A DNA stretch of 64,000 nt from Chitinophagaceae bacterium. Lineage in GTDB: Bacteria; Bacteroidota; Bacteroidia; Chitinophagales; Chitinophagaceae. Numbering within the stretch: the stretch's first letter is position 1; every line of letters begins with the position of its first letter. Shown here in pieces: positions 1 through 64,000 of this stretch. The notes under the pieces were generated by a model that had not been told where the DNA came from, did not search any database, and worked only from the letters and a program-made list of their open reading frames with translations. The stretch spans positions 1 through 64,000 of the forward strand of contig JADBXR010000010.1 in assembly GCA_020403425.1 (NCBI GenBank), read 5' to 3'. A program made the translations under genes and the position numbers.

Positions 1-90
1 ACGCCAAGTGAGGCACATTCTTCAACCAAACAACCTCAAAAAAAATGGACAAAGAAACAATACCGTAAAGCTAAATCAGTACTATTGTAA
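1..90 (+). CDS. possible C-terminal tail of an unidentified protein (partial, runs off the left edge)
   Basis: Frame 1 reads TPSEAHSSTKQPQKKWTKKQYRKAKSVLL* and stops at 88-90. Lys-rich tail, no family recognisable. Confidence 0.35.
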   Translation, partial: TPSEAHSSTKQPQKKWTKKQYRKAKSVLL

Positions 91-198
91 AACACTGTAA
101 AGCTTATTTAGTGCTATCGCTAAATACTGTAAAGTCCTCGTAGTAATTTGATCCTCAACTGTAAAGTTTTTTCAGTACAAGACAGGCTTATTGTAAAC
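65..198 (+). repeat. 32-bp-period direct repeat array (core CTGTAAAG...CAGTAC)
   Basis: GTAAAG at 65, 97, 129, 161 and GTAAAC at 193, exactly 32 bp apart. A (c/t)AGT motif occurs at a fixed +12 offset in the first four units. Confidence 0.8.
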
Positions 199-225
199 TA
201 TTGATTATCCGTATTAAACAGGCAG

Positions 226-282
226 ATGACCCGCAGATAACCCGCCTATGACCCGCAGATAAACCGCCAATAACCCGCATCT
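226..282 (+). repeat. 22-bp-period direct repeat (atgacccgcagataaMccgcc), about 2.5 copies
   Basis: 226-247 atgacccgcagataacccgcct; 248-269 atgacccgcagataaaccgcca; partial ataacccgcatct at 270-282. Confidence 0.75.
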
Positions 283-512
283 TTACAGAGACGGTTCATC
301 GTCGGATAATCTGCGGTGTATACACGGTATATCAGGTAAATAAGATACTATCTGATCCGGAAAGAGGGAACATCAGGAACCTGGGAAAAATGGGAAGGTC
401 GCGGGTAGCACATGGGTGTGGATAGGGGCGCTCGTGACCATTGATCGACCGAGTGATCTTTTTTACAGTGTATCAGGTAATACGGAGGATGTGGCGACCC
501 TAAGAAAGAGCG

Positions 513-2336
513 CTAATAATCTATCTCCAGTTTCAGCCTTTCTTTCAATTCCTTCACCAGTGGGTATTGTTCTGCAATGTGCTCAAATTTCTGCTTGCTG
601 TTGAGGCGCATGTGTACGGGTATGTCCTCTCTTTCCGAGGCTTCTACCAGCACATCGAAGGTAATGGTGCGGTTATTGAAACTGGTTTGCAGATGGTCTG
701 TCAGCATCATCCGTTCCTGTTCCACAAATTTCTGGGATGTGAGTGCGGAAACGGTAATGGTAAAACGGATATCATTCTCTATCGTGAGCCTGGCCGATCG
801 GAAGGTGCCGGCGGAGGAGTGCTTCTGTTGTTTTTCCAGTTGTGCGGTATAGCTGTCCCAGCACTCGCGCAGTTTCTCCATATTCAGTGTTTCGGCCTCT
901 TTTACTTCTTCAATGGCATACTGGTCGCCGTATTTTTCGCGCAAAGTGTCCAGCAAACGCTTCTTGGTGCCACCCGATGCAGGTGGCATATTGCGGGGAG
1001 CCGGTTTGGGTGCGGTCGGTTGAGGTGCCGCCTGAACCGGTGCGGTTGTCTTTGGGGCTGCAGCCGCTGTGGCCTGCGTTGCCGGTCTTTGCTCTATGTA
1101 TAAACGGGCTTCGTTGGCAGGTGCGGCGATGCCGGCCGGTTTGAACTGAACAGGGATGACCGGTCTGGTTCGGAAGGCTACCGGTCCGTCAAGTCGTTTT
1201 TTTTTAACTACCTGTCCGTTTTCTACGGATAGGTCAATGGCCTGCTGCAGGAAGTTGAGCTTGATCAATGTCAGCTCTACATGCAATCGTTTGTTGCGGG
1301 CCATCTTATAGTTGATCTCAGATTCGTTCAGGATATTCAGTGCACTGACCAGGTAAGACATGCCTGTTTTGGAAGCGGTGGCCACATATTTGTCGCGCAT
1401 GCCTTCCACCACTTCGAGTAAGGCGGCGGATTTGGGATCCTTGCATACGAGCAGGTTGCGGATGAATTCCGCGAAACCATTCAATACCAGGTCACCTTCA
1501 AAGCCTTTCCGGTTGATCTCATCGAACAGTAACATGGCGGCTGCCATGTCCTGCTGCTGCATGGATTCGAGTAATTTGAAATAATAATCTTCGTCCAGAA
1601 TATTCAGGTGCTCCAGCGTATTCTGATAGGTGACCGTTCCATTGGTGAAGCTGACGATCTTATCGAGGATACTAAGCGAGTCGCGCATGCAACCCTCACT
1701 TTTCTGTGCGATCACCTGGAGTGCGGCCTTCTCGGCTTTGATCTCTTCCTTATCTACGATCTCCTGCAGGTGATCGACCGTATCGTCATTGGTGATGCGT
1801 TTGAAATCGAAGATCTGGCAACGGCTCAGGATCGTTGGCAGGATCTTGTGTTTCTCAGTGGTGGCCAGAATGAAAATGGCATAGGAGGGTGGTTCTTCCA
1901 GCGTTTTCAGGAAGGCGTTGAAGGCGCTGGCGCTCAGCATGTGCACCTCGTCCACGATATATACCTTGTACTTACCCGCCTGTGGTGCAAACCGAACCTG
2001 TTCTACCAGCGTACGGATATCATCCACCGAGTTATTGCTGGCGGCATCCAATTCGTGAATATTGAGCGAAGTGCCCGCATCGAACGATACGCAGCTGTTG
2101 CAGGTGTTACAGGCTTCGCCATCGGGGGTAGGGTTGGTACAGTTGATGGTTTTGGCAAGGATACGGGCACAGGTGGTCTTACCCACTCCACGCGGACCGC
2201 AAAACAGGAAGGCATGTGCCAGCTGGTTATTGCGGATCGCATTTTTTAAGGTAGTAGTGATATGCGACTGCCCCACCACCGTGTTAAAATTCTGTGGCCT
2301 GTATTTTCGTGCCGAAACAATAAACTTATTCTCCAT
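513..2336 (-). CDS. dnaX: DNA polymerase III subunit gamma/tau
   Basis: YRPQNFNTVVGQSHITTTLKNAI, Walker A GPRGVGKTTCARILAK, Cys cluster, DEVHMLSASAFNAFLKTLEEPP. Confidence 0.96.
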   Translation of the reverse strand: MENKFIVSARKYRPQNFNTVVGQSHITTTLKNAIRNNQLAHAFLFCGPRGVGKTTCARILAKTINCTNPTPDGEACNTCNSCVSFDAGTSLNIHELDAASNNSVDDIRTLVEQVRFAPQAGKYKVYIVDEVHMLSASAFNAFLKTLEEPPSYAIFILATTEKHKILPTILSRCQIFDFKRITNDDTVDHLQEIVDKEEIKAEKAALQVIAQKSEGCMRDSLSILDKIVSFTNGTVTYQNTLEHLNILDEDYYFKLLESMQQQDMAAAMLLFDEINRKGFEGDLVLNGFAEFIRNLLVCKDPKSAALLEVVEGMRDKYVATASKTGMSYLVSALNILNESEINYKMARNKRLHVELTLIKLNFLQQAIDLSVENGQVVKKKRLDGPVAFRTRPVIPVQFKPAGIAAPANEARLYIEQRPATQATAAAAPKTTAPVQAAPQPTAPKPAPRNMPPASGGTKKRLLDTLREKYGDQYAIEEVKEAETLNMEKLRECWDSYTAQLEKQQKHSSAGTFRSARLTIENDIRFTITVSALTSQKFVEQERMMLTDHLQTSFNNRTITFDVLVEASEREDIPVHMRLNSKQKFEHIAEQYPLVKELKERLKLEIDY

Positions 2337-2438
2337 AGCGAGTTTGCAAGATACATATTAGCTGTCAGCCACAGGCCATCGGCAGCCGGCTTCTGGTCAA
2401 TGTGAACAATTTTCAGAACCATGCCGGCCCGGACTGGT

Positions 2439-3608
2439 TCAATATTCCATTTCCGGGTGACGCTCAAAGGTTTGCTGCCGGTCGAACAGATAGCGGAAAG
2501 TGACCATACGGCGGCTTTGCCTGCCTCCCAGGCTTTTATAGATATTGATCATTTTCGGGTTCCAGTCTCCCGCCCAGCCCATTTCATATTGGGTATACCA
2601 GCCCTTGCCTTGTAACAGCAGGGCACATTCATAGATCATAAAACTGTCGATACCCAATGCCTGGTACTTAGGCACCACCCCGAAGGCCAGACCGGTAAGC
2701 CGTTTGTTATAACCGGTTCTCTTCATCCATAACAAACGCAGTTTCTCCAGGATCCCCAGTTTGCCATTAAAATGTTTGAAGTACTGGTTCAGGTCGGGTA
2801 TGTTGATGAACATGGCAATGGGTTCCTCCTGGTAATAGGCAAACCATACTACCCGCTCATCCATGATGGGTTTCATTTTTGAGAACATTTTCATCACCTG
2901 TTCCTTGGTGATCTCCTTGTTCTCTCCGTGCTGAGCCCAGGCCGCGTTGTACACCGTGGCAAAATCACCGGCATATTTTTCCAGTGCACTCAGTTTCACA
3001 TGCCTGGCCGCATAACCTGGTTTGGCTTTGAATTTGGCATGCCTTTCTGCAAAACGTTCCGGCAGGGGATCGTCCACGTTCATGTAGTAGTAATACTGGT
3101 TGTAATAATTCTGAAAACCATATTGCTCAAACAGTTTCTCGTAGTAGGGAGGGTTGAATGACATACCATACATGGGCTCACTGTCAAATCCATCCACCAT
3201 CAGTCCCCACCATTTGTCACGGTCGCCAAAGTTGATCGGTCCATCCATGGCCTGCATGCCTTTGCTCTGTAACCATTTTTTGGCGGTATCAAACAGTAGG
3301 TTGGCAGCTTCCTGGTCGTTGATACAGTCAAAAAAACCGACACCACCCGTAGGGAAACTGGTTCCCTTATTGATGTATTTGGAATTGGTGAAGGCTGCGA
3401 TACGGCCAATCAGTTGGCCGTTATCGTCTTTCAGGACCCATCGTTTGGTCTCTCCGTATTTGTAATGTTTGTTCTTGGCAGCGTCGAACACATCATTCAC
3501 CTCATTATCCAGCGAACGGATGTATACGGGGTTCTCCCGGTTCATCAGTGCGTTCACTTCCAGAAATTCCTTGGCGGTTCTCGTATTGGTTACTTCTACC
3601 AGTTGCAT
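2439..3608 (-). CDS. GNAT-fold-like conserved hypothetical protein
   Basis: Intact 389-aa ORF; resembles Bacteroidota GNAT-like hypotheticals (GRIAAFTNSKY, MDGPINFGDRDKWWGLMVDGF). Confidence 0.7.
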   Translation of the reverse strand: MQLVEVTNTRTAKEFLEVNALMNRENPVYIRSLDNEVNDVFDAAKNKHYKYGETKRWVLKDDNGQLIGRIAAFTNSKYINKGTSFPTGGVGFFDCINDQEAANLLFDTAKKWLQSKGMQAMDGPINFGDRDKWWGLMVDGFDSEPMYGMSFNPPYYEKLFEQYGFQNYYNQYYYYMNVDDPLPERFAERHAKFKAKPGYAARHVKLSALEKYAGDFATVYNAAWAQHGENKEITKEQVMKMFSKMKPIMDERVVWFAYYQEEPIAMFINIPDLNQYFKHFNGKLGILEKLRLLWMKRTGYNKRLTGLAFGVVPKYQALGIDSFMIYECALLLQGKGWYTQYEMGWAGDWNPKMINIYKSLGGRQSRRMVTFRYLFDRQQTFERHPEMEY

Positions 3609-3689
3609 AGTGACCCTGTTTTTACAAATGTACTGTTTGGATATATCTCCGCGAAAACCCGTTGATCGGCTTTCCGGTCATCGGACGGA

Positions 3690-5288
3690 TCATTTAACGA
3701 ATAATTTCTCGGCCATTTTTTCGTCGTGTTTGTACAGGTCGTTGCGGAAATTCATTTTTCCTTCCGCATCCACCCAGGCAGTGAAATACACAACGTAGAC
3801 CGGTATGGGTTTGTTGATGTTCACCCATTTTTCTTTTGATAAATGCATGGCACTGTCAATGGTGTCACTGGTCCAGCTGGGATCGTCACGCAGCAGGTAT
3901 TCCGCAAATCTTTTGGGTTCACTGATTCGGATACAGCCATGACTGAAGCTACGGTTGGTCATTGAGAACAGTTCCTTATTGGGCGTGTCATGCAGATAGA
4001 TGTTATAATTGTTGGGGAACAGGAATTTTACCAGTCCCAGTGCATTGGTAGGACCCGGCCGCTGCCTGATCTCGGGTAATCCGCCACTGTAGGAAGTGAT
4101 CTCCATGTTGTTCCTTGCCAGGTAATGGCTGTTTCTCCGGATGGCGGGTAATATTTCGTTGCGGGTGATGCTGGGCGGCACATTCCAGTAGGGACTGAAC
4201 ACCACGTATTTCAGGTTGCTGGTAAAGATCACCGTATTGTTGGCCGCTTTGCCTACGATCACGTTCATCTCCATTACCTGCCGGCCGCTATCCATCACAT
4301 GCAGTTTGAATTCGGGAATATTCACCAGCACAAAATTGCTGCCCCTTTCTGCGGGCATCCACCTGACCCTTTCAATGTTGACCAGGATCTGCCGGATGCG
4401 GTCTGACAGGGAAACATTCAGTTCCGCGATCATTCTGCTGCCAATCACGCCGTCTGTGGCCAGTCCCATTCTTTGCTGGAATGTTCTTACCGCAACTGCT
4501 AGTGAGCTGTCGAAGAGGTTGCTGGTATTGCCTGCGGGCATATCGCCCAGTAACTGCAGCCGTTGTTTGATCTGGGTGATGCGATAAGCGGTGTCACCCG
4601 CCTTCAGTGATTTTTTTACGGGGGCGATGCTGTCTTTCGGATATTGTTTTTCCAGGGCCAGGTATTTTGCCAGCTGTTCCTGCAATTTGTGGTATTGCGG
4701 GTTCACAGTTAGTAAGGGTACTCCTTCTGCCTGTGGTGTTTTCAGTGTGGAGTCCAGTAAAGCTGTAAGGTTGATCTTTTTCTTGGGTATGTACCAGCCC
4801 AGTTGCCTGGCATCGAGGTCGCTGCCTTTGAACACTTTGGCTGCATAACGGAAGAACTGACCCGTCAGCAAAAGTTCTGCCTGTAATACTTTGGGATCGC
4901 CCATGCTGGGTCTTGCTTTCCGGATATGCATGTCCTCAAAAAGTTCCTCCAGCAGTTGATTGTAGAAAGAACTGTCTGAAAAATCCGTGATATAACTGCG
5001 CTGCAGGTTCAGGAAGTTATGTGCCTGCTCGGCAAGGCCGGTTGTATCGAACCAGGCATATTCATAATTGCGGTGATGGTAGAAGTTCCGGAATTGTGTG
5101 GCGAAATCAGCAAATTCGGAATGTTTTGCCAGGAAACTGTCTACGGTTGCACTGTCCAGGAATACCGGGTTAAAGGATGTGGCAGGGGTAACAGTGGTGT
5201 CTCTGGCCACTGCATGGTTAGGCGTGAAATATTTGCAGGAACAAAATACCAGCAATAAGAATGTTATGCCCAAAAAAATGCGTCTCAT
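3690..5288 (-). CDS. L,D-transpeptidase family protein with peptidoglycan-binding domain (YcbB-like)
   Basis: YkuD-type catalytic motif SHGCIRI; PG-binding region LLGDMPAG...FQQRMGLATDGVIG; signal or lipoprotein N-terminus. Confidence 0.9.
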   Translation of the reverse strand: MRRIFLGITFLLLVFCSCKYFTPNHAVARDTTVTPATSFNPVFLDSATVDSFLAKHSEFADFATQFRNFYHHRNYEYAWFDTTGLAEQAHNFLNLQRSYITDFSDSSFYNQLLEELFEDMHIRKARPSMGDPKVLQAELLLTGQFFRYAAKVFKGSDLDARQLGWYIPKKKINLTALLDSTLKTPQAEGVPLLTVNPQYHKLQEQLAKYLALEKQYPKDSIAPVKKSLKAGDTAYRITQIKQRLQLLGDMPAGNTSNLFDSSLAVAVRTFQQRMGLATDGVIGSRMIAELNVSLSDRIRQILVNIERVRWMPAERGSNFVLVNIPEFKLHVMDSGRQVMEMNVIVGKAANNTVIFTSNLKYVVFSPYWNVPPSITRNEILPAIRRNSHYLARNNMEITSYSGGLPEIRQRPGPTNALGLVKFLFPNNYNIYLHDTPNKELFSMTNRSFSHGCIRISEPKRFAEYLLRDDPSWTSDTIDSAMHLSKEKWVNINKPIPVYVVYFTAWVDAEGKMNFRNDLYKHDEKMAEKLFVK

Positions 5289-5345
5289 GGTGTTTTGAAT
5301 GTACTAAATGAACTTTTCCTTTACCGGGCCTTGGGGGCATTGTTG

Positions 5346-6050
5346 TTATCTATTTACCAGCAAAGCAGATGCCACAACCCCGGCTGTTTCGGCACGAAGG
5401 CGGGTATCTCCCAAACTGACAGGTTCGTAACCTTGTTCCAATGCCATTTTGATCTCTGCGGGGGTGAAGTCGCCTTCCGGACCGATCAGGATCTCTGTTG
5501 CCGGCGAAAGGGGCAGGTCCTTGATCAGTTGTTTGGTACTTTCTTCGCAATGGGCCACCAGTTTCTGTTGCCAGCCGGATCCGGTAACATGGTCGGCAAA
5601 GGATACGGGCTCGTGCAGTAAGGGCAACCAGGCCTGTTGGCTTTGCAGCATGGCGGCGATCAGTATGCCGTTCAACCTGTCGTGTCTAAAGCGGCTATGT
5701 TCTGTTCGCTGGCTCAGCAGTGGCTGTATCTCTGTAACGCCGATCTCTGTTGCTTTCTCCAGGAACCATTCAAAACGGCTCGCATTCTTCAGCAGGGAAA
5801 TGGCGATACCTGTTTTTTGAGAGGGAGCGGGTTGTGAACGGTGTTCTTCGATCAGTACCACAGTCTTTTTTTTGTCTGCGCTAATGATGCAGGCCAGGTA
5901 TAGGTTTCCCCGGCCATCTGTCAGTTGGAGTTTGGCACCCGACTGCATCCGCAATACCTGTATGCAGTGTCTACTGGTTTCCTCACTCAGGGTAACATGA
6001 GCATGTATACCTGGTATGGCCTGTTCGTAGAAAAAAGGGAGCGACGACAT
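5346..6050 (-). CDS. rsmE: 16S rRNA (uracil1498-N3)-methyltransferase
   Basis: ILIGPEGDFTPAEI, VSLGDTRLRAETAGVVA SPOUT motifs. Confidence 0.93.
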   Translation of the reverse strand: MSSLPFFYEQAIPGIHAHVTLSEETSRHCIQVLRMQSGAKLQLTDGRGNLYLACIISADKKKTVVLIEEHRSQPAPSQKTGIAISLLKNASRFEWFLEKATEIGVTEIQPLLSQRTEHSRFRHDRLNGILIAAMLQSQQAWLPLLHEPVSFADHVTGSGWQQKLVAHCEESTKQLIKDLPLSPATEILIGPEGDFTPAEIKMALEQGYEPVSLGDTRLRAETAGVVASALLVNR

Positions 6051-6133
6051 GATCGGAAAAGTACAGGGTTAGCAGTACGTAATGGTATTTCTGCAAAGGT
6101 ACGGATTCCTGTACCGTACCTTGGTGTAAGCCC

Positions 6134-7705
6134 TTAGAAGGGTGCGTCGTTGTCGAAGCCTTCATCAAAATCACCCCCGTTCATCTTGCTGCCTTTCTGG
6201 ATAAAGAGTTTGCTGTCTCCGGCGCCACCTGCTGCCGGTGGCACTGATGGACCAACCGGTTTCCAGCTTCCGCCCAGTCCCGGCATTCCGCCGTTATCGT
6301 CCCACTCTTCAAATTTCTGGATCTCCAGTTTGGCGCGCAGTTTCACGGTCTCAAGTGAACCGTTCCGGTGTTTGGCGATACGTACATGCGTTTCACCATG
6401 GGTGCTTTCGCCATGTTCGTTGTTCATCACTTCATAGTATTCCGGACGGTAGATGAACATGACCATATCGGCATCCTGTTCAATGGCTCCTGATTCACGG
6501 AGGTCACTCAACTGCGGCATCTTACTTTCCTTACGGGTCTCGACCGCACGGCTTAACTGGCTCAAGGCAATGATGGGTACGTTCAGTTCCTTGGCGAGCG
6601 CTTTCAGGTTACGGGAGATATTGCTGATCTCCTGTTCCCGGTTGCTGTTCCGGTCGCCGCTGCCGCTCATGAGCTGCAGGTAGTCGATGATGATGATGCC
6701 TACATTGTGTTTGTTCACCAGCCTTCTGGCTTTGGCGCGGAATTCGAAGATGTTCAGTGCTGCGGTATCATCGATGAAAATAGGGGCCACTTCCAGTTTC
6801 TTGATGCCCTTGCTCAGCAGTTGTTCGTACTCGTAGTTCTCCAGTTTGCCCCGGCTGATCTTTTCCATCTTGATCTCGCTCTCGGCACTCAGGATACGCT
6901 GTACCAGCTGTGAGGCGCTCATCTCCAGCGAAAAGAAACCCACAGGTACCGGTTTGGTAGGATGCAGGGCCGAATTCCGGGCCAGGTTCAGTGCGAAGGC
7001 TGTTTTACCCACGGAAGGACGTGCCGCCAGGATGATCAGGTCCGTAGGCTGCCAGCCATAGGTGATGCGGTCCAGCGTAGGGAAACCGCTGGGTACTCCC
7101 GAAATATCTTCGGTCTTGGTACGCAGTTCATCGATACGGTTGATGGTCTTGGCCAGTACGTTCTGGATATCTTCAAAGTTCTTCTTCAGGTAATTGTTGG
7201 TGATGTTGAACATCTTGGTCTCACTCTCATCCAGCAGGTCGAAAACGTCCGTGCTGTCCTCATAAGCGTCGCCAATGATCTCGCCACTGATGCGGATCAG
7301 TTCGCGCTGGATGAATTTCTGCAGTACGATACGGGCATGCGCTTCAATATTGGCGGTAGACACCACCGAGTTGGTGAGTTTGGTCACGTAATAAGGTCCA
7401 CCCACTGCATCCAGCTGCTCGCGCATTTTCAGTTCCTCCACCACGGTCAGGATATCGATGGGCATACTTTTCTGCTGCAGGCCCTGCATGGCTTTGTATA
7501 TCAGCTGATTGGCCTCAACGTAAAAACATTCGGGTTTGATGATCTCAGAGATGGTATCAAAAGCGCTTTTTTCCAGCATTACGGCACCCAGTACCGCTTC
7601 CTCCAGTTCCTTTGCCTGTGGCGGTACTTTGCCATACAGCATGGTGCTCATGTCTATCGAGGTCTTCCTTCTTTTCCGGTCTTTGTTCAGGCTGGTGAGA
7701 TCCAT
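6134..7705 (-). CDS. dnaB: replicative DNA helicase DnaB
   Basis: PPQAKELEEAVLGAVML, ARPSVGKTAFALNLARN, DLRESGAIEQDADMVMFIYRPEYY. Confidence 0.97.
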   Translation of the reverse strand: MDLTSLNKDRKRRKTSIDMSTMLYGKVPPQAKELEEAVLGAVMLEKSAFDTISEIIKPECFYVEANQLIYKAMQGLQQKSMPIDILTVVEELKMREQLDAVGGPYYVTKLTNSVVSTANIEAHARIVLQKFIQRELIRISGEIIGDAYEDSTDVFDLLDESETKMFNITNNYLKKNFEDIQNVLAKTINRIDELRTKTEDISGVPSGFPTLDRITYGWQPTDLIILAARPSVGKTAFALNLARNSALHPTKPVPVGFFSLEMSASQLVQRILSAESEIKMEKISRGKLENYEYEQLLSKGIKKLEVAPIFIDDTAALNIFEFRAKARRLVNKHNVGIIIIDYLQLMSGSGDRNSNREQEISNISRNLKALAKELNVPIIALSQLSRAVETRKESKMPQLSDLRESGAIEQDADMVMFIYRPEYYEVMNNEHGESTHGETHVRIAKHRNGSLETVKLRAKLEIQKFEEWDDNGGMPGLGGSWKPVGPSVPPAAGGAGDSKLFIQKGSKMNGGDFDEGFDNDAPF

Positions 7706-7852
7706 GTATCGTCAGTTCTTTAAAGAGTTAGTAAACTTTTTTGCCATTCTTCCGAGGAACAGTGTCCGTGTTAAGGAATTGTTACCCTGGAAGGAAAGGG
7801 GAGCGAATATATGGGTTAGAAAGTGGCCTCAGAAAATTTTTTCGGGCAATTT

Positions 7853-7953
7853 TCATCCACAGTCAATCCCAAGGCTATCCACAGTCAGCTGCCCTCTATC
7901 CACACAAATTACTAAGCTTATCCACCAAAATCAAAAGTTTTCCGCTATCCTCA
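7853..7953 (+). promoter_or_regulatory. cluster of five DnaA-box-like 9-mers (candidate oriC or DnaA-regulated region)
   Basis: TCATCCACA 7853-7861, CTATCCACA 7875-7883, CTATCCACA 7896-7904, TTATCCACC 7918-7926, CTATCCTCA 7945-7953. All same strand; spacing 22, 21, 22, 27 bp. Consensus TTATCCACA. Confidence 0.7.
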
Positions 7954-7961
7954 CCCGGTAA

Positions 7962-7979
7962 TGCACAGGGCCCTGTGCA
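7962..7979. repeat. perfect 18-bp palindrome tgcacagggccctgtgca
   Basis: tgcacaggg / ccctgtgca are reverse complements with no loop. Confidence 0.9.
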
Positions 7980-8044
7980 GAAAGAATTCTCAGAAAAAAA
8001 GGGGGCTTTCAGGGGAAATGGCGTAACTGGTATGCGGGGGTTTA

Positions 8045-8104
8045 GTGAGTGGTGAGTGGTGAATGGGCTGTTTTTTCACTGCCTGCTCACCACTCACCAC
8101 TCAC
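8045..8104. repeat. heptad-arm inverted repeat element A
   Basis: gtgagtggtgagtggtga (8045-8062) is the exact reverse complement of tcaccactcaccactcac (8087-8104); 18-bp arms, 24-nt spacer. Confidence 0.9.
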
Positions 8105-8164
8105 GATTCACGTCCCACGTGAATTTTATCGCTTATTTTTGATGCCCGTAAAGAGCAAGCAACT

Positions 8165-10582
8165 ATGACGATCAGTTACAATTGGTTATGTGATTACCTG
8201 CCGGAAGCCATTGAGCCAGAGAAATTATCGAAGATCCTGACCTCGATCGGTCTGGAAGTGGAAAGTCTTGAAAAATATGAGAGCATCAAGGGTGGACTGG
8301 CAGGCCTGGTGATCGGTGAGGTATTGGAAACCAGCCAGCATCCCAATGCCGATAAACTGAAACTGACCAAAGTGAATATTGGTGCCGCTGAACCCTTGCA
8401 GATCGTTTGCGGGGCAGCCAATGTGGCCGCCGGACAAAAAGTGGTGGTGGCCACTATCGGAACCACGATCTACCCGGTGGGTGGCGATCCCCTGACCATG
8501 AAACTGGCCAAGATCCGCGGTGTGGAAAGCCAGGGAATGATCTGCGCCGAAGATGAGATCGGTGTGGGTACCAGTCACGACGGGATCCTGGTAATGCCCG
8601 CAGATGCCAGGGTGGGCTCACCTGCGGCGGATCACTTCAAGCCTTATTCCGACTGGATCTATGAGATCGGTCTTACCCCCAACCGGATGGATGCCATGAG
8701 CCATTATGGCGTTGCCAGGGATGTTTGCGCCTATCTCACGCATCATATCGCTGAGGCCAGGGTAAGAACGCCTTTTACCAATGGGTTCTCCGTAGACAAT
8801 ACTTCCTTGCCCATCAAGGTCACTATCGAGAATACAGAAGCCTGCCCGCGGTATGCCGGTGTGAGCATCAGCGGCGTGACCGTAGGGGAATCGCCCAAAT
8901 GGCTGAAAGACCGGTTGGTGGCGATTGGACTTCGTTCGATCAACAATATCGTCGATATCACCAATTTCATCCTGCACGAGACCGGTCAGCCACTGCATGC
9001 TTTTGATGCGGATGCCATCACCGGGGGGCAGGTGATCGTAAAGAACCTGCCTTCGGGTACTCCGTTCGTTACGCTCGATGAAAAAGAAAGAAAGCTGGAT
9101 GCCGGGGACCTGATGATCTGTAATGCCCAGGAAGGCATGTGTATCGCCGGCGTATTTGGTGGATGGAAAAGCGGGGTAACAGCTACTACAAAGAATATTT
9201 TCCTGGAAAGCGCCTGGTTCCATCCCGTGAGTATCCGTAAGACATCGGTCCGCCATGAACTGCGTACCGATGCGGCCACCCGTTTTGAGAAAGGGGTGGA
9301 CATTTCCCATACCGTGCAAGTATTGAAACGGGCGGCATTGCTGATCAAAGAGATCGCCGGTGGAAGCATTTCCAGCGAGATTGTGGACGTATATCCTGAC
9401 CCCAGGCCAAAGGCAGAGGTTTCGCTCAAGAACCATTACCTCAAAAAACTGAGCGGTAAGAACTACCATGCCGATGCCATCAAACGCATCCTCCTCAGCC
9501 TTGGTTTCGAGATCGTGCGGGAAGGACTGGATGAATTGCGCGTGGCCGTTCCTTACAGCAAACCGGATATCAGCATACCGGCCGATATCGTGGAAGAGAT
9601 CCTGCGTATCGACGGGTTGGACAATATCGAGATCCCTTCCACCATCACCATCAGTCCGGCGGTAGAGGCGCTGGGGCAAAAGGAATCTTTGAAGGATAAG
9701 ATCGCCACTTACCTGGTGGGACAGGGTTTTACCGAGATACTGACGAACTCCATCACCAACAGCAAATATTTTGACGAAGAAGTATTGGCCGTAACGGTGA
9801 AGATGATCAATAACCTTAGTGAAGAACTGAACGTGCTGCGTCCATCCATGCTGGAAACGGGTCTGGAGTCCATTGCCTATAACCTGAACAGGCGTAACCA
9901 GAATCTCCAGTTCTTTGAGATCGGGAAAACGTACCATACAAAGGCTGTGGGTGAATATGTAGAAACAGAGCATCTCTGCCTGTACATAACAGGTAATGAT
10001 CATGAGGACAGCTGGCGGGAGAAGGGCAGGTCCAATGATTTTTACCGGTTGAAAGGGCTGGCCACAGCCTTGTTCACTTTATCCGGTATCGGAAACCTGC
10101 AATTCGAAAAAGCAGATGGCGATGGCCTGGTGCTGAACCTGGTAAGCGGCAAAAAGCAGATGGGACAACTGATGCAGGTATCGGCCCAGAAATTACAATC
10201 ATTCGATATCAAACAGCCTGTGTTCGTACTGGATATCGAATTCGGCAGTTTGCTGGATGCGGTCGGTCAGAATAAGATCCGTTACAGGGAAGTGAACAAG
10301 TTCCCCGTGATGCAACGCGACCTGGCCATGGTGGTGAACCGTGGCATCAGTTTTGAGCAGATAGAGCAGACGGTGAAAAAAGTCAAACTTCCCCGGTTAC
10401 AGGAAACGCGTCTTTTTGATGTGTTCGAAAGTGAGAAACTGGGTACCGATAAAAAATCCATGGCCATCAGTTTTCTGTTTGCCGATGAGGAGAAGACCCT
10501 TACGGACAAGGAAGTGGACGCCATGATCGCCAAACTGATACAGGGTTTTGAGAAGGACCTGGCAGCCGAGATCCGGAAATAA
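8165..10582 (+). CDS. pheT: phenylalanine--tRNA ligase subunit beta
   Basis: MTISYNWLCDYLP, tRNA-bind domain, B3/B4, B5 and FDX-ACB domains (DLAMVVNRGISFEQIEQTV). Confidence 0.97.
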   Translation: MTISYNWLCDYLPEAIEPEKLSKILTSIGLEVESLEKYESIKGGLAGLVIGEVLETSQHPNADKLKLTKVNIGAAEPLQIVCGAANVAAGQKVVVATIGTTIYPVGGDPLTMKLAKIRGVESQGMICAEDEIGVGTSHDGILVMPADARVGSPAADHFKPYSDWIYEIGLTPNRMDAMSHYGVARDVCAYLTHHIAEARVRTPFTNGFSVDNTSLPIKVTIENTEACPRYAGVSISGVTVGESPKWLKDRLVAIGLRSINNIVDITNFILHETGQPLHAFDADAITGGQVIVKNLPSGTPFVTLDEKERKLDAGDLMICNAQEGMCIAGVFGGWKSGVTATTKNIFLESAWFHPVSIRKTSVRHELRTDAATRFEKGVDISHTVQVLKRAALLIKEIAGGSISSEIVDVYPDPRPKAEVSLKNHYLKKLSGKNYHADAIKRILLSLGFEIVREGLDELRVAVPYSKPDISIPADIVEEILRIDGLDNIEIPSTITISPAVEALGQKESLKDKIATYLVGQGFTEILTNSITNSKYFDEEVLAVTVKMINNLSEELNVLRPSMLETGLESIAYNLNRRNQNLQFFEIGKTYHTKAVGEYVETEHLCLYITGNDHEDSWREKGRSNDFYRLKGLATALFTLSGIGNLQFEKADGDGLVLNLVSGKKQMGQLMQVSAQKLQSFDIKQPVFVLDIEFGSLLDAVGQNKIRYREVNKFPVMQRDLAMVVNRGISFEQIEQTVKKVKLPRLQETRLFDVFESEKLGTDKKSMAISFLFADEEKTLTDKEVDAMIAKLIQGFEKDLAAEIRK

Positions 10583-10682
10583 AGGCTCGTTTTTTTATAA
10601 GTGCCTAATTGCCAGAAGCCAAGTGAATAATAAGTGCAGTAAAATTGCATAACTCTTCTGCATTGACCTTATCTTTAATCAG

Positions 10683-10970
10683 ATGGTTAACCTTGATCAA
10701 CAGATAAAAAGCATCCAGGATAAACTTCAGCAGTTGCTGAAGCAACAGGTCTTGCTGCAAAAGGAGAACCTGCAACTGCGGAAGGAACTGGAAAAGGCCA
10801 CAGCTTTGAACGCGGAGAAACAGCACCTGGTAGTAACGCTGCAGCAACAGGTGGATGCCGTAAAACTGGGCTCAGGCTCATTGAATGAAGCGGAAAAAGC
10901 GGCCCTCAGCAAACGGATCGACGGATACCTGAAAGAAATTGACCAGTGCCTGGCACTTTTAAACACCTAA
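10683..10970 (+). CDS. small coiled-coil protein upstream of zapA
   Basis: 95-aa Gln/Leu/Lys heptad-rich coiled coil; stop 8 nt before the zapA start. Confidence 0.75.
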   Translation: MVNLDQQIKSIQDKLQQLLKQQVLLQKENLQLRKELEKATALNAEKQHLVVTLQQQVDAVKLGSGSLNEAEKAALSKRIDGYLKEIDQCLALLNT

Positions 10971-10978
10971 CCTGACCC

Positions 10979-11278
10979 ATGTCTGAACTCATACCCGTTA
11001 ATATCCTGATCGCCGACCGGAGTTACCGCCTGAAGATAGAGGCGGCCGATGAGGAAATGGTGCGTAAGACCGCAGCCCTCATCAATGATAAGGTCACTGA
11101 GTTCAAGACCCAGTTTGCCGGTAAGGACATGCAGGATTATGTTTCGATGGTATTGCTCTGGTTCGCCACTGAGCAGAACCGCTCCGGTATTGACCAGGTA
11201 AAATGGGAGGAAGCTTCTGAAAAACTGGCCTCGCTTGAAAAAATGATGGATAAGGCCCTGACAGAAAATCCTTTATGA
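10979..11278 (+). CDS. zapA: cell division protein ZapA
   Basis: PVNILIADRSYRLKIEAADEEMVRKTAALINDKVTEFKTQFAGKDMQDYVSMVLLW, ZapA family pattern. Confidence 0.88.
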   Translation: MSELIPVNILIADRSYRLKIEAADEEMVRKTAALINDKVTEFKTQFAGKDMQDYVSMVLLWFATEQNRSGIDQVKWEEASEKLASLEKMMDKALTENPL

Positions 11279-11306
11279 TCATCGCTTCCAGAGGCCAGCT
11301 CTGGCC

Positions 11307-11332
11307 AGCCGGCTGCCGCTGACCGGCTTTTT
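11307..11332 (+). terminator. rho-independent terminator after zapA
   Basis: agccgg...ccggct stem followed by a T run. Confidence 0.6.
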
Positions 11333-11478
11333 GAACCCGCTTTTCCGCATAAGTTCCCAGTTCGTCGCTCGTACTTCGTACTTATTTAAGTATCTTCGTC
11401 CGGTATCATTTACTTATTACAGGAAAATGAGATGTGAACAACGTTATATTGTGAACTATTTTAAAACTTGCCAACAAC

Positions 11479-13044
11479 ATGGACCAGACAATAGTCTTTA
11501 TAATAATTGGTGCCAGTACACTAATTGTGGGGCTTATAGCGGGTAAATTCCTTTTTGCTAAGAACACCAAAAAACAGATCGAGGAAGCTGAGCAACAGGC
11601 TCAAAACATTCTGAAAGAGGCCGAACTCCGGGCCGAGACCATCAAAAAGGAGAAACAGCTGGAGGCCAAAGAGAAGTTCGTACAGCTGAAATCCGAGTAC
11701 GATCGTGAAGTGCTGGAAAGGAACCGGAAACTGGGTGAACTGGAGAACAGGGCCAAGCAGAAGGATATCAGCATCAACCAGAAGGAGGCCGCCCTCGATA
11801 AGCAGATCAAAGAGAACGAAGCCATCAAAGAGAACCTCAATCGCCAGATAGAGGTAGTGAACCATAAGCGCACCGAGCTGGAAAAACACCAGGAAGAGCA
11901 TATCCGCCGCCTGGAGAAAATTGCCGGACTCAGTGCCGAAGAGGCCAAGGCCCAGCTGGTGGAAAGCCTGAAAGCAGAAGCCCATTCACAGGCACTGACC
12001 CTGCAGCAGGAGATCATCGAAGATGCCAAGCTGAAAGCCAATAAGGAAGCCCGCAAGATCGTGATCCAATCCATCCAGCGTACCGCTGCGGAAGTGACCA
12101 TCGAAAATACCGTTACCGTATTCAACCTGGAAACAGATGAGATCAAAGGCCAGATCATCGGCCGTGAGGGTCGTAATATACGCGCCATTGAAGCGGCCAC
12201 CGGTGTTGACCTGATCGTTGACGATACTCCGGAAGCCATCATCCTCTCCTCATTCGACCCCCTCAGAAGGGAAGTGGCCCGTTTGAGCCTGCAGCGCCTG
12301 GTATCGGATGGACGTATCCACCCGGCCCGTATTGAGGAAGTGGTGGAAAAGACCCGTCGCCAGTTGGAAGAACAGATCATCGAGATCGGTGAAAGAACCG
12401 TTATTGAAATGGGCATCCATGGCCTGCACAAGGAACTGGTGCGGATCGTAGGTAAGATGCGTTTCCGTTCTTCTTACGGACAGAACCTGTTGATGCACAG
12501 CCGCGAGACCGCCAATCTCTGCGCCATCATGGCGGCTGAACTGGGCATGAACCCCAAACTGGCCAAACGTGCCGGTCTGCTGCACGATATCGGTAAAGTG
12601 CCCGATGAGGAGACCGAACTGACCCACGCACTGCTGGGAGCCAAACTGGCCGAGAAATACGGGGAGAACCCTGCCGTGGTGAATGCCATCGGTGCCCACC
12701 ACGATGAAATGGAGATGCAATATGTGATCTCGCCCATTATCCAGGCCTGCGACGCCATCAGCGGAGCCCGTCCGGGAGCCCGTCGCGAGATCATGCAGCA
12801 GTACCTGCAGCGTATCAAAGACCTTGAGAATCTGGCACTTAACTATAACGGAGTGGAAAAAGCCTATGCTATCCAGGCCGGCCGTGAGCTGCGGGTGATC
12901 GTAGAGGCCGATAAGGTAACGGATGTTGACAGCGACAAGCTCAGCTTCGAGATCGCCCAGAAGATCCAGACCGAAATGACCTATCCGGGACAGATCAAAG
13001 TAACCGTAATACGTGAAAAAAGGGCGATTAATATAGCCAGGTAA
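11479..13044 (+). CDS. rny: ribonuclease Y
   Basis: N-terminal TM, long coiled coil, KH ([29 protein letters not shown]), HD ([17 protein letters not shown]...GLLHDIGK). Confidence 0.97.
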
Positions 13045-13078
13045 AAAAAATTACTAATTACTAATTCCTAATTATTAA
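13045..13078 (+). repeat. single-arm heptad tandem (ATTACTA-type)
   Basis: attacta attacta attccta attatta att, 7-bp period; no inverted partner nearby. Confidence 0.65.
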
Positions 13079-13087
13079 TTTTCCCCT

Positions 13088-13095
13088 TACCTTTG
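13088..13095 (+). promoter_or_regulatory. putative Bacteroidota -7 box (TACCTTTG) for rplS
   Basis: TAnnTTTG consensus about 23 bp before the rplS ATG. Confidence 0.6.
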
Positions 13096-13117
13096 CCGTC
13101 CGCAAAAAAGAAAAGTT

Positions 13118-13468
13118 ATGAACGCAGCAGTTCAGTTTGTTCACGATCAGTTGACAACTAAAAAGACCCATCCGGCTTTCAAAGCTGGTGACAATATTAC
13201 CGTTAACTACAAGATTGTAGAAGGTGGTAAAGAGCGTATCCAGAGTTTCCGTGGAGATGTTATCAAACAGCAGGGAAATGGTGCAACTGCATCTTTCACA
13301 GTGCGTAAGATCTCTGATGGTGTTGGTGTGGAGCGTCTGTTCCCGATCCTGTCTCCCAACATCGATTCTATCGTGTTGAACAAGTCTGGTAAGGTACGCC
13401 GCGCCAAACTGTACTACCTGCGTGAGCGCAGCGGTAAGAGTGCCCGTATCAAGGAAAAACGCTTCTAA
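13118..13468 (+). CDS. rplS: 50S ribosomal protein L19
   Basis: [33 protein letters not shown]...[23 protein letters not shown]-like. Confidence 0.97.
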
Positions 13469-13492
13469 GCTTTTTCTCTTCAATAAATTCAG

Positions 13493-13528
13493 GCGGAAGT
13501 TTAGGATACACTAAACTTCCGCTTTTTT
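13493..13528 (+). terminator. rho-independent terminator after rplS
   Basis: gcggaagtttag / ctaaacttccgc 12-bp perfect stem, 6-nt loop, T6. Confidence 0.9.
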
Positions 13529-13606
13529 ATGCCGTCAGAGGAAAGAATATTTATAGTTGTGTGACATTTGTTTTACCTTAACTTTACAACTCTTAAAACA
13601 TTTTTT

Positions 13607-13804
13607 ATGGGCAATTTAGGTTTTCAGGAAATTTTACTGATCGCAGTGGTGGTTCTCGTTTTGTTCGGCGGAAGAAAGATCCCCGAGTTCATGAGAGGAC
13701 TGGGTAAAGGTATCCGTGAGTTCAACGATGCAAAGAACAACGTGAAGAAAGAACTGGAAGAGGGTATGAAAGAGAAAGATCAGACCACTACTACGCAACC
13801 GTAA
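13607..13804 (+). CDS. tatA: Sec-independent translocase TatA/E
   Basis: [44 protein letters not shown]. Confidence 0.95.
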
Positions 13805-13831
13805 TTATTCCCACCAAAAGCATTATAGGCT

Positions 13832-15268
13832 TTGTTTCGCTTCAGTACAATCAAAGACTATCATACAACATTACAGAACGGCCAAACCACCTGCGTGGAG
13901 GCCGTTCGTTGTTATTTGGGGTCGATCAAAGAGCGTCCGCAGCTGAATGCCTTTCTGGAAGTATATGAAACAGAGGCCCTGGAACGGGCTGCTGCACTGG
14001 ATCAGGAGCGCCAGCAGGGGAAAGCACTGGGCAAACTGCATGGTGTGGTCGTGGGCCTGAAAGATGTGATCAGCTATAAGGGACATGCTGTTTCCGCGGC
14101 ATCACATATTCTCGAAAATTTTACTGCTGTATACAATGCCACGGCTGTTGAAAAATTACTGGCGGAGGGTGCCATCATCATCGGCAGACAGAACTGTGAT
14201 GAATTTGCGATGGGCAGCAGTAATGAGAACTCCGCTTTTGGTCCGGTAAGGAACGCTATCGATGAGAGCCGGGTACCCGGTGGCTCCTCCGGTGGTTCTG
14301 CCGTAGCCGTACAGGCCGGACTTTGTATGATCAGCCTGGGCAGTGATACTGGTGGCTCTGTACGTCAACCCGCTGATTTCTGTGGGGTGGTGGGACTGAA
14401 ACCGACCTATGGCCGTGTATCGCGTTACGGACTGATTGCCTATGCTTCTTCTTTTGACCAGATCGGCATCTTTGCCGGATCGGTGGAAGATGCGGCACTG
14501 GCATTGGAAGTGATCGCCGGCGCGGATGATTTTGACAGTACGGTATCTCCCCGCGAAGTGCCGGCATACAGTGCAGAACTGGCTGCGCCCGATAAAAGAT
14601 ACCGCATCGCCTATTTCAAGGAAGCCCTGGAACATCCCGGCCTTGACCCTGCTATCCGGGCATCGGTGGAAGCGTTTATCAAAAAATTAACAGATCAGGG
14701 TCATACGGTTACAGCTATTGATTTTGAGCTACTTGAATATGTTGTTCCAACATACTATGTCTTGACCACTGCCGAGGCTTCCAGCAATCTTTCGCGCTTC
14801 GACGGGGTCAAATACGGCTACCGTGCCGATATAGCCGGTGGAGACCTGACCGAGCTGTATAAAGCTTCCCGGAGCGAGGGATTTGGTAAAGAGGTACAAC
14901 GCCGCATCATGCTGGGTACCTTTGTGTTGAGTGCGGGCTATTTTGATGCTTATTTTACTAAGGCTCAACAAGTTAGACAGATATTGCACCAACGTACCCG
15001 AGCCATTTTTACAGAATTCGACGCCATTATTTCGCCTACGGTTCCAGCCACCGCTTTTCGGATCGGGGAGAAGAGCAACGACCCTGTTGAAATGTTCCTG
15101 GCGGATATCTATACCGTATTCGCCAACCTGGTGGGTATTCCCGGGATCTCGCTTCCCCTGTTCAAACACCCCAATGGTCTGCCCTTTGGGCTGCAGGTAA
15201 TGACTTCTCATTTTGATGAGGTATCTTTGCTGCGCCTTTCCCGGCAGCTTACCGCTATCCCCGGGTAG
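13832..15268 (+). CDS. gatA: Asp-tRNA(Asn)/Glu-tRNA(Gln) amidotransferase subunit GatA (TTG start)
   Basis: Amidase signature GGSSGGSAVAVQAGLCMISLGSDTGGSVRQPADFCGVVGLKPTYGRVSRYG. Confidence 0.95.
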   Translation: MFRFSTIKDYHTTLQNGQTTCVEAVRCYLGSIKERPQLNAFLEVYETEALERAAALDQERQQGKALGKLHGVVVGLKDVISYKGHAVSAASHILENFTAVYNATAVEKLLAEGAIIIGRQNCDEFAMGSSNENSAFGPVRNAIDESRVPGGSSGGSAVAVQAGLCMISLGSDTGGSVRQPADFCGVVGLKPTYGRVSRYGLIAYASSFDQIGIFAGSVEDAALALEVIAGADDFDSTVSPREVPAYSAELAAPDKRYRIAYFKEALEHPGLDPAIRASVEAFIKKLTDQGHTVTAIDFELLEYVVPTYYVLTTAEASSNLSRFDGVKYGYRADIAGGDLTELYKASRSEGFGKEVQRRIMLGTFVLSAGYFDAYFTKAQQVRQILHQRTRAIFTEFDAIISPTVPATAFRIGEKSNDPVEMFLADIYTVFANLVGIPGISLPLFKHPNGLPFGLQVMTSHFDEVSLLRLSRQLTAIPG

Positions 15269-15329
15269 GTGGGAAAACGGCTTACGGCGTTCGGTCGTAG
15301 AGGTTTTTCCCTCACATAATCCTTTGTAC

Positions 15330-16397
15330 ATGCAGTGGTTCGGAATCAGCATCAGTTCGCATATCTCTATCGCCAAGTTGACCCTGGTGGGTTTTGCTTT
15401 TGTGGCAGGCAGCCTGGGCGCCATGTCGTTCACAGACTACGATGCCCCGGAACAGGTAGCCGATTCTACGCTGAATGATGGTAAAACAGGTTTTAAAAGC
15501 CTGTTCAGTACCAATCATTTCGATGCATCCCGCCCTTATGCGGCACAACTGAACCCAAGGGCCGTATCTTTTGTGCAGGAATATATCCGGAAACAGGGCA
15601 AGGAACTGGAAAGGATGAAATCCTGGGGCAAACCTTATTTTGACCTGTACGATAATGTGTTGAGCCTGTACGGTATTCCCAGGGAGATGAAATACCTGAG
15701 CGTGATAGAAAGTCACCTCAATTCCGGACTGGTATCCTGGGCAGGTGCGGTTGGACCCTGGCAGCTGATGGATTATGAGGCCCGCCGTTTTGGATTGCAA
15801 ACAAGAGGGGTGGATGAGCGTACCGACTATTACAAAAGTACCCATGTGGCCGCCCGCCTGATGAAGGAACTCTATGGCGAGTTCGGCGACTGGCTGCTGG
15901 TCGTGGCAGCTTATAACGGAGGCCCCGGAAGGGTCAGGCAGGCGATCCGGAAAGCCGGTAGCCGTGATTTCTGGGACCTGCAGTATTATTTACCCGAAGA
16001 GACCCGTAACCACGTAAAAAAATTCATAGGTACCCACTATGTGTTCGAAGGAAGTGGTGGCTGGACCACTATGACGGCCAGCGAAACGCAGGTACAAAAG
16101 GCATTGGCGGCCAAACCGCAGGAAGTACAGCTTTCTTCCGATGAACTGGCCAATACCGCAGTGGTGGAAGTGGGTGGGCGTTACAATTCCGTGATCATCG
16201 CCAACGCCCTGGCACTGGATATCACCCGCTTTAATAAATGGAACCCAGGTTTCGACAAGACCCTGTCGGAAGGAAAGAAATACCCCATGCGTTTACCCAA
16301 AGAAACCGTTCCTGTATTTGAGGCCCGCAAGAACAGCCTGCTGATGGAATCCGTTCGCGCCTTGCTGGAGGGTAGAAGCACTACTGCATCCAGGTGA
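15330..16397 (+). CDS. lytic transglycosylase (MltD-like, LysM-like tail)
   Basis: SLT motifs YLSVIESHLNSGLVSWAGAVGPWQLM, AAYNGGPGRVRQAI. Confidence 0.9.
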   Translation: MQWFGISISSHISIAKLTLVGFAFVAGSLGAMSFTDYDAPEQVADSTLNDGKTGFKSLFSTNHFDASRPYAAQLNPRAVSFVQEYIRKQGKELERMKSWGKPYFDLYDNVLSLYGIPREMKYLSVIESHLNSGLVSWAGAVGPWQLMDYEARRFGLQTRGVDERTDYYKSTHVAARLMKELYGEFGDWLLVVAAYNGGPGRVRQAIRKAGSRDFWDLQYYLPEETRNHVKKFIGTHYVFEGSGGWTTMTASETQVQKALAAKPQEVQLSSDELANTAVVEVGGRYNSVIIANALALDITRFNKWNPGFDKTLSEGKKYPMRLPKETVPVFEARKNSLLMESVRALLEGRSTTASR

Positions 16398-16439
16398 ACC
16401 GCAGGGCGGCCATGCATGCCGGTTGTTTTTTTCGCGATA

Positions 16440-17738
16440 TCAGTGGTCGGGCAATGTTTCCAATACTTTTTTGATGGCGGTTGCTTTCAACAAACATTCC
16501 TCGTATTCCTTTTCCGGTTCGCTGTAAAAAGTGATGCCTCCGCCAACCAGGTAACTCAGGTACTGTTGTGAGGCATTGTACAGGATACTCCTGATGACCA
16601 CGTTGAAATCAAAATCATTGTCCGGACTGATATATCCCACTGCACCGGAGTAAATGCCCCGCCGAGTGGATTCGTATTGTTCGATCAGTTCCATCACACG
16701 CCGTTTGGGTGCACCGGTCATGCTGCCCATGGGAAAACTGGCCTGTAAGATCTCTGCAAGTCCCGTGTTCTCCTTTAATTCGCCCGAAATGGTGGAGATC
16801 ATCTGGTGTACCTGCGGGAAACTGTAAATGCCGAACAGCTCATCCACCTGTACCGATCCCTCTTTGCATACCTGGCTCAGGTCGTTGCGCACCAGGTCTA
16901 CCACCATCACGTTCTCACTTCTGTCCTTTTCACTTTGGTGCAAAGCCTGTTTCAAGGCCTCATCGGCAGCGGTATCCAACAGGTTCCGTTGAAAAGTTCC
17001 CTTGATGGGTTGTGAGAGCAGGCGGTTGCCTTTTTTCTGCAGGTACCTTTCCGGACTGGCACATAACAGGTATTTGTCTTCCAGTTTGTAGAAACAGGAG
17101 AACGGATTGGGTGATAGTTCCGTTAACCTTCGGTAAACCGTAAGTGGGTCTACCTGGGTGCTCTCCGCATAGAACTCCTGGCAGAAATTGAGCTCATAAC
17201 AATCTCCCCGCTGGATATGTTTCCGGATCGATTCGATCGTCCGGATATAGGCTTCTTTGGTGATCCGGGGTTGGATGCGAACGGAGCGTGAGCCTTTTTT
17301 TTCCGCAGTTATTGTGCAGGAGAGGATATCCTGGAAAACTGCTTCGGGATCCTGGGTAAGGGAAGAGATGGTTAGCCGGCCATCCTGTAACTGCAGCACA
17401 GTTTCCGGGCGAAAGAGACCGATATCGGGAAATCCAATGGGATCGGGGTGTTCTGATCGCAGCGGCGCAAGTGCATTCTTCAGGTCATAAGACAGGTGAC
17501 CAAAAAGCCAGTCGCGGTTTTCGGCATAGCGCTGTTGTAAACGGGCAAGAATGCTTTGTTGGGGAGAGAACCATTCCACGGCACCTGCAGCGGCCAGACA
17601 TTCGACCGAATTGTGTTGGGAGCCGTATTGATGGTTGTCCAGAAAACAACAAATGTTGAACCGGTTTACCCAGCTCAACATTTGTTGTTTTCCTATATCC
17701 AGATTCTGTACAGGGAAAGATGCGGTTCTTCTTTTCAC
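16440..17738 (-). CDS. pabB: aminodeoxychorismate synthase component I / chorismate-binding protein
   Basis: RGDCYELNFCQEF, LLSQPIKGTFQR, GSMTGAPKRRVMELIEQYE, GIYSGAVGYISPDNDFDFNVVIRS. Confidence 0.9.
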   Translation of the reverse strand: MKRRTASFPVQNLDIGKQQMLSWVNRFNICCFLDNHQYGSQHNSVECLAAAGAVEWFSPQQSILARLQQRYAENRDWLFGHLSYDLKNALAPLRSEHPDPIGFPDIGLFRPETVLQLQDGRLTISSLTQDPEAVFQDILSCTITAEKKGSRSVRIQPRITKEAYIRTIESIRKHIQRGDCYELNFCQEFYAESTQVDPLTVYRRLTELSPNPFSCFYKLEDKYLLCASPERYLQKKGNRLLSQPIKGTFQRNLLDTAADEALKQALHQSEKDRSENVMVVDLVRNDLSQVCKEGSVQVDELFGIYSFPQVHQMISTISGELKENTGLAEILQASFPMGSMTGAPKRRVMELIEQYESTRRGIYSGAVGYISPDNDFDFNVVIRSILYNASQQYLSYLVGGGITFYSEPEKEYEECLLKATAIKKVLETLPDH

Positions 17739-17756
17739 CGTTGTAAGGGGCGATGA

Positions 17757-18191
17757 TCAGAAATCATCTTCTTCGTCATCATCAAATCCACCGGTTTTAT
17801 CATTAAACAGGTCGAATTCCTTGAAGTCCTCGTCCAGTTTAAAATCATCCTCTTCATCCCCTTTTTTCTTGCCACCGGCTTTTTTGCCTTTGCTTTTGGG
17901 AATGTCAAATTCGTCGAAGTCGGGATCCCACTCATCTTCTTCCTCAGGTTTGTCCCAATCGTCGTCAACCTCATCCAGGTCCTCGTCATCATCGTCATCA
18001 CTTGCGGCTTTTTTTCCGGTAGTTTTTGACGCGCCTTTTTTGGAAGGTTTGCTGTCCTCCTCCTCTTCGTCTAGATCATCATCATCCTCTTCCAGTTGTT
18101 TTTTACTTTTGGAAGAAGGCTTTGCATCGGTGTTCTTTGCCGGTGCACTCTTTGCTTTGGATTTGGGATCCTTATCAGATTTCGCTGCCAT
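17757..18191 (-). CDS. low-complexity polyampholyte protein (Asp/Glu- and Lys-rich)
   Basis: Alternating KSKKQ and DDDDLDEEEED blocks; start taken at MAAKSDKDPK. Confidence 0.7.
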   Translation of the reverse strand: MAAKSDKDPKSKAKSAPAKNTDAKPSSKSKKQLEEDDDDLDEEEEDSKPSKKGASKTTGKKAASDDDDDEDLDEVDDDWDKPEEEDEWDPDFDEFDIPKSKGKKAGGKKKGDEEDDFKLDEDFKEFDLFNDKTGGFDDDEEDDF

Positions 18192-18281
18192 ATTTCTAAT
18201 AAGATTAGGTGCGTAAAATTTCAACGCAATTTAATATTAACCAAAAAAATTTTTCAGTAGCAAATGAAATGCCAATCAACC

Positions 18282-19544
18282 TTATAAAGGAACGATCTGG
18301 TCGCGTCCGGGTCCGTTGGAAACGTATTTTACCGGTGCGCCGATCTCACTGTTGATAAAGTTAATATAATTACCCATTGTGCCGGGTAAGGCAGCTGCTT
18401 CCTTGATCTGCGTGGTATCGGTGTTCCAGCCCTCAAAAGACCGCAGTACGGGCTCGATGGTGACCTTCGACATCTGGAAAGGAACTTCTTTGGTTTGTTT
18501 TCCATTGATACTGTAGGCGGTACAAACCTGTAATTCTGCAAATGCATCCAGGACGTCGGCCTTGGTCATGATCACCTGGGTAACCCCATTGATCATACAG
18601 GCATACCGAAGTGCTACCAGGTCTATCCATCCGCAGCGGCGGGGTCTGCCGGTAGTGGCGCCGAATTCGTTACCGATCTTTCTCAGTTCTTCGCCGGTGG
18701 CATCTTCCAGTTCGGTAGGGAACGGACCGCCGCCCACGCGTGTGCAATAGGCTTTGGTGACACCCATCACTTCATTGATCTGTTTGGGCGACACACCCAG
18801 ACCGGTACAAACACCGGCAGAAATGGTATTGGAAGAAGTGACGAAGGGGAATGTTCCGAAATCTATATCCAGCATACTTCCCTGGGCGCCTTCGGCCAGT
18901 ACTTTCTTGCCTTTGCTGATCTGGTCGTTGATGAAATATTCACAGTTGATCACATTCAGCGTTTTCAGGAACTCGAGGGCTTCAAAGAATTCCTCTTCCC
19001 AGCTGGAAATGTCTTCGGTGAAATGAAAGTTATTTAGCAATACCTGGTGCTTTGCACGCAGTTCATTGTATTGTTCCTTGAAGTTCGGGTTCAGGATATC
19101 GCCCACACGCAGGGCATTACGGCCTGTTTTGTCCATATAGGCAGGTCCGATACCTTTCAGGGTGGATCCGATCTTGCCTTCACCCTTTGATAATTCAGAG
19201 GCTTTGTCCAAAGCCCTGTGGGTAGGGATGATGATATTGGTCCTTTCTGAAATGAACAGGTTCTTTCTTACATCCACGCCATGCGCCGCTACCGCTTCAC
19301 ATTCTTTTTTCAGGGTAATGGGGTCCAGCACCACGCCGTTACCGATCACATTCACTTTGTTCTGGTGAAAAATACCGGATGGGATCTGGTGTAATACCAT
19401 TTTCTTTCCCTCTACATACAAAGTGTGCCCGGCATTGGGGCCGCCCTGGAAACGGGCAATGATGTCGTATTGGGGGGCGAAGTAATCCACGATCTTTCCT
19501 TTTCCCTCATCTCCCCATTGTAAACCTAAAATAACGTCAACCAT
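18282..19544 (-). CDS. purA: adenylosuccinate synthase
   Basis: VDVILGLQWGDEGKGKIVDYFA, GPNAGHTLYVEGKK, GTFPFVTSSNT. Confidence 0.97.
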   Translation of the reverse strand: MVDVILGLQWGDEGKGKIVDYFAPQYDIIARFQGGPNAGHTLYVEGKKMVLHQIPSGIFHQNKVNVIGNGVVLDPITLKKECEAVAAHGVDVRKNLFISERTNIIIPTHRALDKASELSKGEGKIGSTLKGIGPAYMDKTGRNALRVGDILNPNFKEQYNELRAKHQVLLNNFHFTEDISSWEEEFFEALEFLKTLNVINCEYFINDQISKGKKVLAEGAQGSMLDIDFGTFPFVTSSNTISAGVCTGLGVSPKQINEVMGVTKAYCTRVGGGPFPTELEDATGEELRKIGNEFGATTGRPRRCGWIDLVALRYACMINGVTQVIMTKADVLDAFAELQVCTAYSINGKQTKEVPFQMSKVTIEPVLRSFEGWNTDTTQIKEAAALPGTMGNYINFINSEIGAPVKYVSNGPGRDQIVPL

Positions 19545-19648
19545 AAAATGATTTTGAATCAGGGGCAAAAATAAGCCAAGCCTATCAGTAAATCCTAATA
19601 ACGCAGCATTAAATCTTAGCGGCCGGTAAAAGCATTGTGTAAAAAGGG

Positions 19649-21910
19649 TCAGGAAATATTTTCCATCTCAAAACGATCGACCGTTTGTATACCATTCAGT
19701 TCTTTCAGCCGGAGTACCAGTTCTTCCAGCTCTTCCTTGTCGTGAACGAATACCTTGATCGTTCCCTCGAACAGTCCCTCGCGCGATTCGATGGTTAGGC
19801 CGGCGATATTGATGCGAAGATCACCACTGATCACATTCGTGATCTTGTTGATGACACCCACATCATCCAGTCCCACGATCTTCAGGCCGGTCAGGAAGGA
19901 GATCTCCTTGTTCTTGGCCCATTTGGTCTTTACCACCCTGTGTCCGTAATTGGCCATCAGTTGTGCGGCATTGGGACAGTTGGTGCGGTGAATGATGAGT
20001 CCTTTACCCGTACTCACAAAACCGAATACGTCATCGCCGGGAATGGGGTGACAGCATTTGGCCAGTGTGTACATGATCTTATCGCTGCTTTCACCGAAGA
20101 TGATCAGCTCGGAATCCTTGGGTTTCAGCTGTTTTGCCTGCAGCTGTTCCGGACTTACTTCGTGAACAACGGGTTTGGGTTTGGGCGCTTCCAGTTTGTC
20201 GCCCAGTACCTGGAACTCTTTCAGTTCGCGCAGGTCAAGGGCTTTGGTAGCGATCTTGTAGTGCAGGTCCAACGGTGAGGGCAGTTTGTAGAACTGCACC
20301 AGTTCGTCAATATTGTTCTGCGAGTAGGCGGCACCCATGCTTTCCAGTTTTCTTTGCAGGGTGTATTTACCATCTTCCGCTACTTTTCTTTTTTCTTCGC
20401 GCAGGGCATCCTTGATCTTGTTCTTGGCCTTGGCGGTGACCACGATCCCCAGCCAGTCTTCCGAAGGTTTCTGCTTATTGCTGGTGATGATCTCCACCTG
20501 GTCGCCGCTGCGCAGTTTGTGGCTGATGGGAACCAGCCTGTGGTGCACTTTGGCACCGATACACTTGGTACCGATGGCCGAGTGGATGGAGAAAGCGAAA
20601 TCCAGTGCGGTACTGCCGGTAGGCAGCATTTTCACTTCCCCTTTCGGCGTGTACACATAGATCTCTTCTGCCAGGAAGGATGTTTTGAAATCCTGCAGAA
20701 AATCCACACCGTCCGTATCCTGCGTGCTCAATACCTCACGGATCTGCCCGAACCATTTGTCAAAACGGTCCTCATCGCTGCTGCCTTCCTTGTATTTGTA
20801 GTGAGCCGCCAGACCTTTTTCGGCGATCTCATTCATCCGTTTGGTACGGATCTGCACTTCCACCCATTTTCCCTGTGGCCCCATTACGGTGGTGTGCAAA
20901 GCCTCATAACCGTTGTTTTTCGGGTTGCTGAGCCAGTCGCGCAGTCGCTCGGGCGAAGGTGAATATTCGTCGGTGATCATGGAATATACTTTCCAGCAGT
21001 CTTCCTTTTCTTTCTCAGGAGGAGAGTCCAGTATGACACGGATGGCAAAGAGATCATATACTTCTTCAAATGCCACGGATTTTTTCTTGATCTTGTTCCA
21101 GATGGAGTGGATGCTTTTGGGGCGCCCATAGATCTCGAAAGTAAAACCACCCTGGCTGAGTTTTTCTTTTAGCGGGCGGATGAACTCGTTGATGTAGCGG
21201 GTACGTTCCCGTTTGGTCTCAGAGAGTTTGCGTGCGATCTCCCGGTAGGCTTCGGGTTCCATGTATTTCATGGAAAGGTCTTCCAGCTCGGTCTTGATAT
21301 TGTACAATCCCATCCGGTGTGCCAGGGGCGCATATACCCAAACCGTTTCGGAAGCGATCTTCAGCTGTTTTTCGCGTTTCATGCTGTCGAGCGTGCGCAT
21401 ATTGTGCAAACGGTCGGCCAGTTTGATCAGGATCACCCGGGGATCATCGGTCAGCGTGAGCAGGATCTTTTTGAAGTTCTCGGCCTGCTGGCTGGTGTTG
21501 GTGTCCATCACGGTCGAGATCTTGGTCAGTCCGTCCACGATCTTCGCGATCTCGCTTCCGAATTCGCGCTGTATATCGTCCAGGTGGATATCCGTATCCT
21601 CTACCGTATCATGCAGCAGTGCACAGATGGTACTGCGTACACCGAGACCGATCTCCTCTACGCAGATCATGGCAACAGCAATGGGGTGCAGGATGTAGGG
21701 CTCGCCACTTTTCCGGCGCATGGTCTTGTGTGCGTTGGCAGCCATTTCAAATGCCTGGCGCACCAGTTCCTTATCCCCTTTCTTGAGCTTGGGGCGCAGC
21801 CCTCGTAACAGGGCACGGTAATGCCTTACGATCTCGTTCTTTTCCTGCTCGGGATTGAGGTTGTATTTGGGTACAACTGGTTCTGTAATGGTTTCCGGTA
21901 CCTGCTCCAT
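19649..21910 (-). CDS. RelA/SpoT bifunctional (p)ppGpp synthetase/hydrolase
   Basis: HD domain (LHDTVEDTDI), synthetase, TGS, ACT. Start taken at MEQVPETITEP; the longer ORF N-terminus is translated repeat. Confidence 0.95.
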   Translation of the reverse strand: MEQVPETITEPVVPKYNLNPEQEKNEIVRHYRALLRGLRPKLKKGDKELVRQAFEMAANAHKTMRRKSGEPYILHPIAVAMICVEEIGLGVRSTICALLHDTVEDTDIHLDDIQREFGSEIAKIVDGLTKISTVMDTNTSQQAENFKKILLTLTDDPRVILIKLADRLHNMRTLDSMKREKQLKIASETVWVYAPLAHRMGLYNIKTELEDLSMKYMEPEAYREIARKLSETKRERTRYINEFIRPLKEKLSQGGFTFEIYGRPKSIHSIWNKIKKKSVAFEEVYDLFAIRVILDSPPEKEKEDCWKVYSMITDEYSPSPERLRDWLSNPKNNGYEALHTTVMGPQGKWVEVQIRTKRMNEIAEKGLAAHYKYKEGSSDEDRFDKWFGQIREVLSTQDTDGVDFLQDFKTSFLAEEIYVYTPKGEVKMLPTGSTALDFAFSIHSAIGTKCIGAKVHHRLVPISHKLRSGDQVEIITSNKQKPSEDWLGIVVTAKAKNKIKDALREEKRKVAEDGKYTLQRKLESMGAAYSQNNIDELVQFYKLPSPLDLHYKIATKALDLRELKEFQVLGDKLEAPKPKPVVHEVSPEQLQAKQLKPKDSELIIFGESSDKIMYTLAKCCHPIPGDDVFGFVSTGKGLIIHRTNCPNAAQLMANYGHRVVKTKWAKNKEISFLTGLKIVGLDDVGVINKITNVISGDLRINIAGLTIESREGLFEGTIKVFVHDKEELEELVLRLKELNGIQTVDRFEMENIS

Positions 21911-21937
21911 AGTCTGTAACAAAGATACGAAAGGAAG

Positions 21938-22105
21938 GTGAGTGGTGAGTAGTGAGTGGTGAGTTGTCAATGGTGAATGGGCAATGGGCAATCGTGGGGG
22001 GCAACTTACTCACCATTCCCCATTGACAATTGCCCATTGACGCCTGAGGGAGATCTGTACGGGGGAATACCCCCCCCGACTCACCACTCACTACTCACCA
22101 CTCAC
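21938..22105. repeat. heptad-arm inverted repeat element B
   Basis: 21938-21964 gtgagtggtgagtagtgagtggtgagt is the exact reverse complement of 22079-22105; 27-bp perfect arms. Nested gtcaatg/ggcaatg words inside. Confidence 0.95.
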
Positions 22106-22158
22106 GCCTGCCCCCCTGATTTTTCCATAATCGGCTAATGCGCTGTAACCAGACCCCT

Positions 22159-22166
22159 TACCTTTG
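22159..22166 (+). promoter_or_regulatory. putative -7 box TACCTTTG
   Basis: TAnnTTTG 10 nt before the ABC transporter ATG. Confidence 0.55.
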
Positions 22167-22175
22167 TGCCTTACC

Positions 22176-23993
22176 ATGAGTGATACGCCCAAAAAGAAGA
22201 TATTCGATTTTTCGTTGTTAGGCCGGGTCTTCCGTTTTGTGAGGCCATACCGCTCATTCTTTTATGTGAGTCTGCTGCTGGCCATTGTGATGGCGGCATT
22301 TGCGCCCATTCGGCCTTTTCTCATACAGCTGACGCTGGATAAGGCCACGGGCAAACAGGTGATGGTTCCGGGCTGGCTGGAGACCTTCCTGTTCCGGGCC
22401 GATCTTTCCGATGCTACCCAGTTCATCATTGCAGTAAGCATTTTCCAGGTCATCTTCCTGTTTGTGGAGACCGCCATCCGTTTCCTGTTCAGTTTTGCGA
22501 CCGCCTGGATGGGGCAGAGTGTGGTAAAGGATATGCGTAATGCGGTGTACAAAAAAATACTGAGCCTGAACCTGGGGCAGTTCGATAAGACGCCGATCGG
22601 CACCCTCACCACCCGTACGATCAATGATATTGAAAGCATCAATGATATCTTCTCGGATGGATTGATCCCCATCATCGCCGATCTGCTCACGATCATCATC
22701 ACGCTGGCCACGATGTTCTGGATCGACTGGCGACTGACGCTGATCAGCCTAGTGCCTTTCCCGGTAATGATCATTGCCACGTATTATTTCAAGGAGAGCG
22801 TGAACAAGAGTTTTATCCGTGTCCGCAATGCGGTGGCTGCCCTGAACGCGTTCGTGCAGGAGCATATCACCGGGATGCAGGTGGTGCAGGCATTTGCGGC
22901 CGAGGGGCGTGAGTTCGATAAGTTTCAGAAGATCAATGCCGAACACCGGAATGCCAATATCAAGGCCATTTTTGCCTATTCGGTATTCTTCCCGGTGGTG
23001 GAAGTGGTGCTGGCGGTGAGTACGGGCCTGCTGGTATGGTGGATCGCCGGGCAGTCGCTGGATGCGGGCCTGCTGGTGGCGTTCATCCTGTACCTGAACC
23101 AGATCTTCCGGCCCTTGCGGGTGATCGCCGATAAGTTCAATGTACTGCAGATGGGTATGATCGCCGCAGAAAGGGTGCTGAAAGTGCTGGATAACCCGGA
23201 TGTTACGCCCGATTCGCCTGCCGATGCCTATCATCCCGAACGGATGAAGGGGCGTATCGAGTTCGACCATGTTTCCTTTGCCTATGCTGAACCCAATTAT
23301 GTGCTGAAAGACATCCATTTCTCGGTGAAAGCCGGCGAAACGGTGGCACTGGTTGGGCATACGGGCAGCGGTAAGACCTCGATCATCAGTCTGCTGAACC
23401 GGTTGTACCATATTCAGAAAGGGGAGATCCGGATAGACGGGGTCAACATTGAACAATACCAACTGGATAGTTTGCGGAGGCATATCGGGGTGGTCCTGCA
23501 GGATGTATTCCTGTTCTCGGGCTCGGTGATGGATAATATCACGCTCCGGAACCCCGAGATCTCCCGCGAACAGGTAATCGAAGCGGCCAAAATGATCGGT
23601 GTGGACGAGTTCATCAGGCAACTGCCAGGAGGGTACGATTATAATGTGATGGAGCGGGGCAGCACGCTAAGTCTGGGTCAGCGGCAGTTATTGTCGTTTA
23701 TCCGTGCCCTGTTGTACGATCCGGCCATCCTGATCCTGGACGAAGCCACTTCCTCTATTGATACCGAAAGCGAGATGCTGATTGAAAAAGCCACCGAGGC
23801 CCTGATCTCGGGTAGAACTTCCATTGTGATCGCGCACCGGCTTTCCACCATCCGTAAGGCGGATAAGATCATTGTGCTGGATAAGGGGGAGATCAGGGAA
23901 ATGGGCAACCATGAGGAGTTATTGGCATTGGATGGGTTCTATGCCAAACTACATGAGATGCAATTCGATAAAAAACGGGCCATCCTGGTGTAA
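22176..23993 (+). CDS. ABC transporter ATP-binding/permease (MsbA/multidrug exporter type)
   Basis: TM domain plus GHTGSGKTSIISLLNRLY, LSLGQRQLLSFIRALLYDPAILILDEATSSID. Confidence 0.95.
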   Translation: MSDTPKKKIFDFSLLGRVFRFVRPYRSFFYVSLLLAIVMAAFAPIRPFLIQLTLDKATGKQVMVPGWLETFLFRADLSDATQFIIAVSIFQVIFLFVETAIRFLFSFATAWMGQSVVKDMRNAVYKKILSLNLGQFDKTPIGTLTTRTINDIESINDIFSDGLIPIIADLLTIIITLATMFWIDWRLTLISLVPFPVMIIATYYFKESVNKSFIRVRNAVAALNAFVQEHITGMQVVQAFAAEGREFDKFQKINAEHRNANIKAIFAYSVFFPVVEVVLAVSTGLLVWWIAGQSLDAGLLVAFILYLNQIFRPLRVIADKFNVLQMGMIAAERVLKVLDNPDVTPDSPADAYHPERMKGRIEFDHVSFAYAEPNYVLKDIHFSVKAGETVALVGHTGSGKTSIISLLNRLYHIQKGEIRIDGVNIEQYQLDSLRRHIGVVLQDVFLFSGSVMDNITLRNPEISREQVIEAAKMIGVDEFIRQLPGGYDYNVMERGSTLSLGQRQLLSFIRALLYDPAILILDEATSSIDTESEMLIEKATEALISGRTSIVIAHRLSTIRKADKIIVLDKGEIREMGNHEELLALDGFYAKLHEMQFDKKRAILV

Positions 23994-24134
23994 AATGGCC
24001 TTTTTGACGGCTAAAAATGCTGTTTTCCCCCTCCCGAAACCGGTTGCCGGCAGCCGGGAATAACTGTGAAAAAGAATAGCGATATTTTTCTCCATTTTCT
24101 ACCCTTTCCTGCCCGGTTTTCAGCCCTTACCCCC

Positions 24135-24142
24135 TATCTTTG
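24135..24142 (+). promoter_or_regulatory. putative -7 box TATCTTTG for the atp cluster
   Basis: TAnnTTTG 20 nt before the atpB ATG. Confidence 0.6.
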
Positions 24143-24162
24143 CCGCAAATTTCGGAACAGGT

Positions 24163-25532
<1,370 letters not shown>

Positions 25533-25617
25533 TAGCACAAAATCATTACTGCACTGTGCGCAAAGGGCAAACGGTGCAGTAATCTTTATCAACTTTACCT
25601 AGAACAAAATATACTTT

Positions 25618-26112
25618 ATGGAATTGTTATTACCCGGGTTAGGTTTGTTGTTTTGGACCCTGATCGCATTTGTGGTCGTATTTTTTCTGTTGAAGGCCTT
25701 TGCCTGGAAACCGATCCTTTCCTCTCTGAAAGAGCGTGAGACCGGTATTGCAGACGCTATTGCCACTGCAGATAAGGTAAGGTCTGAAATGGCTGCTCTG
25801 AAAAATGAGAACGAAGCCATGATGAACCAGGCACGTGAAGAGCGCGCAGTGATGATCAAAGAAGCCAAAGAACAGGCTGCTAAAATGATCAGCGAAGCGA
25901 AAGACAAGGCCAAGGCGGAATATGACCGTATCGTTGCCGACGCACAGGTTGCCATCACCCAGCAGAAGAATGCCGCTCTCGCCGACGTGAAGAACCAGGT
26001 AGGTGCATTGGTCATTGAAGTGAGCGAGAAAGTACTGCGCAGGGAACTGAGTAATAAGGCTGAGCAGGAGAAATACATCAATGACCTGGCCGAAGTAGTG
26101 AAACTGAATTAA
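25618..26112 (+). CDS. atpF: F0F1 ATP synthase subunit B
   Basis: MELLLPGLGLLFWTLIAFVVVFFLLKAFAWKPIL plus charged coiled coil. Confidence 0.95.
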   Translation: MELLLPGLGLLFWTLIAFVVVFFLLKAFAWKPILSSLKERETGIADAIATADKVRSEMAALKNENEAMMNQAREERAVMIKEAKEQAAKMISEAKDKAKAEYDRIVADAQVAITQQKNAALADVKNQVGALVIEVSEKVLRRELSNKAEQEKYINDLAEVVKLN

Positions 26113-26226
26113 TTTGAGAATTTGGGAATTTGAGAATTTGAAAATGCAAAACCAAGAGCAGATTCAGATAGATCAGATCCCCATCATTTTCAGATTTTCA
26201 AATTGACACATTTTTCAAATTGACAA
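26111..26226. repeat. octad-arm inverted element I (AATTTGAG words) between atpF and atpH
   Basis: Left aatttgag aatttggg aatttgag aatttgaa aatg; right cattttcagattttcaaattgacacatttttcaaattgacaat. Imperfect inverted arms. Confidence 0.75.
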
Positions 26227-26229
26227 TAA

Positions 26230-26793
26230 ATGCCCAATCCACGTTTAGCCGCCCGTTACGCCAAAAGCCTGATTGACCTTGCTACAGAGAAAGGCCAGCT
26301 GGAACAGGTGTATGCGGATATGAAATATTTACAGGCTGTGTGTCAAGCCAGCAAGGAGTTTGTTGCCTTGCTGAAAAGCCCGATCATCAAGAACGATCAG
26401 AAGAACAGTATCGTTACTGCGGTGACCAAGGGTAAAGTGAGCGAGCTCACTGCAGCTTTCAATACGCTGCTGGTAAAAAAAGGACGTGAAAGCGACCTGC
26501 CTGAGATCGCATATGCCTTTGTTGACCAGTACAACGAGATCAAAGGCATACACAGGGTAAAACTGACCACTGCCGTTGCTGTGGGGGATGACCTGAAAAA
26601 GACCATTGAACAAAAAGTGCAATCGGCCCAGGGACTCGGAACCGTTGAGCTGGAAACAGCCGTGGATGAGAAACTGATCGGCGGTTTTGTACTGGAGTTC
26701 AATAACAGGCTGGTAGATGCCAGTATCCTCCGCGACCTGAAAGACATTAAGAAGCAATTCTCGAAGAACCTGTTCGTACAGAATATTCGATAA
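26230..26793 (+). CDS. atpH: F0F1 ATP synthase subunit delta
   Basis: MPNPRLAARYAKSLIDLATEKGQLEQVYADM; ...GGFVLEFNNRLVDASILRDLKDIKKQF. Confidence 0.95.
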   Translation: MPNPRLAARYAKSLIDLATEKGQLEQVYADMKYLQAVCQASKEFVALLKSPIIKNDQKNSIVTAVTKGKVSELTAAFNTLLVKKGRESDLPEIAYAFVDQYNEIKGIHRVKLTTAVAVGDDLKKTIEQKVQSAQGLGTVELETAVDEKLIGGFVLEFNNRLVDASILRDLKDIKKQFSKNLFVQNIR

Positions 26794-26837
26794 GCGATAT
26801 ATTTAATTCACGATAACATTTAAAAGCAGATAGAATC

Positions 26838-28415
26838 ATGGTAGACATTAAACCCGACGAAATATCAGCGATACTGAGGCAGCAGCTCAGCAACTTCAAT
26901 GCCTCCGCTGAATTGGAAGAAGTGGGTACCGTATTGCAGGTGGGTGACGGTATCGCCCGTGTGTATGGCCTGAATGGCGTACGCAGTGGTGAGCTGGTAG
27001 AATTTGAGAATGGTGTGAAAGCCATTGCCCTTAACCTGGAAGAAGACAATGTGGGTGTGGTATTGATGGGTGAAGGCGGTGAGATCAAAGAAGGCGCCAA
27101 AGTTAAAAGAACCGGCCAGATCGCTTCTATCAAAGTAGGCGAAGGTGTGGTAGGCCGTGTGATCAACACACTGGGCGAACCCATCGATGGTAAAGGTCCT
27201 TTGACTGGTGAACTGTACGAGATGCCGCTGGAGCGTAAAGCACCGGGTGTTATCTACCGTGAGCCGGTAAAAGAGCCACTGCAGACCGGTATCAAAGCGA
27301 TCGATGCGATGATCCCTGTGGGTCGTGGTCAGCGTGAGCTGGTGATCGGCGACCGCCAGACCGGTAAAACCGCTATCTGTGTGGATACCATCATCAACCA
27401 GAAAGAATTTTATGATGCAGGTAACCCTGTATACTGTATTTATGTAGCTGTAGGCCAGAAAGCGTCTACTGTTGCCGGTGTAATGAAGACCTTGGCCGAC
27501 AACGGTGCGATGGCATATACCACTATCGTGTCTGCTTCTGCTTCTGATCCTGCTCCGCTGCAGTTCTATGCTCCTTTTGCCGGTGCTGCTATCGGTGAGT
27601 TCTTCCGCGATACCGGTCGTCCTGCGCTGATCATCTATGATGACCTGTCCAAGCAGGCGGTAGCCTACCGTGAGGTTTCCCTGCTGCTGAGAAGGCCTCC
27701 GGGACGGGAAGCTTATCCTGGTGACGTATTCTATCTGCACAGCCGTTTGCTGGAAAGGGCTGCGAAAGTGATCGCGAACGATGAGGTTGCTAAGAACATG
27801 AACGACCTGCCCGCATCCATCAAACACCTGGTAAAGGGTGGTGGATCACTGACCGCATTGCCGATCATTGAAACACAGGCTGGTGACGTATCTGCCTATA
27901 TCCCTACCAACGTGATCTCGATCACCGACGGTCAGATCTTCCTGGAAGGTAACCTGTTCAACGCAGGTATCCGTCCGGCGATCAACGTGGGTATCTCTGT
28001 AAGCCGTGTGGGTGGTAACGCGCAGATCAAATCCATGAAAAAAGTGGCAGGTACCCTGAAACTCGACCAGGCCCTGTACCGCGAGTTGGAAGCGTTCTCT
28101 AAATTCGGTGGCGACCTGGATGCTGCTACCAAGAACGTGATCGATAAAGGTGCCCGTAACGTGGAAGTGCTGAAACAGGCGCAGTATTCACCTATGACCG
28201 TGGAAAAACAGGTAGCGATCATTTACCTGGGTACACAGGGTCTGCTGAAAGAAGTAGCGGTAAGTAAGGTGAAAGAGTTTGAATCACATTTCCTCACGGA
28301 TATGGAGAACAAACTGCCCGATGTACTGGCTGAATTCAAGAAAGGACAACTGAATGATGAGAGTCTGGCCAAGATGGTGAACCTTGCCAAAGGTTTGATG
28401 GCGCAGTACAAATAA
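26838..28415 (+). CDS. atpA: F0F1 ATP synthase subunit alpha
   Basis: [57 protein letters not shown]. Confidence 0.98.
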
Positions 28416-28451
28416 GCATTAGATTCCTTACAAGATCGAACGAAAATAAGG

Positions 28452-28476
28452 CGGCCCCAAACGGGGCCGTTTTTTG
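28452..28476 (+). terminator. rho-independent terminator after atpA
   Basis: ggccccaaacggggccgtttttt. Confidence 0.88.
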
Positions 28477-28682
28477 TTGGAGGGATAGACGAGTAGATCC
28501 TTTTATATCTAATTGAGTCAATTTTTGGCATGGCAAACATTGTATAATCAGTCTTATTTAATTGGTAAACAATTAGTTATTTAAATCTTATGCCGCTCAT
28601 CCTTTTTACTGGGTATTTTGGTTTGATAATTTGGTTTATAAAATAAACTACTCTACGTTTGTGGTCGCAAATCCAAACGACC

Positions 28683-30890
28683 ATGAAACACCTGACCGTA
28701 GCATTTCTTTTGATCTTCTCAGCGGTTGTTACCAACGCACAGGTACTGATTAGCGGTACCGTTAAAGACAACCGGGGCCGTGTGATAGCCGGAGCCAGTA
28801 TTGCCGTAAAGGGATCTTATGATGGAGGGGTAAGTGACTCAACCAGCCGGTTCTCATTCAAAACGTTTGAAAAGGGGGCGCAGGTGATCGTGGTTTCCAG
28901 TATCGGCTACAAGCTGGCTGAGCAGGCGGTTACCATTGACAAGGATCCGATCGATGTCAATTTTATGCTGAAGGAAGAAGTGAGTGAGTTAAAAGCCGTT
29001 ACGGTAACTGCCGGGAGTTTTGAAGCCGGGGATAAAAAAAGAGCGGCCACTGTATTGAGTTCACTGGATGTGGTTACTACGGGTGGTGCGAATGCAGATA
29101 TTTCTGCCGTGGTGAAAACCCTGCCTGGTGCGCAGCAGGTAGGCGAGCAGGAAGGTTTGTTTGTAAGGGGAGGTGCGGGTTACGAGACCAAACAATTCAT
29201 TGACGGCACCATGGTGAACAATCCCTTTTTCAGCAGTGTGCCGGACATTGCACAGCGGGGACGTTTCTCCCCGTTCCTGTTCAAGGGGACCGTATTCAGT
29301 ACAGGTGGTTATTCTGCTTTGTATGGTCAGGCATTATCCTCCGCATTGATACTGGAAAGCGTGGATGTTCCGGAACGTTCCGAAGCCAGCCTTTCCATCT
29401 CTCCCATTTTTCTGGGAGCCGGTATTCAGAAAGTGGCCAGTGATAAAAAGTCATCCTGGGGTATGCGCTATGATTATACCAACCTGGCCGCTTATTTCAA
29501 AGTGGTGAAACAGACGCCGGATTATTTTACCGTTCCTGAGTACCATGCTGCAGATGCCAATTTCCGTATCAAAACAAAAAAAGGCGGTATTGTAAAATAC
29601 TACACTACTTTTTCAGCTAACCGGCTGGGCTTACGAAGACCCAATATAGATGAACCATCATTGAAAAATGCTTTCGGGCTGAAAAACACCAACTGGTACC
29701 AGAACCTGAGCTGGAGAGAGAACCTGGGCAATGGCTGGAAGATGAACCTGGGACTGAGTTACAGCACTGATCACAATGAGATCCTTAACCAGGTACAGGA
29801 CCAGCAGAACCGTATGGTCGCTACGGGATCTGTGTGGATCGACAGCACGAACTTTACCCTGACCACAAGGGCGGACCTGAGTCAGCTGAAAGCCGTGTTC
29901 GATAAAAGACTGAGCGGTATCAGTGTGGTCCGTTTTGGTGGAGAGTACCTATACAGTTATAACAAGTCACTATATAATCAATACAGCGGTCTTCTGCCGG
30001 ATCATTTCAAAGCGCTGTTCAGCGAAGCGGACCTGTATATCACCAATGACCTGGCTGCAAAGGCCGGTGTTCGTTTTGAGCAGTCTTCCATCATCAGCAA
30101 GGCCAACATCGCGCCCCGTTTATCGCTGGCCTATAAAACAGGTCGCGGCGGACAGATGAGTATCGCTTATGGGATCTTTTATCAGAAGCCGGAGAATAGC
30201 TACCTGAACGCCACTACGCGTTTTGGTTATACAAAAGCGACGCATTACATCATCAACTATATCAGGAACACCACATTGCAGACTTTCCGTGTGGAAGCCT
30301 TCTATAAAAAATATGATGACCTTGTAAAAACCTATCCTTCTTACGATAACAGCGGCAGTGGTTATGCCAAGGGGCTGGAACTGTACTGGAGAGATAAAAA
30401 AACATTCAGTGGATTGGATTACTGGATCAGTTACTCTTATCTCGATACCAAACGCGACTACCTGAATTACCCGCAACAACTGCAGCCCAATTTCGCCGCG
30501 GATCATACGGCCTCACTGGTATTGAAAAGATTTGTGAGCAGTATCAATGCCGGGTTCAATTTCACCTATTCCTATGCCAGTCGCAGACCTTACTATTTCA
30601 TGGTGAAGAATGGCAACAAATACGATATCGCCGACAGGGGTACGACCATAGATTATCATTCGCTTGGCTTCAGTATGAATTACCTGGCTTCCATGGGAAA
30701 AGCTTACGGGGTATTTGTATTGTCTGTGACCAATGTATTTAACCAGAATCAGGTATTCGGTTATAATTATTCACACGATGGCGCCCGCAAAGAAGCGATC
30801 ACTCCTGCAGCACCCCGTTTCATTTTCCTGGGGCTCTTCCTCAGCTGGGGTGTAGACCGGCGACAGGACGCGATCAACAGCAATCTTTAA
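28683..30890 (+). CDS. TonB-dependent receptor with carboxypeptidase-like N-terminal domain
   Basis: Signal peptide, ISGTVKDNRGRVIAGASIAVKGSYDG, LPGAQQVGEQEGLFVRGGAGYETKQFIDG plug motifs. Confidence 0.93.
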   Translation: MKHLTVAFLLIFSAVVTNAQVLISGTVKDNRGRVIAGASIAVKGSYDGGVSDSTSRFSFKTFEKGAQVIVVSSIGYKLAEQAVTIDKDPIDVNFMLKEEVSELKAVTVTAGSFEAGDKKRAATVLSSLDVVTTGGANADISAVVKTLPGAQQVGEQEGLFVRGGAGYETKQFIDGTMVNNPFFSSVPDIAQRGRFSPFLFKGTVFSTGGYSALYGQALSSALILESVDVPERSEASLSISPIFLGAGIQKVASDKKSSWGMRYDYTNLAAYFKVVKQTPDYFTVPEYHAADANFRIKTKKGGIVKYYTTFSANRLGLRRPNIDEPSLKNAFGLKNTNWYQNLSWRENLGNGWKMNLGLSYSTDHNEILNQVQDQQNRMVATGSVWIDSTNFTLTTRADLSQLKAVFDKRLSGISVVRFGGEYLYSYNKSLYNQYSGLLPDHFKALFSEADLYITNDLAAKAGVRFEQSSIISKANIAPRLSLAYKTGRGGQMSIAYGIFYQKPENSYLNATTRFGYTKATHYIINYIRNTTLQTFRVEAFYKKYDDLVKTYPSYDNSGSGYAKGLELYWRDKKTFSGLDYWISYSYLDTKRDYLNYPQQLQPNFAADHTASLVLKRFVSSINAGFNFTYSYASRRPYYFMVKNGNKYDIADRGTTIDYHSLGFSMNYLASMGKAYGVFVLSVTNVFNQNQVFGYNYSHDGARKEAITPAAPRFIFLGLFLSWGVDRRQDAINSNL

Positions 30891-30920
30891 AAAATTCATT
30901 CACTCATTAAACAATCAACC

Positions 30921-31550
30921 ATGAAACAACTACTCATCATCATCAGCATGTTCTTTGCAGGTATGGCTGCCGCTCAAACCAAATATGAATCGGCCATGAC
31001 CAGGGGGCTGGAACAATTCAAAGCGGCAAAGACCGCGGAGGAGATGACGACGGTCTCATCTTTTTTCGAAAGGATCGGCGATGCGGAAAAAGATAAATGG
31101 CTTCCTTATTATTACGCAGCACAGGCTAATTATATGACAGCCTGGATGAACCCAAAAGCGGACAAGGATAAAGTGGCTGAAAAAAGCAATGATCTTATCA
31201 GTAAGGCGGAAGCGCTGGAAGCCAACAATTCTGAACTGTTCTGCCTGCGCCAGATGACGGCTACCCTGCAAATGATCGTAGACCCCATGAGCAGGTGGCA
31301 AAGCTACGGTACACAGGCCAGCAATGCCATTGAAAATGCGATCAAGGCCGATCCTAAAAATCCGAGATGTTATTACCTGAAAGGACAAAGCCTCATGAAT
31401 ACGCCGGAAGCTTTTGGCGGAGGAAAAGCCGTGGCCAAAAAGCTGTTTGAAAAAGCGGTGGAACTGTATAAGGATTTTCAGCCGGCCTCCCCGCTGCATC
31501 CCAACTGGGGTAAAGCGGAATCTGAGAAGTTATTGGCAGCCTGTCAGTAA
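30921..31550 (+). CDS. secreted TPR-like hypothetical protein
   Basis: Signal peptide MKQLLIIISMFFAGMAAAQ; helical repeats, AIKADPKNPRCYYLKGQSL. Confidence 0.75.
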   Translation: MKQLLIIISMFFAGMAAAQTKYESAMTRGLEQFKAAKTAEEMTTVSSFFERIGDAEKDKWLPYYYAAQANYMTAWMNPKADKDKVAEKSNDLISKAEALEANNSELFCLRQMTATLQMIVDPMSRWQSYGTQASNAIENAIKADPKNPRCYYLKGQSLMNTPEAFGGGKAVAKKLFEKAVELYKDFQPASPLHPNWGKAESEKLLAACQ

Positions 31551-31714
31551 ACTGCCGTTCTCTGTGCGGTACAGGAAGAAATGTTCTGTTATCTTTAACC
31601 AGAGATGAAGGACGCTTTTGATCACAGGACCCATAAAATACCTTGCCAAACTGCCCGTTGACAACCGGCAGTTTGGTTATTTTGTGATCCTGGGAAAATG
31701 TTTAAAACAAACCT

Positions 31715-32317
31715 ATGCAACCAGACAAAGAGTTCTCGCCACAGGACAGCCTTGCATTGATCCAGACCATGATCAGCAAGACCAAAGATTCTTTTGCGGA
31801 CAATACTTTTTACTTCCTGTTTTGGGGGTGGCTGGTGTTCGGCTGCTCTTTAGTAAGTTATTCGCTGAAAGTGTTATTGCATTATCCCAATCATTATTTT
31901 ATCTGGTGGTTGATACCTGTTGGAGGCGTGATTACCTGGGTCTATGGGGCAAGACAGGCCAAAAAGGAAAGGGTAAAGTCTTTTGTGGATGAGGCACTGG
32001 ATCATGTGTGGCTGGGTGTCGGACTCGCTTTTTTTGTATTGGTACTGGTAAATGTATTGGGTAGCCAGACCTGGCAGACGGCGTTTACCTATTATATCCT
32101 TCTGTATGGGATCGGTACCTTTGTGACCGGCAACCTGATCCGGTTTAAACCGTTGGTGCTGGGTGGACTGATTAATTTTGTACTGGCGGTCGTTTCTGTC
32201 CGATTTGGTTATGATAGCCAGTTATTGATCGGCGCATTGGCCATACTGATCAGTTACATCATTCCGGGCCATCTGTTACGAGCAAGGCTTCAAAAAAACA
32301 CATCACAACATGCCTGA
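31715..32317 (+). CDS. multi-TM hypothetical protein (paralog 1)
   Basis: DSLALIQTMISKTKDSFADNTFYFLFWGWLVFG; five or more hydrophobic segments. Confidence 0.75.
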   Translation: MQPDKEFSPQDSLALIQTMISKTKDSFADNTFYFLFWGWLVFGCSLVSYSLKVLLHYPNHYFIWWLIPVGGVITWVYGARQAKKERVKSFVDEALDHVWLGVGLAFFVLVLVNVLGSQTWQTAFTYYILLYGIGTFVTGNLIRFKPLVLGGLINFVLAVVSVRFGYDSQLLIGALAILISYIIPGHLLRARLQKNTSQHA

Positions 32318-33002
32318 CCAGAACCAGATCACAGAAAAAGAAAGTATAGAGATCATCACCAGTATGATCCAGAAGGCCAAAGGGAGTTACCATGAAACCG
32401 GTATCGGTCCGATACTGTGGGGGGCGGTTGTGTCGTTCGCCAGCTTTGTTAGTTTCCTGCAGATGAAATACGGATTCTCCATCGGATTTGATGTGTGGCT
32501 GTTGGTGCTCTTTGCCATCATTCCTCAGATCATGATCTCGGTCCGCGAGAAAAGAAGCGGCGGTGTAAAAAAATATGAGGATGATGCGCTGGATACCGTA
32601 TGGCTGGTGTTCGGCATCTCTTTGTTTTGCCTGATCGTTTATCGGAATGCCATTCCTTCCGTGACCACACGGCTGATCGCTGATGAAGGTTGGCAGATGA
32701 TGAAACATTATACGGATGGATCAAAGCCGGACGAACCTTTAACACCGTTTGTTCCCAGTTTTTACTCCATCTATATCATGCTGTATGCATTTCCAACGCT
32801 GGTGACCGGCCTGGTGAAGAAGTACAAACCCATGACCTACGGAGCCCTCCTTTCATATTGCCTCTTTGTCATATCTTGTTTTACCACTTCGTGGAATGAT
32901 ATGTTACTGGGTGCCATTGCCGCCATGGTATGCTGGTTGATACCGGGCATTCTCCTCAGAAGAAAATACCTGGCGCAAAAAAATGCCAATGTGAATGTTT
33001 AA
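32310..33002 (+). CDS. multi-TM hypothetical protein (paralog 2, 8-bp overlap with the previous gene)
   Basis: ESIEIITSMIQKAKGSYHETGIGPILWGAVVSF resembles the 31715 product; ATGCCTGA overlap. Confidence 0.75.
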   Translation: MPDQNQITEKESIEIITSMIQKAKGSYHETGIGPILWGAVVSFASFVSFLQMKYGFSIGFDVWLLVLFAIIPQIMISVREKRSGGVKKYEDDALDTVWLVFGISLFCLIVYRNAIPSVTTRLIADEGWQMMKHYTDGSKPDEPLTPFVPSFYSIYIMLYAFPTLVTGLVKKYKPMTYGALLSYCLFVISCFTTSWNDMLLGAIAAMVCWLIPGILLRRKYLAQKNANVNV

Positions 33003-33288
33003 AGAACTGGATCCCATATTGCATTCCCAGCTTCGCCTTGCGGTGATGAGCCTGCTGATTGGGGTAAAGGAGGCGGATTTCACTTTTATCCGTGAGAAAA
33101 CCAATGCCACAGCGGGCAACCTCAGTGTGCAGGTGCAGAAACTGAAAGATGCCGGGTATATTGAAGTGGTGAAACAGTTCAAGGATAATTATCCCCTCAC
33201 TACCTGTAAGATCACTCCCAAGGGCATCGAAGCTTTTGATGCCTATGTGAAGGCTTTACAACAGTATTTACAGGTGGGGAAGGGGTGA
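32995..33288 (+). CDS. winged-helix transcriptional regulator
   Basis: LRLAVMSLLIGVKEADFTFIREKTNATAGNLSVQVQKLKDAGYIEV, MarR/ArsR-like wHTH. Confidence 0.88.
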   Translation: MFKELDPILHSQLRLAVMSLLIGVKEADFTFIREKTNATAGNLSVQVQKLKDAGYIEVVKQFKDNYPLTTCKITPKGIEAFDAYVKALQQYLQVGKG

Positions 33289-33390
33289 GCCGTCAATTGT
33301 CAATCGTGAATGGTGAGTGATCAGTAGTAAGTCAATACCGTCAGTACGTCATCCCCTTATTGACTCACGACTGCCCCCCCCACTACTCAC
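33285..33390. repeat. heptad-arm inverted repeat element C
   Basis: Left gtgag...cagtagtaagtcaata (33322-33337) pairs with tattgactcacgactg (33358-33373), 14/16; C8 tract and cactactcac at the right end. Confidence 0.75.
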
Positions 33391-33431
33391 GCCTCCTGAA
33401 AACATTCAGCTTCCTGTCTGAACCTCTTACC

Positions 33432-33439
33432 TACCTTTG
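33432..33439 (+). promoter_or_regulatory. putative -7 box TACCTTTG
   Basis: TAnnTTTG 15 nt before the ABC ATPase ATG at 33455. Confidence 0.55.
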
Positions 33440-33454
33440 GTGTTATACTATCAC

Positions 33455-34390
33455 ATGCAACCCATTGTAAACGTAACCGGGCTTACCAAACAGTTCAACA
33501 ACCTGACCGCCGTTCAGGATCTTTCCTTTTCGGTATATGAAGGAGACGTATACGGTTTTCTGGGACAAAACGGTGCCGGCAAGAGTACCACCATCCGTAT
33601 GCTGTTAAGTCTGATCAGACCCGGCAGCGGCAAGATAGAGATATTCGGCAGGGACCTGCAGCATTACCGGAATGAGATATTGACACAGGTGGGTGCGGTC
33701 ATTGAGAAACCGGATGTCTATAAATACCTTTCTGCTTATGAGAACCTGAAACTGTTCGCAAGACTGAGTGGGATCAGGGCCACCGATACCCGCCTGATGG
33801 AGCAGTTAGAACAGGTAGGCCTGGCGGGTCGTGCAAAAGATACGGTCAAGACCTTCTCGCAGGGCATGAAACAGCGGCTGGGTATTGCCATAGCGCTGGT
33901 ACATGATCCCAAACTGATCATACTGGATGAACCCACCAACGGACTGGACCCACAGGGTATAGCCGATATCCGTAATCTGATCCTTCATTTGAGCCGCGAC
34001 CTCAAAAAGACGGTGATCGTATCCTCACACCTGTTAAGTGAGATAGAGCAAGTGGCCACACGCGTGCTGATCATCGACAAAGGCAAAAAGATCGTGGAAG
34101 GAAGTGCGCAGGAACTGTTCGACCCATCACAAACGCTTGTGGCATTACAAACATTGAATCATACGGGTGCATGGCAAAAACTGCAGAACAGCAAATGGTC
34201 TGAAAACCTCCAGCAGCAAAGGGGTATGGTCATTCTGCTGAAGCTGGACCGTGACCAGATACCTCAGTTCCACCGGGATCTGGTAGCTATGGATATTGAA
34301 CTGGTATCACTGGAACCCAGGCATTCACTGGAAGATTATTTTTTACAAGTAACATCGGGCAACCAACATGTGGACACTTATACAGATTGA
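33455..34390 (+). CDS. ABC transporter ATP-binding protein
   Basis: GFLGQNGAGKSTTIRMLLSL, FSQGMKQRLGIAIALVHDPKLIILDEPTNGLDP. Confidence 0.95.
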   Translation: MQPIVNVTGLTKQFNNLTAVQDLSFSVYEGDVYGFLGQNGAGKSTTIRMLLSLIRPGSGKIEIFGRDLQHYRNEILTQVGAVIEKPDVYKYLSAYENLKLFARLSGIRATDTRLMEQLEQVGLAGRAKDTVKTFSQGMKQRLGIAIALVHDPKLIILDEPTNGLDPQGIADIRNLILHLSRDLKKTVIVSSHLLSEIEQVATRVLIIDKGKKIVEGSAQELFDPSQTLVALQTLNHTGAWQKLQNSKWSENLQQQRGMVILLKLDRDQIPQFHRDLVAMDIELVSLEPRHSLEDYFLQVTSGNQHVDTYTD

Positions 34391-35243
34391 GTTATTCAAG
34401 ATATTCCGCAGGCCCCGGACCTATATTGCATTCGCAGCGATCACGGGACTAATCGGGATCATCCAGTTCGGCCTGAAACTGGACGGGGATTCCTATGTGG
34501 AATTCATGATGCGTGATATCAATTCCTCGATCACCGTAGAGGGAAAGATCCTGAACGGTTACCAGGTCTGTTATATCGTTCTGCAGATACTGCTGGTGCA
34601 TGTACCCCTGCTGATCGCACTGGTAGCGGCAGATATGATTTCGGGAGAAGCCAATATGGGCACACTCCGACTGATGCTTACCAAACCCATCAGCCGCACA
34701 CGTTTCCTACTGGCCAAGTTCCTGGCCACTGTAGCGTATACTTTATTGCTGCTGATCTGGCTGGCCGTGATGGCATTGTTCGTGAACATGCTCATCTTTG
34801 GTACGGACGACCTGTTCCTGATGAAATCGCAATACGTGGTGCTCCTGAAAGAGAATGATATTTTCTGGCGGTATGTATGGGCTTTTGGTTTTGCAGCATT
34901 GGCCATGACCACGGTCGCATCGCTGGGTTTTCTCTTTTCGCTGTTCGCGGAAAACTCCATCGGACCCATTGTGGCCACCATGAGTGTGATCATTTTCTTC
35001 ACCATCCTGAGTACACTTAATATCCCCATATTCAATGCAATAAAACCATTTCTGTTCACCACGCACATGATCGGGTGGAAGGAATTCTTTGATATCAGGG
35101 TAAATGAGGCCAATGAGGCCATTGTAGGCAGCATACAGAACCCGGACAGGATCCTGCGCTCTGCCATAGTGCTGGTAGTGCATATAGTAGGGTTTGTAAC
35201 AGCAGCCATCTGGATGTTCCGTAAAAAAGATATATTGAGTTAA
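34368..35243 (+). CDS. ABC transporter permease (ABC-2 type)
   Basis: Multiple TM; ADMISGEANMGTLRLMLTKPISRTRFLLAKFLA; overlaps the ATPase gene. Confidence 0.9.
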   Translation: MWTLIQIELFKIFRRPRTYIAFAAITGLIGIIQFGLKLDGDSYVEFMMRDINSSITVEGKILNGYQVCYIVLQILLVHVPLLIALVAADMISGEANMGTLRLMLTKPISRTRFLLAKFLATVAYTLLLLIWLAVMALFVNMLIFGTDDLFLMKSQYVVLLKENDIFWRYVWAFGFAALAMTTVASLGFLFSLFAENSIGPIVATMSVIIFFTILSTLNIPIFNAIKPFLFTTHMIGWKEFFDIRVNEANEAIVGSIQNPDRILRSAIVLVVHIVGFVTAAIWMFRKKDILS

Positions 35244-35275
35244 TCATTCAATCAGGGCTTTGGCCTTGTAAAGAA

Positions 35276-35983
35276 GTGTATATGTTTAGATCGATAAGCT
35301 ATTTTCTCGTTGTAGTGGCCGGTTCACTGTCATTGACCGTACAGGCGCAGGATATGACAGGACTGATCAGCAAGGTAAAGGCCAAACTTGACCAGGTAAA
35401 CGATTATGAGGCAGATGGACGGATGAAGACGGACGTTGCTTTTATCAAGGCGCCGGTTGGTAAAGTGAAAGTATATTACAAGAAACCCAATAAGTTCCGC
35501 CTGAAAAAGGATGGAGGCATTTCACTGTTGCCCAGGGGTGGGGTGTCGGTAAATATGAATTCGATCATCGCTACTGCAGATTTCATTGCACTGGCCGCAG
35601 GTGAGGCATCTGTGGGTGGTACAAAGACCAAAGTGGTGAAATTGCTGCCTGCCAATGAAAGCAACGATATCGTGCTCACCACCATGTATATTGACGAGGC
35701 GAATTTATTGGTAAGAAAAGCGGTCACTACCACCAAAGAGAACGGAACGTATGAGATCGAGATGAGTTATGGACAATTCAGTAATTATGGACTTCCTGAT
35801 AAAGTGGTCTTTAGTTTCAATACCAAGGATTATAAATTGCCCAAAGGCATTACACTGGAGTTCGATGATACGGAAAAGGAACTGACAGAGGCCGAAAAGA
35901 TCAGGAACAAAAAGGGCAGGGTAGAGATCAGTTATTCCAATTATGTGGTGAACAAGGGCGTTCCCGATTCGGTATTCAAATAA
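35276..35983 (+). CDS. LolA-like outer-membrane lipoprotein carrier family protein
   Basis: Signal peptide; LISKVKAKLDQVNDYEADGRMKTDVAFIKAPVGKVKVYYKKPNKFRLKK. Confidence 0.75.
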   Translation: MYMFRSISYFLVVVAGSLSLTVQAQDMTGLISKVKAKLDQVNDYEADGRMKTDVAFIKAPVGKVKVYYKKPNKFRLKKDGGISLLPRGGVSVNMNSIIATADFIALAAGEASVGGTKTKVVKLLPANESNDIVLTTMYIDEANLLVRKAVTTTKENGTYEIEMSYGQFSNYGLPDKVVFSFNTKDYKLPKGITLEFDDTEKELTEAEKIRNKKGRVEISYSNYVVNKGVPDSVFK

Positions 35984-36035
35984 AACAGGCTGATCAGATA
36001 CACTTTTACAGCGAAACCAGCAGTTGCCATCAGTA

Positions 36036-36905
36036 TCAGAATATTTTTACCTGCCAGCTGCGGCGAAAACTATTGCCGGGTTGCAAAGAGTTGATGCCTT
36101 CTTTTTGGGTAAGGTCTCCCGAAGTATTCACGGAGTCGGCAATGCCGCACCATGGCTCAATACAGACAAAATCGGCATTTCGCGCGCTCCAGATCCCCAT
36201 GTAGGGAAACCCATCGAACTGTAGTTTGATACCATGATCATTTACCAGGTTGCGGATGGCAATGGTATTTGAACGGAGTGACTTGAAAACAAGCGCGTCC
36301 CTATAAAATAATTCTTTCAGTAATGGCAGGTGGTCGGTATCCTCCAGGTAGGGTTCCGGTTCTGTTTTGATCAGCCCTTCGGGTGAGAGGGGCCAGACAC
36401 CTGCATTTTCTTTTTCGCCGAACTCGAGGTAATGGTCAGAGAATTCAGTGCCTTTTACCAACGGCACCGCAAAAGCGGGATGCGCGCCCACAGAGAACCA
36501 CAATGTTTTGTCGCCTGTATTGTCGACCTCGTAGCTCACCGTGAGTATATTCTCCTTCAGTGAATACAGGATCGAAAAACAGAAATCAAAAGGGTAGATG
36601 GCACTGGTCTGCTCATCGGCATGTAAAGTGAATCGGATCTGATGGGCTGATTGTTCGGTAACGGTGAAATCCTTCTCACGGGCAAAACCATGGCGTCCCA
36701 TCGGGTAGGTATTGCCTTCGAAAGTGTAACTGCCATTTTTTAGACCGCCTACAATGGGAAATAATACGGGGCTTTTTTTGCCCCAGAAAGCAGGATCCGC
36801 GCTCCACAGATATTCCTGGTGGTTATCTCGGTGATAAATACTCTGCAGCTCCGCACCCCTGGCGCTGATGCTGATGGTCAACTGATCGTTGGAGATCTGG
36901 TACAT
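36036..36905 (-). CDS. aldose 1-epimerase family protein
   Basis: RGAELQSIYHRDNHQEYLWSADPAFW, PVLFPIVGGLKNGSY, VGAHPAFAVP, CIEPWCG. Confidence 0.9.
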   Translation of the reverse strand: MYQISNDQLTISISARGAELQSIYHRDNHQEYLWSADPAFWGKKSPVLFPIVGGLKNGSYTFEGNTYPMGRHGFAREKDFTVTEQSAHQIRFTLHADEQTSAIYPFDFCFSILYSLKENILTVSYEVDNTGDKTLWFSVGAHPAFAVPLVKGTEFSDHYLEFGEKENAGVWPLSPEGLIKTEPEPYLEDTDHLPLLKELFYRDALVFKSLRSNTIAIRNLVNDHGIKLQFDGFPYMGIWSARNADFVCIEPWCGIADSVNTSGDLTQKEGINSLQPGNSFRRSWQVKIF

Positions 36906-36917
36906 GGGTGATGGTTC

Positions 36918-38012
36918 TTATCCTTCGTTCTCTTCGATCCTTTCATCCACCGCATTGGCGATCATGCGGGCACTGATCTTTTTCAGCGGGTTGCGGCGCA
37001 TGTCGGCATAACCCAGGCGCATCCGGATGATCTCTATGCATTCGAATACCGCGGCCAGGAAAGAACTGTGGTCCGCTTTTCCTTTTCCGGCAATATCAAA
37101 TGCCGTTCCATGGTCCGGACTGGTTCTTACCACCGGTAACCCTGCCGTATAATTGGTGCCCTCGCCCAGTGCCAGCGATTTGAATGGGATCAATCCCTGG
37201 TCGTGGTACATGGCCAGCACAGCATCGAAACGTTCGAACTGTCCGCGGGCAAAAAATGCATCGGAACTGTATGGTCCGAAGACCAGCATATTGTGTTTGG
37301 CCTCTTTGATGGCAGGTTTGATGATGGTTTCCTCCTCATTGCCGATCAATCCTTCATCGCCGGCATGCGGGTTCAGTCCCAGTACGGCAATGCGTGGCTT
37401 GTCTATGCCAAAATCTTTCTGCAGGCTACTGTGGATGATCCTCAGTTTGCTCAGGATGTTCTCACGTGTGATATGTTTGGCGATCTCGTTAAGGGGTACA
37501 TGCTCAGTAACCAGTCCTACCCGCATGTTTTCGGCTGTCATCAGCATCACCACATCCGGAACGTTGAACATGGCTTTCAGGTAAGGGGTATGGCCGCTGT
37601 ACTGGAACGCTTCTGACTGAATATTCTTTTTATGGATAGGGGCAGTGACCAATCCTTGTATAAAACCATCCTTCAGCGCCTGTGTGGCCTGTTGCAGGGA
37701 GATCAGTGCATATTTACCACCGATCTCATTCAACTGGCCGGGGGTAATGGCCACTTCTTCTTCCCAGCAATTCACCACGTTCACCTGCTTGGGGTTCAGG
37801 CGGTTGAGTTCACGTGCGTTGGCATAGTTGAAAGTATGTTCAGGAAGACTTTTCTTATAGAAATTCAGGCTTTTGTTGCTGGCAAAAACTACCGGTGTAC
37901 AGATATCGAGCAGGCGGTGGTCTGCCAGGGTCTTGATGATCAGTTCCATGCCTATCCCGTTCAGGTCGCCACAGGTGAATCCAATAACCGGTTTTTGCTG
38001 TTCGTTGCTCAT
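36918..38012 (-). CDS. pdxA: 4-hydroxythreonine-4-phosphate dehydrogenase
   Basis: GFTCGDLNGIGMELIIKTL, GLVTAPIHKKNI, LAMYHDQGLIPFK, RTSPDHGTAFDIAGKGKAD. Confidence 0.95.
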   Translation of the reverse strand: MSNEQQKPVIGFTCGDLNGIGMELIIKTLADHRLLDICTPVVFASNKSLNFYKKSLPEHTFNYANARELNRLNPKQVNVVNCWEEEVAITPGQLNEIGGKYALISLQQATQALKDGFIQGLVTAPIHKKNIQSEAFQYSGHTPYLKAMFNVPDVVMLMTAENMRVGLVTEHVPLNEIAKHITRENILSKLRIIHSSLQKDFGIDKPRIAVLGLNPHAGDEGLIGNEEETIIKPAIKEAKHNMLVFGPYSSDAFFARGQFERFDAVLAMYHDQGLIPFKSLALGEGTNYTAGLPVVRTSPDHGTAFDIAGKGKADHSSFLAAVFECIEIIRMRLGYADMRRNPLKKISARMIANAVDERIEENEG

Positions 38013-38060
38013 GTCAGTTGTTTATGGGGTAAAAATAAGGAGAATAGCGCAGGAAAAGTG

Positions 38061-38198
38061 GGGGCGGGGGAATTGATAGTCGTGAATCGTGAGTCGTGAG
38101 TAGGGGTAAGAATGTCCCACAACTCTGGCCTCCCTACTCACCACTGACCACTCACGACTCACGATTCACGACTCACGATTGACCACCCCTCCCCCAAA
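38061..38198. repeat. heptad-arm inverted repeat element D
   Basis: 38078-38100 agtcgtgaatcgtgagtcgtgag is the exact reverse complement of 38151-38173; G-rich left and C-rich right ends. Confidence 0.93.
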
Positions 38199-38203
38199 TG
38201 CCC

Positions 38204-38211
38204 TAATTTTG
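38204..38211 (+). promoter_or_regulatory. putative -7 box TAATTTTG for rsmA
   Basis: TAnnTTTG ending 5 nt before the ATG. Confidence 0.5.
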
Positions 38212-38216
38212 CCCTA

Positions 38217-38972
38217 ATGCAGTACACGTTAAAGAAATCACTGGGCCAGCATTTCCTGAAGGATGAGTCGGTCTGTAAACAGATCGTAGCCGCCTTGCAG
38301 CAGGATGGTTTTACCCAATTATTGGAAGTAGGGCCTGGTGGCGGGGCTTTGACCAAGTACCTGCTGCCATTGCCGGGTATCAGTTTTCGTGCTGTAGAAC
38401 TGGATGATGAGAAAGTGACCTATCTTGAAAAGACCTATCCTGCCATCCAGGGTAAGATCATTCACCAGAGCATACTCGATATCGATGTGCCTTTTGACGG
38501 GGCTTTTACGGTGGTGGGTAATTTTCCTTACAACATCTCATCACAGATACTTTTTAAAGTGCTTGACTGGAAAGAGCAGGTGCCCGTGATGATCGGTATG
38601 TTCCAGAAAGAAGTGGCGGAAAGGGTGGTCTCCAAACCCGGCAGTAAAGTATATGGCATACTCAGCGTACTGGTCCAGGTATTTTATGAAGTGGAATACC
38701 TGTTCGATGTGCCGCCCGAAAGTTTCAATCCCCCACCCAAGGTCATGAGTGGTGTGATCAGGCTAAAACGGAAATCCACCCTGTTACCGATGAAGAGTGA
38801 ACGGGCTTTGTTCACCCTGGTAAAAGCCGCTTTTAACCAACGCCGTAAAATGTTAAGGAATTCCCTGAAGAGCTTGTTCGAAGAAGAATTCCTCAAAGAT
38901 CCCTTATTTGATAAACGAGCAGAACAGCTGGGCATAGAACAGTTTGCCGCATTGACCTTTCAGATGCGGTAA
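38217..38972 (+). CDS. rsmA: 16S rRNA (adenine1518/1519-N6) dimethyltransferase
   Basis: LKKSLGQHFLKDESVCKQIV, LEVGPGGGALTKYL, VVGNFPYNISSQILFK. Confidence 0.96.
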   Translation: MQYTLKKSLGQHFLKDESVCKQIVAALQQDGFTQLLEVGPGGGALTKYLLPLPGISFRAVELDDEKVTYLEKTYPAIQGKIIHQSILDIDVPFDGAFTVVGNFPYNISSQILFKVLDWKEQVPVMIGMFQKEVAERVVSKPGSKVYGILSVLVQVFYEVEYLFDVPPESFNPPPKVMSGVIRLKRKSTLLPMKSERALFTLVKAAFNQRRKMLRNSLKSLFEEEFLKDPLFDKRAEQLGIEQFAALTFQMR

Positions 38973-38999
38973 AAGTTCTTCCAGCATAAAAACAGACAT

Positions 39000-39926
39000 G
39001 TGAACCCTAAAGTCCTGATAACCGCCAAAGTGCATCCCTGGCTTTTGCAAACCCTTGCCGATAAAGGTTATGAAGTGATCCACCAGCCTGCTATCACGTA
39101 CGATGAATTGCTGATGCAGATAGGTACGCTCAGTGGGCTGTTCGTGACCACCCGCCTGGTGATCGACCGTAACCTGCTGGAAAAAGCGGACCATCTGCAA
39201 TGGATCGGTCGTTTGGGCAGTGGTATGGAACTGATCGATACCACTTACGCAGAAAGCCGTGGCATACGTTGTGTAAGCAGCCCGGAAGGTAATCGCAATG
39301 CGGTGGCCGAACATGCATTGGGTATGTTGCTGGGGCTGATGAACCGGATCAATAGCAGTCATCTGGAAGTAAAATCGGGCAAATGGATCCGTGATGCCAA
39401 TCGTGGGGAAGAACTTACGGGCAAAACGGTGGGCATCATCGGTTATGGAAATACTGGCAGTGCTTTTGCCAAAGTATTGTCCTCATTTGACGTGACCGTA
39501 CTGGCCAATGACCGGTACAGGTCCGGTTTTGCCAAAGACCATGTACGTGAAGCGGGACTGGAGCAGGTAGCCAGGTATGCAGATGTGGTAAGCCTGCATT
39601 TACCCCTGACCGATGAGACCAGGCACCTGGCCAACGACGCTTTTTTTGATTCGCTGGAACAGAGGCCCTATTTCCTGAACACATCGCGTGGTAAGGTGGT
39701 TGATACCAAAGCACTGATCCGGGCGCTAAAAGAGGGAAAGATCAGGGCGGCAGGACTGGATGTGCTGGAGAACGAAAAACTGGAGACCTATACCCCTGAT
39801 GAACAGGCCGACCTGGATTGGCTGCTTAACCAGCCTAATGTGATCATCACCCCGCATATTGCCGGTTACAGTCAGGAGGCTTTTTATAAGATGGCCAAAG
39901 TGGTGGTAGACAAGCTGGCTATCTGA
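39000..39926 (+). CDS. D-isomer specific 2-hydroxyacid dehydrogenase (phosphoglycerate dehydrogenase-like; GTG start)
   Basis: [60 protein letters not shown]. Confidence 0.92.
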
Positions 39927-40052
39927 GTTCTGGCGCTAAACAAGCAAGCCCCTGGTCTTTTTCTACTTTTTAGCTGGTTTTGGGGACTTTAAATCGTTAA
40001 AAAATCGCTTTTTCGGGTAAATCTTGGCCGAAATTCTTATTTTTGATACATG

Positions 40053-40088
40053 CAACGCCGCAGTCAAATGTGGCGTTGTATTTTTTTT
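40053..40088 (+). terminator. terminator upstream of greA
   Basis: caacgcc...ggcgttg stem then a T run. Confidence 0.75.
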
Positions 40089-40111
40089 GACTCTACTTAA
40101 ACAGTAAGACT

Positions 40112-40588
40112 ATGAGTGAAGCTACCATGTATGTGACCAAGGAGACGTTTGACAAGATGCGCGAAGAGTTGCAAAAAATGAAAACCGTCGACCGTCCGGC
40201 CTCATCCCGCGCCATTGCGGAAGCCCGCGAAAAAGGCGACCTGAAGGAGAATGCTGAATACGATGCGGCCAAAGAGGCGCAAGGCATGCTTGAGGCCAAA
40301 ATCAAGCAACTGGAAGGAGCGATCGCCAATGCGAAGATCGTGGACACCAGTTCCATCGATACCAGTAAAGTAACCATCCTGACCAAGGTTACCATCACTA
40401 ATATAGCCACCAAGAAAACGGTGACCTACCAGATTGTAGGCGAGAAGGAAGCCGACCTGAAACAGGGTAAGATATCAGCAGGATCACCTATTGGCAAGGG
40501 ATTGATGGGTAAGGTCAAGGGTGAGATCGCCGAAATTCAGGCACCTAATGGTATCATGAAATTTAAAATTGAAGACATAACCGTGTAG
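40112..40588 (+). CDS. greA: transcription elongation factor GreA
   Basis: MREELQKMKTVDRPASSRAIAEAREKGDLKENAEYDAAKEAQG. Confidence 0.97.
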   Translation: MSEATMYVTKETFDKMREELQKMKTVDRPASSRAIAEAREKGDLKENAEYDAAKEAQGMLEAKIKQLEGAIANAKIVDTSSIDTSKVTILTKVTITNIATKKTVTYQIVGEKEADLKQGKISAGSPIGKGLMGKVKGEIAEIQAPNGIMKFKIEDITV

Positions 40589-40625
40589 TAGGGAGGGAAC
40601 ATCTCCTCACTATCCATTGATTCAG

Positions 40626-40655
40626 GCGCCAACAGTATTGTTGGCGCTTTCTTTT
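40626..40655 (+). terminator. terminator after greA
   Basis: gcgccaaca-gtat-tgttggcgc then tttcttttt. Confidence 0.9.
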
Positions 40656-40706
40656 TGCAGTCCGCTCAAAATTTCTGAATTTCCCTGTTACAAATTCCTT
40701 TCTTAC

Positions 40707-41096
40707 ATGACCATTTTTTCGAAGATCATCGCCGGTGAGATCCCTTCTTATAAGATCGCTGAGAATGAGAAGTTCTTTGCCTTCCTCGACATTTTTCCAT
40801 TGGTAGAGGGCCATGTGCTGGTAGTGCCTAAAATCGAAACGGATAAGTTCTTTGATGTGGCCGATGATTACCTGGCCGAATGGCTTCTTTTTGCCAAACC
40901 CATTGCCCGGGCCATTGAGCGGGCTTTTCCCTGCAACCGTTGTGGTATCAGCGTGGTAGGGCTGGAAGTGCCCCATGCCCATATGCACCTGATCCCCATC
41001 AATAGTGCGGATGACCTGAATTTCAACAGACCCAAGCTGAAATTGTCCGCTGAAGAGCTGCAGGCGGTGCAGGCAAAGCTGGTGGCTGCCTTGTAA
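40707..41096 (+). CDS. HIT family hydrolase
   Basis: MTIFSKIIAGEIPSYKIAENEKFFAFLDIFP, VPHAHMHLIPI. Confidence 0.95.
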   Translation: MTIFSKIIAGEIPSYKIAENEKFFAFLDIFPLVEGHVLVVPKIETDKFFDVADDYLAEWLLFAKPIARAIERAFPCNRCGISVVGLEVPHAHMHLIPINSADDLNFNRPKLKLSAEELQAVQAKLVAAL

Positions 41097-41174
41097 GGTT
41101 TGTGTTGTAGGCCATACTGTTTTTGCAGGAAGGAGCTAAGTCCTTGTTCCCGGAAGCCATGTGCCGATCATGGG

Positions 41175-41735
41175 TCATTTCTTTACCCTATCGGGGTTTT
41201 TGGCGATAAAATCATCCCATCCTTTCAGGCTTTTTGCAGCTTTACCCAGTATAGAAGAGGTCTGGTAGTAATGGCAGAGGGCCACGGCAAGGGCGTCGGT
41301 GGCATCAAAATACTGGGGTTTTTCTTCAATATTGAGGATGCGCTGCAGCATCCGCCATACCTGTTCCTTATCGGCATTGCCGTTGCCGGTGATGGATTGT
41401 TTGACTTTTTTGGGAGAATATTCTGTTACCAGGATGCTGGCCTGCATGGCGGCAGCAATGGCCACTCCCTGGGCCCTTCCCAGTTTCAGCATACTCTGTA
41501 CGTTCTTGCCAAAAAAAGGGGCTTCAATGGCAAAACTGGAGGGCTGGTATAATCCGATCAGTTCGCAGACCTTGTTGTGTATCATTCCTAAGCGGGCATA
41601 AATGTCTTTCTCTTTGGTCAGTTTCAGCACGTCCATCAACAAAACCTGCGGCTGCCCGTTCTGGATGCGTAACAAGGCATAGCCCATCAGTTGCGTACCT
41701 GGGTCAATGCCTAATATGATGTCGGTCTTTTTCAT
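41175..41735 (-). CDS. ruvC: crossover junction endodeoxyribonuclease RuvC
   Basis: IILGIDPGTQLMGYALL, AIEAPFFGKNVQSMLKLGRAQGVA. Confidence 0.95.
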   Translation of the reverse strand: MKKTDIILGIDPGTQLMGYALLRIQNGQPQVLLMDVLKLTKEKDIYARLGMIHNKVCELIGLYQPSSFAIEAPFFGKNVQSMLKLGRAQGVAIAAAMQASILVTEYSPKKVKQSITGNGNADKEQVWRMLQRILNIEEKPQYFDATDALAVALCHYYQTSSILGKAAKSLKGWDDFIAKNPDRVKK

Positions 41736-41779
41736 TCTCACAGGTGAAAATACGTTGTTGGAGGGAATGGGCAATGGGG

Positions 41780-41912
41780 GAGTGGGGAGTAGTCAGTAGT
41801 CAGTAGTCAGTAGTGAGTAGTGAGTAGTCAGTAGTGAGTGGTGAGTGGGGAGTCATTAGGGGGTGAGTAAAGGTCCTCACTGCATACTTACTACTGACTA
41901 CTCACCACTCAC
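41780..41912. repeat. heptad-arm inverted repeat element E
   Basis: Left has nine AGTAGTC/AGTAGTG/AGTGGTG-type heptads; 41813-41835 vs 41890-41912 complementary at 22/23; right end followed by cgccccccga. Confidence 0.92.
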
Positions 41913-42014
41913 GCCCCCCGACTTTTCTATCTGCTGCCGATCACCGTTCTTTGCAACACATAACCAACGACACATCTCCTGAACAGACGAACGAAAATAT
42001 TCCTGAACTATTTT

Positions 42015-42968
42015 GTGGGGCCGGTGCTCTTTATCTGGTTGTCTTATTCCATTTACCACCAGATACAGCACCAGGGCGATGTTCAGCAGTCGTGGCACGT
42101 CATACAAGCCGCTTTCTATGGCCCCCAGCTGGGTAAATTGATCGTTGTGATGGCACTGATGTTCCTGAACTGGGGTTTGGAAGCACGTAAATGGCAATTG
42201 CTGGTGCAGGGGGTGCAGCAGGTATCCCTGGGTCGGGCGTTCCGGGCCGTATTTGCGGGACAGGCGGTGGGCTTCAATACCGTGAACCGGGTGGGAGAAA
42301 CCGCCGGTCGTGTCCTGTACCTGGACGAGGGAAACCGTCTGCGGGGTATCCTTTTATCGGTAGTGGGCAATATGAGCCAGATCATCGTGACTTTTGTGGC
42401 AGGTTTATCGGCACTGCTGTACCTTCGCATATATATACTGGACCAGGGCAGTCACCTGCAGGGTCTTTCTGTATTCTGGCTGGATGGTCTGTTGTATGTG
42501 GTTAGTATTGGTATGCTGCTTTTCATGCTGTTGTACTTCAGGTTGTCCTGGTGCATACAACTGCTTGAAAAGATACCCTGGATAGCCAGGCATAAGTTCT
42601 TTGTGCAGAAGCTGGAAGATTTTCACTGGAAAGAATTAACAAGGATCCTAATTCTTTCTTTGTTCAGGTACCTCGTATATGTGACCCAGTATGTGTTGTT
42701 ATTGCAGGTATTTGAGGTACATATTCCCTGGCAGGATGCTGTCTGTCTGATCGCGGTCATGTTTATGGTGCTGGCGATCGTTCCTTCCATTACATTGGCA
42801 GAGTTGGGCTTCCGGGGTAAAGTGAGTTTGCAGCTATTCGGTTTGTTGAGTACCAATACGCTTGGCATTGTTGCAACGGCTGCAGGTATCTGGATCATTA
42901 ACCTGATCGTTCCGGCCATTGCGGGTAGCCTGTTTATCCTGGGAATCAGATTGTTCAGAAATAAATAG
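42015..42968 (+). CDS. lysylphosphatidylglycerol synthase TM-region family protein
   Basis: Multi-TM, RAVFAGQAVGFNTVNRVGETAGRVLYL, LAIVPSITLAELGFRGKVSLQLFG; start codon uncertain. Confidence 0.75.
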   Translation: MGPVLFIWLSYSIYHQIQHQGDVQQSWHVIQAAFYGPQLGKLIVVMALMFLNWGLEARKWQLLVQGVQQVSLGRAFRAVFAGQAVGFNTVNRVGETAGRVLYLDEGNRLRGILLSVVGNMSQIIVTFVAGLSALLYLRIYILDQGSHLQGLSVFWLDGLLYVVSIGMLLFMLLYFRLSWCIQLLEKIPWIARHKFFVQKLEDFHWKELTRILILSLFRYLVYVTQYVLLLQVFEVHIPWQDAVCLIAVMFMVLAIVPSITLAELGFRGKVSLQLFGLLSTNTLGIVATAAGIWIINLIVPAIAGSLFILGIRLFRNK

Positions 42969-42969
42969 T

Positions 42970-43785
42970 ATGGCTTTGAAAAAGTTTGTCCTTCTTTTTT
43001 TGTTGATCCCGGCAGTAAGCTGGCAACCGGCGCCTGCTGTTTCTCCCCCTTCAGAATTTTGTGGTGGTATCCGTAATCTGGCATTCCAGGATGCAGAGAA
43101 CATTGCATACAATGTGTTCTATTCGGTGGTGGGCCTTTACATCAATGCCGGTACGGCGCAGTTCACTGTTACACAGACATACCTCAATAATAAACCGGTT
43201 TATCATGTTGTGGGTACGGGTACCTCGAATCCCAGTTACGACTGGATCTTCAAAGTGAGGGATCGTTATGAAAGTTATATTGATACGGCCAACCTGAAAC
43301 CCATGAAATTCATCCGTCATGTGGAGGAGGGCGGGTTTAAGAAATACGAGAATATTACATTCAACTATCAGGCAAATACAGCAGTGACCACGGATGGTGT
43401 ATACAAGATTCCCGCCTGTATCCAGGATGTGCTGAGCTCCATCTATTATGCGCGTAATATTGATTACAGCAAATACAAGCCCGAGGAAAAGATCCCTTTC
43501 TCCATGTTCCTCGATAATGAGGTATTTAATCTCTACATCAAATACCTCGGTAAGGAGGTCATCAAGACCAAGTATGGAAAATTCAGGGCCATCAAGTTCA
43601 AACCTTTGCTGGTTAAGGGAACCATGTTTGAAGGTGGGGAGAAGATGACGGTCTGGGTGAGCGATGATGCCAACCGCATTCCATTGAGGATCGAAAGTCC
43701 GATCGTGGTGGGTAGTGTGAAAGTAGATATGATGCAGTACCGGAACCTGCGTTACCCCATGAGTTCCATGATCAGTTTCCGGTAA
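42970..43785 (+). CDS. DUF3108-like periplasmic protein
   Basis: Signal peptide; AENIAYNVFYSVVGLYINAGTAQFTV...VWVSDDANRIPLRIESPIVVGSVKVDM. Confidence 0.78.
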   Translation: MALKKFVLLFLLIPAVSWQPAPAVSPPSEFCGGIRNLAFQDAENIAYNVFYSVVGLYINAGTAQFTVTQTYLNNKPVYHVVGTGTSNPSYDWIFKVRDRYESYIDTANLKPMKFIRHVEEGGFKKYENITFNYQANTAVTTDGVYKIPACIQDVLSSIYYARNIDYSKYKPEEKIPFSMFLDNEVFNLYIKYLGKEVIKTKYGKFRAIKFKPLLVKGTMFEGGEKMTVWVSDDANRIPLRIESPIVVGSVKVDMMQYRNLRYPMSSMISFR

Positions 43786-43800
43786 TGTTCTCCTGAACAG

Positions 43801-44133
43801 TTATTCGAGCTGTATGCGGTTCAACTGTGAATGTCGGTAGGCATACCGGCAGATCAGGATAATGATCAAAGTGGCAATGCCTGTGCCAAACAGTAATCCT
43901 CCTATCAAGGACTCATAATCCTTCTGACCGATATAAGCGCCCATGATGATGGAAGCAGCAGAGACCACTCCTGATATGGCTGCGATGATGGCGTTGGCAG
44001 TTCGGTTGGAGATCTCAATGCGGGCATTGCAGGTACTGCAATTGGTAACTGAATAGTTGTTCAGCTGAACGAATTTTTTGAAAGGTATGCGCCCGCCACA
44101 GCCGGGACAGCATGCTATCTGGTTCTTGGACAT
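43801..44133 (-). CDS. small zinc-ribbon plus TM hypothetical protein
   Basis: CPGCGGRIPFKK...CSTCNA then two hydrophobic segments. Confidence 0.65.
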   Translation of the reverse strand: MSKNQIACCPGCGGRIPFKKFVQLNNYSVTNCSTCNARIEISNRTANAIIAAISGVVSAASIIMGAYIGQKDYESLIGGLLFGTGIATLIIILICRYAYRHSQLNRIQLE

Positions 44134-44268
44134 TGGATATCGGTTTTGTTGAGAACAATTCCTAGGCCCAAATTAGCGATCCTATTTTTCAAAAAGCAAT
44201 TAAAATCACCGAATTTGACCGGTGTTATAACGGAAAAAAGCTGTAGACAAATTCTACGGCTTGTAGTA

Positions 44269-45138
44269 CTACAGCTCAGAAAGCTTGCATACTTCCTTCG
44301 GCCGGATGCCTTTCTCGGTGTTATGCAGGGTGCAGCATTCGTTCACGGGGTCGTGTTCGAAATAGAGGATATAGTCCTTGTCCACAGCTTCCTGTAAAAA
44401 GCTTTTTTTCTCCTGCAGGGTGGTTAGCGGGAACATATCATAGGCCATTACATAGGGTAGGGGAATATGGCCAACGGAAGGCAGCAGATCGGCCATATAC
44501 ACCAGTGTTTTTCCCCCAAAGCTGATCTGGGGCAGCATCATTTTATCGGTATGGCCATTGACAAAACGGATGATTATGTTCTCGGAAAAAGGGATACTGC
44601 TTAGCAAGCCATTGGGATCCATGCCCTTTTCCGGAACTTCAATGAACTCCAGCTGGCCGCTTTCTTTGATGGGCAGGATATTTTCTTTCAGGAAAGAGGC
44701 TTTTTCCCGGTCATTGGGCGAAGTGGCCCATTTCCAATGGTCCTCGTTGCTCCAGTAGACCGCATTGGGAAACGCCGGTACCAGCAGGTCGCCTTCCCGA
44801 ACAATACTGCCCCCGCAATGATCAAAATGGAGGTGGGTCAAAATCACATCCGTGATATCGGCCCTGGTAAAACCATGCCTGGCCAGCGATGAATCAAGGG
44901 TATCGTTCCCGTGTAGGTAATAGTGCCCGAAGAATTTGGCATCCTGTTTGTCGCCCATGCCATTATCTATGAGAATGCGGCGGTTGCCGTCCTCGATCAG
45001 TAAGGAACGCAGTGCCCAGGGACACATATTGTTCTCATCCGATGGGTTCAGTTTGTTCCAGATGCTCTTGGGTACCACGCCAAACATGGCGCCACCATCG
45101 AGCTTAAAATAACCGGTATTGATGGTATAGAGTTGCAT
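44269..45138 (-). CDS. MBL-fold metallohydrolase
   Basis: DVILTHLHFDHCGGS, FVNGHTDKMMLPQI, MADLLPSVGHIP. Confidence 0.92.
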   Translation of the reverse strand: MQLYTINTGYFKLDGGAMFGVVPKSIWNKLNPSDENNMCPWALRSLLIEDGNRRILIDNGMGDKQDAKFFGHYYLHGNDTLDSSLARHGFTRADITDVILTHLHFDHCGGSIVREGDLLVPAFPNAVYWSNEDHWKWATSPNDREKASFLKENILPIKESGQLEFIEVPEKGMDPNGLLSSIPFSENIIIRFVNGHTDKMMLPQISFGGKTLVYMADLLPSVGHIPLPYVMAYDMFPLTTLQEKKSFLQEAVDKDYILYFEHDPVNECCTLHNTEKGIRPKEVCKLSEL

Positions 45139-45139
45139 G

Positions 45140-46456
45140 TTAATTCACTTGTCCCTGTTTATGGTTCCTTACAGAAGCAAAGATCAGCAATACCAGGCCA
45201 ATGGCAAAGAAAACCACCAGCGCCAGTACCGAATTCCTTTGTGAACCGCTGATCTCATTGATATAACCGAAGCTGAACATGCCGATCACGATCGCGATCT
45301 TCTCGGTCACGTCGTAGAAACTGAAAAACGAAGTGGTATCGTGTGTTTCAGGCATTAATTTGGCATAGGTACTGCGGCTGAGCGACTGGATACCTCCCAT
45401 CACAAAGCCCACCACTACTGCCAGCCCATAGAATTCATTGATGCCATCCCTGGGTAAGAGGTAGCCGATCACGCATAATACGATCCAGAGCGATACCGTG
45501 ACCATCAGCGCCCGGAAATTGCCGATCGCATCAGATAGCCTTGCGATGAGGTAGGCGCCCGGAATAGCCACCAGCTGAATGATGAGGATGGCAATGATCA
45601 GATTGGTAGTGGGTATGTTCAATTCGCTCTTTCCATACAATGTGGCTGCCAGCATAACGGTCTGCACGCCCATGTTGTAAAAGAAAAAAGCGCCCAGGTA
45701 CCTTTTCAGTACGGGCATATGGCTCAATTGTTTCCATACTTTGTTCAGCTCGCGGTAGCCATAGGTGAAGATGCTTCCATGATCGCTTTTTTTGGCAAGC
45801 GGGGTGCCTTTGGGTAAACGGTTCAGCGCAAACTGTCCAAAGCCCCACCACCAGACGCCTACCAACAGGAAAGATATCTGGGACGCTTTACCTACGGTGA
45901 TGCCAAACAGGTCAGGCTTCAGTACAAATACGAAACAGATGATCTGCAGGATCACGCTGCCAATATACCCCATGGCAAATCCTTTGGCGCTTACCTTGTC
46001 CTGGTCTTCCGGCGCGGCGATCTCGGGCAGGTAGGAATTATAAAATACCAGACTGCCCCAGAAGCCGATACAGGCCATGATCAGGCATACCAAGCCATAG
46101 GCCAGGTTATGCGAATCAAAGAAGAACAAGGCACTGCAGGCGATACTGCCCATGGTACAGAAAAAGAAAAGGAACTGTTTTTTATTGCCCTTGTAATCAG
46201 CAATGGAGGAAAGCAATGGAGATATGAAAGCTACCACCAAAAAAGCGATGCCCAGGGCATACTGGTAAAGAGAGGTGTTCACGAACTCCCTCCCGAACAG
46301 TTGAACCGTATCGTTGGAAGTGGCATCATTGTTATCGCCGGTCACCGCTTCGTAGTAGGCTGGAAATATGGTGGATGTGATGACCAGGTTGTATACGCTG
46401 TTGGCCCAGTCGTACATGGCCCAGCCATTGATGACTTTCTTTGGGGCAGTCTTCAT
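45140..46456 (-). CDS. MFS transporter (UMF1/Atg22-like)
   Basis: INGWAMYDWANSVYNLVITSTIFPAYYEA, 12-TM pattern, GGIQSLSRSTYAKLMPE. Confidence 0.9.
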   Translation of the reverse strand: MKTAPKKVINGWAMYDWANSVYNLVITSTIFPAYYEAVTGDNNDATSNDTVQLFGREFVNTSLYQYALGIAFLVVAFISPLLSSIADYKGNKKQFLFFFCTMGSIACSALFFFDSHNLAYGLVCLIMACIGFWGSLVFYNSYLPEIAAPEDQDKVSAKGFAMGYIGSVILQIICFVFVLKPDLFGITVGKASQISFLLVGVWWWGFGQFALNRLPKGTPLAKKSDHGSIFTYGYRELNKVWKQLSHMPVLKRYLGAFFFYNMGVQTVMLAATLYGKSELNIPTTNLIIAILIIQLVAIPGAYLIARLSDAIGNFRALMVTVSLWIVLCVIGYLLPRDGINEFYGLAVVVGFVMGGIQSLSRSTYAKLMPETHDTTSFFSFYDVTEKIAIVIGMFSFGYINEISGSQRNSVLALVVFFAIGLVLLIFASVRNHKQGQVN

Positions 46457-46570
46457 GTAGCAGTAGTTGAGAATTAAAAATTAAACATTATTTCTGATAT
46501 GGCGCAGGTATTCCTCGCTGCTCAGTCATGACGGGGAATCAGGGTTCCCATTCTTAATGCCCAATCCCAA

Positions 46571-47368
46571 TTATTTGAGGTATCCGGTAAGTACCAACGC
46601 CAGCAGAACTGCACCAACGATCACCCGGTACCAGCCAAACAGCCGGAAACCGTGTTTCTGCAGGAAACCGATGAAGAATTTGATGGCCAGTAAGGCCACG
46701 ATAAAAGCCACGAGGTTACCCACTGCCAGTACCATCAGGTTATGTTTGTCGAACAACAGGTCGGGACTGTCCTTATACGCTTTCAGCAACTTGTAACCGG
46801 TTGCAGCGGCCATGGTGGGTACCGCCAGGAAAAATGAGAATTCTGCGGCCAGGTTACGTGTCAGTTTCTGCTGCATACCTCCTATGATACTGGCCGCACT
46901 GCGGCTGATACCGGGGATCATGGCCACACATTGCCAGATACCGATGGTGAAGGCTTTGAAGAAACTGATGTTTTCTTCTTTCTCGATGGTGTGCTGTTGA
47001 AAGAGCTTGTCAATGAACAACAGGATAAAACCACCCACCAGCATGGTAATGGAGACCGTTAACGGGCTTTCCAGCAGTTCGTCGATCTTGTCTGAAAAAA
47101 AAGCGCCCAATGCCAGCGCCGGTATTACGGCAACGATCAGTTTGAAATAGAAATTGAAACGGTTCAGCGGAAAAAATTTTTTCCAGTACAGTACCACCAC
47201 AGAAAGTATGGCGCCGAACTGGATGGCCACTTCGAACAGTTTGGTAAAAGGGTCGCTGGAGATCTGCAGGAAAGAACTGGCAATGATCATATGCCCGGTG
47301 GAAGAAATGGGCAGGAACTCGGTAAGGCCTTCTACAATGGCAATGATCACGGCTTCAAAAATCGTCAT
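46571..47368 (-). CDS. uppP: undecaprenyl-diphosphate phosphatase
   Basis: [41 protein letters not shown]. Confidence 0.95.
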
Positions 47369-47380
47369 AGTTGGGTAGTT

Positions 47381-47458
47381 TGAGTGGATGAGTGGATGAG
47401 TGAATGAGTGAATGAGTGAATGGACAATACAATGTAGATAGGATACATTCACTCATCC
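47381..47458. repeat. octad-arm element G
   Basis: tgagtgga x2 plus tgagtgaa x3 (47381-47420); ggatgagtgaatg (47394-47406) is the exact reverse complement of cattcactcatcc (47446-47458). Confidence 0.85.
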
Positions 47459-47460
47459 TT

Positions 47461-47504
47461 TCAATACAATAAAAGCGGTGCTGGCACCGCTTTTATTGTA
47501 TTGA
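47461..47504. terminator. 21-bp perfect hairpin with 2-nt loop (terminator-like)
   Basis: tcaatacaataaaagcggtgc-tg-gcaccgcttttattgtattga. Confidence 0.85.
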
Positions 47505-47535
47505 GTTTTTTCGGGAGATCGCATCTGTGCCGGGT

Positions 47536-47784
47536 TTAGGCAGCTTTAGGTTTTTTGAAGATGGCATAGATCTCTATCAGCAGGCCCAGTACGATCAGGA
47601 TAGGGGCAATGGTGATACGGGTAGTGCCATATACCTCATTGGTATCAAATACTTTTGGGTCAGCACTTTTGCCGCCGCTCATCAGGAACATGCCCAAGGC
47701 AATCACCGCACCACCGATCAGCATCCAGGTATAATTGTCCTTGGTAAATAAGGTTGAGTTTACGTTTTGTTTTTGCTCGCTCAT
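47536..47784 (-). CDS. DUF3098-like two-TM protein
   Basis: LFTKDNYTWMLIGGAVIALGMFLMSGGKSADPKVFDTNEVYGTTRITIAPILIVLGLLIEIYAIFK. Confidence 0.85.
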   Translation of the reverse strand: MSEQKQNVNSTLFTKDNYTWMLIGGAVIALGMFLMSGGKSADPKVFDTNEVYGTTRITIAPILIVLGLLIEIYAIFKKPKAA

Positions 47785-47818
47785 GGTATTGTTTTGTAAG
47801 AGTGTAAGATAGGATTTT

Positions 47819-47893
47819 AGTTTGGGGTTTGGGGTTTGGGGTTAGTAGGAGGTTGCAAAAAAACACCCAACCCCAAACCCCAAACTCCAAACT
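47819..47893. repeat. heptad-arm inverted element H (TTTGGGG words)
   Basis: 47819-47843 agtttggggtttggggtttggggtt vs 47869-47893 aaccccaaaccccaaactccaaact, complementary at 24/25. Confidence 0.93.
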
Positions 47894-47894
47894 G

Positions 47895-48770
47895 CTAATA
47901 TAAATCGTCCAGTTTCATCTTCAGGTATTTCATCACGCTCCTGTGTGTGCTGTAAACGGAGATGCCGATGCCGAGAACGATGAGTCCGCCAAAGAGAATA
48001 AGGGTGAGTTTGGTGTCGCGCACCGCTTTTAATGGTTCGAACTGGCTTTCTGCCCAGCTGATGATCGAGAAAAGCAGTACGATGGCGATGCCTGAACTGA
48101 TCAGTCCATTGATCAGCGCCCGGATATTCAGCGGTTTTACGATGAAACCACGGGTGGCTCCCACCATCTGCATGGTTTTGATCAGGAATCGGTTACTGAA
48201 CATGGCCAGGCGGATCGTATTATCGATACTGAAAGTTACGATCAGGCATAGGATGATCGCCACCACCAGGAATACCAGGCCTATTTTGGAAGCCCTCTCA
48301 TTCAGGTTGTTCACCAGCTTTTGCGGATATTTCAGGTCGGTGATCTGGTTGCCATATACGGCCATCAGGTTGGCCGAGATCCTGGCCAGGCTGTCGTTGT
48401 TCACGTAATTGGCCTTGGCATAAAAATCAATGCTCTCCGGCAGGGGGTTATCTTTCAGTATCTGCGCCCAGTCCTCATTGTTCTCACTGTTCCAGATCTG
48501 CCGGGCCATGGTCTTGTCCACATAGGTCACATTCTTGGCAAAAGGCTGGTTGGCTATGTATTGCTGTATCTGGCCGATCGTATCCTTGTTCTGTGTACGG
48601 AGATAGGCGCTCAGTCGGATATCTTCCTTGAACGCATTTCCTACCGAGTTGATGTTGAGAAAAAACCAACCCATGATACCCATGATCAGTAATACCAGCG
48701 CCACACCGATAATGCTGTACAGGTAATTGGGTTTACTCCGTTTCATGGATGATTTTCCGATAACTGACAT
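47895..48770 (-). CDS. ftsX: cell division protein FtsX / permease
   Basis: Four-TM FtsX topology; FSNRFLIKTMQMVGATRGFIVKPL. Confidence 0.93.
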   Translation of the reverse strand: MSVIGKSSMKRSKPNYLYSIIGVALVLLIMGIMGWFFLNINSVGNAFKEDIRLSAYLRTQNKDTIGQIQQYIANQPFAKNVTYVDKTMARQIWNSENNEDWAQILKDNPLPESIDFYAKANYVNNDSLARISANLMAVYGNQITDLKYPQKLVNNLNERASKIGLVFLVVAIILCLIVTFSIDNTIRLAMFSNRFLIKTMQMVGATRGFIVKPLNIRALINGLISSGIAIVLLFSIISWAESQFEPLKAVRDTKLTLILFGGLIVLGIGISVYSTHRSVMKYLKMKLDDLY

Positions 48771-49054
48771 TCTTGCAAAAAATTTAATGTGTTTGGGTCA
48801 GGAAACAGGGGCCGGACCGGGACAAATGTACGGTTTTGAAGCCTAAAGACTTACATTTGCAGCCACCCTAACGATCAATTTGCTGTTGAAAAATAGCGCA
48901 TTCCTGCCGGAATTGGGTTAAAGAATTGTTAGGATTCCCCTGCCCGATACCGGCTCTTGCAGCCGCTGTTGTTGTACCTGCCGGCAGGCAAACGGTTCAA
49001 TATCCAGCAAAATCAGCAACAACTAAGTAAAACTCCCGTTAACGGACAAAGAAT

Positions 49055-51859
49055 ATGGAATACGATTTCAGGAAAATTGAAAAAGAATGGCAGGCACAAT
49101 GGAAACAGAACGGTGCCTATCGTGTAAAGAATGACTTCAGCAAGCCGAAATGTTATGTGCTGGATATGTTCCCTTACCCCAGTGGCGCTGGTTTGCATGT
49201 GGGGCATCCCCTGGGTTATATCGCTTCGGATATCTACAGCCGTTACAAAAGACTGAAAGGATTCAATGTATTGCATCCCATGGGGTATGATGCATTCGGA
49301 TTGCCCGCAGAACAATATGCCATTGAACATGGTGTACATCCCGCCAAAAGTACCGTACAGAATATCGACACCTTCCGCAAACAGCTGGACAATATCGGAT
49401 TCTGTTATGATTGGGACCGTGAAGTGCGTACCTGCGAACCGGGTTATTATAAATGGACGCAATGGATCTTCCTGCAACTTTTCAATAGCTTCTTCAACCG
49501 GGCAACACGCAAAGCAGAACCGATCTCGGAACTGACAGCTGAATTTGAAAAGAATGGCAATACGGGGCATGCATGTCCCGGCGATGCCAGCATCAGCTTT
49601 ACTGCGGAACAATGGAAGGGGTACACAGAAAAAGAGAAACAGGACGTATTGATGAACTACCGCCTGGCATTCTGCGGTTACGGCGAAGTGAACTGGTGCG
49701 AGGCCCTGGGAACCGTACTGGCCAATGATGAAGTGGTGAATGGAGTGAGCGAACGCGGCGGACATCCGGTAGTGAAAAAGAAACTGCGCCAATGGTACCT
49801 CCGCATCACTGAATATGCGGATCGTTTGCTGGAGGGTTTGGAGACCATCGAATTCTCCGAAGCCATGAAAGAGATGCAGACCAACTGGATCGGTAAATCG
49901 TATGGGGCTGAGATCGATTTTAAGATCGTGAGTGGTGAGTCGTCAGGCGTGAGTGAGCAAGTTACTGCGCACACTTCACCACTCACCGTCTACACCACCC
50001 GCCCCGATACCATTTTTGGTGTGGATTTCATGGTCATCGCGCCCGAACATGAACTCATTGAGAGCATCACTACGCCTGGGCAGAAACAGGCAGTGGAGGA
50101 ATACATCACGTATGTAAAAAGCCGCAGCGACCGAGAGCGACAGGCCGAGAAAAAGATCAGCGGTTGTTTTACAGGGGCCTATGCGGTGAACCCGTTCAAC
50201 GGAAAACAGATCCCGATCTGGATCTCTGAATACGTGCTGGCCGGATATGGAACCGGAGCCATCATGGGTGTGCCCTGTGGTGATGAGCGCGATCATAAGT
50301 TCGCCAAACATTTCAATATCCCGATCACCAATATCATCGGTGAACAGTATAACGGTGTGGATGCCAACCCCACCAAAGATGCTAAACTGGAGAACAGTGA
50401 GTTCCTGGATGGGGTAGTGATGCGTGACGCCATCGGCATTGTGAATGCGAAGCTGGAGGAAATGGGGATCGGTAAAAAGAAAGTGAATTACAAGATGCGT
50501 GATGCCGCTTTCAGCCGCCAGCGTTATTGGGGTGAACCTTTCCCGATCCAATGGAAGAACGGGGTGGCCGTTCCGCTGAATGAAACGGAATTACCTTTGC
50601 TGCTTCCGGAAGTGGACAGTTACAGCCCGGGACCGGAAGGTGAGGGCCCACTGGCCAATATCCCGGCCTGGGTAGCCAAAGAGCTGGAAACGAATACCAT
50701 GCCCGGTTATGCCGGCAGTAGCTGGTATTTTCTGCGGTATATGGATCCGCACAATACCGAAACTTTCTGCGACCGGAAACTGAGTGATTACTGGAATCAG
50801 GTAGACCTGTATATCGGCGGAACCGAACATGCCGTGGGGCACCTGCTGTATAGCCGTATGTGGACCAAAGTATTGTTCGATCTGGGACATATCGGTTTCG
50901 ACGAACCTTTCCGAAAACTGTTGAACCAGGGTATGATACAGGGTAGTTCGCGATTTGTGTATCGCCTGAAAGGAACACAAAAGTTTGTATCGCTTGGCCT
51001 GATCAATAACAAAACCTACGAGCTTGACCAGACGGATCCGATCCGTGTTGATGTAAATTTTGTAGATGGCGTTGAGCTTGACCTGGAAGCGTTTAAGAAA
51101 TGGCGGAATGGAGAGTATGCCAATGCCGAATTCATTTTGGAAGATGGAAAATATATCTGCGGTTCAGAGGTTGAGAAGATGTCCAAGTCCAAGTTCAATA
51201 CCGTAAACCCGGATGACCTTGTAGATAAATTCGGCGCCGATACGTTCCGTATGTACGAGATGTTCCTTGGCCCGGTAGACCAGAGTAAACCCTGGGATAC
51301 CAAGGGTATTGAAGGGGTACACCGTTTCCTCAAAAAACTCTGGCGTTTGTTCTTTGATGAAGTGAAGGGTAAGATCTGGACCGATGAAAAAGCCACTGCC
51401 GAGGAACTGAAAGTGTTGCACCGGACCATCCGTAAGATCGAGGAAGACACCGAACGGTTCAGTTTTAACACTGCGGTCAGTGCCTTTATGATCTGTGTAA
51501 ATGAACTGTCAGACCTGAAATGCCATAAGCGTGAAATACTGGAACCGCTGGTGATCATGGTCACTTCTTACGCTCCGCACATCAGTGAAGAGCTCTGGAA
51601 GGCGCTTGGCAATGAAAATTCTGTGCTGGATGCCGCATTTCCTACATATGAAGAAAAATATACGATCGAATCTTCGAAGGAATATCCTGTGAGTATCAAC
51701 GGGAAAGTGCGTACCAATATTAACATTGCTTTAGATGCAACTGCGGAGCAGGTTCAGGAAATTACACTGGCCAATGAACTGGTGCAGAAATGGATGGAGG
51801 GCAAGGCCCTGAAAAAATTCATTTTTGTGAAAGGGAAAATGATCAATGTGGTTATTTAG
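49055..51859 (+). CDS. leuS: leucine--tRNA ligase
   Basis: DMFPYPSGAGLHVGHPLGYIASDIY, TTRPDTIFGVDFMVIAPEH, KMSKSKFNTVNPDDLV. Confidence 0.97.
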   Translation: MEYDFRKIEKEWQAQWKQNGAYRVKNDFSKPKCYVLDMFPYPSGAGLHVGHPLGYIASDIYSRYKRLKGFNVLHPMGYDAFGLPAEQYAIEHGVHPAKSTVQNIDTFRKQLDNIGFCYDWDREVRTCEPGYYKWTQWIFLQLFNSFFNRATRKAEPISELTAEFEKNGNTGHACPGDASISFTAEQWKGYTEKEKQDVLMNYRLAFCGYGEVNWCEALGTVLANDEVVNGVSERGGHPVVKKKLRQWYLRITEYADRLLEGLETIEFSEAMKEMQTNWIGKSYGAEIDFKIVSGESSGVSEQVTAHTSPLTVYTTRPDTIFGVDFMVIAPEHELIESITTPGQKQAVEEYITYVKSRSDRERQAEKKISGCFTGAYAVNPFNGKQIPIWISEYVLAGYGTGAIMGVPCGDERDHKFAKHFNIPITNIIGEQYNGVDANPTKDAKLENSEFLDGVVMRDAIGIVNAKLEEMGIGKKKVNYKMRDAAFSRQRYWGEPFPIQWKNGVAVPLNETELPLLLPEVDSYSPGPEGEGPLANIPAWVAKELETNTMPGYAGSSWYFLRYMDPHNTETFCDRKLSDYWNQVDLYIGGTEHAVGHLLYSRMWTKVLFDLGHIGFDEPFRKLLNQGMIQGSSRFVYRLKGTQKFVSLGLINNKTYELDQTDPIRVDVNFVDGVELDLEAFKKWRNGEYANAEFILEDGKYICGSEVEKMSKSKFNTVNPDDLVDKFGADTFRMYEMFLGPVDQSKPWDTKGIEGVHRFLKKLWRLFFDEVKGKIWTDEKATAEELKVLHRTIRKIEEDTERFSFNTAVSAFMICVNELSDLKCHKREILEPLVIMVTSYAPHISEELWKALGNENSVLDAAFPTYEEKYTIESSKEYPVSINGKVRTNINIALDATAEQVQEITLANELVQKWMEGKALKKFIFVKGKMINVVI
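49928..49986. repeat. heptad-arm inverted element K inside the leuS CDS
   Basis: gtgagtg gtgagtc gtcaggc gtgagtg ag ... ttcaccactcacc. gtgagtggtga (49928-49938) is the reverse complement of tcaccactcac (49976-49986). Confidence 0.85.
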
Positions 51860-51914
51860 GTCTGAACTTTTGAAAGGTTTGGAACTTTTCAAAAGCAAAC
51901 TAAAACTCCGTATA

Positions 51915-52196
51915 ATGAAGAGAAATTTTACACTGACAGCTATCCTTTGTGCCGTTCTTTTTGTGAACATAGCCAAAGCCACTGATCACAAGGATTCTGT
52001 GCAGCAACAGCTGAAGGCCAAACTGGAGTTGATGGAAAAACATATCCAGCAATTGCAGGCCGAAGTGAGGATACTTCGTGAATCTGATCGTACACAACAA
52101 GCCGAGTTGACCGCTATCAAAGAGGCAGCGCCCGCTGCCAGGACCAAAAAACTGGTCATCGACCGAAGGGGCAGCAAACAGGCCAGTTTTCAGTAA
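51915..52196 (+). CDS. secreted coiled-coil hypothetical protein
   Basis: Signal peptide MKRNFTLTAILCAVLFVNIAKA then heptad-rich QLQAEVRILRESDR. Confidence 0.65.
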   Translation: MKRNFTLTAILCAVLFVNIAKATDHKDSVQQQLKAKLELMEKHIQQLQAEVRILRESDRTQQAELTAIKEAAPAARTKKLVIDRRGSKQASFQ

Positions 52197-52290
52197 CAAA
52201 ATAGCACGACCGATTTGGGAGCACCATGCCCAAAGCGGTCGTTGAAAACCGGGGTTCCTTTTCTTGCCGCTGCGATAGTAACTTTACGGC

Positions 52291-52992
52291 ATGTTACCAC
52301 AATTGCTTCAACAATACCAGCCGGATTTTTCTCCTGTCGTTCCATTTGATCCGGCAAATGACCGATTATCACTGCTGGATTTTACCGAAACCAATACCGA
52401 TCTTACGGCCCATGTAGTAGAAGATACCGCAGTATTCTCTGCCTTTGTTTCAGCACAGCTGGAAGCAGCAGGTGCGCGTTATGGCATTGGCGGTTACAAT
52501 GAGCACCGTACCGTTTATAGCAGAAGCAGGGTGTTTGATGCACCTGCCGGCGAGGAACCGCGGCGCTTACACCTGGGGATTGATATCTGGGGCAAAGCTG
52601 GAACATGTGTATATGCACCGTTGGCTGGACGGGTGCACAGTTTTGCTTTCAATGACCGCTTCGGTGATTATGGTGCCACGATCATCTTGCAACACCGTTT
52701 GGAGGATCAGCTGTTTCACACACTGTACGGACATTTATCTGTTCAGGACCTGGATGGATTGACCGAAGGCAAAACGATTCAGGCAGGCGAACTGATCGCT
52801 CATTTTGGCGAACCTGCCGAGAATGGCCATTGGCCGCCACACCTGCATTTTCAGCTGATCGTAGAAATGGGAGAGAATATAGGTGATTATCCCGGCGTGT
52901 GTAAGTTCAGCGAAAGAGAAAACTACCTTTCTAATTGTCCCGATCCGGACCTGATACTGGATATGATGCGTTTTGCTGTTCCTGCAAAGTAA
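52291..52992 (+). CDS. M23 family metallopeptidase
   Basis: RRLHLGIDIWGKAGTCVYAPLAGRVHSF, LYGHLSV, GHWPPHLHFQLI. Confidence 0.92.
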   Translation: MLPQLLQQYQPDFSPVVPFDPANDRLSLLDFTETNTDLTAHVVEDTAVFSAFVSAQLEAAGARYGIGGYNEHRTVYSRSRVFDAPAGEEPRRLHLGIDIWGKAGTCVYAPLAGRVHSFAFNDRFGDYGATIILQHRLEDQLFHTLYGHLSVQDLDGLTEGKTIQAGELIAHFGEPAENGHWPPHLHFQLIVEMGENIGDYPGVCKFSERENYLSNCPDPDLILDMMRFAVPAK

Positions 52993-53011
52993 TGGTAAGA
53001 GGCAATTGACC

Positions 53012-53302
53012 TTAGCTGGCCCCATATAATTTCACCAATATCTCCCATTCATCTGCAAGAGGCAAGCTGCAGGGGGCTTTACCGGCCCTGCTGTACCAGT
53101 AGCGGGCATTGCCCTCGTCGCCCTCTTTTCGGTGCAGGTAAGCATGGATATGTGCCGAAGATGGGTCGTTCAGGTCGTTGATCAAATCGTGGGCCTTGTG
53201 CCAGTCGCCCCTGGCATCGTACCACAAACTTTGCAGCTGCACGCTGATCCCTTCCGGAACTTGCCCTGCTGCTACTGCATGAAGAAAATCGGGGTAACGC
53301 AT
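53012..53302 (-). CDS. conserved hypothetical protein
   Basis: MRYPDFLHAVAAGQVPEGISVQLQSLWYDARGDWHKAHDLI...HAYLHRKEGDEGNARYWYSRAG. Confidence 0.8.
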   Translation of the reverse strand: MRYPDFLHAVAAGQVPEGISVQLQSLWYDARGDWHKAHDLINDLNDPSSAHIHAYLHRKEGDEGNARYWYSRAGKAPCSLPLADEWEILVKLYGAS

Positions 53303-53418
53303 GGTTAAAATTACGAAAACCAGCCATTGTTTTTCTGACAAGCGTGCCAGTCAGCATATATCCAGCAGAACAGCTAAGAATTCGTAAGCTCTGCCGGATT
53401 TTGTAGTTTTGACGTTCT

Positions 53419-54450
53419 ATGGCCAATAGCAACCTGAATACCGATCCCTCTAACCTGAGTTCTGCGGATAAGGAGTTTGAGAATACGATACGTCCCAAAG
53501 AGATCGATGATTTCTCCGGTCAGCCACAATTGATCGAGAACCTGGTCATATTTATCAAAGCTGCCAAGATCAGGGGCGAAGCGCTGGATCATATTCTGTT
53601 TCACGGTCCGCCCGGCCTGGGTAAGACCACATTGAGCCGTATTGTTGCCAATGAGCTGGGTGTGAACATCAAGGAAACTTCCGGACCGGTGATCGAGAAA
53701 CCCGGCGACCTGGCGGGACTGCTTACCAACCTGCAACCCAATGATGTATTGTTCATTGATGAGATACACCGGTTAAGTACAGTGGTGGAAGAATACCTGT
53801 ATGCTGCCATGGAAGATTTCCGGATCGATATCATGATCGATAGCGGCCCTAATGCACGCAGCGTTCAGATCAACCTGAACCCGTTCACGTTGGTGGGAGC
53901 CACTACCCGAAGCGGACTGCTTACGGCACCGCTCCTGTCTCGTTTCGGTATCAAATCCAGGCTGGAATATTACCAGGCAGATACGTTGAAGAAGATCATT
54001 GAAAGAAGTGCCGCCATTCTGCAGACAAAAATCACCACAGATGCCGCTTTTGAGATCTCGCGTCGTAGTCGTGGTACACCACGTATTGCCAACAGCCTGT
54101 TGCGCAGGGTTCGTGATTTTGCACAGGTGTTGAATGATGGTAAAATTGATCTGGGTATCACCCAGCATGCCTTGAAAGCGTTGAACGTAGATGAGCACGG
54201 GCTGGATGAAATGGATAACCGGATCCTAGCTGCCATTATCGATAAGTTCAAAGGGGGCCCTGTTGGCTTGACCACGATCGCCACTGCTGTTGGCGAAGAA
54301 GCAGGAACACTGGAGGAGGTATATGAACCGTTCCTGATTCAGGAAGGTTTCCTGCAGCGCACACCCCGTGGCCGTGAAGTGACCGCCAAAGCCTATGAAC
54401 ACCTGGGGCGCTCTCCGTTAACGGGTAACCAGCCCAACCTGTTCAGCTAA
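53419..54450 (+). CDS. ruvB: Holliday junction branch migration helicase RuvB
   Basis: [55 protein letters not shown]. Confidence 0.97.
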
Positions 54451-54480
54451 AAAAAGGCCCCACAAATTGTGAGGCCTTGA
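54450..54480. terminator. bidirectional terminator between convergent ruvB and response regulator
   Basis: aaggcc ccacaaattgtg aggcctt hairpin, A tract on the left. Confidence 0.75.
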
Positions 54481-54501
54481 TAATAATTATTTCAGAACCG
54501 G

Positions 54502-55206
54502 TTAAGGCGCCACAAGGCGGAAACCGTTGCCGTGAATATTCACGATCTCAATATTACTGTCCTCTTTCAGGTATTTACGGAGTTTGGCAATATATACGTC
54601 CATGCTGCGGCCATTGAAATAAGTGTCGCTGCCCCAGATCTTTTTCAGGGCGCGTTCGCGGGGAAGCAGGTCGTTCTTATGTTCTGCCAGCATCTTCAGC
54701 AGTTCATTCTCTTTGGGCGAAAGGGTTTGCGTAACACCATCATGTCTCAGCTCGCGCAGTTTGGGGTTGAAATGATACTTGCCTAGGTCGAATTCCACAT
54801 TATCACTTACGCGGTTCTCTTCCTCATTCCGTTTCAGGATGGCTTTGATCTTTAAGAGGAGTACTTCACTGTCGAATGGTTTGGTGATATAGTCATCCGC
54901 ACCCAGTTTATACCCCTGGATGATATCATCCTTCATGGTTTTGGCACTGAGAAAGAACAGTGGGATATCAGGATCCACATCGCGTATTTCCTCTGCCAGG
55001 GTAAAACCATCCATATTCGGCATCATCACATCGAGCAGGCAGATATCAAATTTCTCGCGCTGGAAAGCGGCAAGGCCCAAGCGGCCATCCCTTTCCAGGG
55101 TAACATCATATTCATTCAACTCCAGGTAGTTCTTTAACACCATACCCAGGTTGGTATCATCTTCGCATAACAGTATTTTGTTCTTTCTGTCTTCCATGGT
55201 AATCAA
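54502..55206 (-). CDS. OmpR-family response regulator (RprY-like)
   Basis: ILLCEDDTNLGMVLKNYLE, DVMMPNMDGFTLAEEIR, winged-helix C-terminus. Confidence 0.93.
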   Translation of the reverse strand: MITMEDRKNKILLCEDDTNLGMVLKNYLELNEYDVTLERDGRLGLAAFQREKFDICLLDVMMPNMDGFTLAEEIRDVDPDIPLFFLSAKTMKDDIIQGYKLGADDYITKPFDSEVLLLKIKAILKRNEEENRVSDNVEFDLGKYHFNPKLRELRHDGVTQTLSPKENELLKMLAEHKNDLLPRERALKKIWGSDTYFNGRSMDVYIAKLRKYLKEDSNIEIVNIHGNGFRLVAP

Positions 55207-55336
55207 TTATTTAACGTGAAATAAAGATAAAACAAAGCGAATTCACTTCCGCTTGACGCAATCTTTTGTTAAAACGACCGCTATTCTGAATGAAAAGTTA
55301 AACATTTCTGCACAGCCGGGAACCGATCGGACCATT

Positions 55337-56284
55337 TTATTTCAGCAGGTGCTCGAAACGTTTGTCAGTGAGACTTTTCAGGAAAGCGACCAGGTCTGCC
55401 TTTTCCTGTCGCGTAAGTCCTAGTGGTACTGCAACCCTATTGTCCATATTGATGGGGTTCAGTACAAAAGCGCCTGTGTTATTGTAATATTCCACCACTT
55501 CTTCCAGGGTTTTGAACATGCCGTTATGCATGTAGGGGCCCGTTACCGCCACATTGCGCAGACCGGGCGTTTTGAATTTACCCAGGTCTTCTTTTTTACC
55601 GGTGACCTTGTACCTGCCTGGATCGTTCAGGCCCTTACCGTCGTAAAGGCCGATATTTAGGAACTCATCGGTGGTGAAATCCTGCATGCGGTGGCAGTCG
55701 AAACATTTGGTCTTTTCGCTGATGAACAATTTTCTTCCCCTTTCCTCCTGTTCGGTCATCTGGGTACTATCGTCGAAAGAAAGGTCAAATCGGCTGCTGT
55801 CGGTTTCCAGTGTTTTTTCAAAAGCGGCAAAAGCAACTGCCAGATTGTTAGCATTGGGAACTGCGCCGAATGTCCGGAGAAAAAGTTCCCGGTAAACCTT
55901 GCTTTGGTTCAGTCTGGCCACAGCTTCCTTAATGGGTAATCCCATCTCATCGGGATGGGCGATGGGCATCAGCGATTGTTGCTCCAGTGAACCTGCCCTT
56001 CCATCCCAGAAAAAATAAGGACGGTTTTTCATGTTCAGAACAGGCGGTGTGTTACGGGTGGTGGGTCTGCCGTAGATACCCATACTGAAAGCGACCGTAT
56101 CTGAAAAACCATATTCGGGAATATGGCAGCTGGCACAGCTGATGGATGAATCTTTCGAGAGGATCTTTTCGTGGAACAGTTGCTCGCCCAGTTTTGCTTT
56201 TGACAGGACCTTCGGTGGCGCAGAAAAAGCTACCAGCAGGTAAACAGTTATGGATACAAGGGAAAGCAGCCCTGTTTTTTTCAT
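55337..56284 (-). CDS. cytochrome-c peroxidase family protein
   Basis: Two CxxCH haems (CASCH, CFDCH); FKTPGLRNVAVTGPYMHNG. Confidence 0.92.
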   Translation of the reverse strand: MKKTGLLSLVSITVYLLVAFSAPPKVLSKAKLGEQLFHEKILSKDSSISCASCHIPEYGFSDTVAFSMGIYGRPTTRNTPPVLNMKNRPYFFWDGRAGSLEQQSLMPIAHPDEMGLPIKEAVARLNQSKVYRELFLRTFGAVPNANNLAVAFAAFEKTLETDSSRFDLSFDDSTQMTEQEERGRKLFISEKTKCFDCHRMQDFTTDEFLNIGLYDGKGLNDPGRYKVTGKKEDLGKFKTPGLRNVAVTGPYMHNGMFKTLEEVVEYYNNTGAFVLNPINMDNRVAVPLGLTRQEKADLVAFLKSLTDKRFEHLLK

Positions 56285-56354
56285 GTTGCAAAGGTAAAAC
56301 AGAACCAGATTCACTAAAATTGTGTTTTAATTTGTATCGATAAAACAAACAGAC

Positions 56355-56726
56355 ATGTTATTGACGCCGGACAATAAGCTGAAAAAACTAATCGTGATCG
56401 GTGATCGGGTATTGATACGTCCTTCAAAGGCAGATGCCCAGACCGCCAGTGGTCTGTACCTGCCACCGGGTGTGCAGGAAAAAGAAAAGGTACAGCAAGG
56501 ATACGTGATCAAGACAGGTCCTGGTTATGCCATACCCATGCCCGTGGATGATGAACCCTGGCGCTCGGAAGAAGAGAGTGTGAAATACGTTCCCCTGCAG
56601 GCACGTGAGGGCGACCTGGCCATTTTTCTGCTGGGCGGCGCCACAGAAGTGATGTACGAGGGAGAAAAATATTTCATTGTACCGCAAAGCGCGATCTTGT
56701 TGCTGGAGAGGGAAGAGGACCTGTAA
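56355..56726 (+). CDS. GroES-family co-chaperone-like protein
   Basis: VIGDRVLIRPSKADAQTASGLYLPPGVQEKEKVQQGYVIKTGPG...EGEKYFIVPQSAIL. Confidence 0.8.
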   Translation: MLLTPDNKLKKLIVIGDRVLIRPSKADAQTASGLYLPPGVQEKEKVQQGYVIKTGPGYAIPMPVDDEPWRSEEESVKYVPLQAREGDLAIFLLGGATEVMYEGEKYFIVPQSAILLLEREEDL

Positions 56727-56791
56727 TAGTATCTCCGTTTAGTATTGCAACCAGGAGTTTTTGTTTTCAGCACATCATACCAACGATTTTT

Positions 56792-58327
56792 ATGAAAAAC
56801 CAGGCAGATTTTTTGGAGATAGTCAACACAGGTTACCAGTTCAAAGGCGACCGCGTTAAAATAGGCAGCGCCATGCTGGAGGGTGAAGTGGTGGCGGGCG
56901 CGGATGTATTTCTTCCGCTGCGTACGCTGAACCGCCACGGATTAATAGCCGGTGCTACCGGTACAGGTAAGACCAAAACCCTGCAGATGCTCAGTGAACA
57001 CCTGAGCGATAACAGCGTTCCGGTATTGCTCATGGATATCAAAGGAGATCTCAGCGGTATTGCAGCCAGTGGTGCCATGAACGATAAGATCAAAGAACGT
57101 TGCCAGTTGATACAGGTGGATTGGCAACCTGCGGCTTTTCCAACAGAACTTATGACGCTGAGCAATGAGAAAGGCATTCGCTTGCGGGCAACGGTAAGCG
57201 AGTTCGGGCCGGTATTACTGAGTAAGATATTGGGCCTGAACGATACGCAGGCCGGACTGGTATCCATGATCTTCAAATACTGTGATGACAACCAACTGCC
57301 TTTGCTCGATCTGAAAGATTTTATCAAAGTATTGCAGTTCGTGGGTAACGAAGGGAAGGCTGAGATCGAAAAAAGCTATGGTAAAATATCCACCACCTCA
57401 ACCGGAACCATCCTGCGTAAAGTGATTGAACTGCAACAGCAGGGTGCTGATGTGTTCTTTGGAGAGAGAAGTTTCGAAGTGGAGGACCTCATGCGGATCA
57501 GCGATGATGGCAGGGGTATGATCAATATTATCCGTGTTACCGATATGCAGGACAGGCCCAAACTGTTCTCCACTTTCATGCTGCAGCTGCTGGCCGAGTT
57601 GTACGCTACCTGTCCGGAAGAAGGTGACCTGGACAAACCCAAACTGATCCTTTTTATTGATGAGGCGCATCTCATATTCAAAGAAGCTACGGAAGCTTTG
57701 ATGCAACAGATAGAGACCGTGATCAAACTCATCCGTTCGAAAGGAGTGGGCATTTATTTCTGTACACAGAATCCGCAGGATATACCGGCGCCGATCCTGA
57801 GCCAGCTTGGGTTAAAAGTACAGCATGCCTTACGGGCCTTTACGGCCGCTGACAGGAAAACGATCAAACAGGCGGCAGAGAATTTTCCCGAAACGGAATT
57901 CTATCAAACGGATGAGCTGTTGACACAAATGGGCATTGGCGAGGCCCTGGTAACCCTTCTGAACGAAAAAGGTATACCCACGCCATTGGTGCATACCCTG
58001 CTTTGCCCGCCACGAAGCAGGATGGATGTATTGAGTGAGGATGAGATCCAGTCGCTTGTATCCGCCAGTAAACTGGCTTCCAAATATGCCAAAGAAATAG
58101 ACAGTGAAAGCGCCTACGAAATACTCAATGCCAAATTACAGGAAGCTGCTGAACGTACAGGGACTGCAGAGGCACCCCAGTCTGGGAAACGTGTGGTGAA
58201 AGAGGAAAGCTTTTTCGATAACCCGGTAGTGAAGCAAGTGGGAAGGACCGCCGCCAGTGTGATCACCCGCAGTTTACTGGGTGCGTTGGGACTGGGTGGC
58301 AGAAGCCGTAAACGAAACCTATGGTAA
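56792..58327 (+). CDS. HerA-like / DUF853 helicase
   Basis: GLIAGATGTGKTKTLQMLSEHLSDNSVPVLLMDIKGDLSG, FIDEAHLIFKEA, STQNPQDIP-like FCTQNPQDIP. Confidence 0.92.
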   Translation: MKNQADFLEIVNTGYQFKGDRVKIGSAMLEGEVVAGADVFLPLRTLNRHGLIAGATGTGKTKTLQMLSEHLSDNSVPVLLMDIKGDLSGIAASGAMNDKIKERCQLIQVDWQPAAFPTELMTLSNEKGIRLRATVSEFGPVLLSKILGLNDTQAGLVSMIFKYCDDNQLPLLDLKDFIKVLQFVGNEGKAEIEKSYGKISTTSTGTILRKVIELQQQGADVFFGERSFEVEDLMRISDDGRGMINIIRVTDMQDRPKLFSTFMLQLLAELYATCPEEGDLDKPKLILFIDEAHLIFKEATEALMQQIETVIKLIRSKGVGIYFCTQNPQDIPAPILSQLGLKVQHALRAFTAADRKTIKQAAENFPETEFYQTDELLTQMGIGEALVTLLNEKGIPTPLVHTLLCPPRSRMDVLSEDEIQSLVSASKLASKYAKEIDSESAYEILNAKLQEAAERTGTAEAPQSGKRVVKEESFFDNPVVKQVGRTAASVITRSLLGALGLGGRSRKRNLW

Positions 58328-58330
58328 CCA

Positions 58331-64000: not shown

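Follow-up and report, generated by a model that had tools for sequence, protein, structure and literature searches.

In Mycobacterium tuberculosis and M. smegmatis, the initiator protein DnaA binds upstream of the replicative helicase gene dnaB, and a Mycobacterium DnaA mutant with weaker binding at this place under-expresses dnaB (PMC7738170). A passage of the same article that cites Hottes et al. 2005 gives the same link between DnaA and dnaB for Caulobacter crescentus (PMC7738170). DnaA-activated promoters in Caulobacter also include those of hdaA (with up to six boxes), gcrA, ftsZ, and mipZ (PMC3193534), and DnaA-regulated regions of Bacillus subtilis include sda, ywlC, trmE-noc, and others (PMC4447404).

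Here we analyzed an array of DnaA-box-like sites upstream of dnaB in a 64-kb window (the whole stretch of DNA under study) from a member of the Chitinophagaceae, a family of Bacteroidota. As at the Mycobacterium dnaB promoter, the DnaA-box-like sites precede the gene for the replicative helicase; however, binding in Mycobacterium and Caulobacter was established experimentally and in other phyla, whereas the Chitinophagaceae array consists of six to seven phased boxes that occur family-wide and are known from sequence. It resembles the hdaA, gcrA, ftsZ, and mipZ promoters of Caulobacter in having boxes at the promoter of a replication or cell-cycle gene, although the targets are different and the regulation measured in Caulobacter is a prediction for the array. 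As in the B. subtilis regions, whose target genes differ, a group of DnaA boxes lies away from oriC with a transcriptional role (predicted for the array). Clustered co-oriented DnaA boxes and adjoining A/T-rich DNA are also shared with bacterial oriC regions, but the array lacks the GC-skew origin, which lies at the nadA/recA-ppiD intergenic region (ppiD is the name used here for the peptidylprolyl isomerase gene beside it). DnaA binding upstream of dnaB is of a kind already known, whereas the length of the array, its phasing, its lock to the promoter, and its family-wide conservation in Bacteroidota appear to be new; no description of a long phased dnaB array conserved throughout a family of this phylum was found in open papers. 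The array is a place at which the initiator may regulate expression of the helicase that it loads. Together with Mycobacterium and Caulobacter, a Bacteroidota family showing this link would point to DnaA control of dnaB as a design that recurs.

Array of DnaA-box-like sites between dnaB and pheT

Five co-oriented DnaA-box-like sites (7853-7953) and a perfect palindrome had been described in the original prediction, and their sequences and positions were reproduced here, as was the length of 459 bp for the dnaB/pheT intergenic region when calculated from the gene coordinates (Table 1). The earlier list of sites was incomplete, since one further site on the plus strand (7959-7967) and one on the minus strand (7974-7982) had been overlooked. 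Under the looser consensus TTATNCACA, the palindrome can be read as the sixth plus-strand site facing the inverted minus-strand site, and the full array comprises six co-oriented sites plus one inverted site at its terminus. A peak of minus-strand sites at the offset of this terminal site (170 bp) was observed in 33% of 45 Chitinophagaceae loci.

Table 1. Features of the dnaB/pheT intergenic region and of the nadA/recA-ppiD region. Coordinates are positions in the window unless a genome and contig are given; offsets are distances from the dnaB promoter element
Feature	Sequence	Coordinates	Strand	Remark
dnaB, replicative DNA helicase, putative regulated gene		6134..7705	-	NCBIfam TIGR00665 DnaB, 523 bits, above cut-off
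dnaB promoter -7-like element	TATATTCG	7804..7811	-	One mismatch from Bacteroidota TAnnTTTG
A/T block	AAAATTTTTT	7833..7842	-	Conserved ~26 bp upstream of -7-like element in relatives
DnaA box 1	TCATCCACA	7853..7861	+	Offset 49 bp
DnaA box 2	CTATCCACA	7875..7883	+	Offset 71 bp
DnaA box 3	CTATCCACA	7896..7904	+	Offset 92 bp
DnaA box 4	TTATCCACC	7918..7926	+	Offset 114 bp
Conserved block between boxes 4 and 5	CAAAAGTTTTCC	7932..7943	.	Kept in 6/6 aligned congeners
DnaA box 5, weak	CTATCCTCA	7945..7953	+	Offset 141 bp
DnaA-box-like site over palindrome left arm	TAATGCACA	7959..7967	+	Offset 155 bp, enriched in relatives too
Perfect palindrome	TGCACAGGGCCCTGTGCA	7962-7979		In dnaB (-)/pheT (+) intergenic DNA
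Inverted DnaA-box-like site over palindrome right arm	TTCTGCACA	7974..7982	-	Offset 170 bp, array terminus
pheT promoter -7-like element	TATTTTTG	8134..8141	+	Match to TAnnTTTG
pheT, divergent neighbour, probably not target		8165..10582	+	TIGR00472, 782.8 bits; array also present without pheT
nadA/recA-ppiD intergenic region		G000:C24:51787-52353 (window's genome); G010:C1:949516-950031		DnaA boxes, A/T-rich stretch, conserved GTTAATTAAC block

Individual boxes are mostly one mismatch away from the consensus, and some drift is seen among species. As single one-mismatch sites are no commoner in the window than in shuffled sequences (17 versus 16.8), the significance of the array rests on their grouping: four co-oriented sites lie within 74 bp, and none of 300 simulated 64-kb sequences reached even three per 75 bp. 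When 310 kb of the window's genome was searched for groups of at least three sites per 100 bp, two places were detected, namely the dnaB array and the nadA-ppiD region.

All five genes to the left are located on the minus strand, as had been proposed (dnaX, an unnamed gene, an L,D-transpeptidase-like gene, rsmE, and dnaB). On the right, pheT, two small ORFs, rny, and rplS are on the plus strand, but approximately seven plus-strand ORFs, rather than eight genes, precede the first minus-strand ORF. The DnaB protein of the window shares 90% identity with its counterpart in a Sediminibacterium MAG and 88% with the one in S. magnilacihabitans, which points to Sediminibacterium, or a closely related member of the Chitinophagaceae, as the probable source of the window. 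The intergenic region also contains an inverted repeat of GTGAGTGGTGAGT (8045-8104); this 13-mer has 107 exact copies in the genome, often as facing pairs, and is a dispersed REP-like intergenic repeat.

Conservation of the array in Chitinophagaceae

Regions upstream of dnaB were compared in 80 Chitinophagaceae loci, of which 74 remained once near-duplicates had been removed. These 74 loci contain 229 co-oriented sites, compared with 28 in dinucleotide shuffles, and 41 inverted sites, compared with 15; at least three sites within 100 bp were found in 45 of them (0.09 expected). The arrays are concentrated in front of dnaB, with 48 in the 450 bp upstream of this gene and 7 in the other 1.4 Mb over 79 loci. 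Boxes are thus conserved upstream of dnaB beyond chance, as would be looked for at a DnaA-regulated promoter. Because 20 genomes representing other families of the order showed no array, or a weak one, in front of dnaB, the array can be regarded as a trait of Chitinophagaceae as far as sampled. In four related loci (L224, L229, L232, and L244), three further DnaA-box-like sites form a second group, which in each case lies at the same position approximately 3.6 kb from the array toward dnaB.

Putative dnaB promoter and helical phasing of the sites

The -7 consensus of Bacteroidota promoters is TAnnTTTG (PMC9723704). Between the array and dnaB lies a -7-like element that is a weak match to this consensus in the window and whose plus-strand form, GGGGAGCGAATAT, is invariant in six congeners; it was found in 46 of the 74 family loci, compared with 5 and 3 for control patterns. 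A scan with the sigma-70 consensus returned nothing useful. The AT-rich stretch noted earlier before the first box is indeed present. This A/T block occupies the expected position of the -33 region, and it is more probably a piece of the dnaB promoter (its -33 element or a part further upstream) than an unwinding element. The conservation of the CAAAAGTTTTCC block within the array is at genus level, not family-wide. Its minus strand reads AACTTTTG, which is close to TAnnTTTG, and the block may represent a second dnaB promoter or a site of another protein.

Distances between sites fall near multiples of 10.5 bp in 63% of cases (versus 23%). Measured from the -7-like element in 45 loci, the sites are mainly located at 49-50, 59-61, 71-73, 92-94, and 113-115 bp, spaced by one or two turns of the helix, with R = 0.69 at 10.6 bp, a statistic that overstates independence because the loci share ancestry. 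Some permuted motifs (26-32 matches, in conserved flanks) also gave high R values. However, two observations are independent of this inflation by shared ancestry: the number of sites (124 matches for the DnaA box, whereas permuted motifs average 7), and the variable position of the ATG with respect to the array. With the ATG as reference, phasing is poor (R = 0.25), the first box being 70-293 bp and the -7-like element 21 to 199 bp away from it. The sites hence keep a fixed and helically phased position relative to a promoter, again as expected for DnaA regulation, with the promoter being predicted and the loci sharing ancestry.

Predicted control of dnaB by DnaA

A DnaA-controlled regulatory region of dnaB and pheT had been offered in the original prediction as an alternative to an origin. 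This proposal is supported, and we narrowed it to dnaB for two reasons: the array keeps its register with the promoter-like element of dnaB, and it also occurs without pheT. With a probability of roughly 0.78, the array belongs to the dnaB promoter and would serve as follows. Starting approximately 49 bp upstream of the -7-like element, the six co-oriented sites and the inverted terminal site would lie mostly on one face of the helix; DnaA would bind them cooperatively and act on RNA polymerase from upstream, in a position like that of a class I activator, and the supply of DnaB helicase would then follow the level of active DnaA. Both the binding of DnaA to the array and the function of the -7-like element as a promoter are putative. 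The DnaA protein encoded in the window's genome is intact and carries near its C terminus the GGRDHTTVIH signature usual for DNA binding. Activation appears somewhat likelier than repression, because initiator sites placed on one face, in step, and upstream of a weak promoter are what would be expected of an upstream activator. A wider role, in which the array sets the timing of dnaB transcription while also keeping DnaA away from oriC and so couples helicase production to initiation in Chitinophagaceae, is a tentative possibility.

It is unlikely that the array is purely a DnaA reservoir or reactivation site that tunes the timing of initiation, similar to E. coli datA/DARS or the DnaA-box clusters of B. 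subtilis, with its adjacency to dnaB being incidental. The dense local sites, the rarity of such arrays in the 310 kb searched, and, in complete congeners, a position approximately 340-470 kb away from the likely origin would all agree with a reservoir; however, neither phasing to the dnaB promoter element nor linkage to dnaB is needed by a pure reservoir, and the array stays beside dnaB when its other neighbour changes. The linkage to the dnaB promoter argues against control of the datA/DARS type as the main role.

Regulation of pheT, or of both genes, rather than of dnaB is very doubtful. Both genes do share the divergent region that contains the array, and a good -7 element precedes pheT (TAnnTTTG was found within the final 60 bp 5' of pheT in 55 of 61 loci). 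Nevertheless, the distance between the array and the dnaB side is constant while the intergenic length ranges from less than 200 to more than 1000 bp among loci, and half of the loci without pheT (8 of 16) retain the array.

GC skew and the location of the replication origin

The original prediction also proposed the array as a candidate oriC. In such a reading, DnaA would unwind the A/T stretch at 7831-7853 and load DnaB. Clustered co-oriented boxes, an A/T-rich flank, divergent genes, and the adjacent dnaB all speak for it, but GC skew makes this highly improbable. As the window's genome consists of 29 contigs, complete congeners were used for skew analysis, and skew was sampled on stretches. 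The single contig of G010 (3.716 Mb) shows predominantly negative sampled skew as far as 949.9 kb and predominantly positive values from 950 kb onward, and the flip at 949.5-950.0 kb corresponds to the nadA-ppiD intergenic region, with recA adjacent, 467 kb from dnaB (1.415 Mb; dnaA is at 1.812 Mb). A fit with correction for gene strand favoured nadA-ppiD over dnaB as the origin in this genome (2*dlogL 28). The support interval in G017 (2.22-2.48 Mb) includes nadA-ppiD (2.294 Mb) and excludes dnaB (2.637 Mb; 12.3), and the two places were not separated in G061. dnaA itself was rejected as the origin by the skew fit in both G010 and G017, with the wrong sign in G010.

At the array, a cluster of DnaA boxes is present but the minus-to-plus change in GC skew is not: no sign change was observed in the window, in G010, or in strand-matched comparisons over 48 relatives. 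On the window's contig (C2), skew is positive to the left as well as to the right of the array, with values of +0.025 and +0.022, respectively, for minus-coding DNA. The raw skew difference around dnaB in the 48 relatives (0.069) can be attributed to gene orientation, because it vanishes in comparisons of genes with matching strand (0.009 +/- 0.008 for 31 loci and -0.020 +/- 0.008 for 16 loci). Gene orientation is part of the reason why the region resembled an origin. The A/T block at 7833-7842 adjoins the boxes but falls in the same place as the conserved promoter region of dnaB. The origin claim was to be given up if skew pointed elsewhere and the boxes lacked conservation in relatives; the former proved to be the case, whereas the boxes are conserved. 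For a group whose origin is not marked by dnaA, our analysis puts right what was probably an erroneous oriC call.

The nadA/recA-ppiD region is likely the true oriC of the window's genus, several hundred kb from dnaA. On contig C24 of the window's genome, where this region lies at approximately 51.8-52.4 kb, skew is -0.0225 to the left and +0.0225 to the right, and its broad minimum falls between 40 and 75 kb; nearly uniform gene orientation within +/-10 kb limits strand-matched comparison here. The region has an A+T content of 61-80%, several DnaA boxes, and a conserved GTTAATTAAC block, and a TATCCAC-A/T-rich-TTATCCAC motif is found in many congeners. No literature on the origin of this group was found among open papers. 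Binding of the array by some other transcription factor that recognizes a TTATNCACA-like site is hardly credible: DnaA binding in the window's genus is itself a prediction from sequence, but the consensus is identical to the DnaA box, these boxes are found again at the skew-defined origin region, and DnaA has its canonical signature.

A DnaA box, TTATCCACATGTGG, is also present upstream of dnaA (L001:1955-1970; G000:C26), and autoregulation of dnaA via this box is possible.
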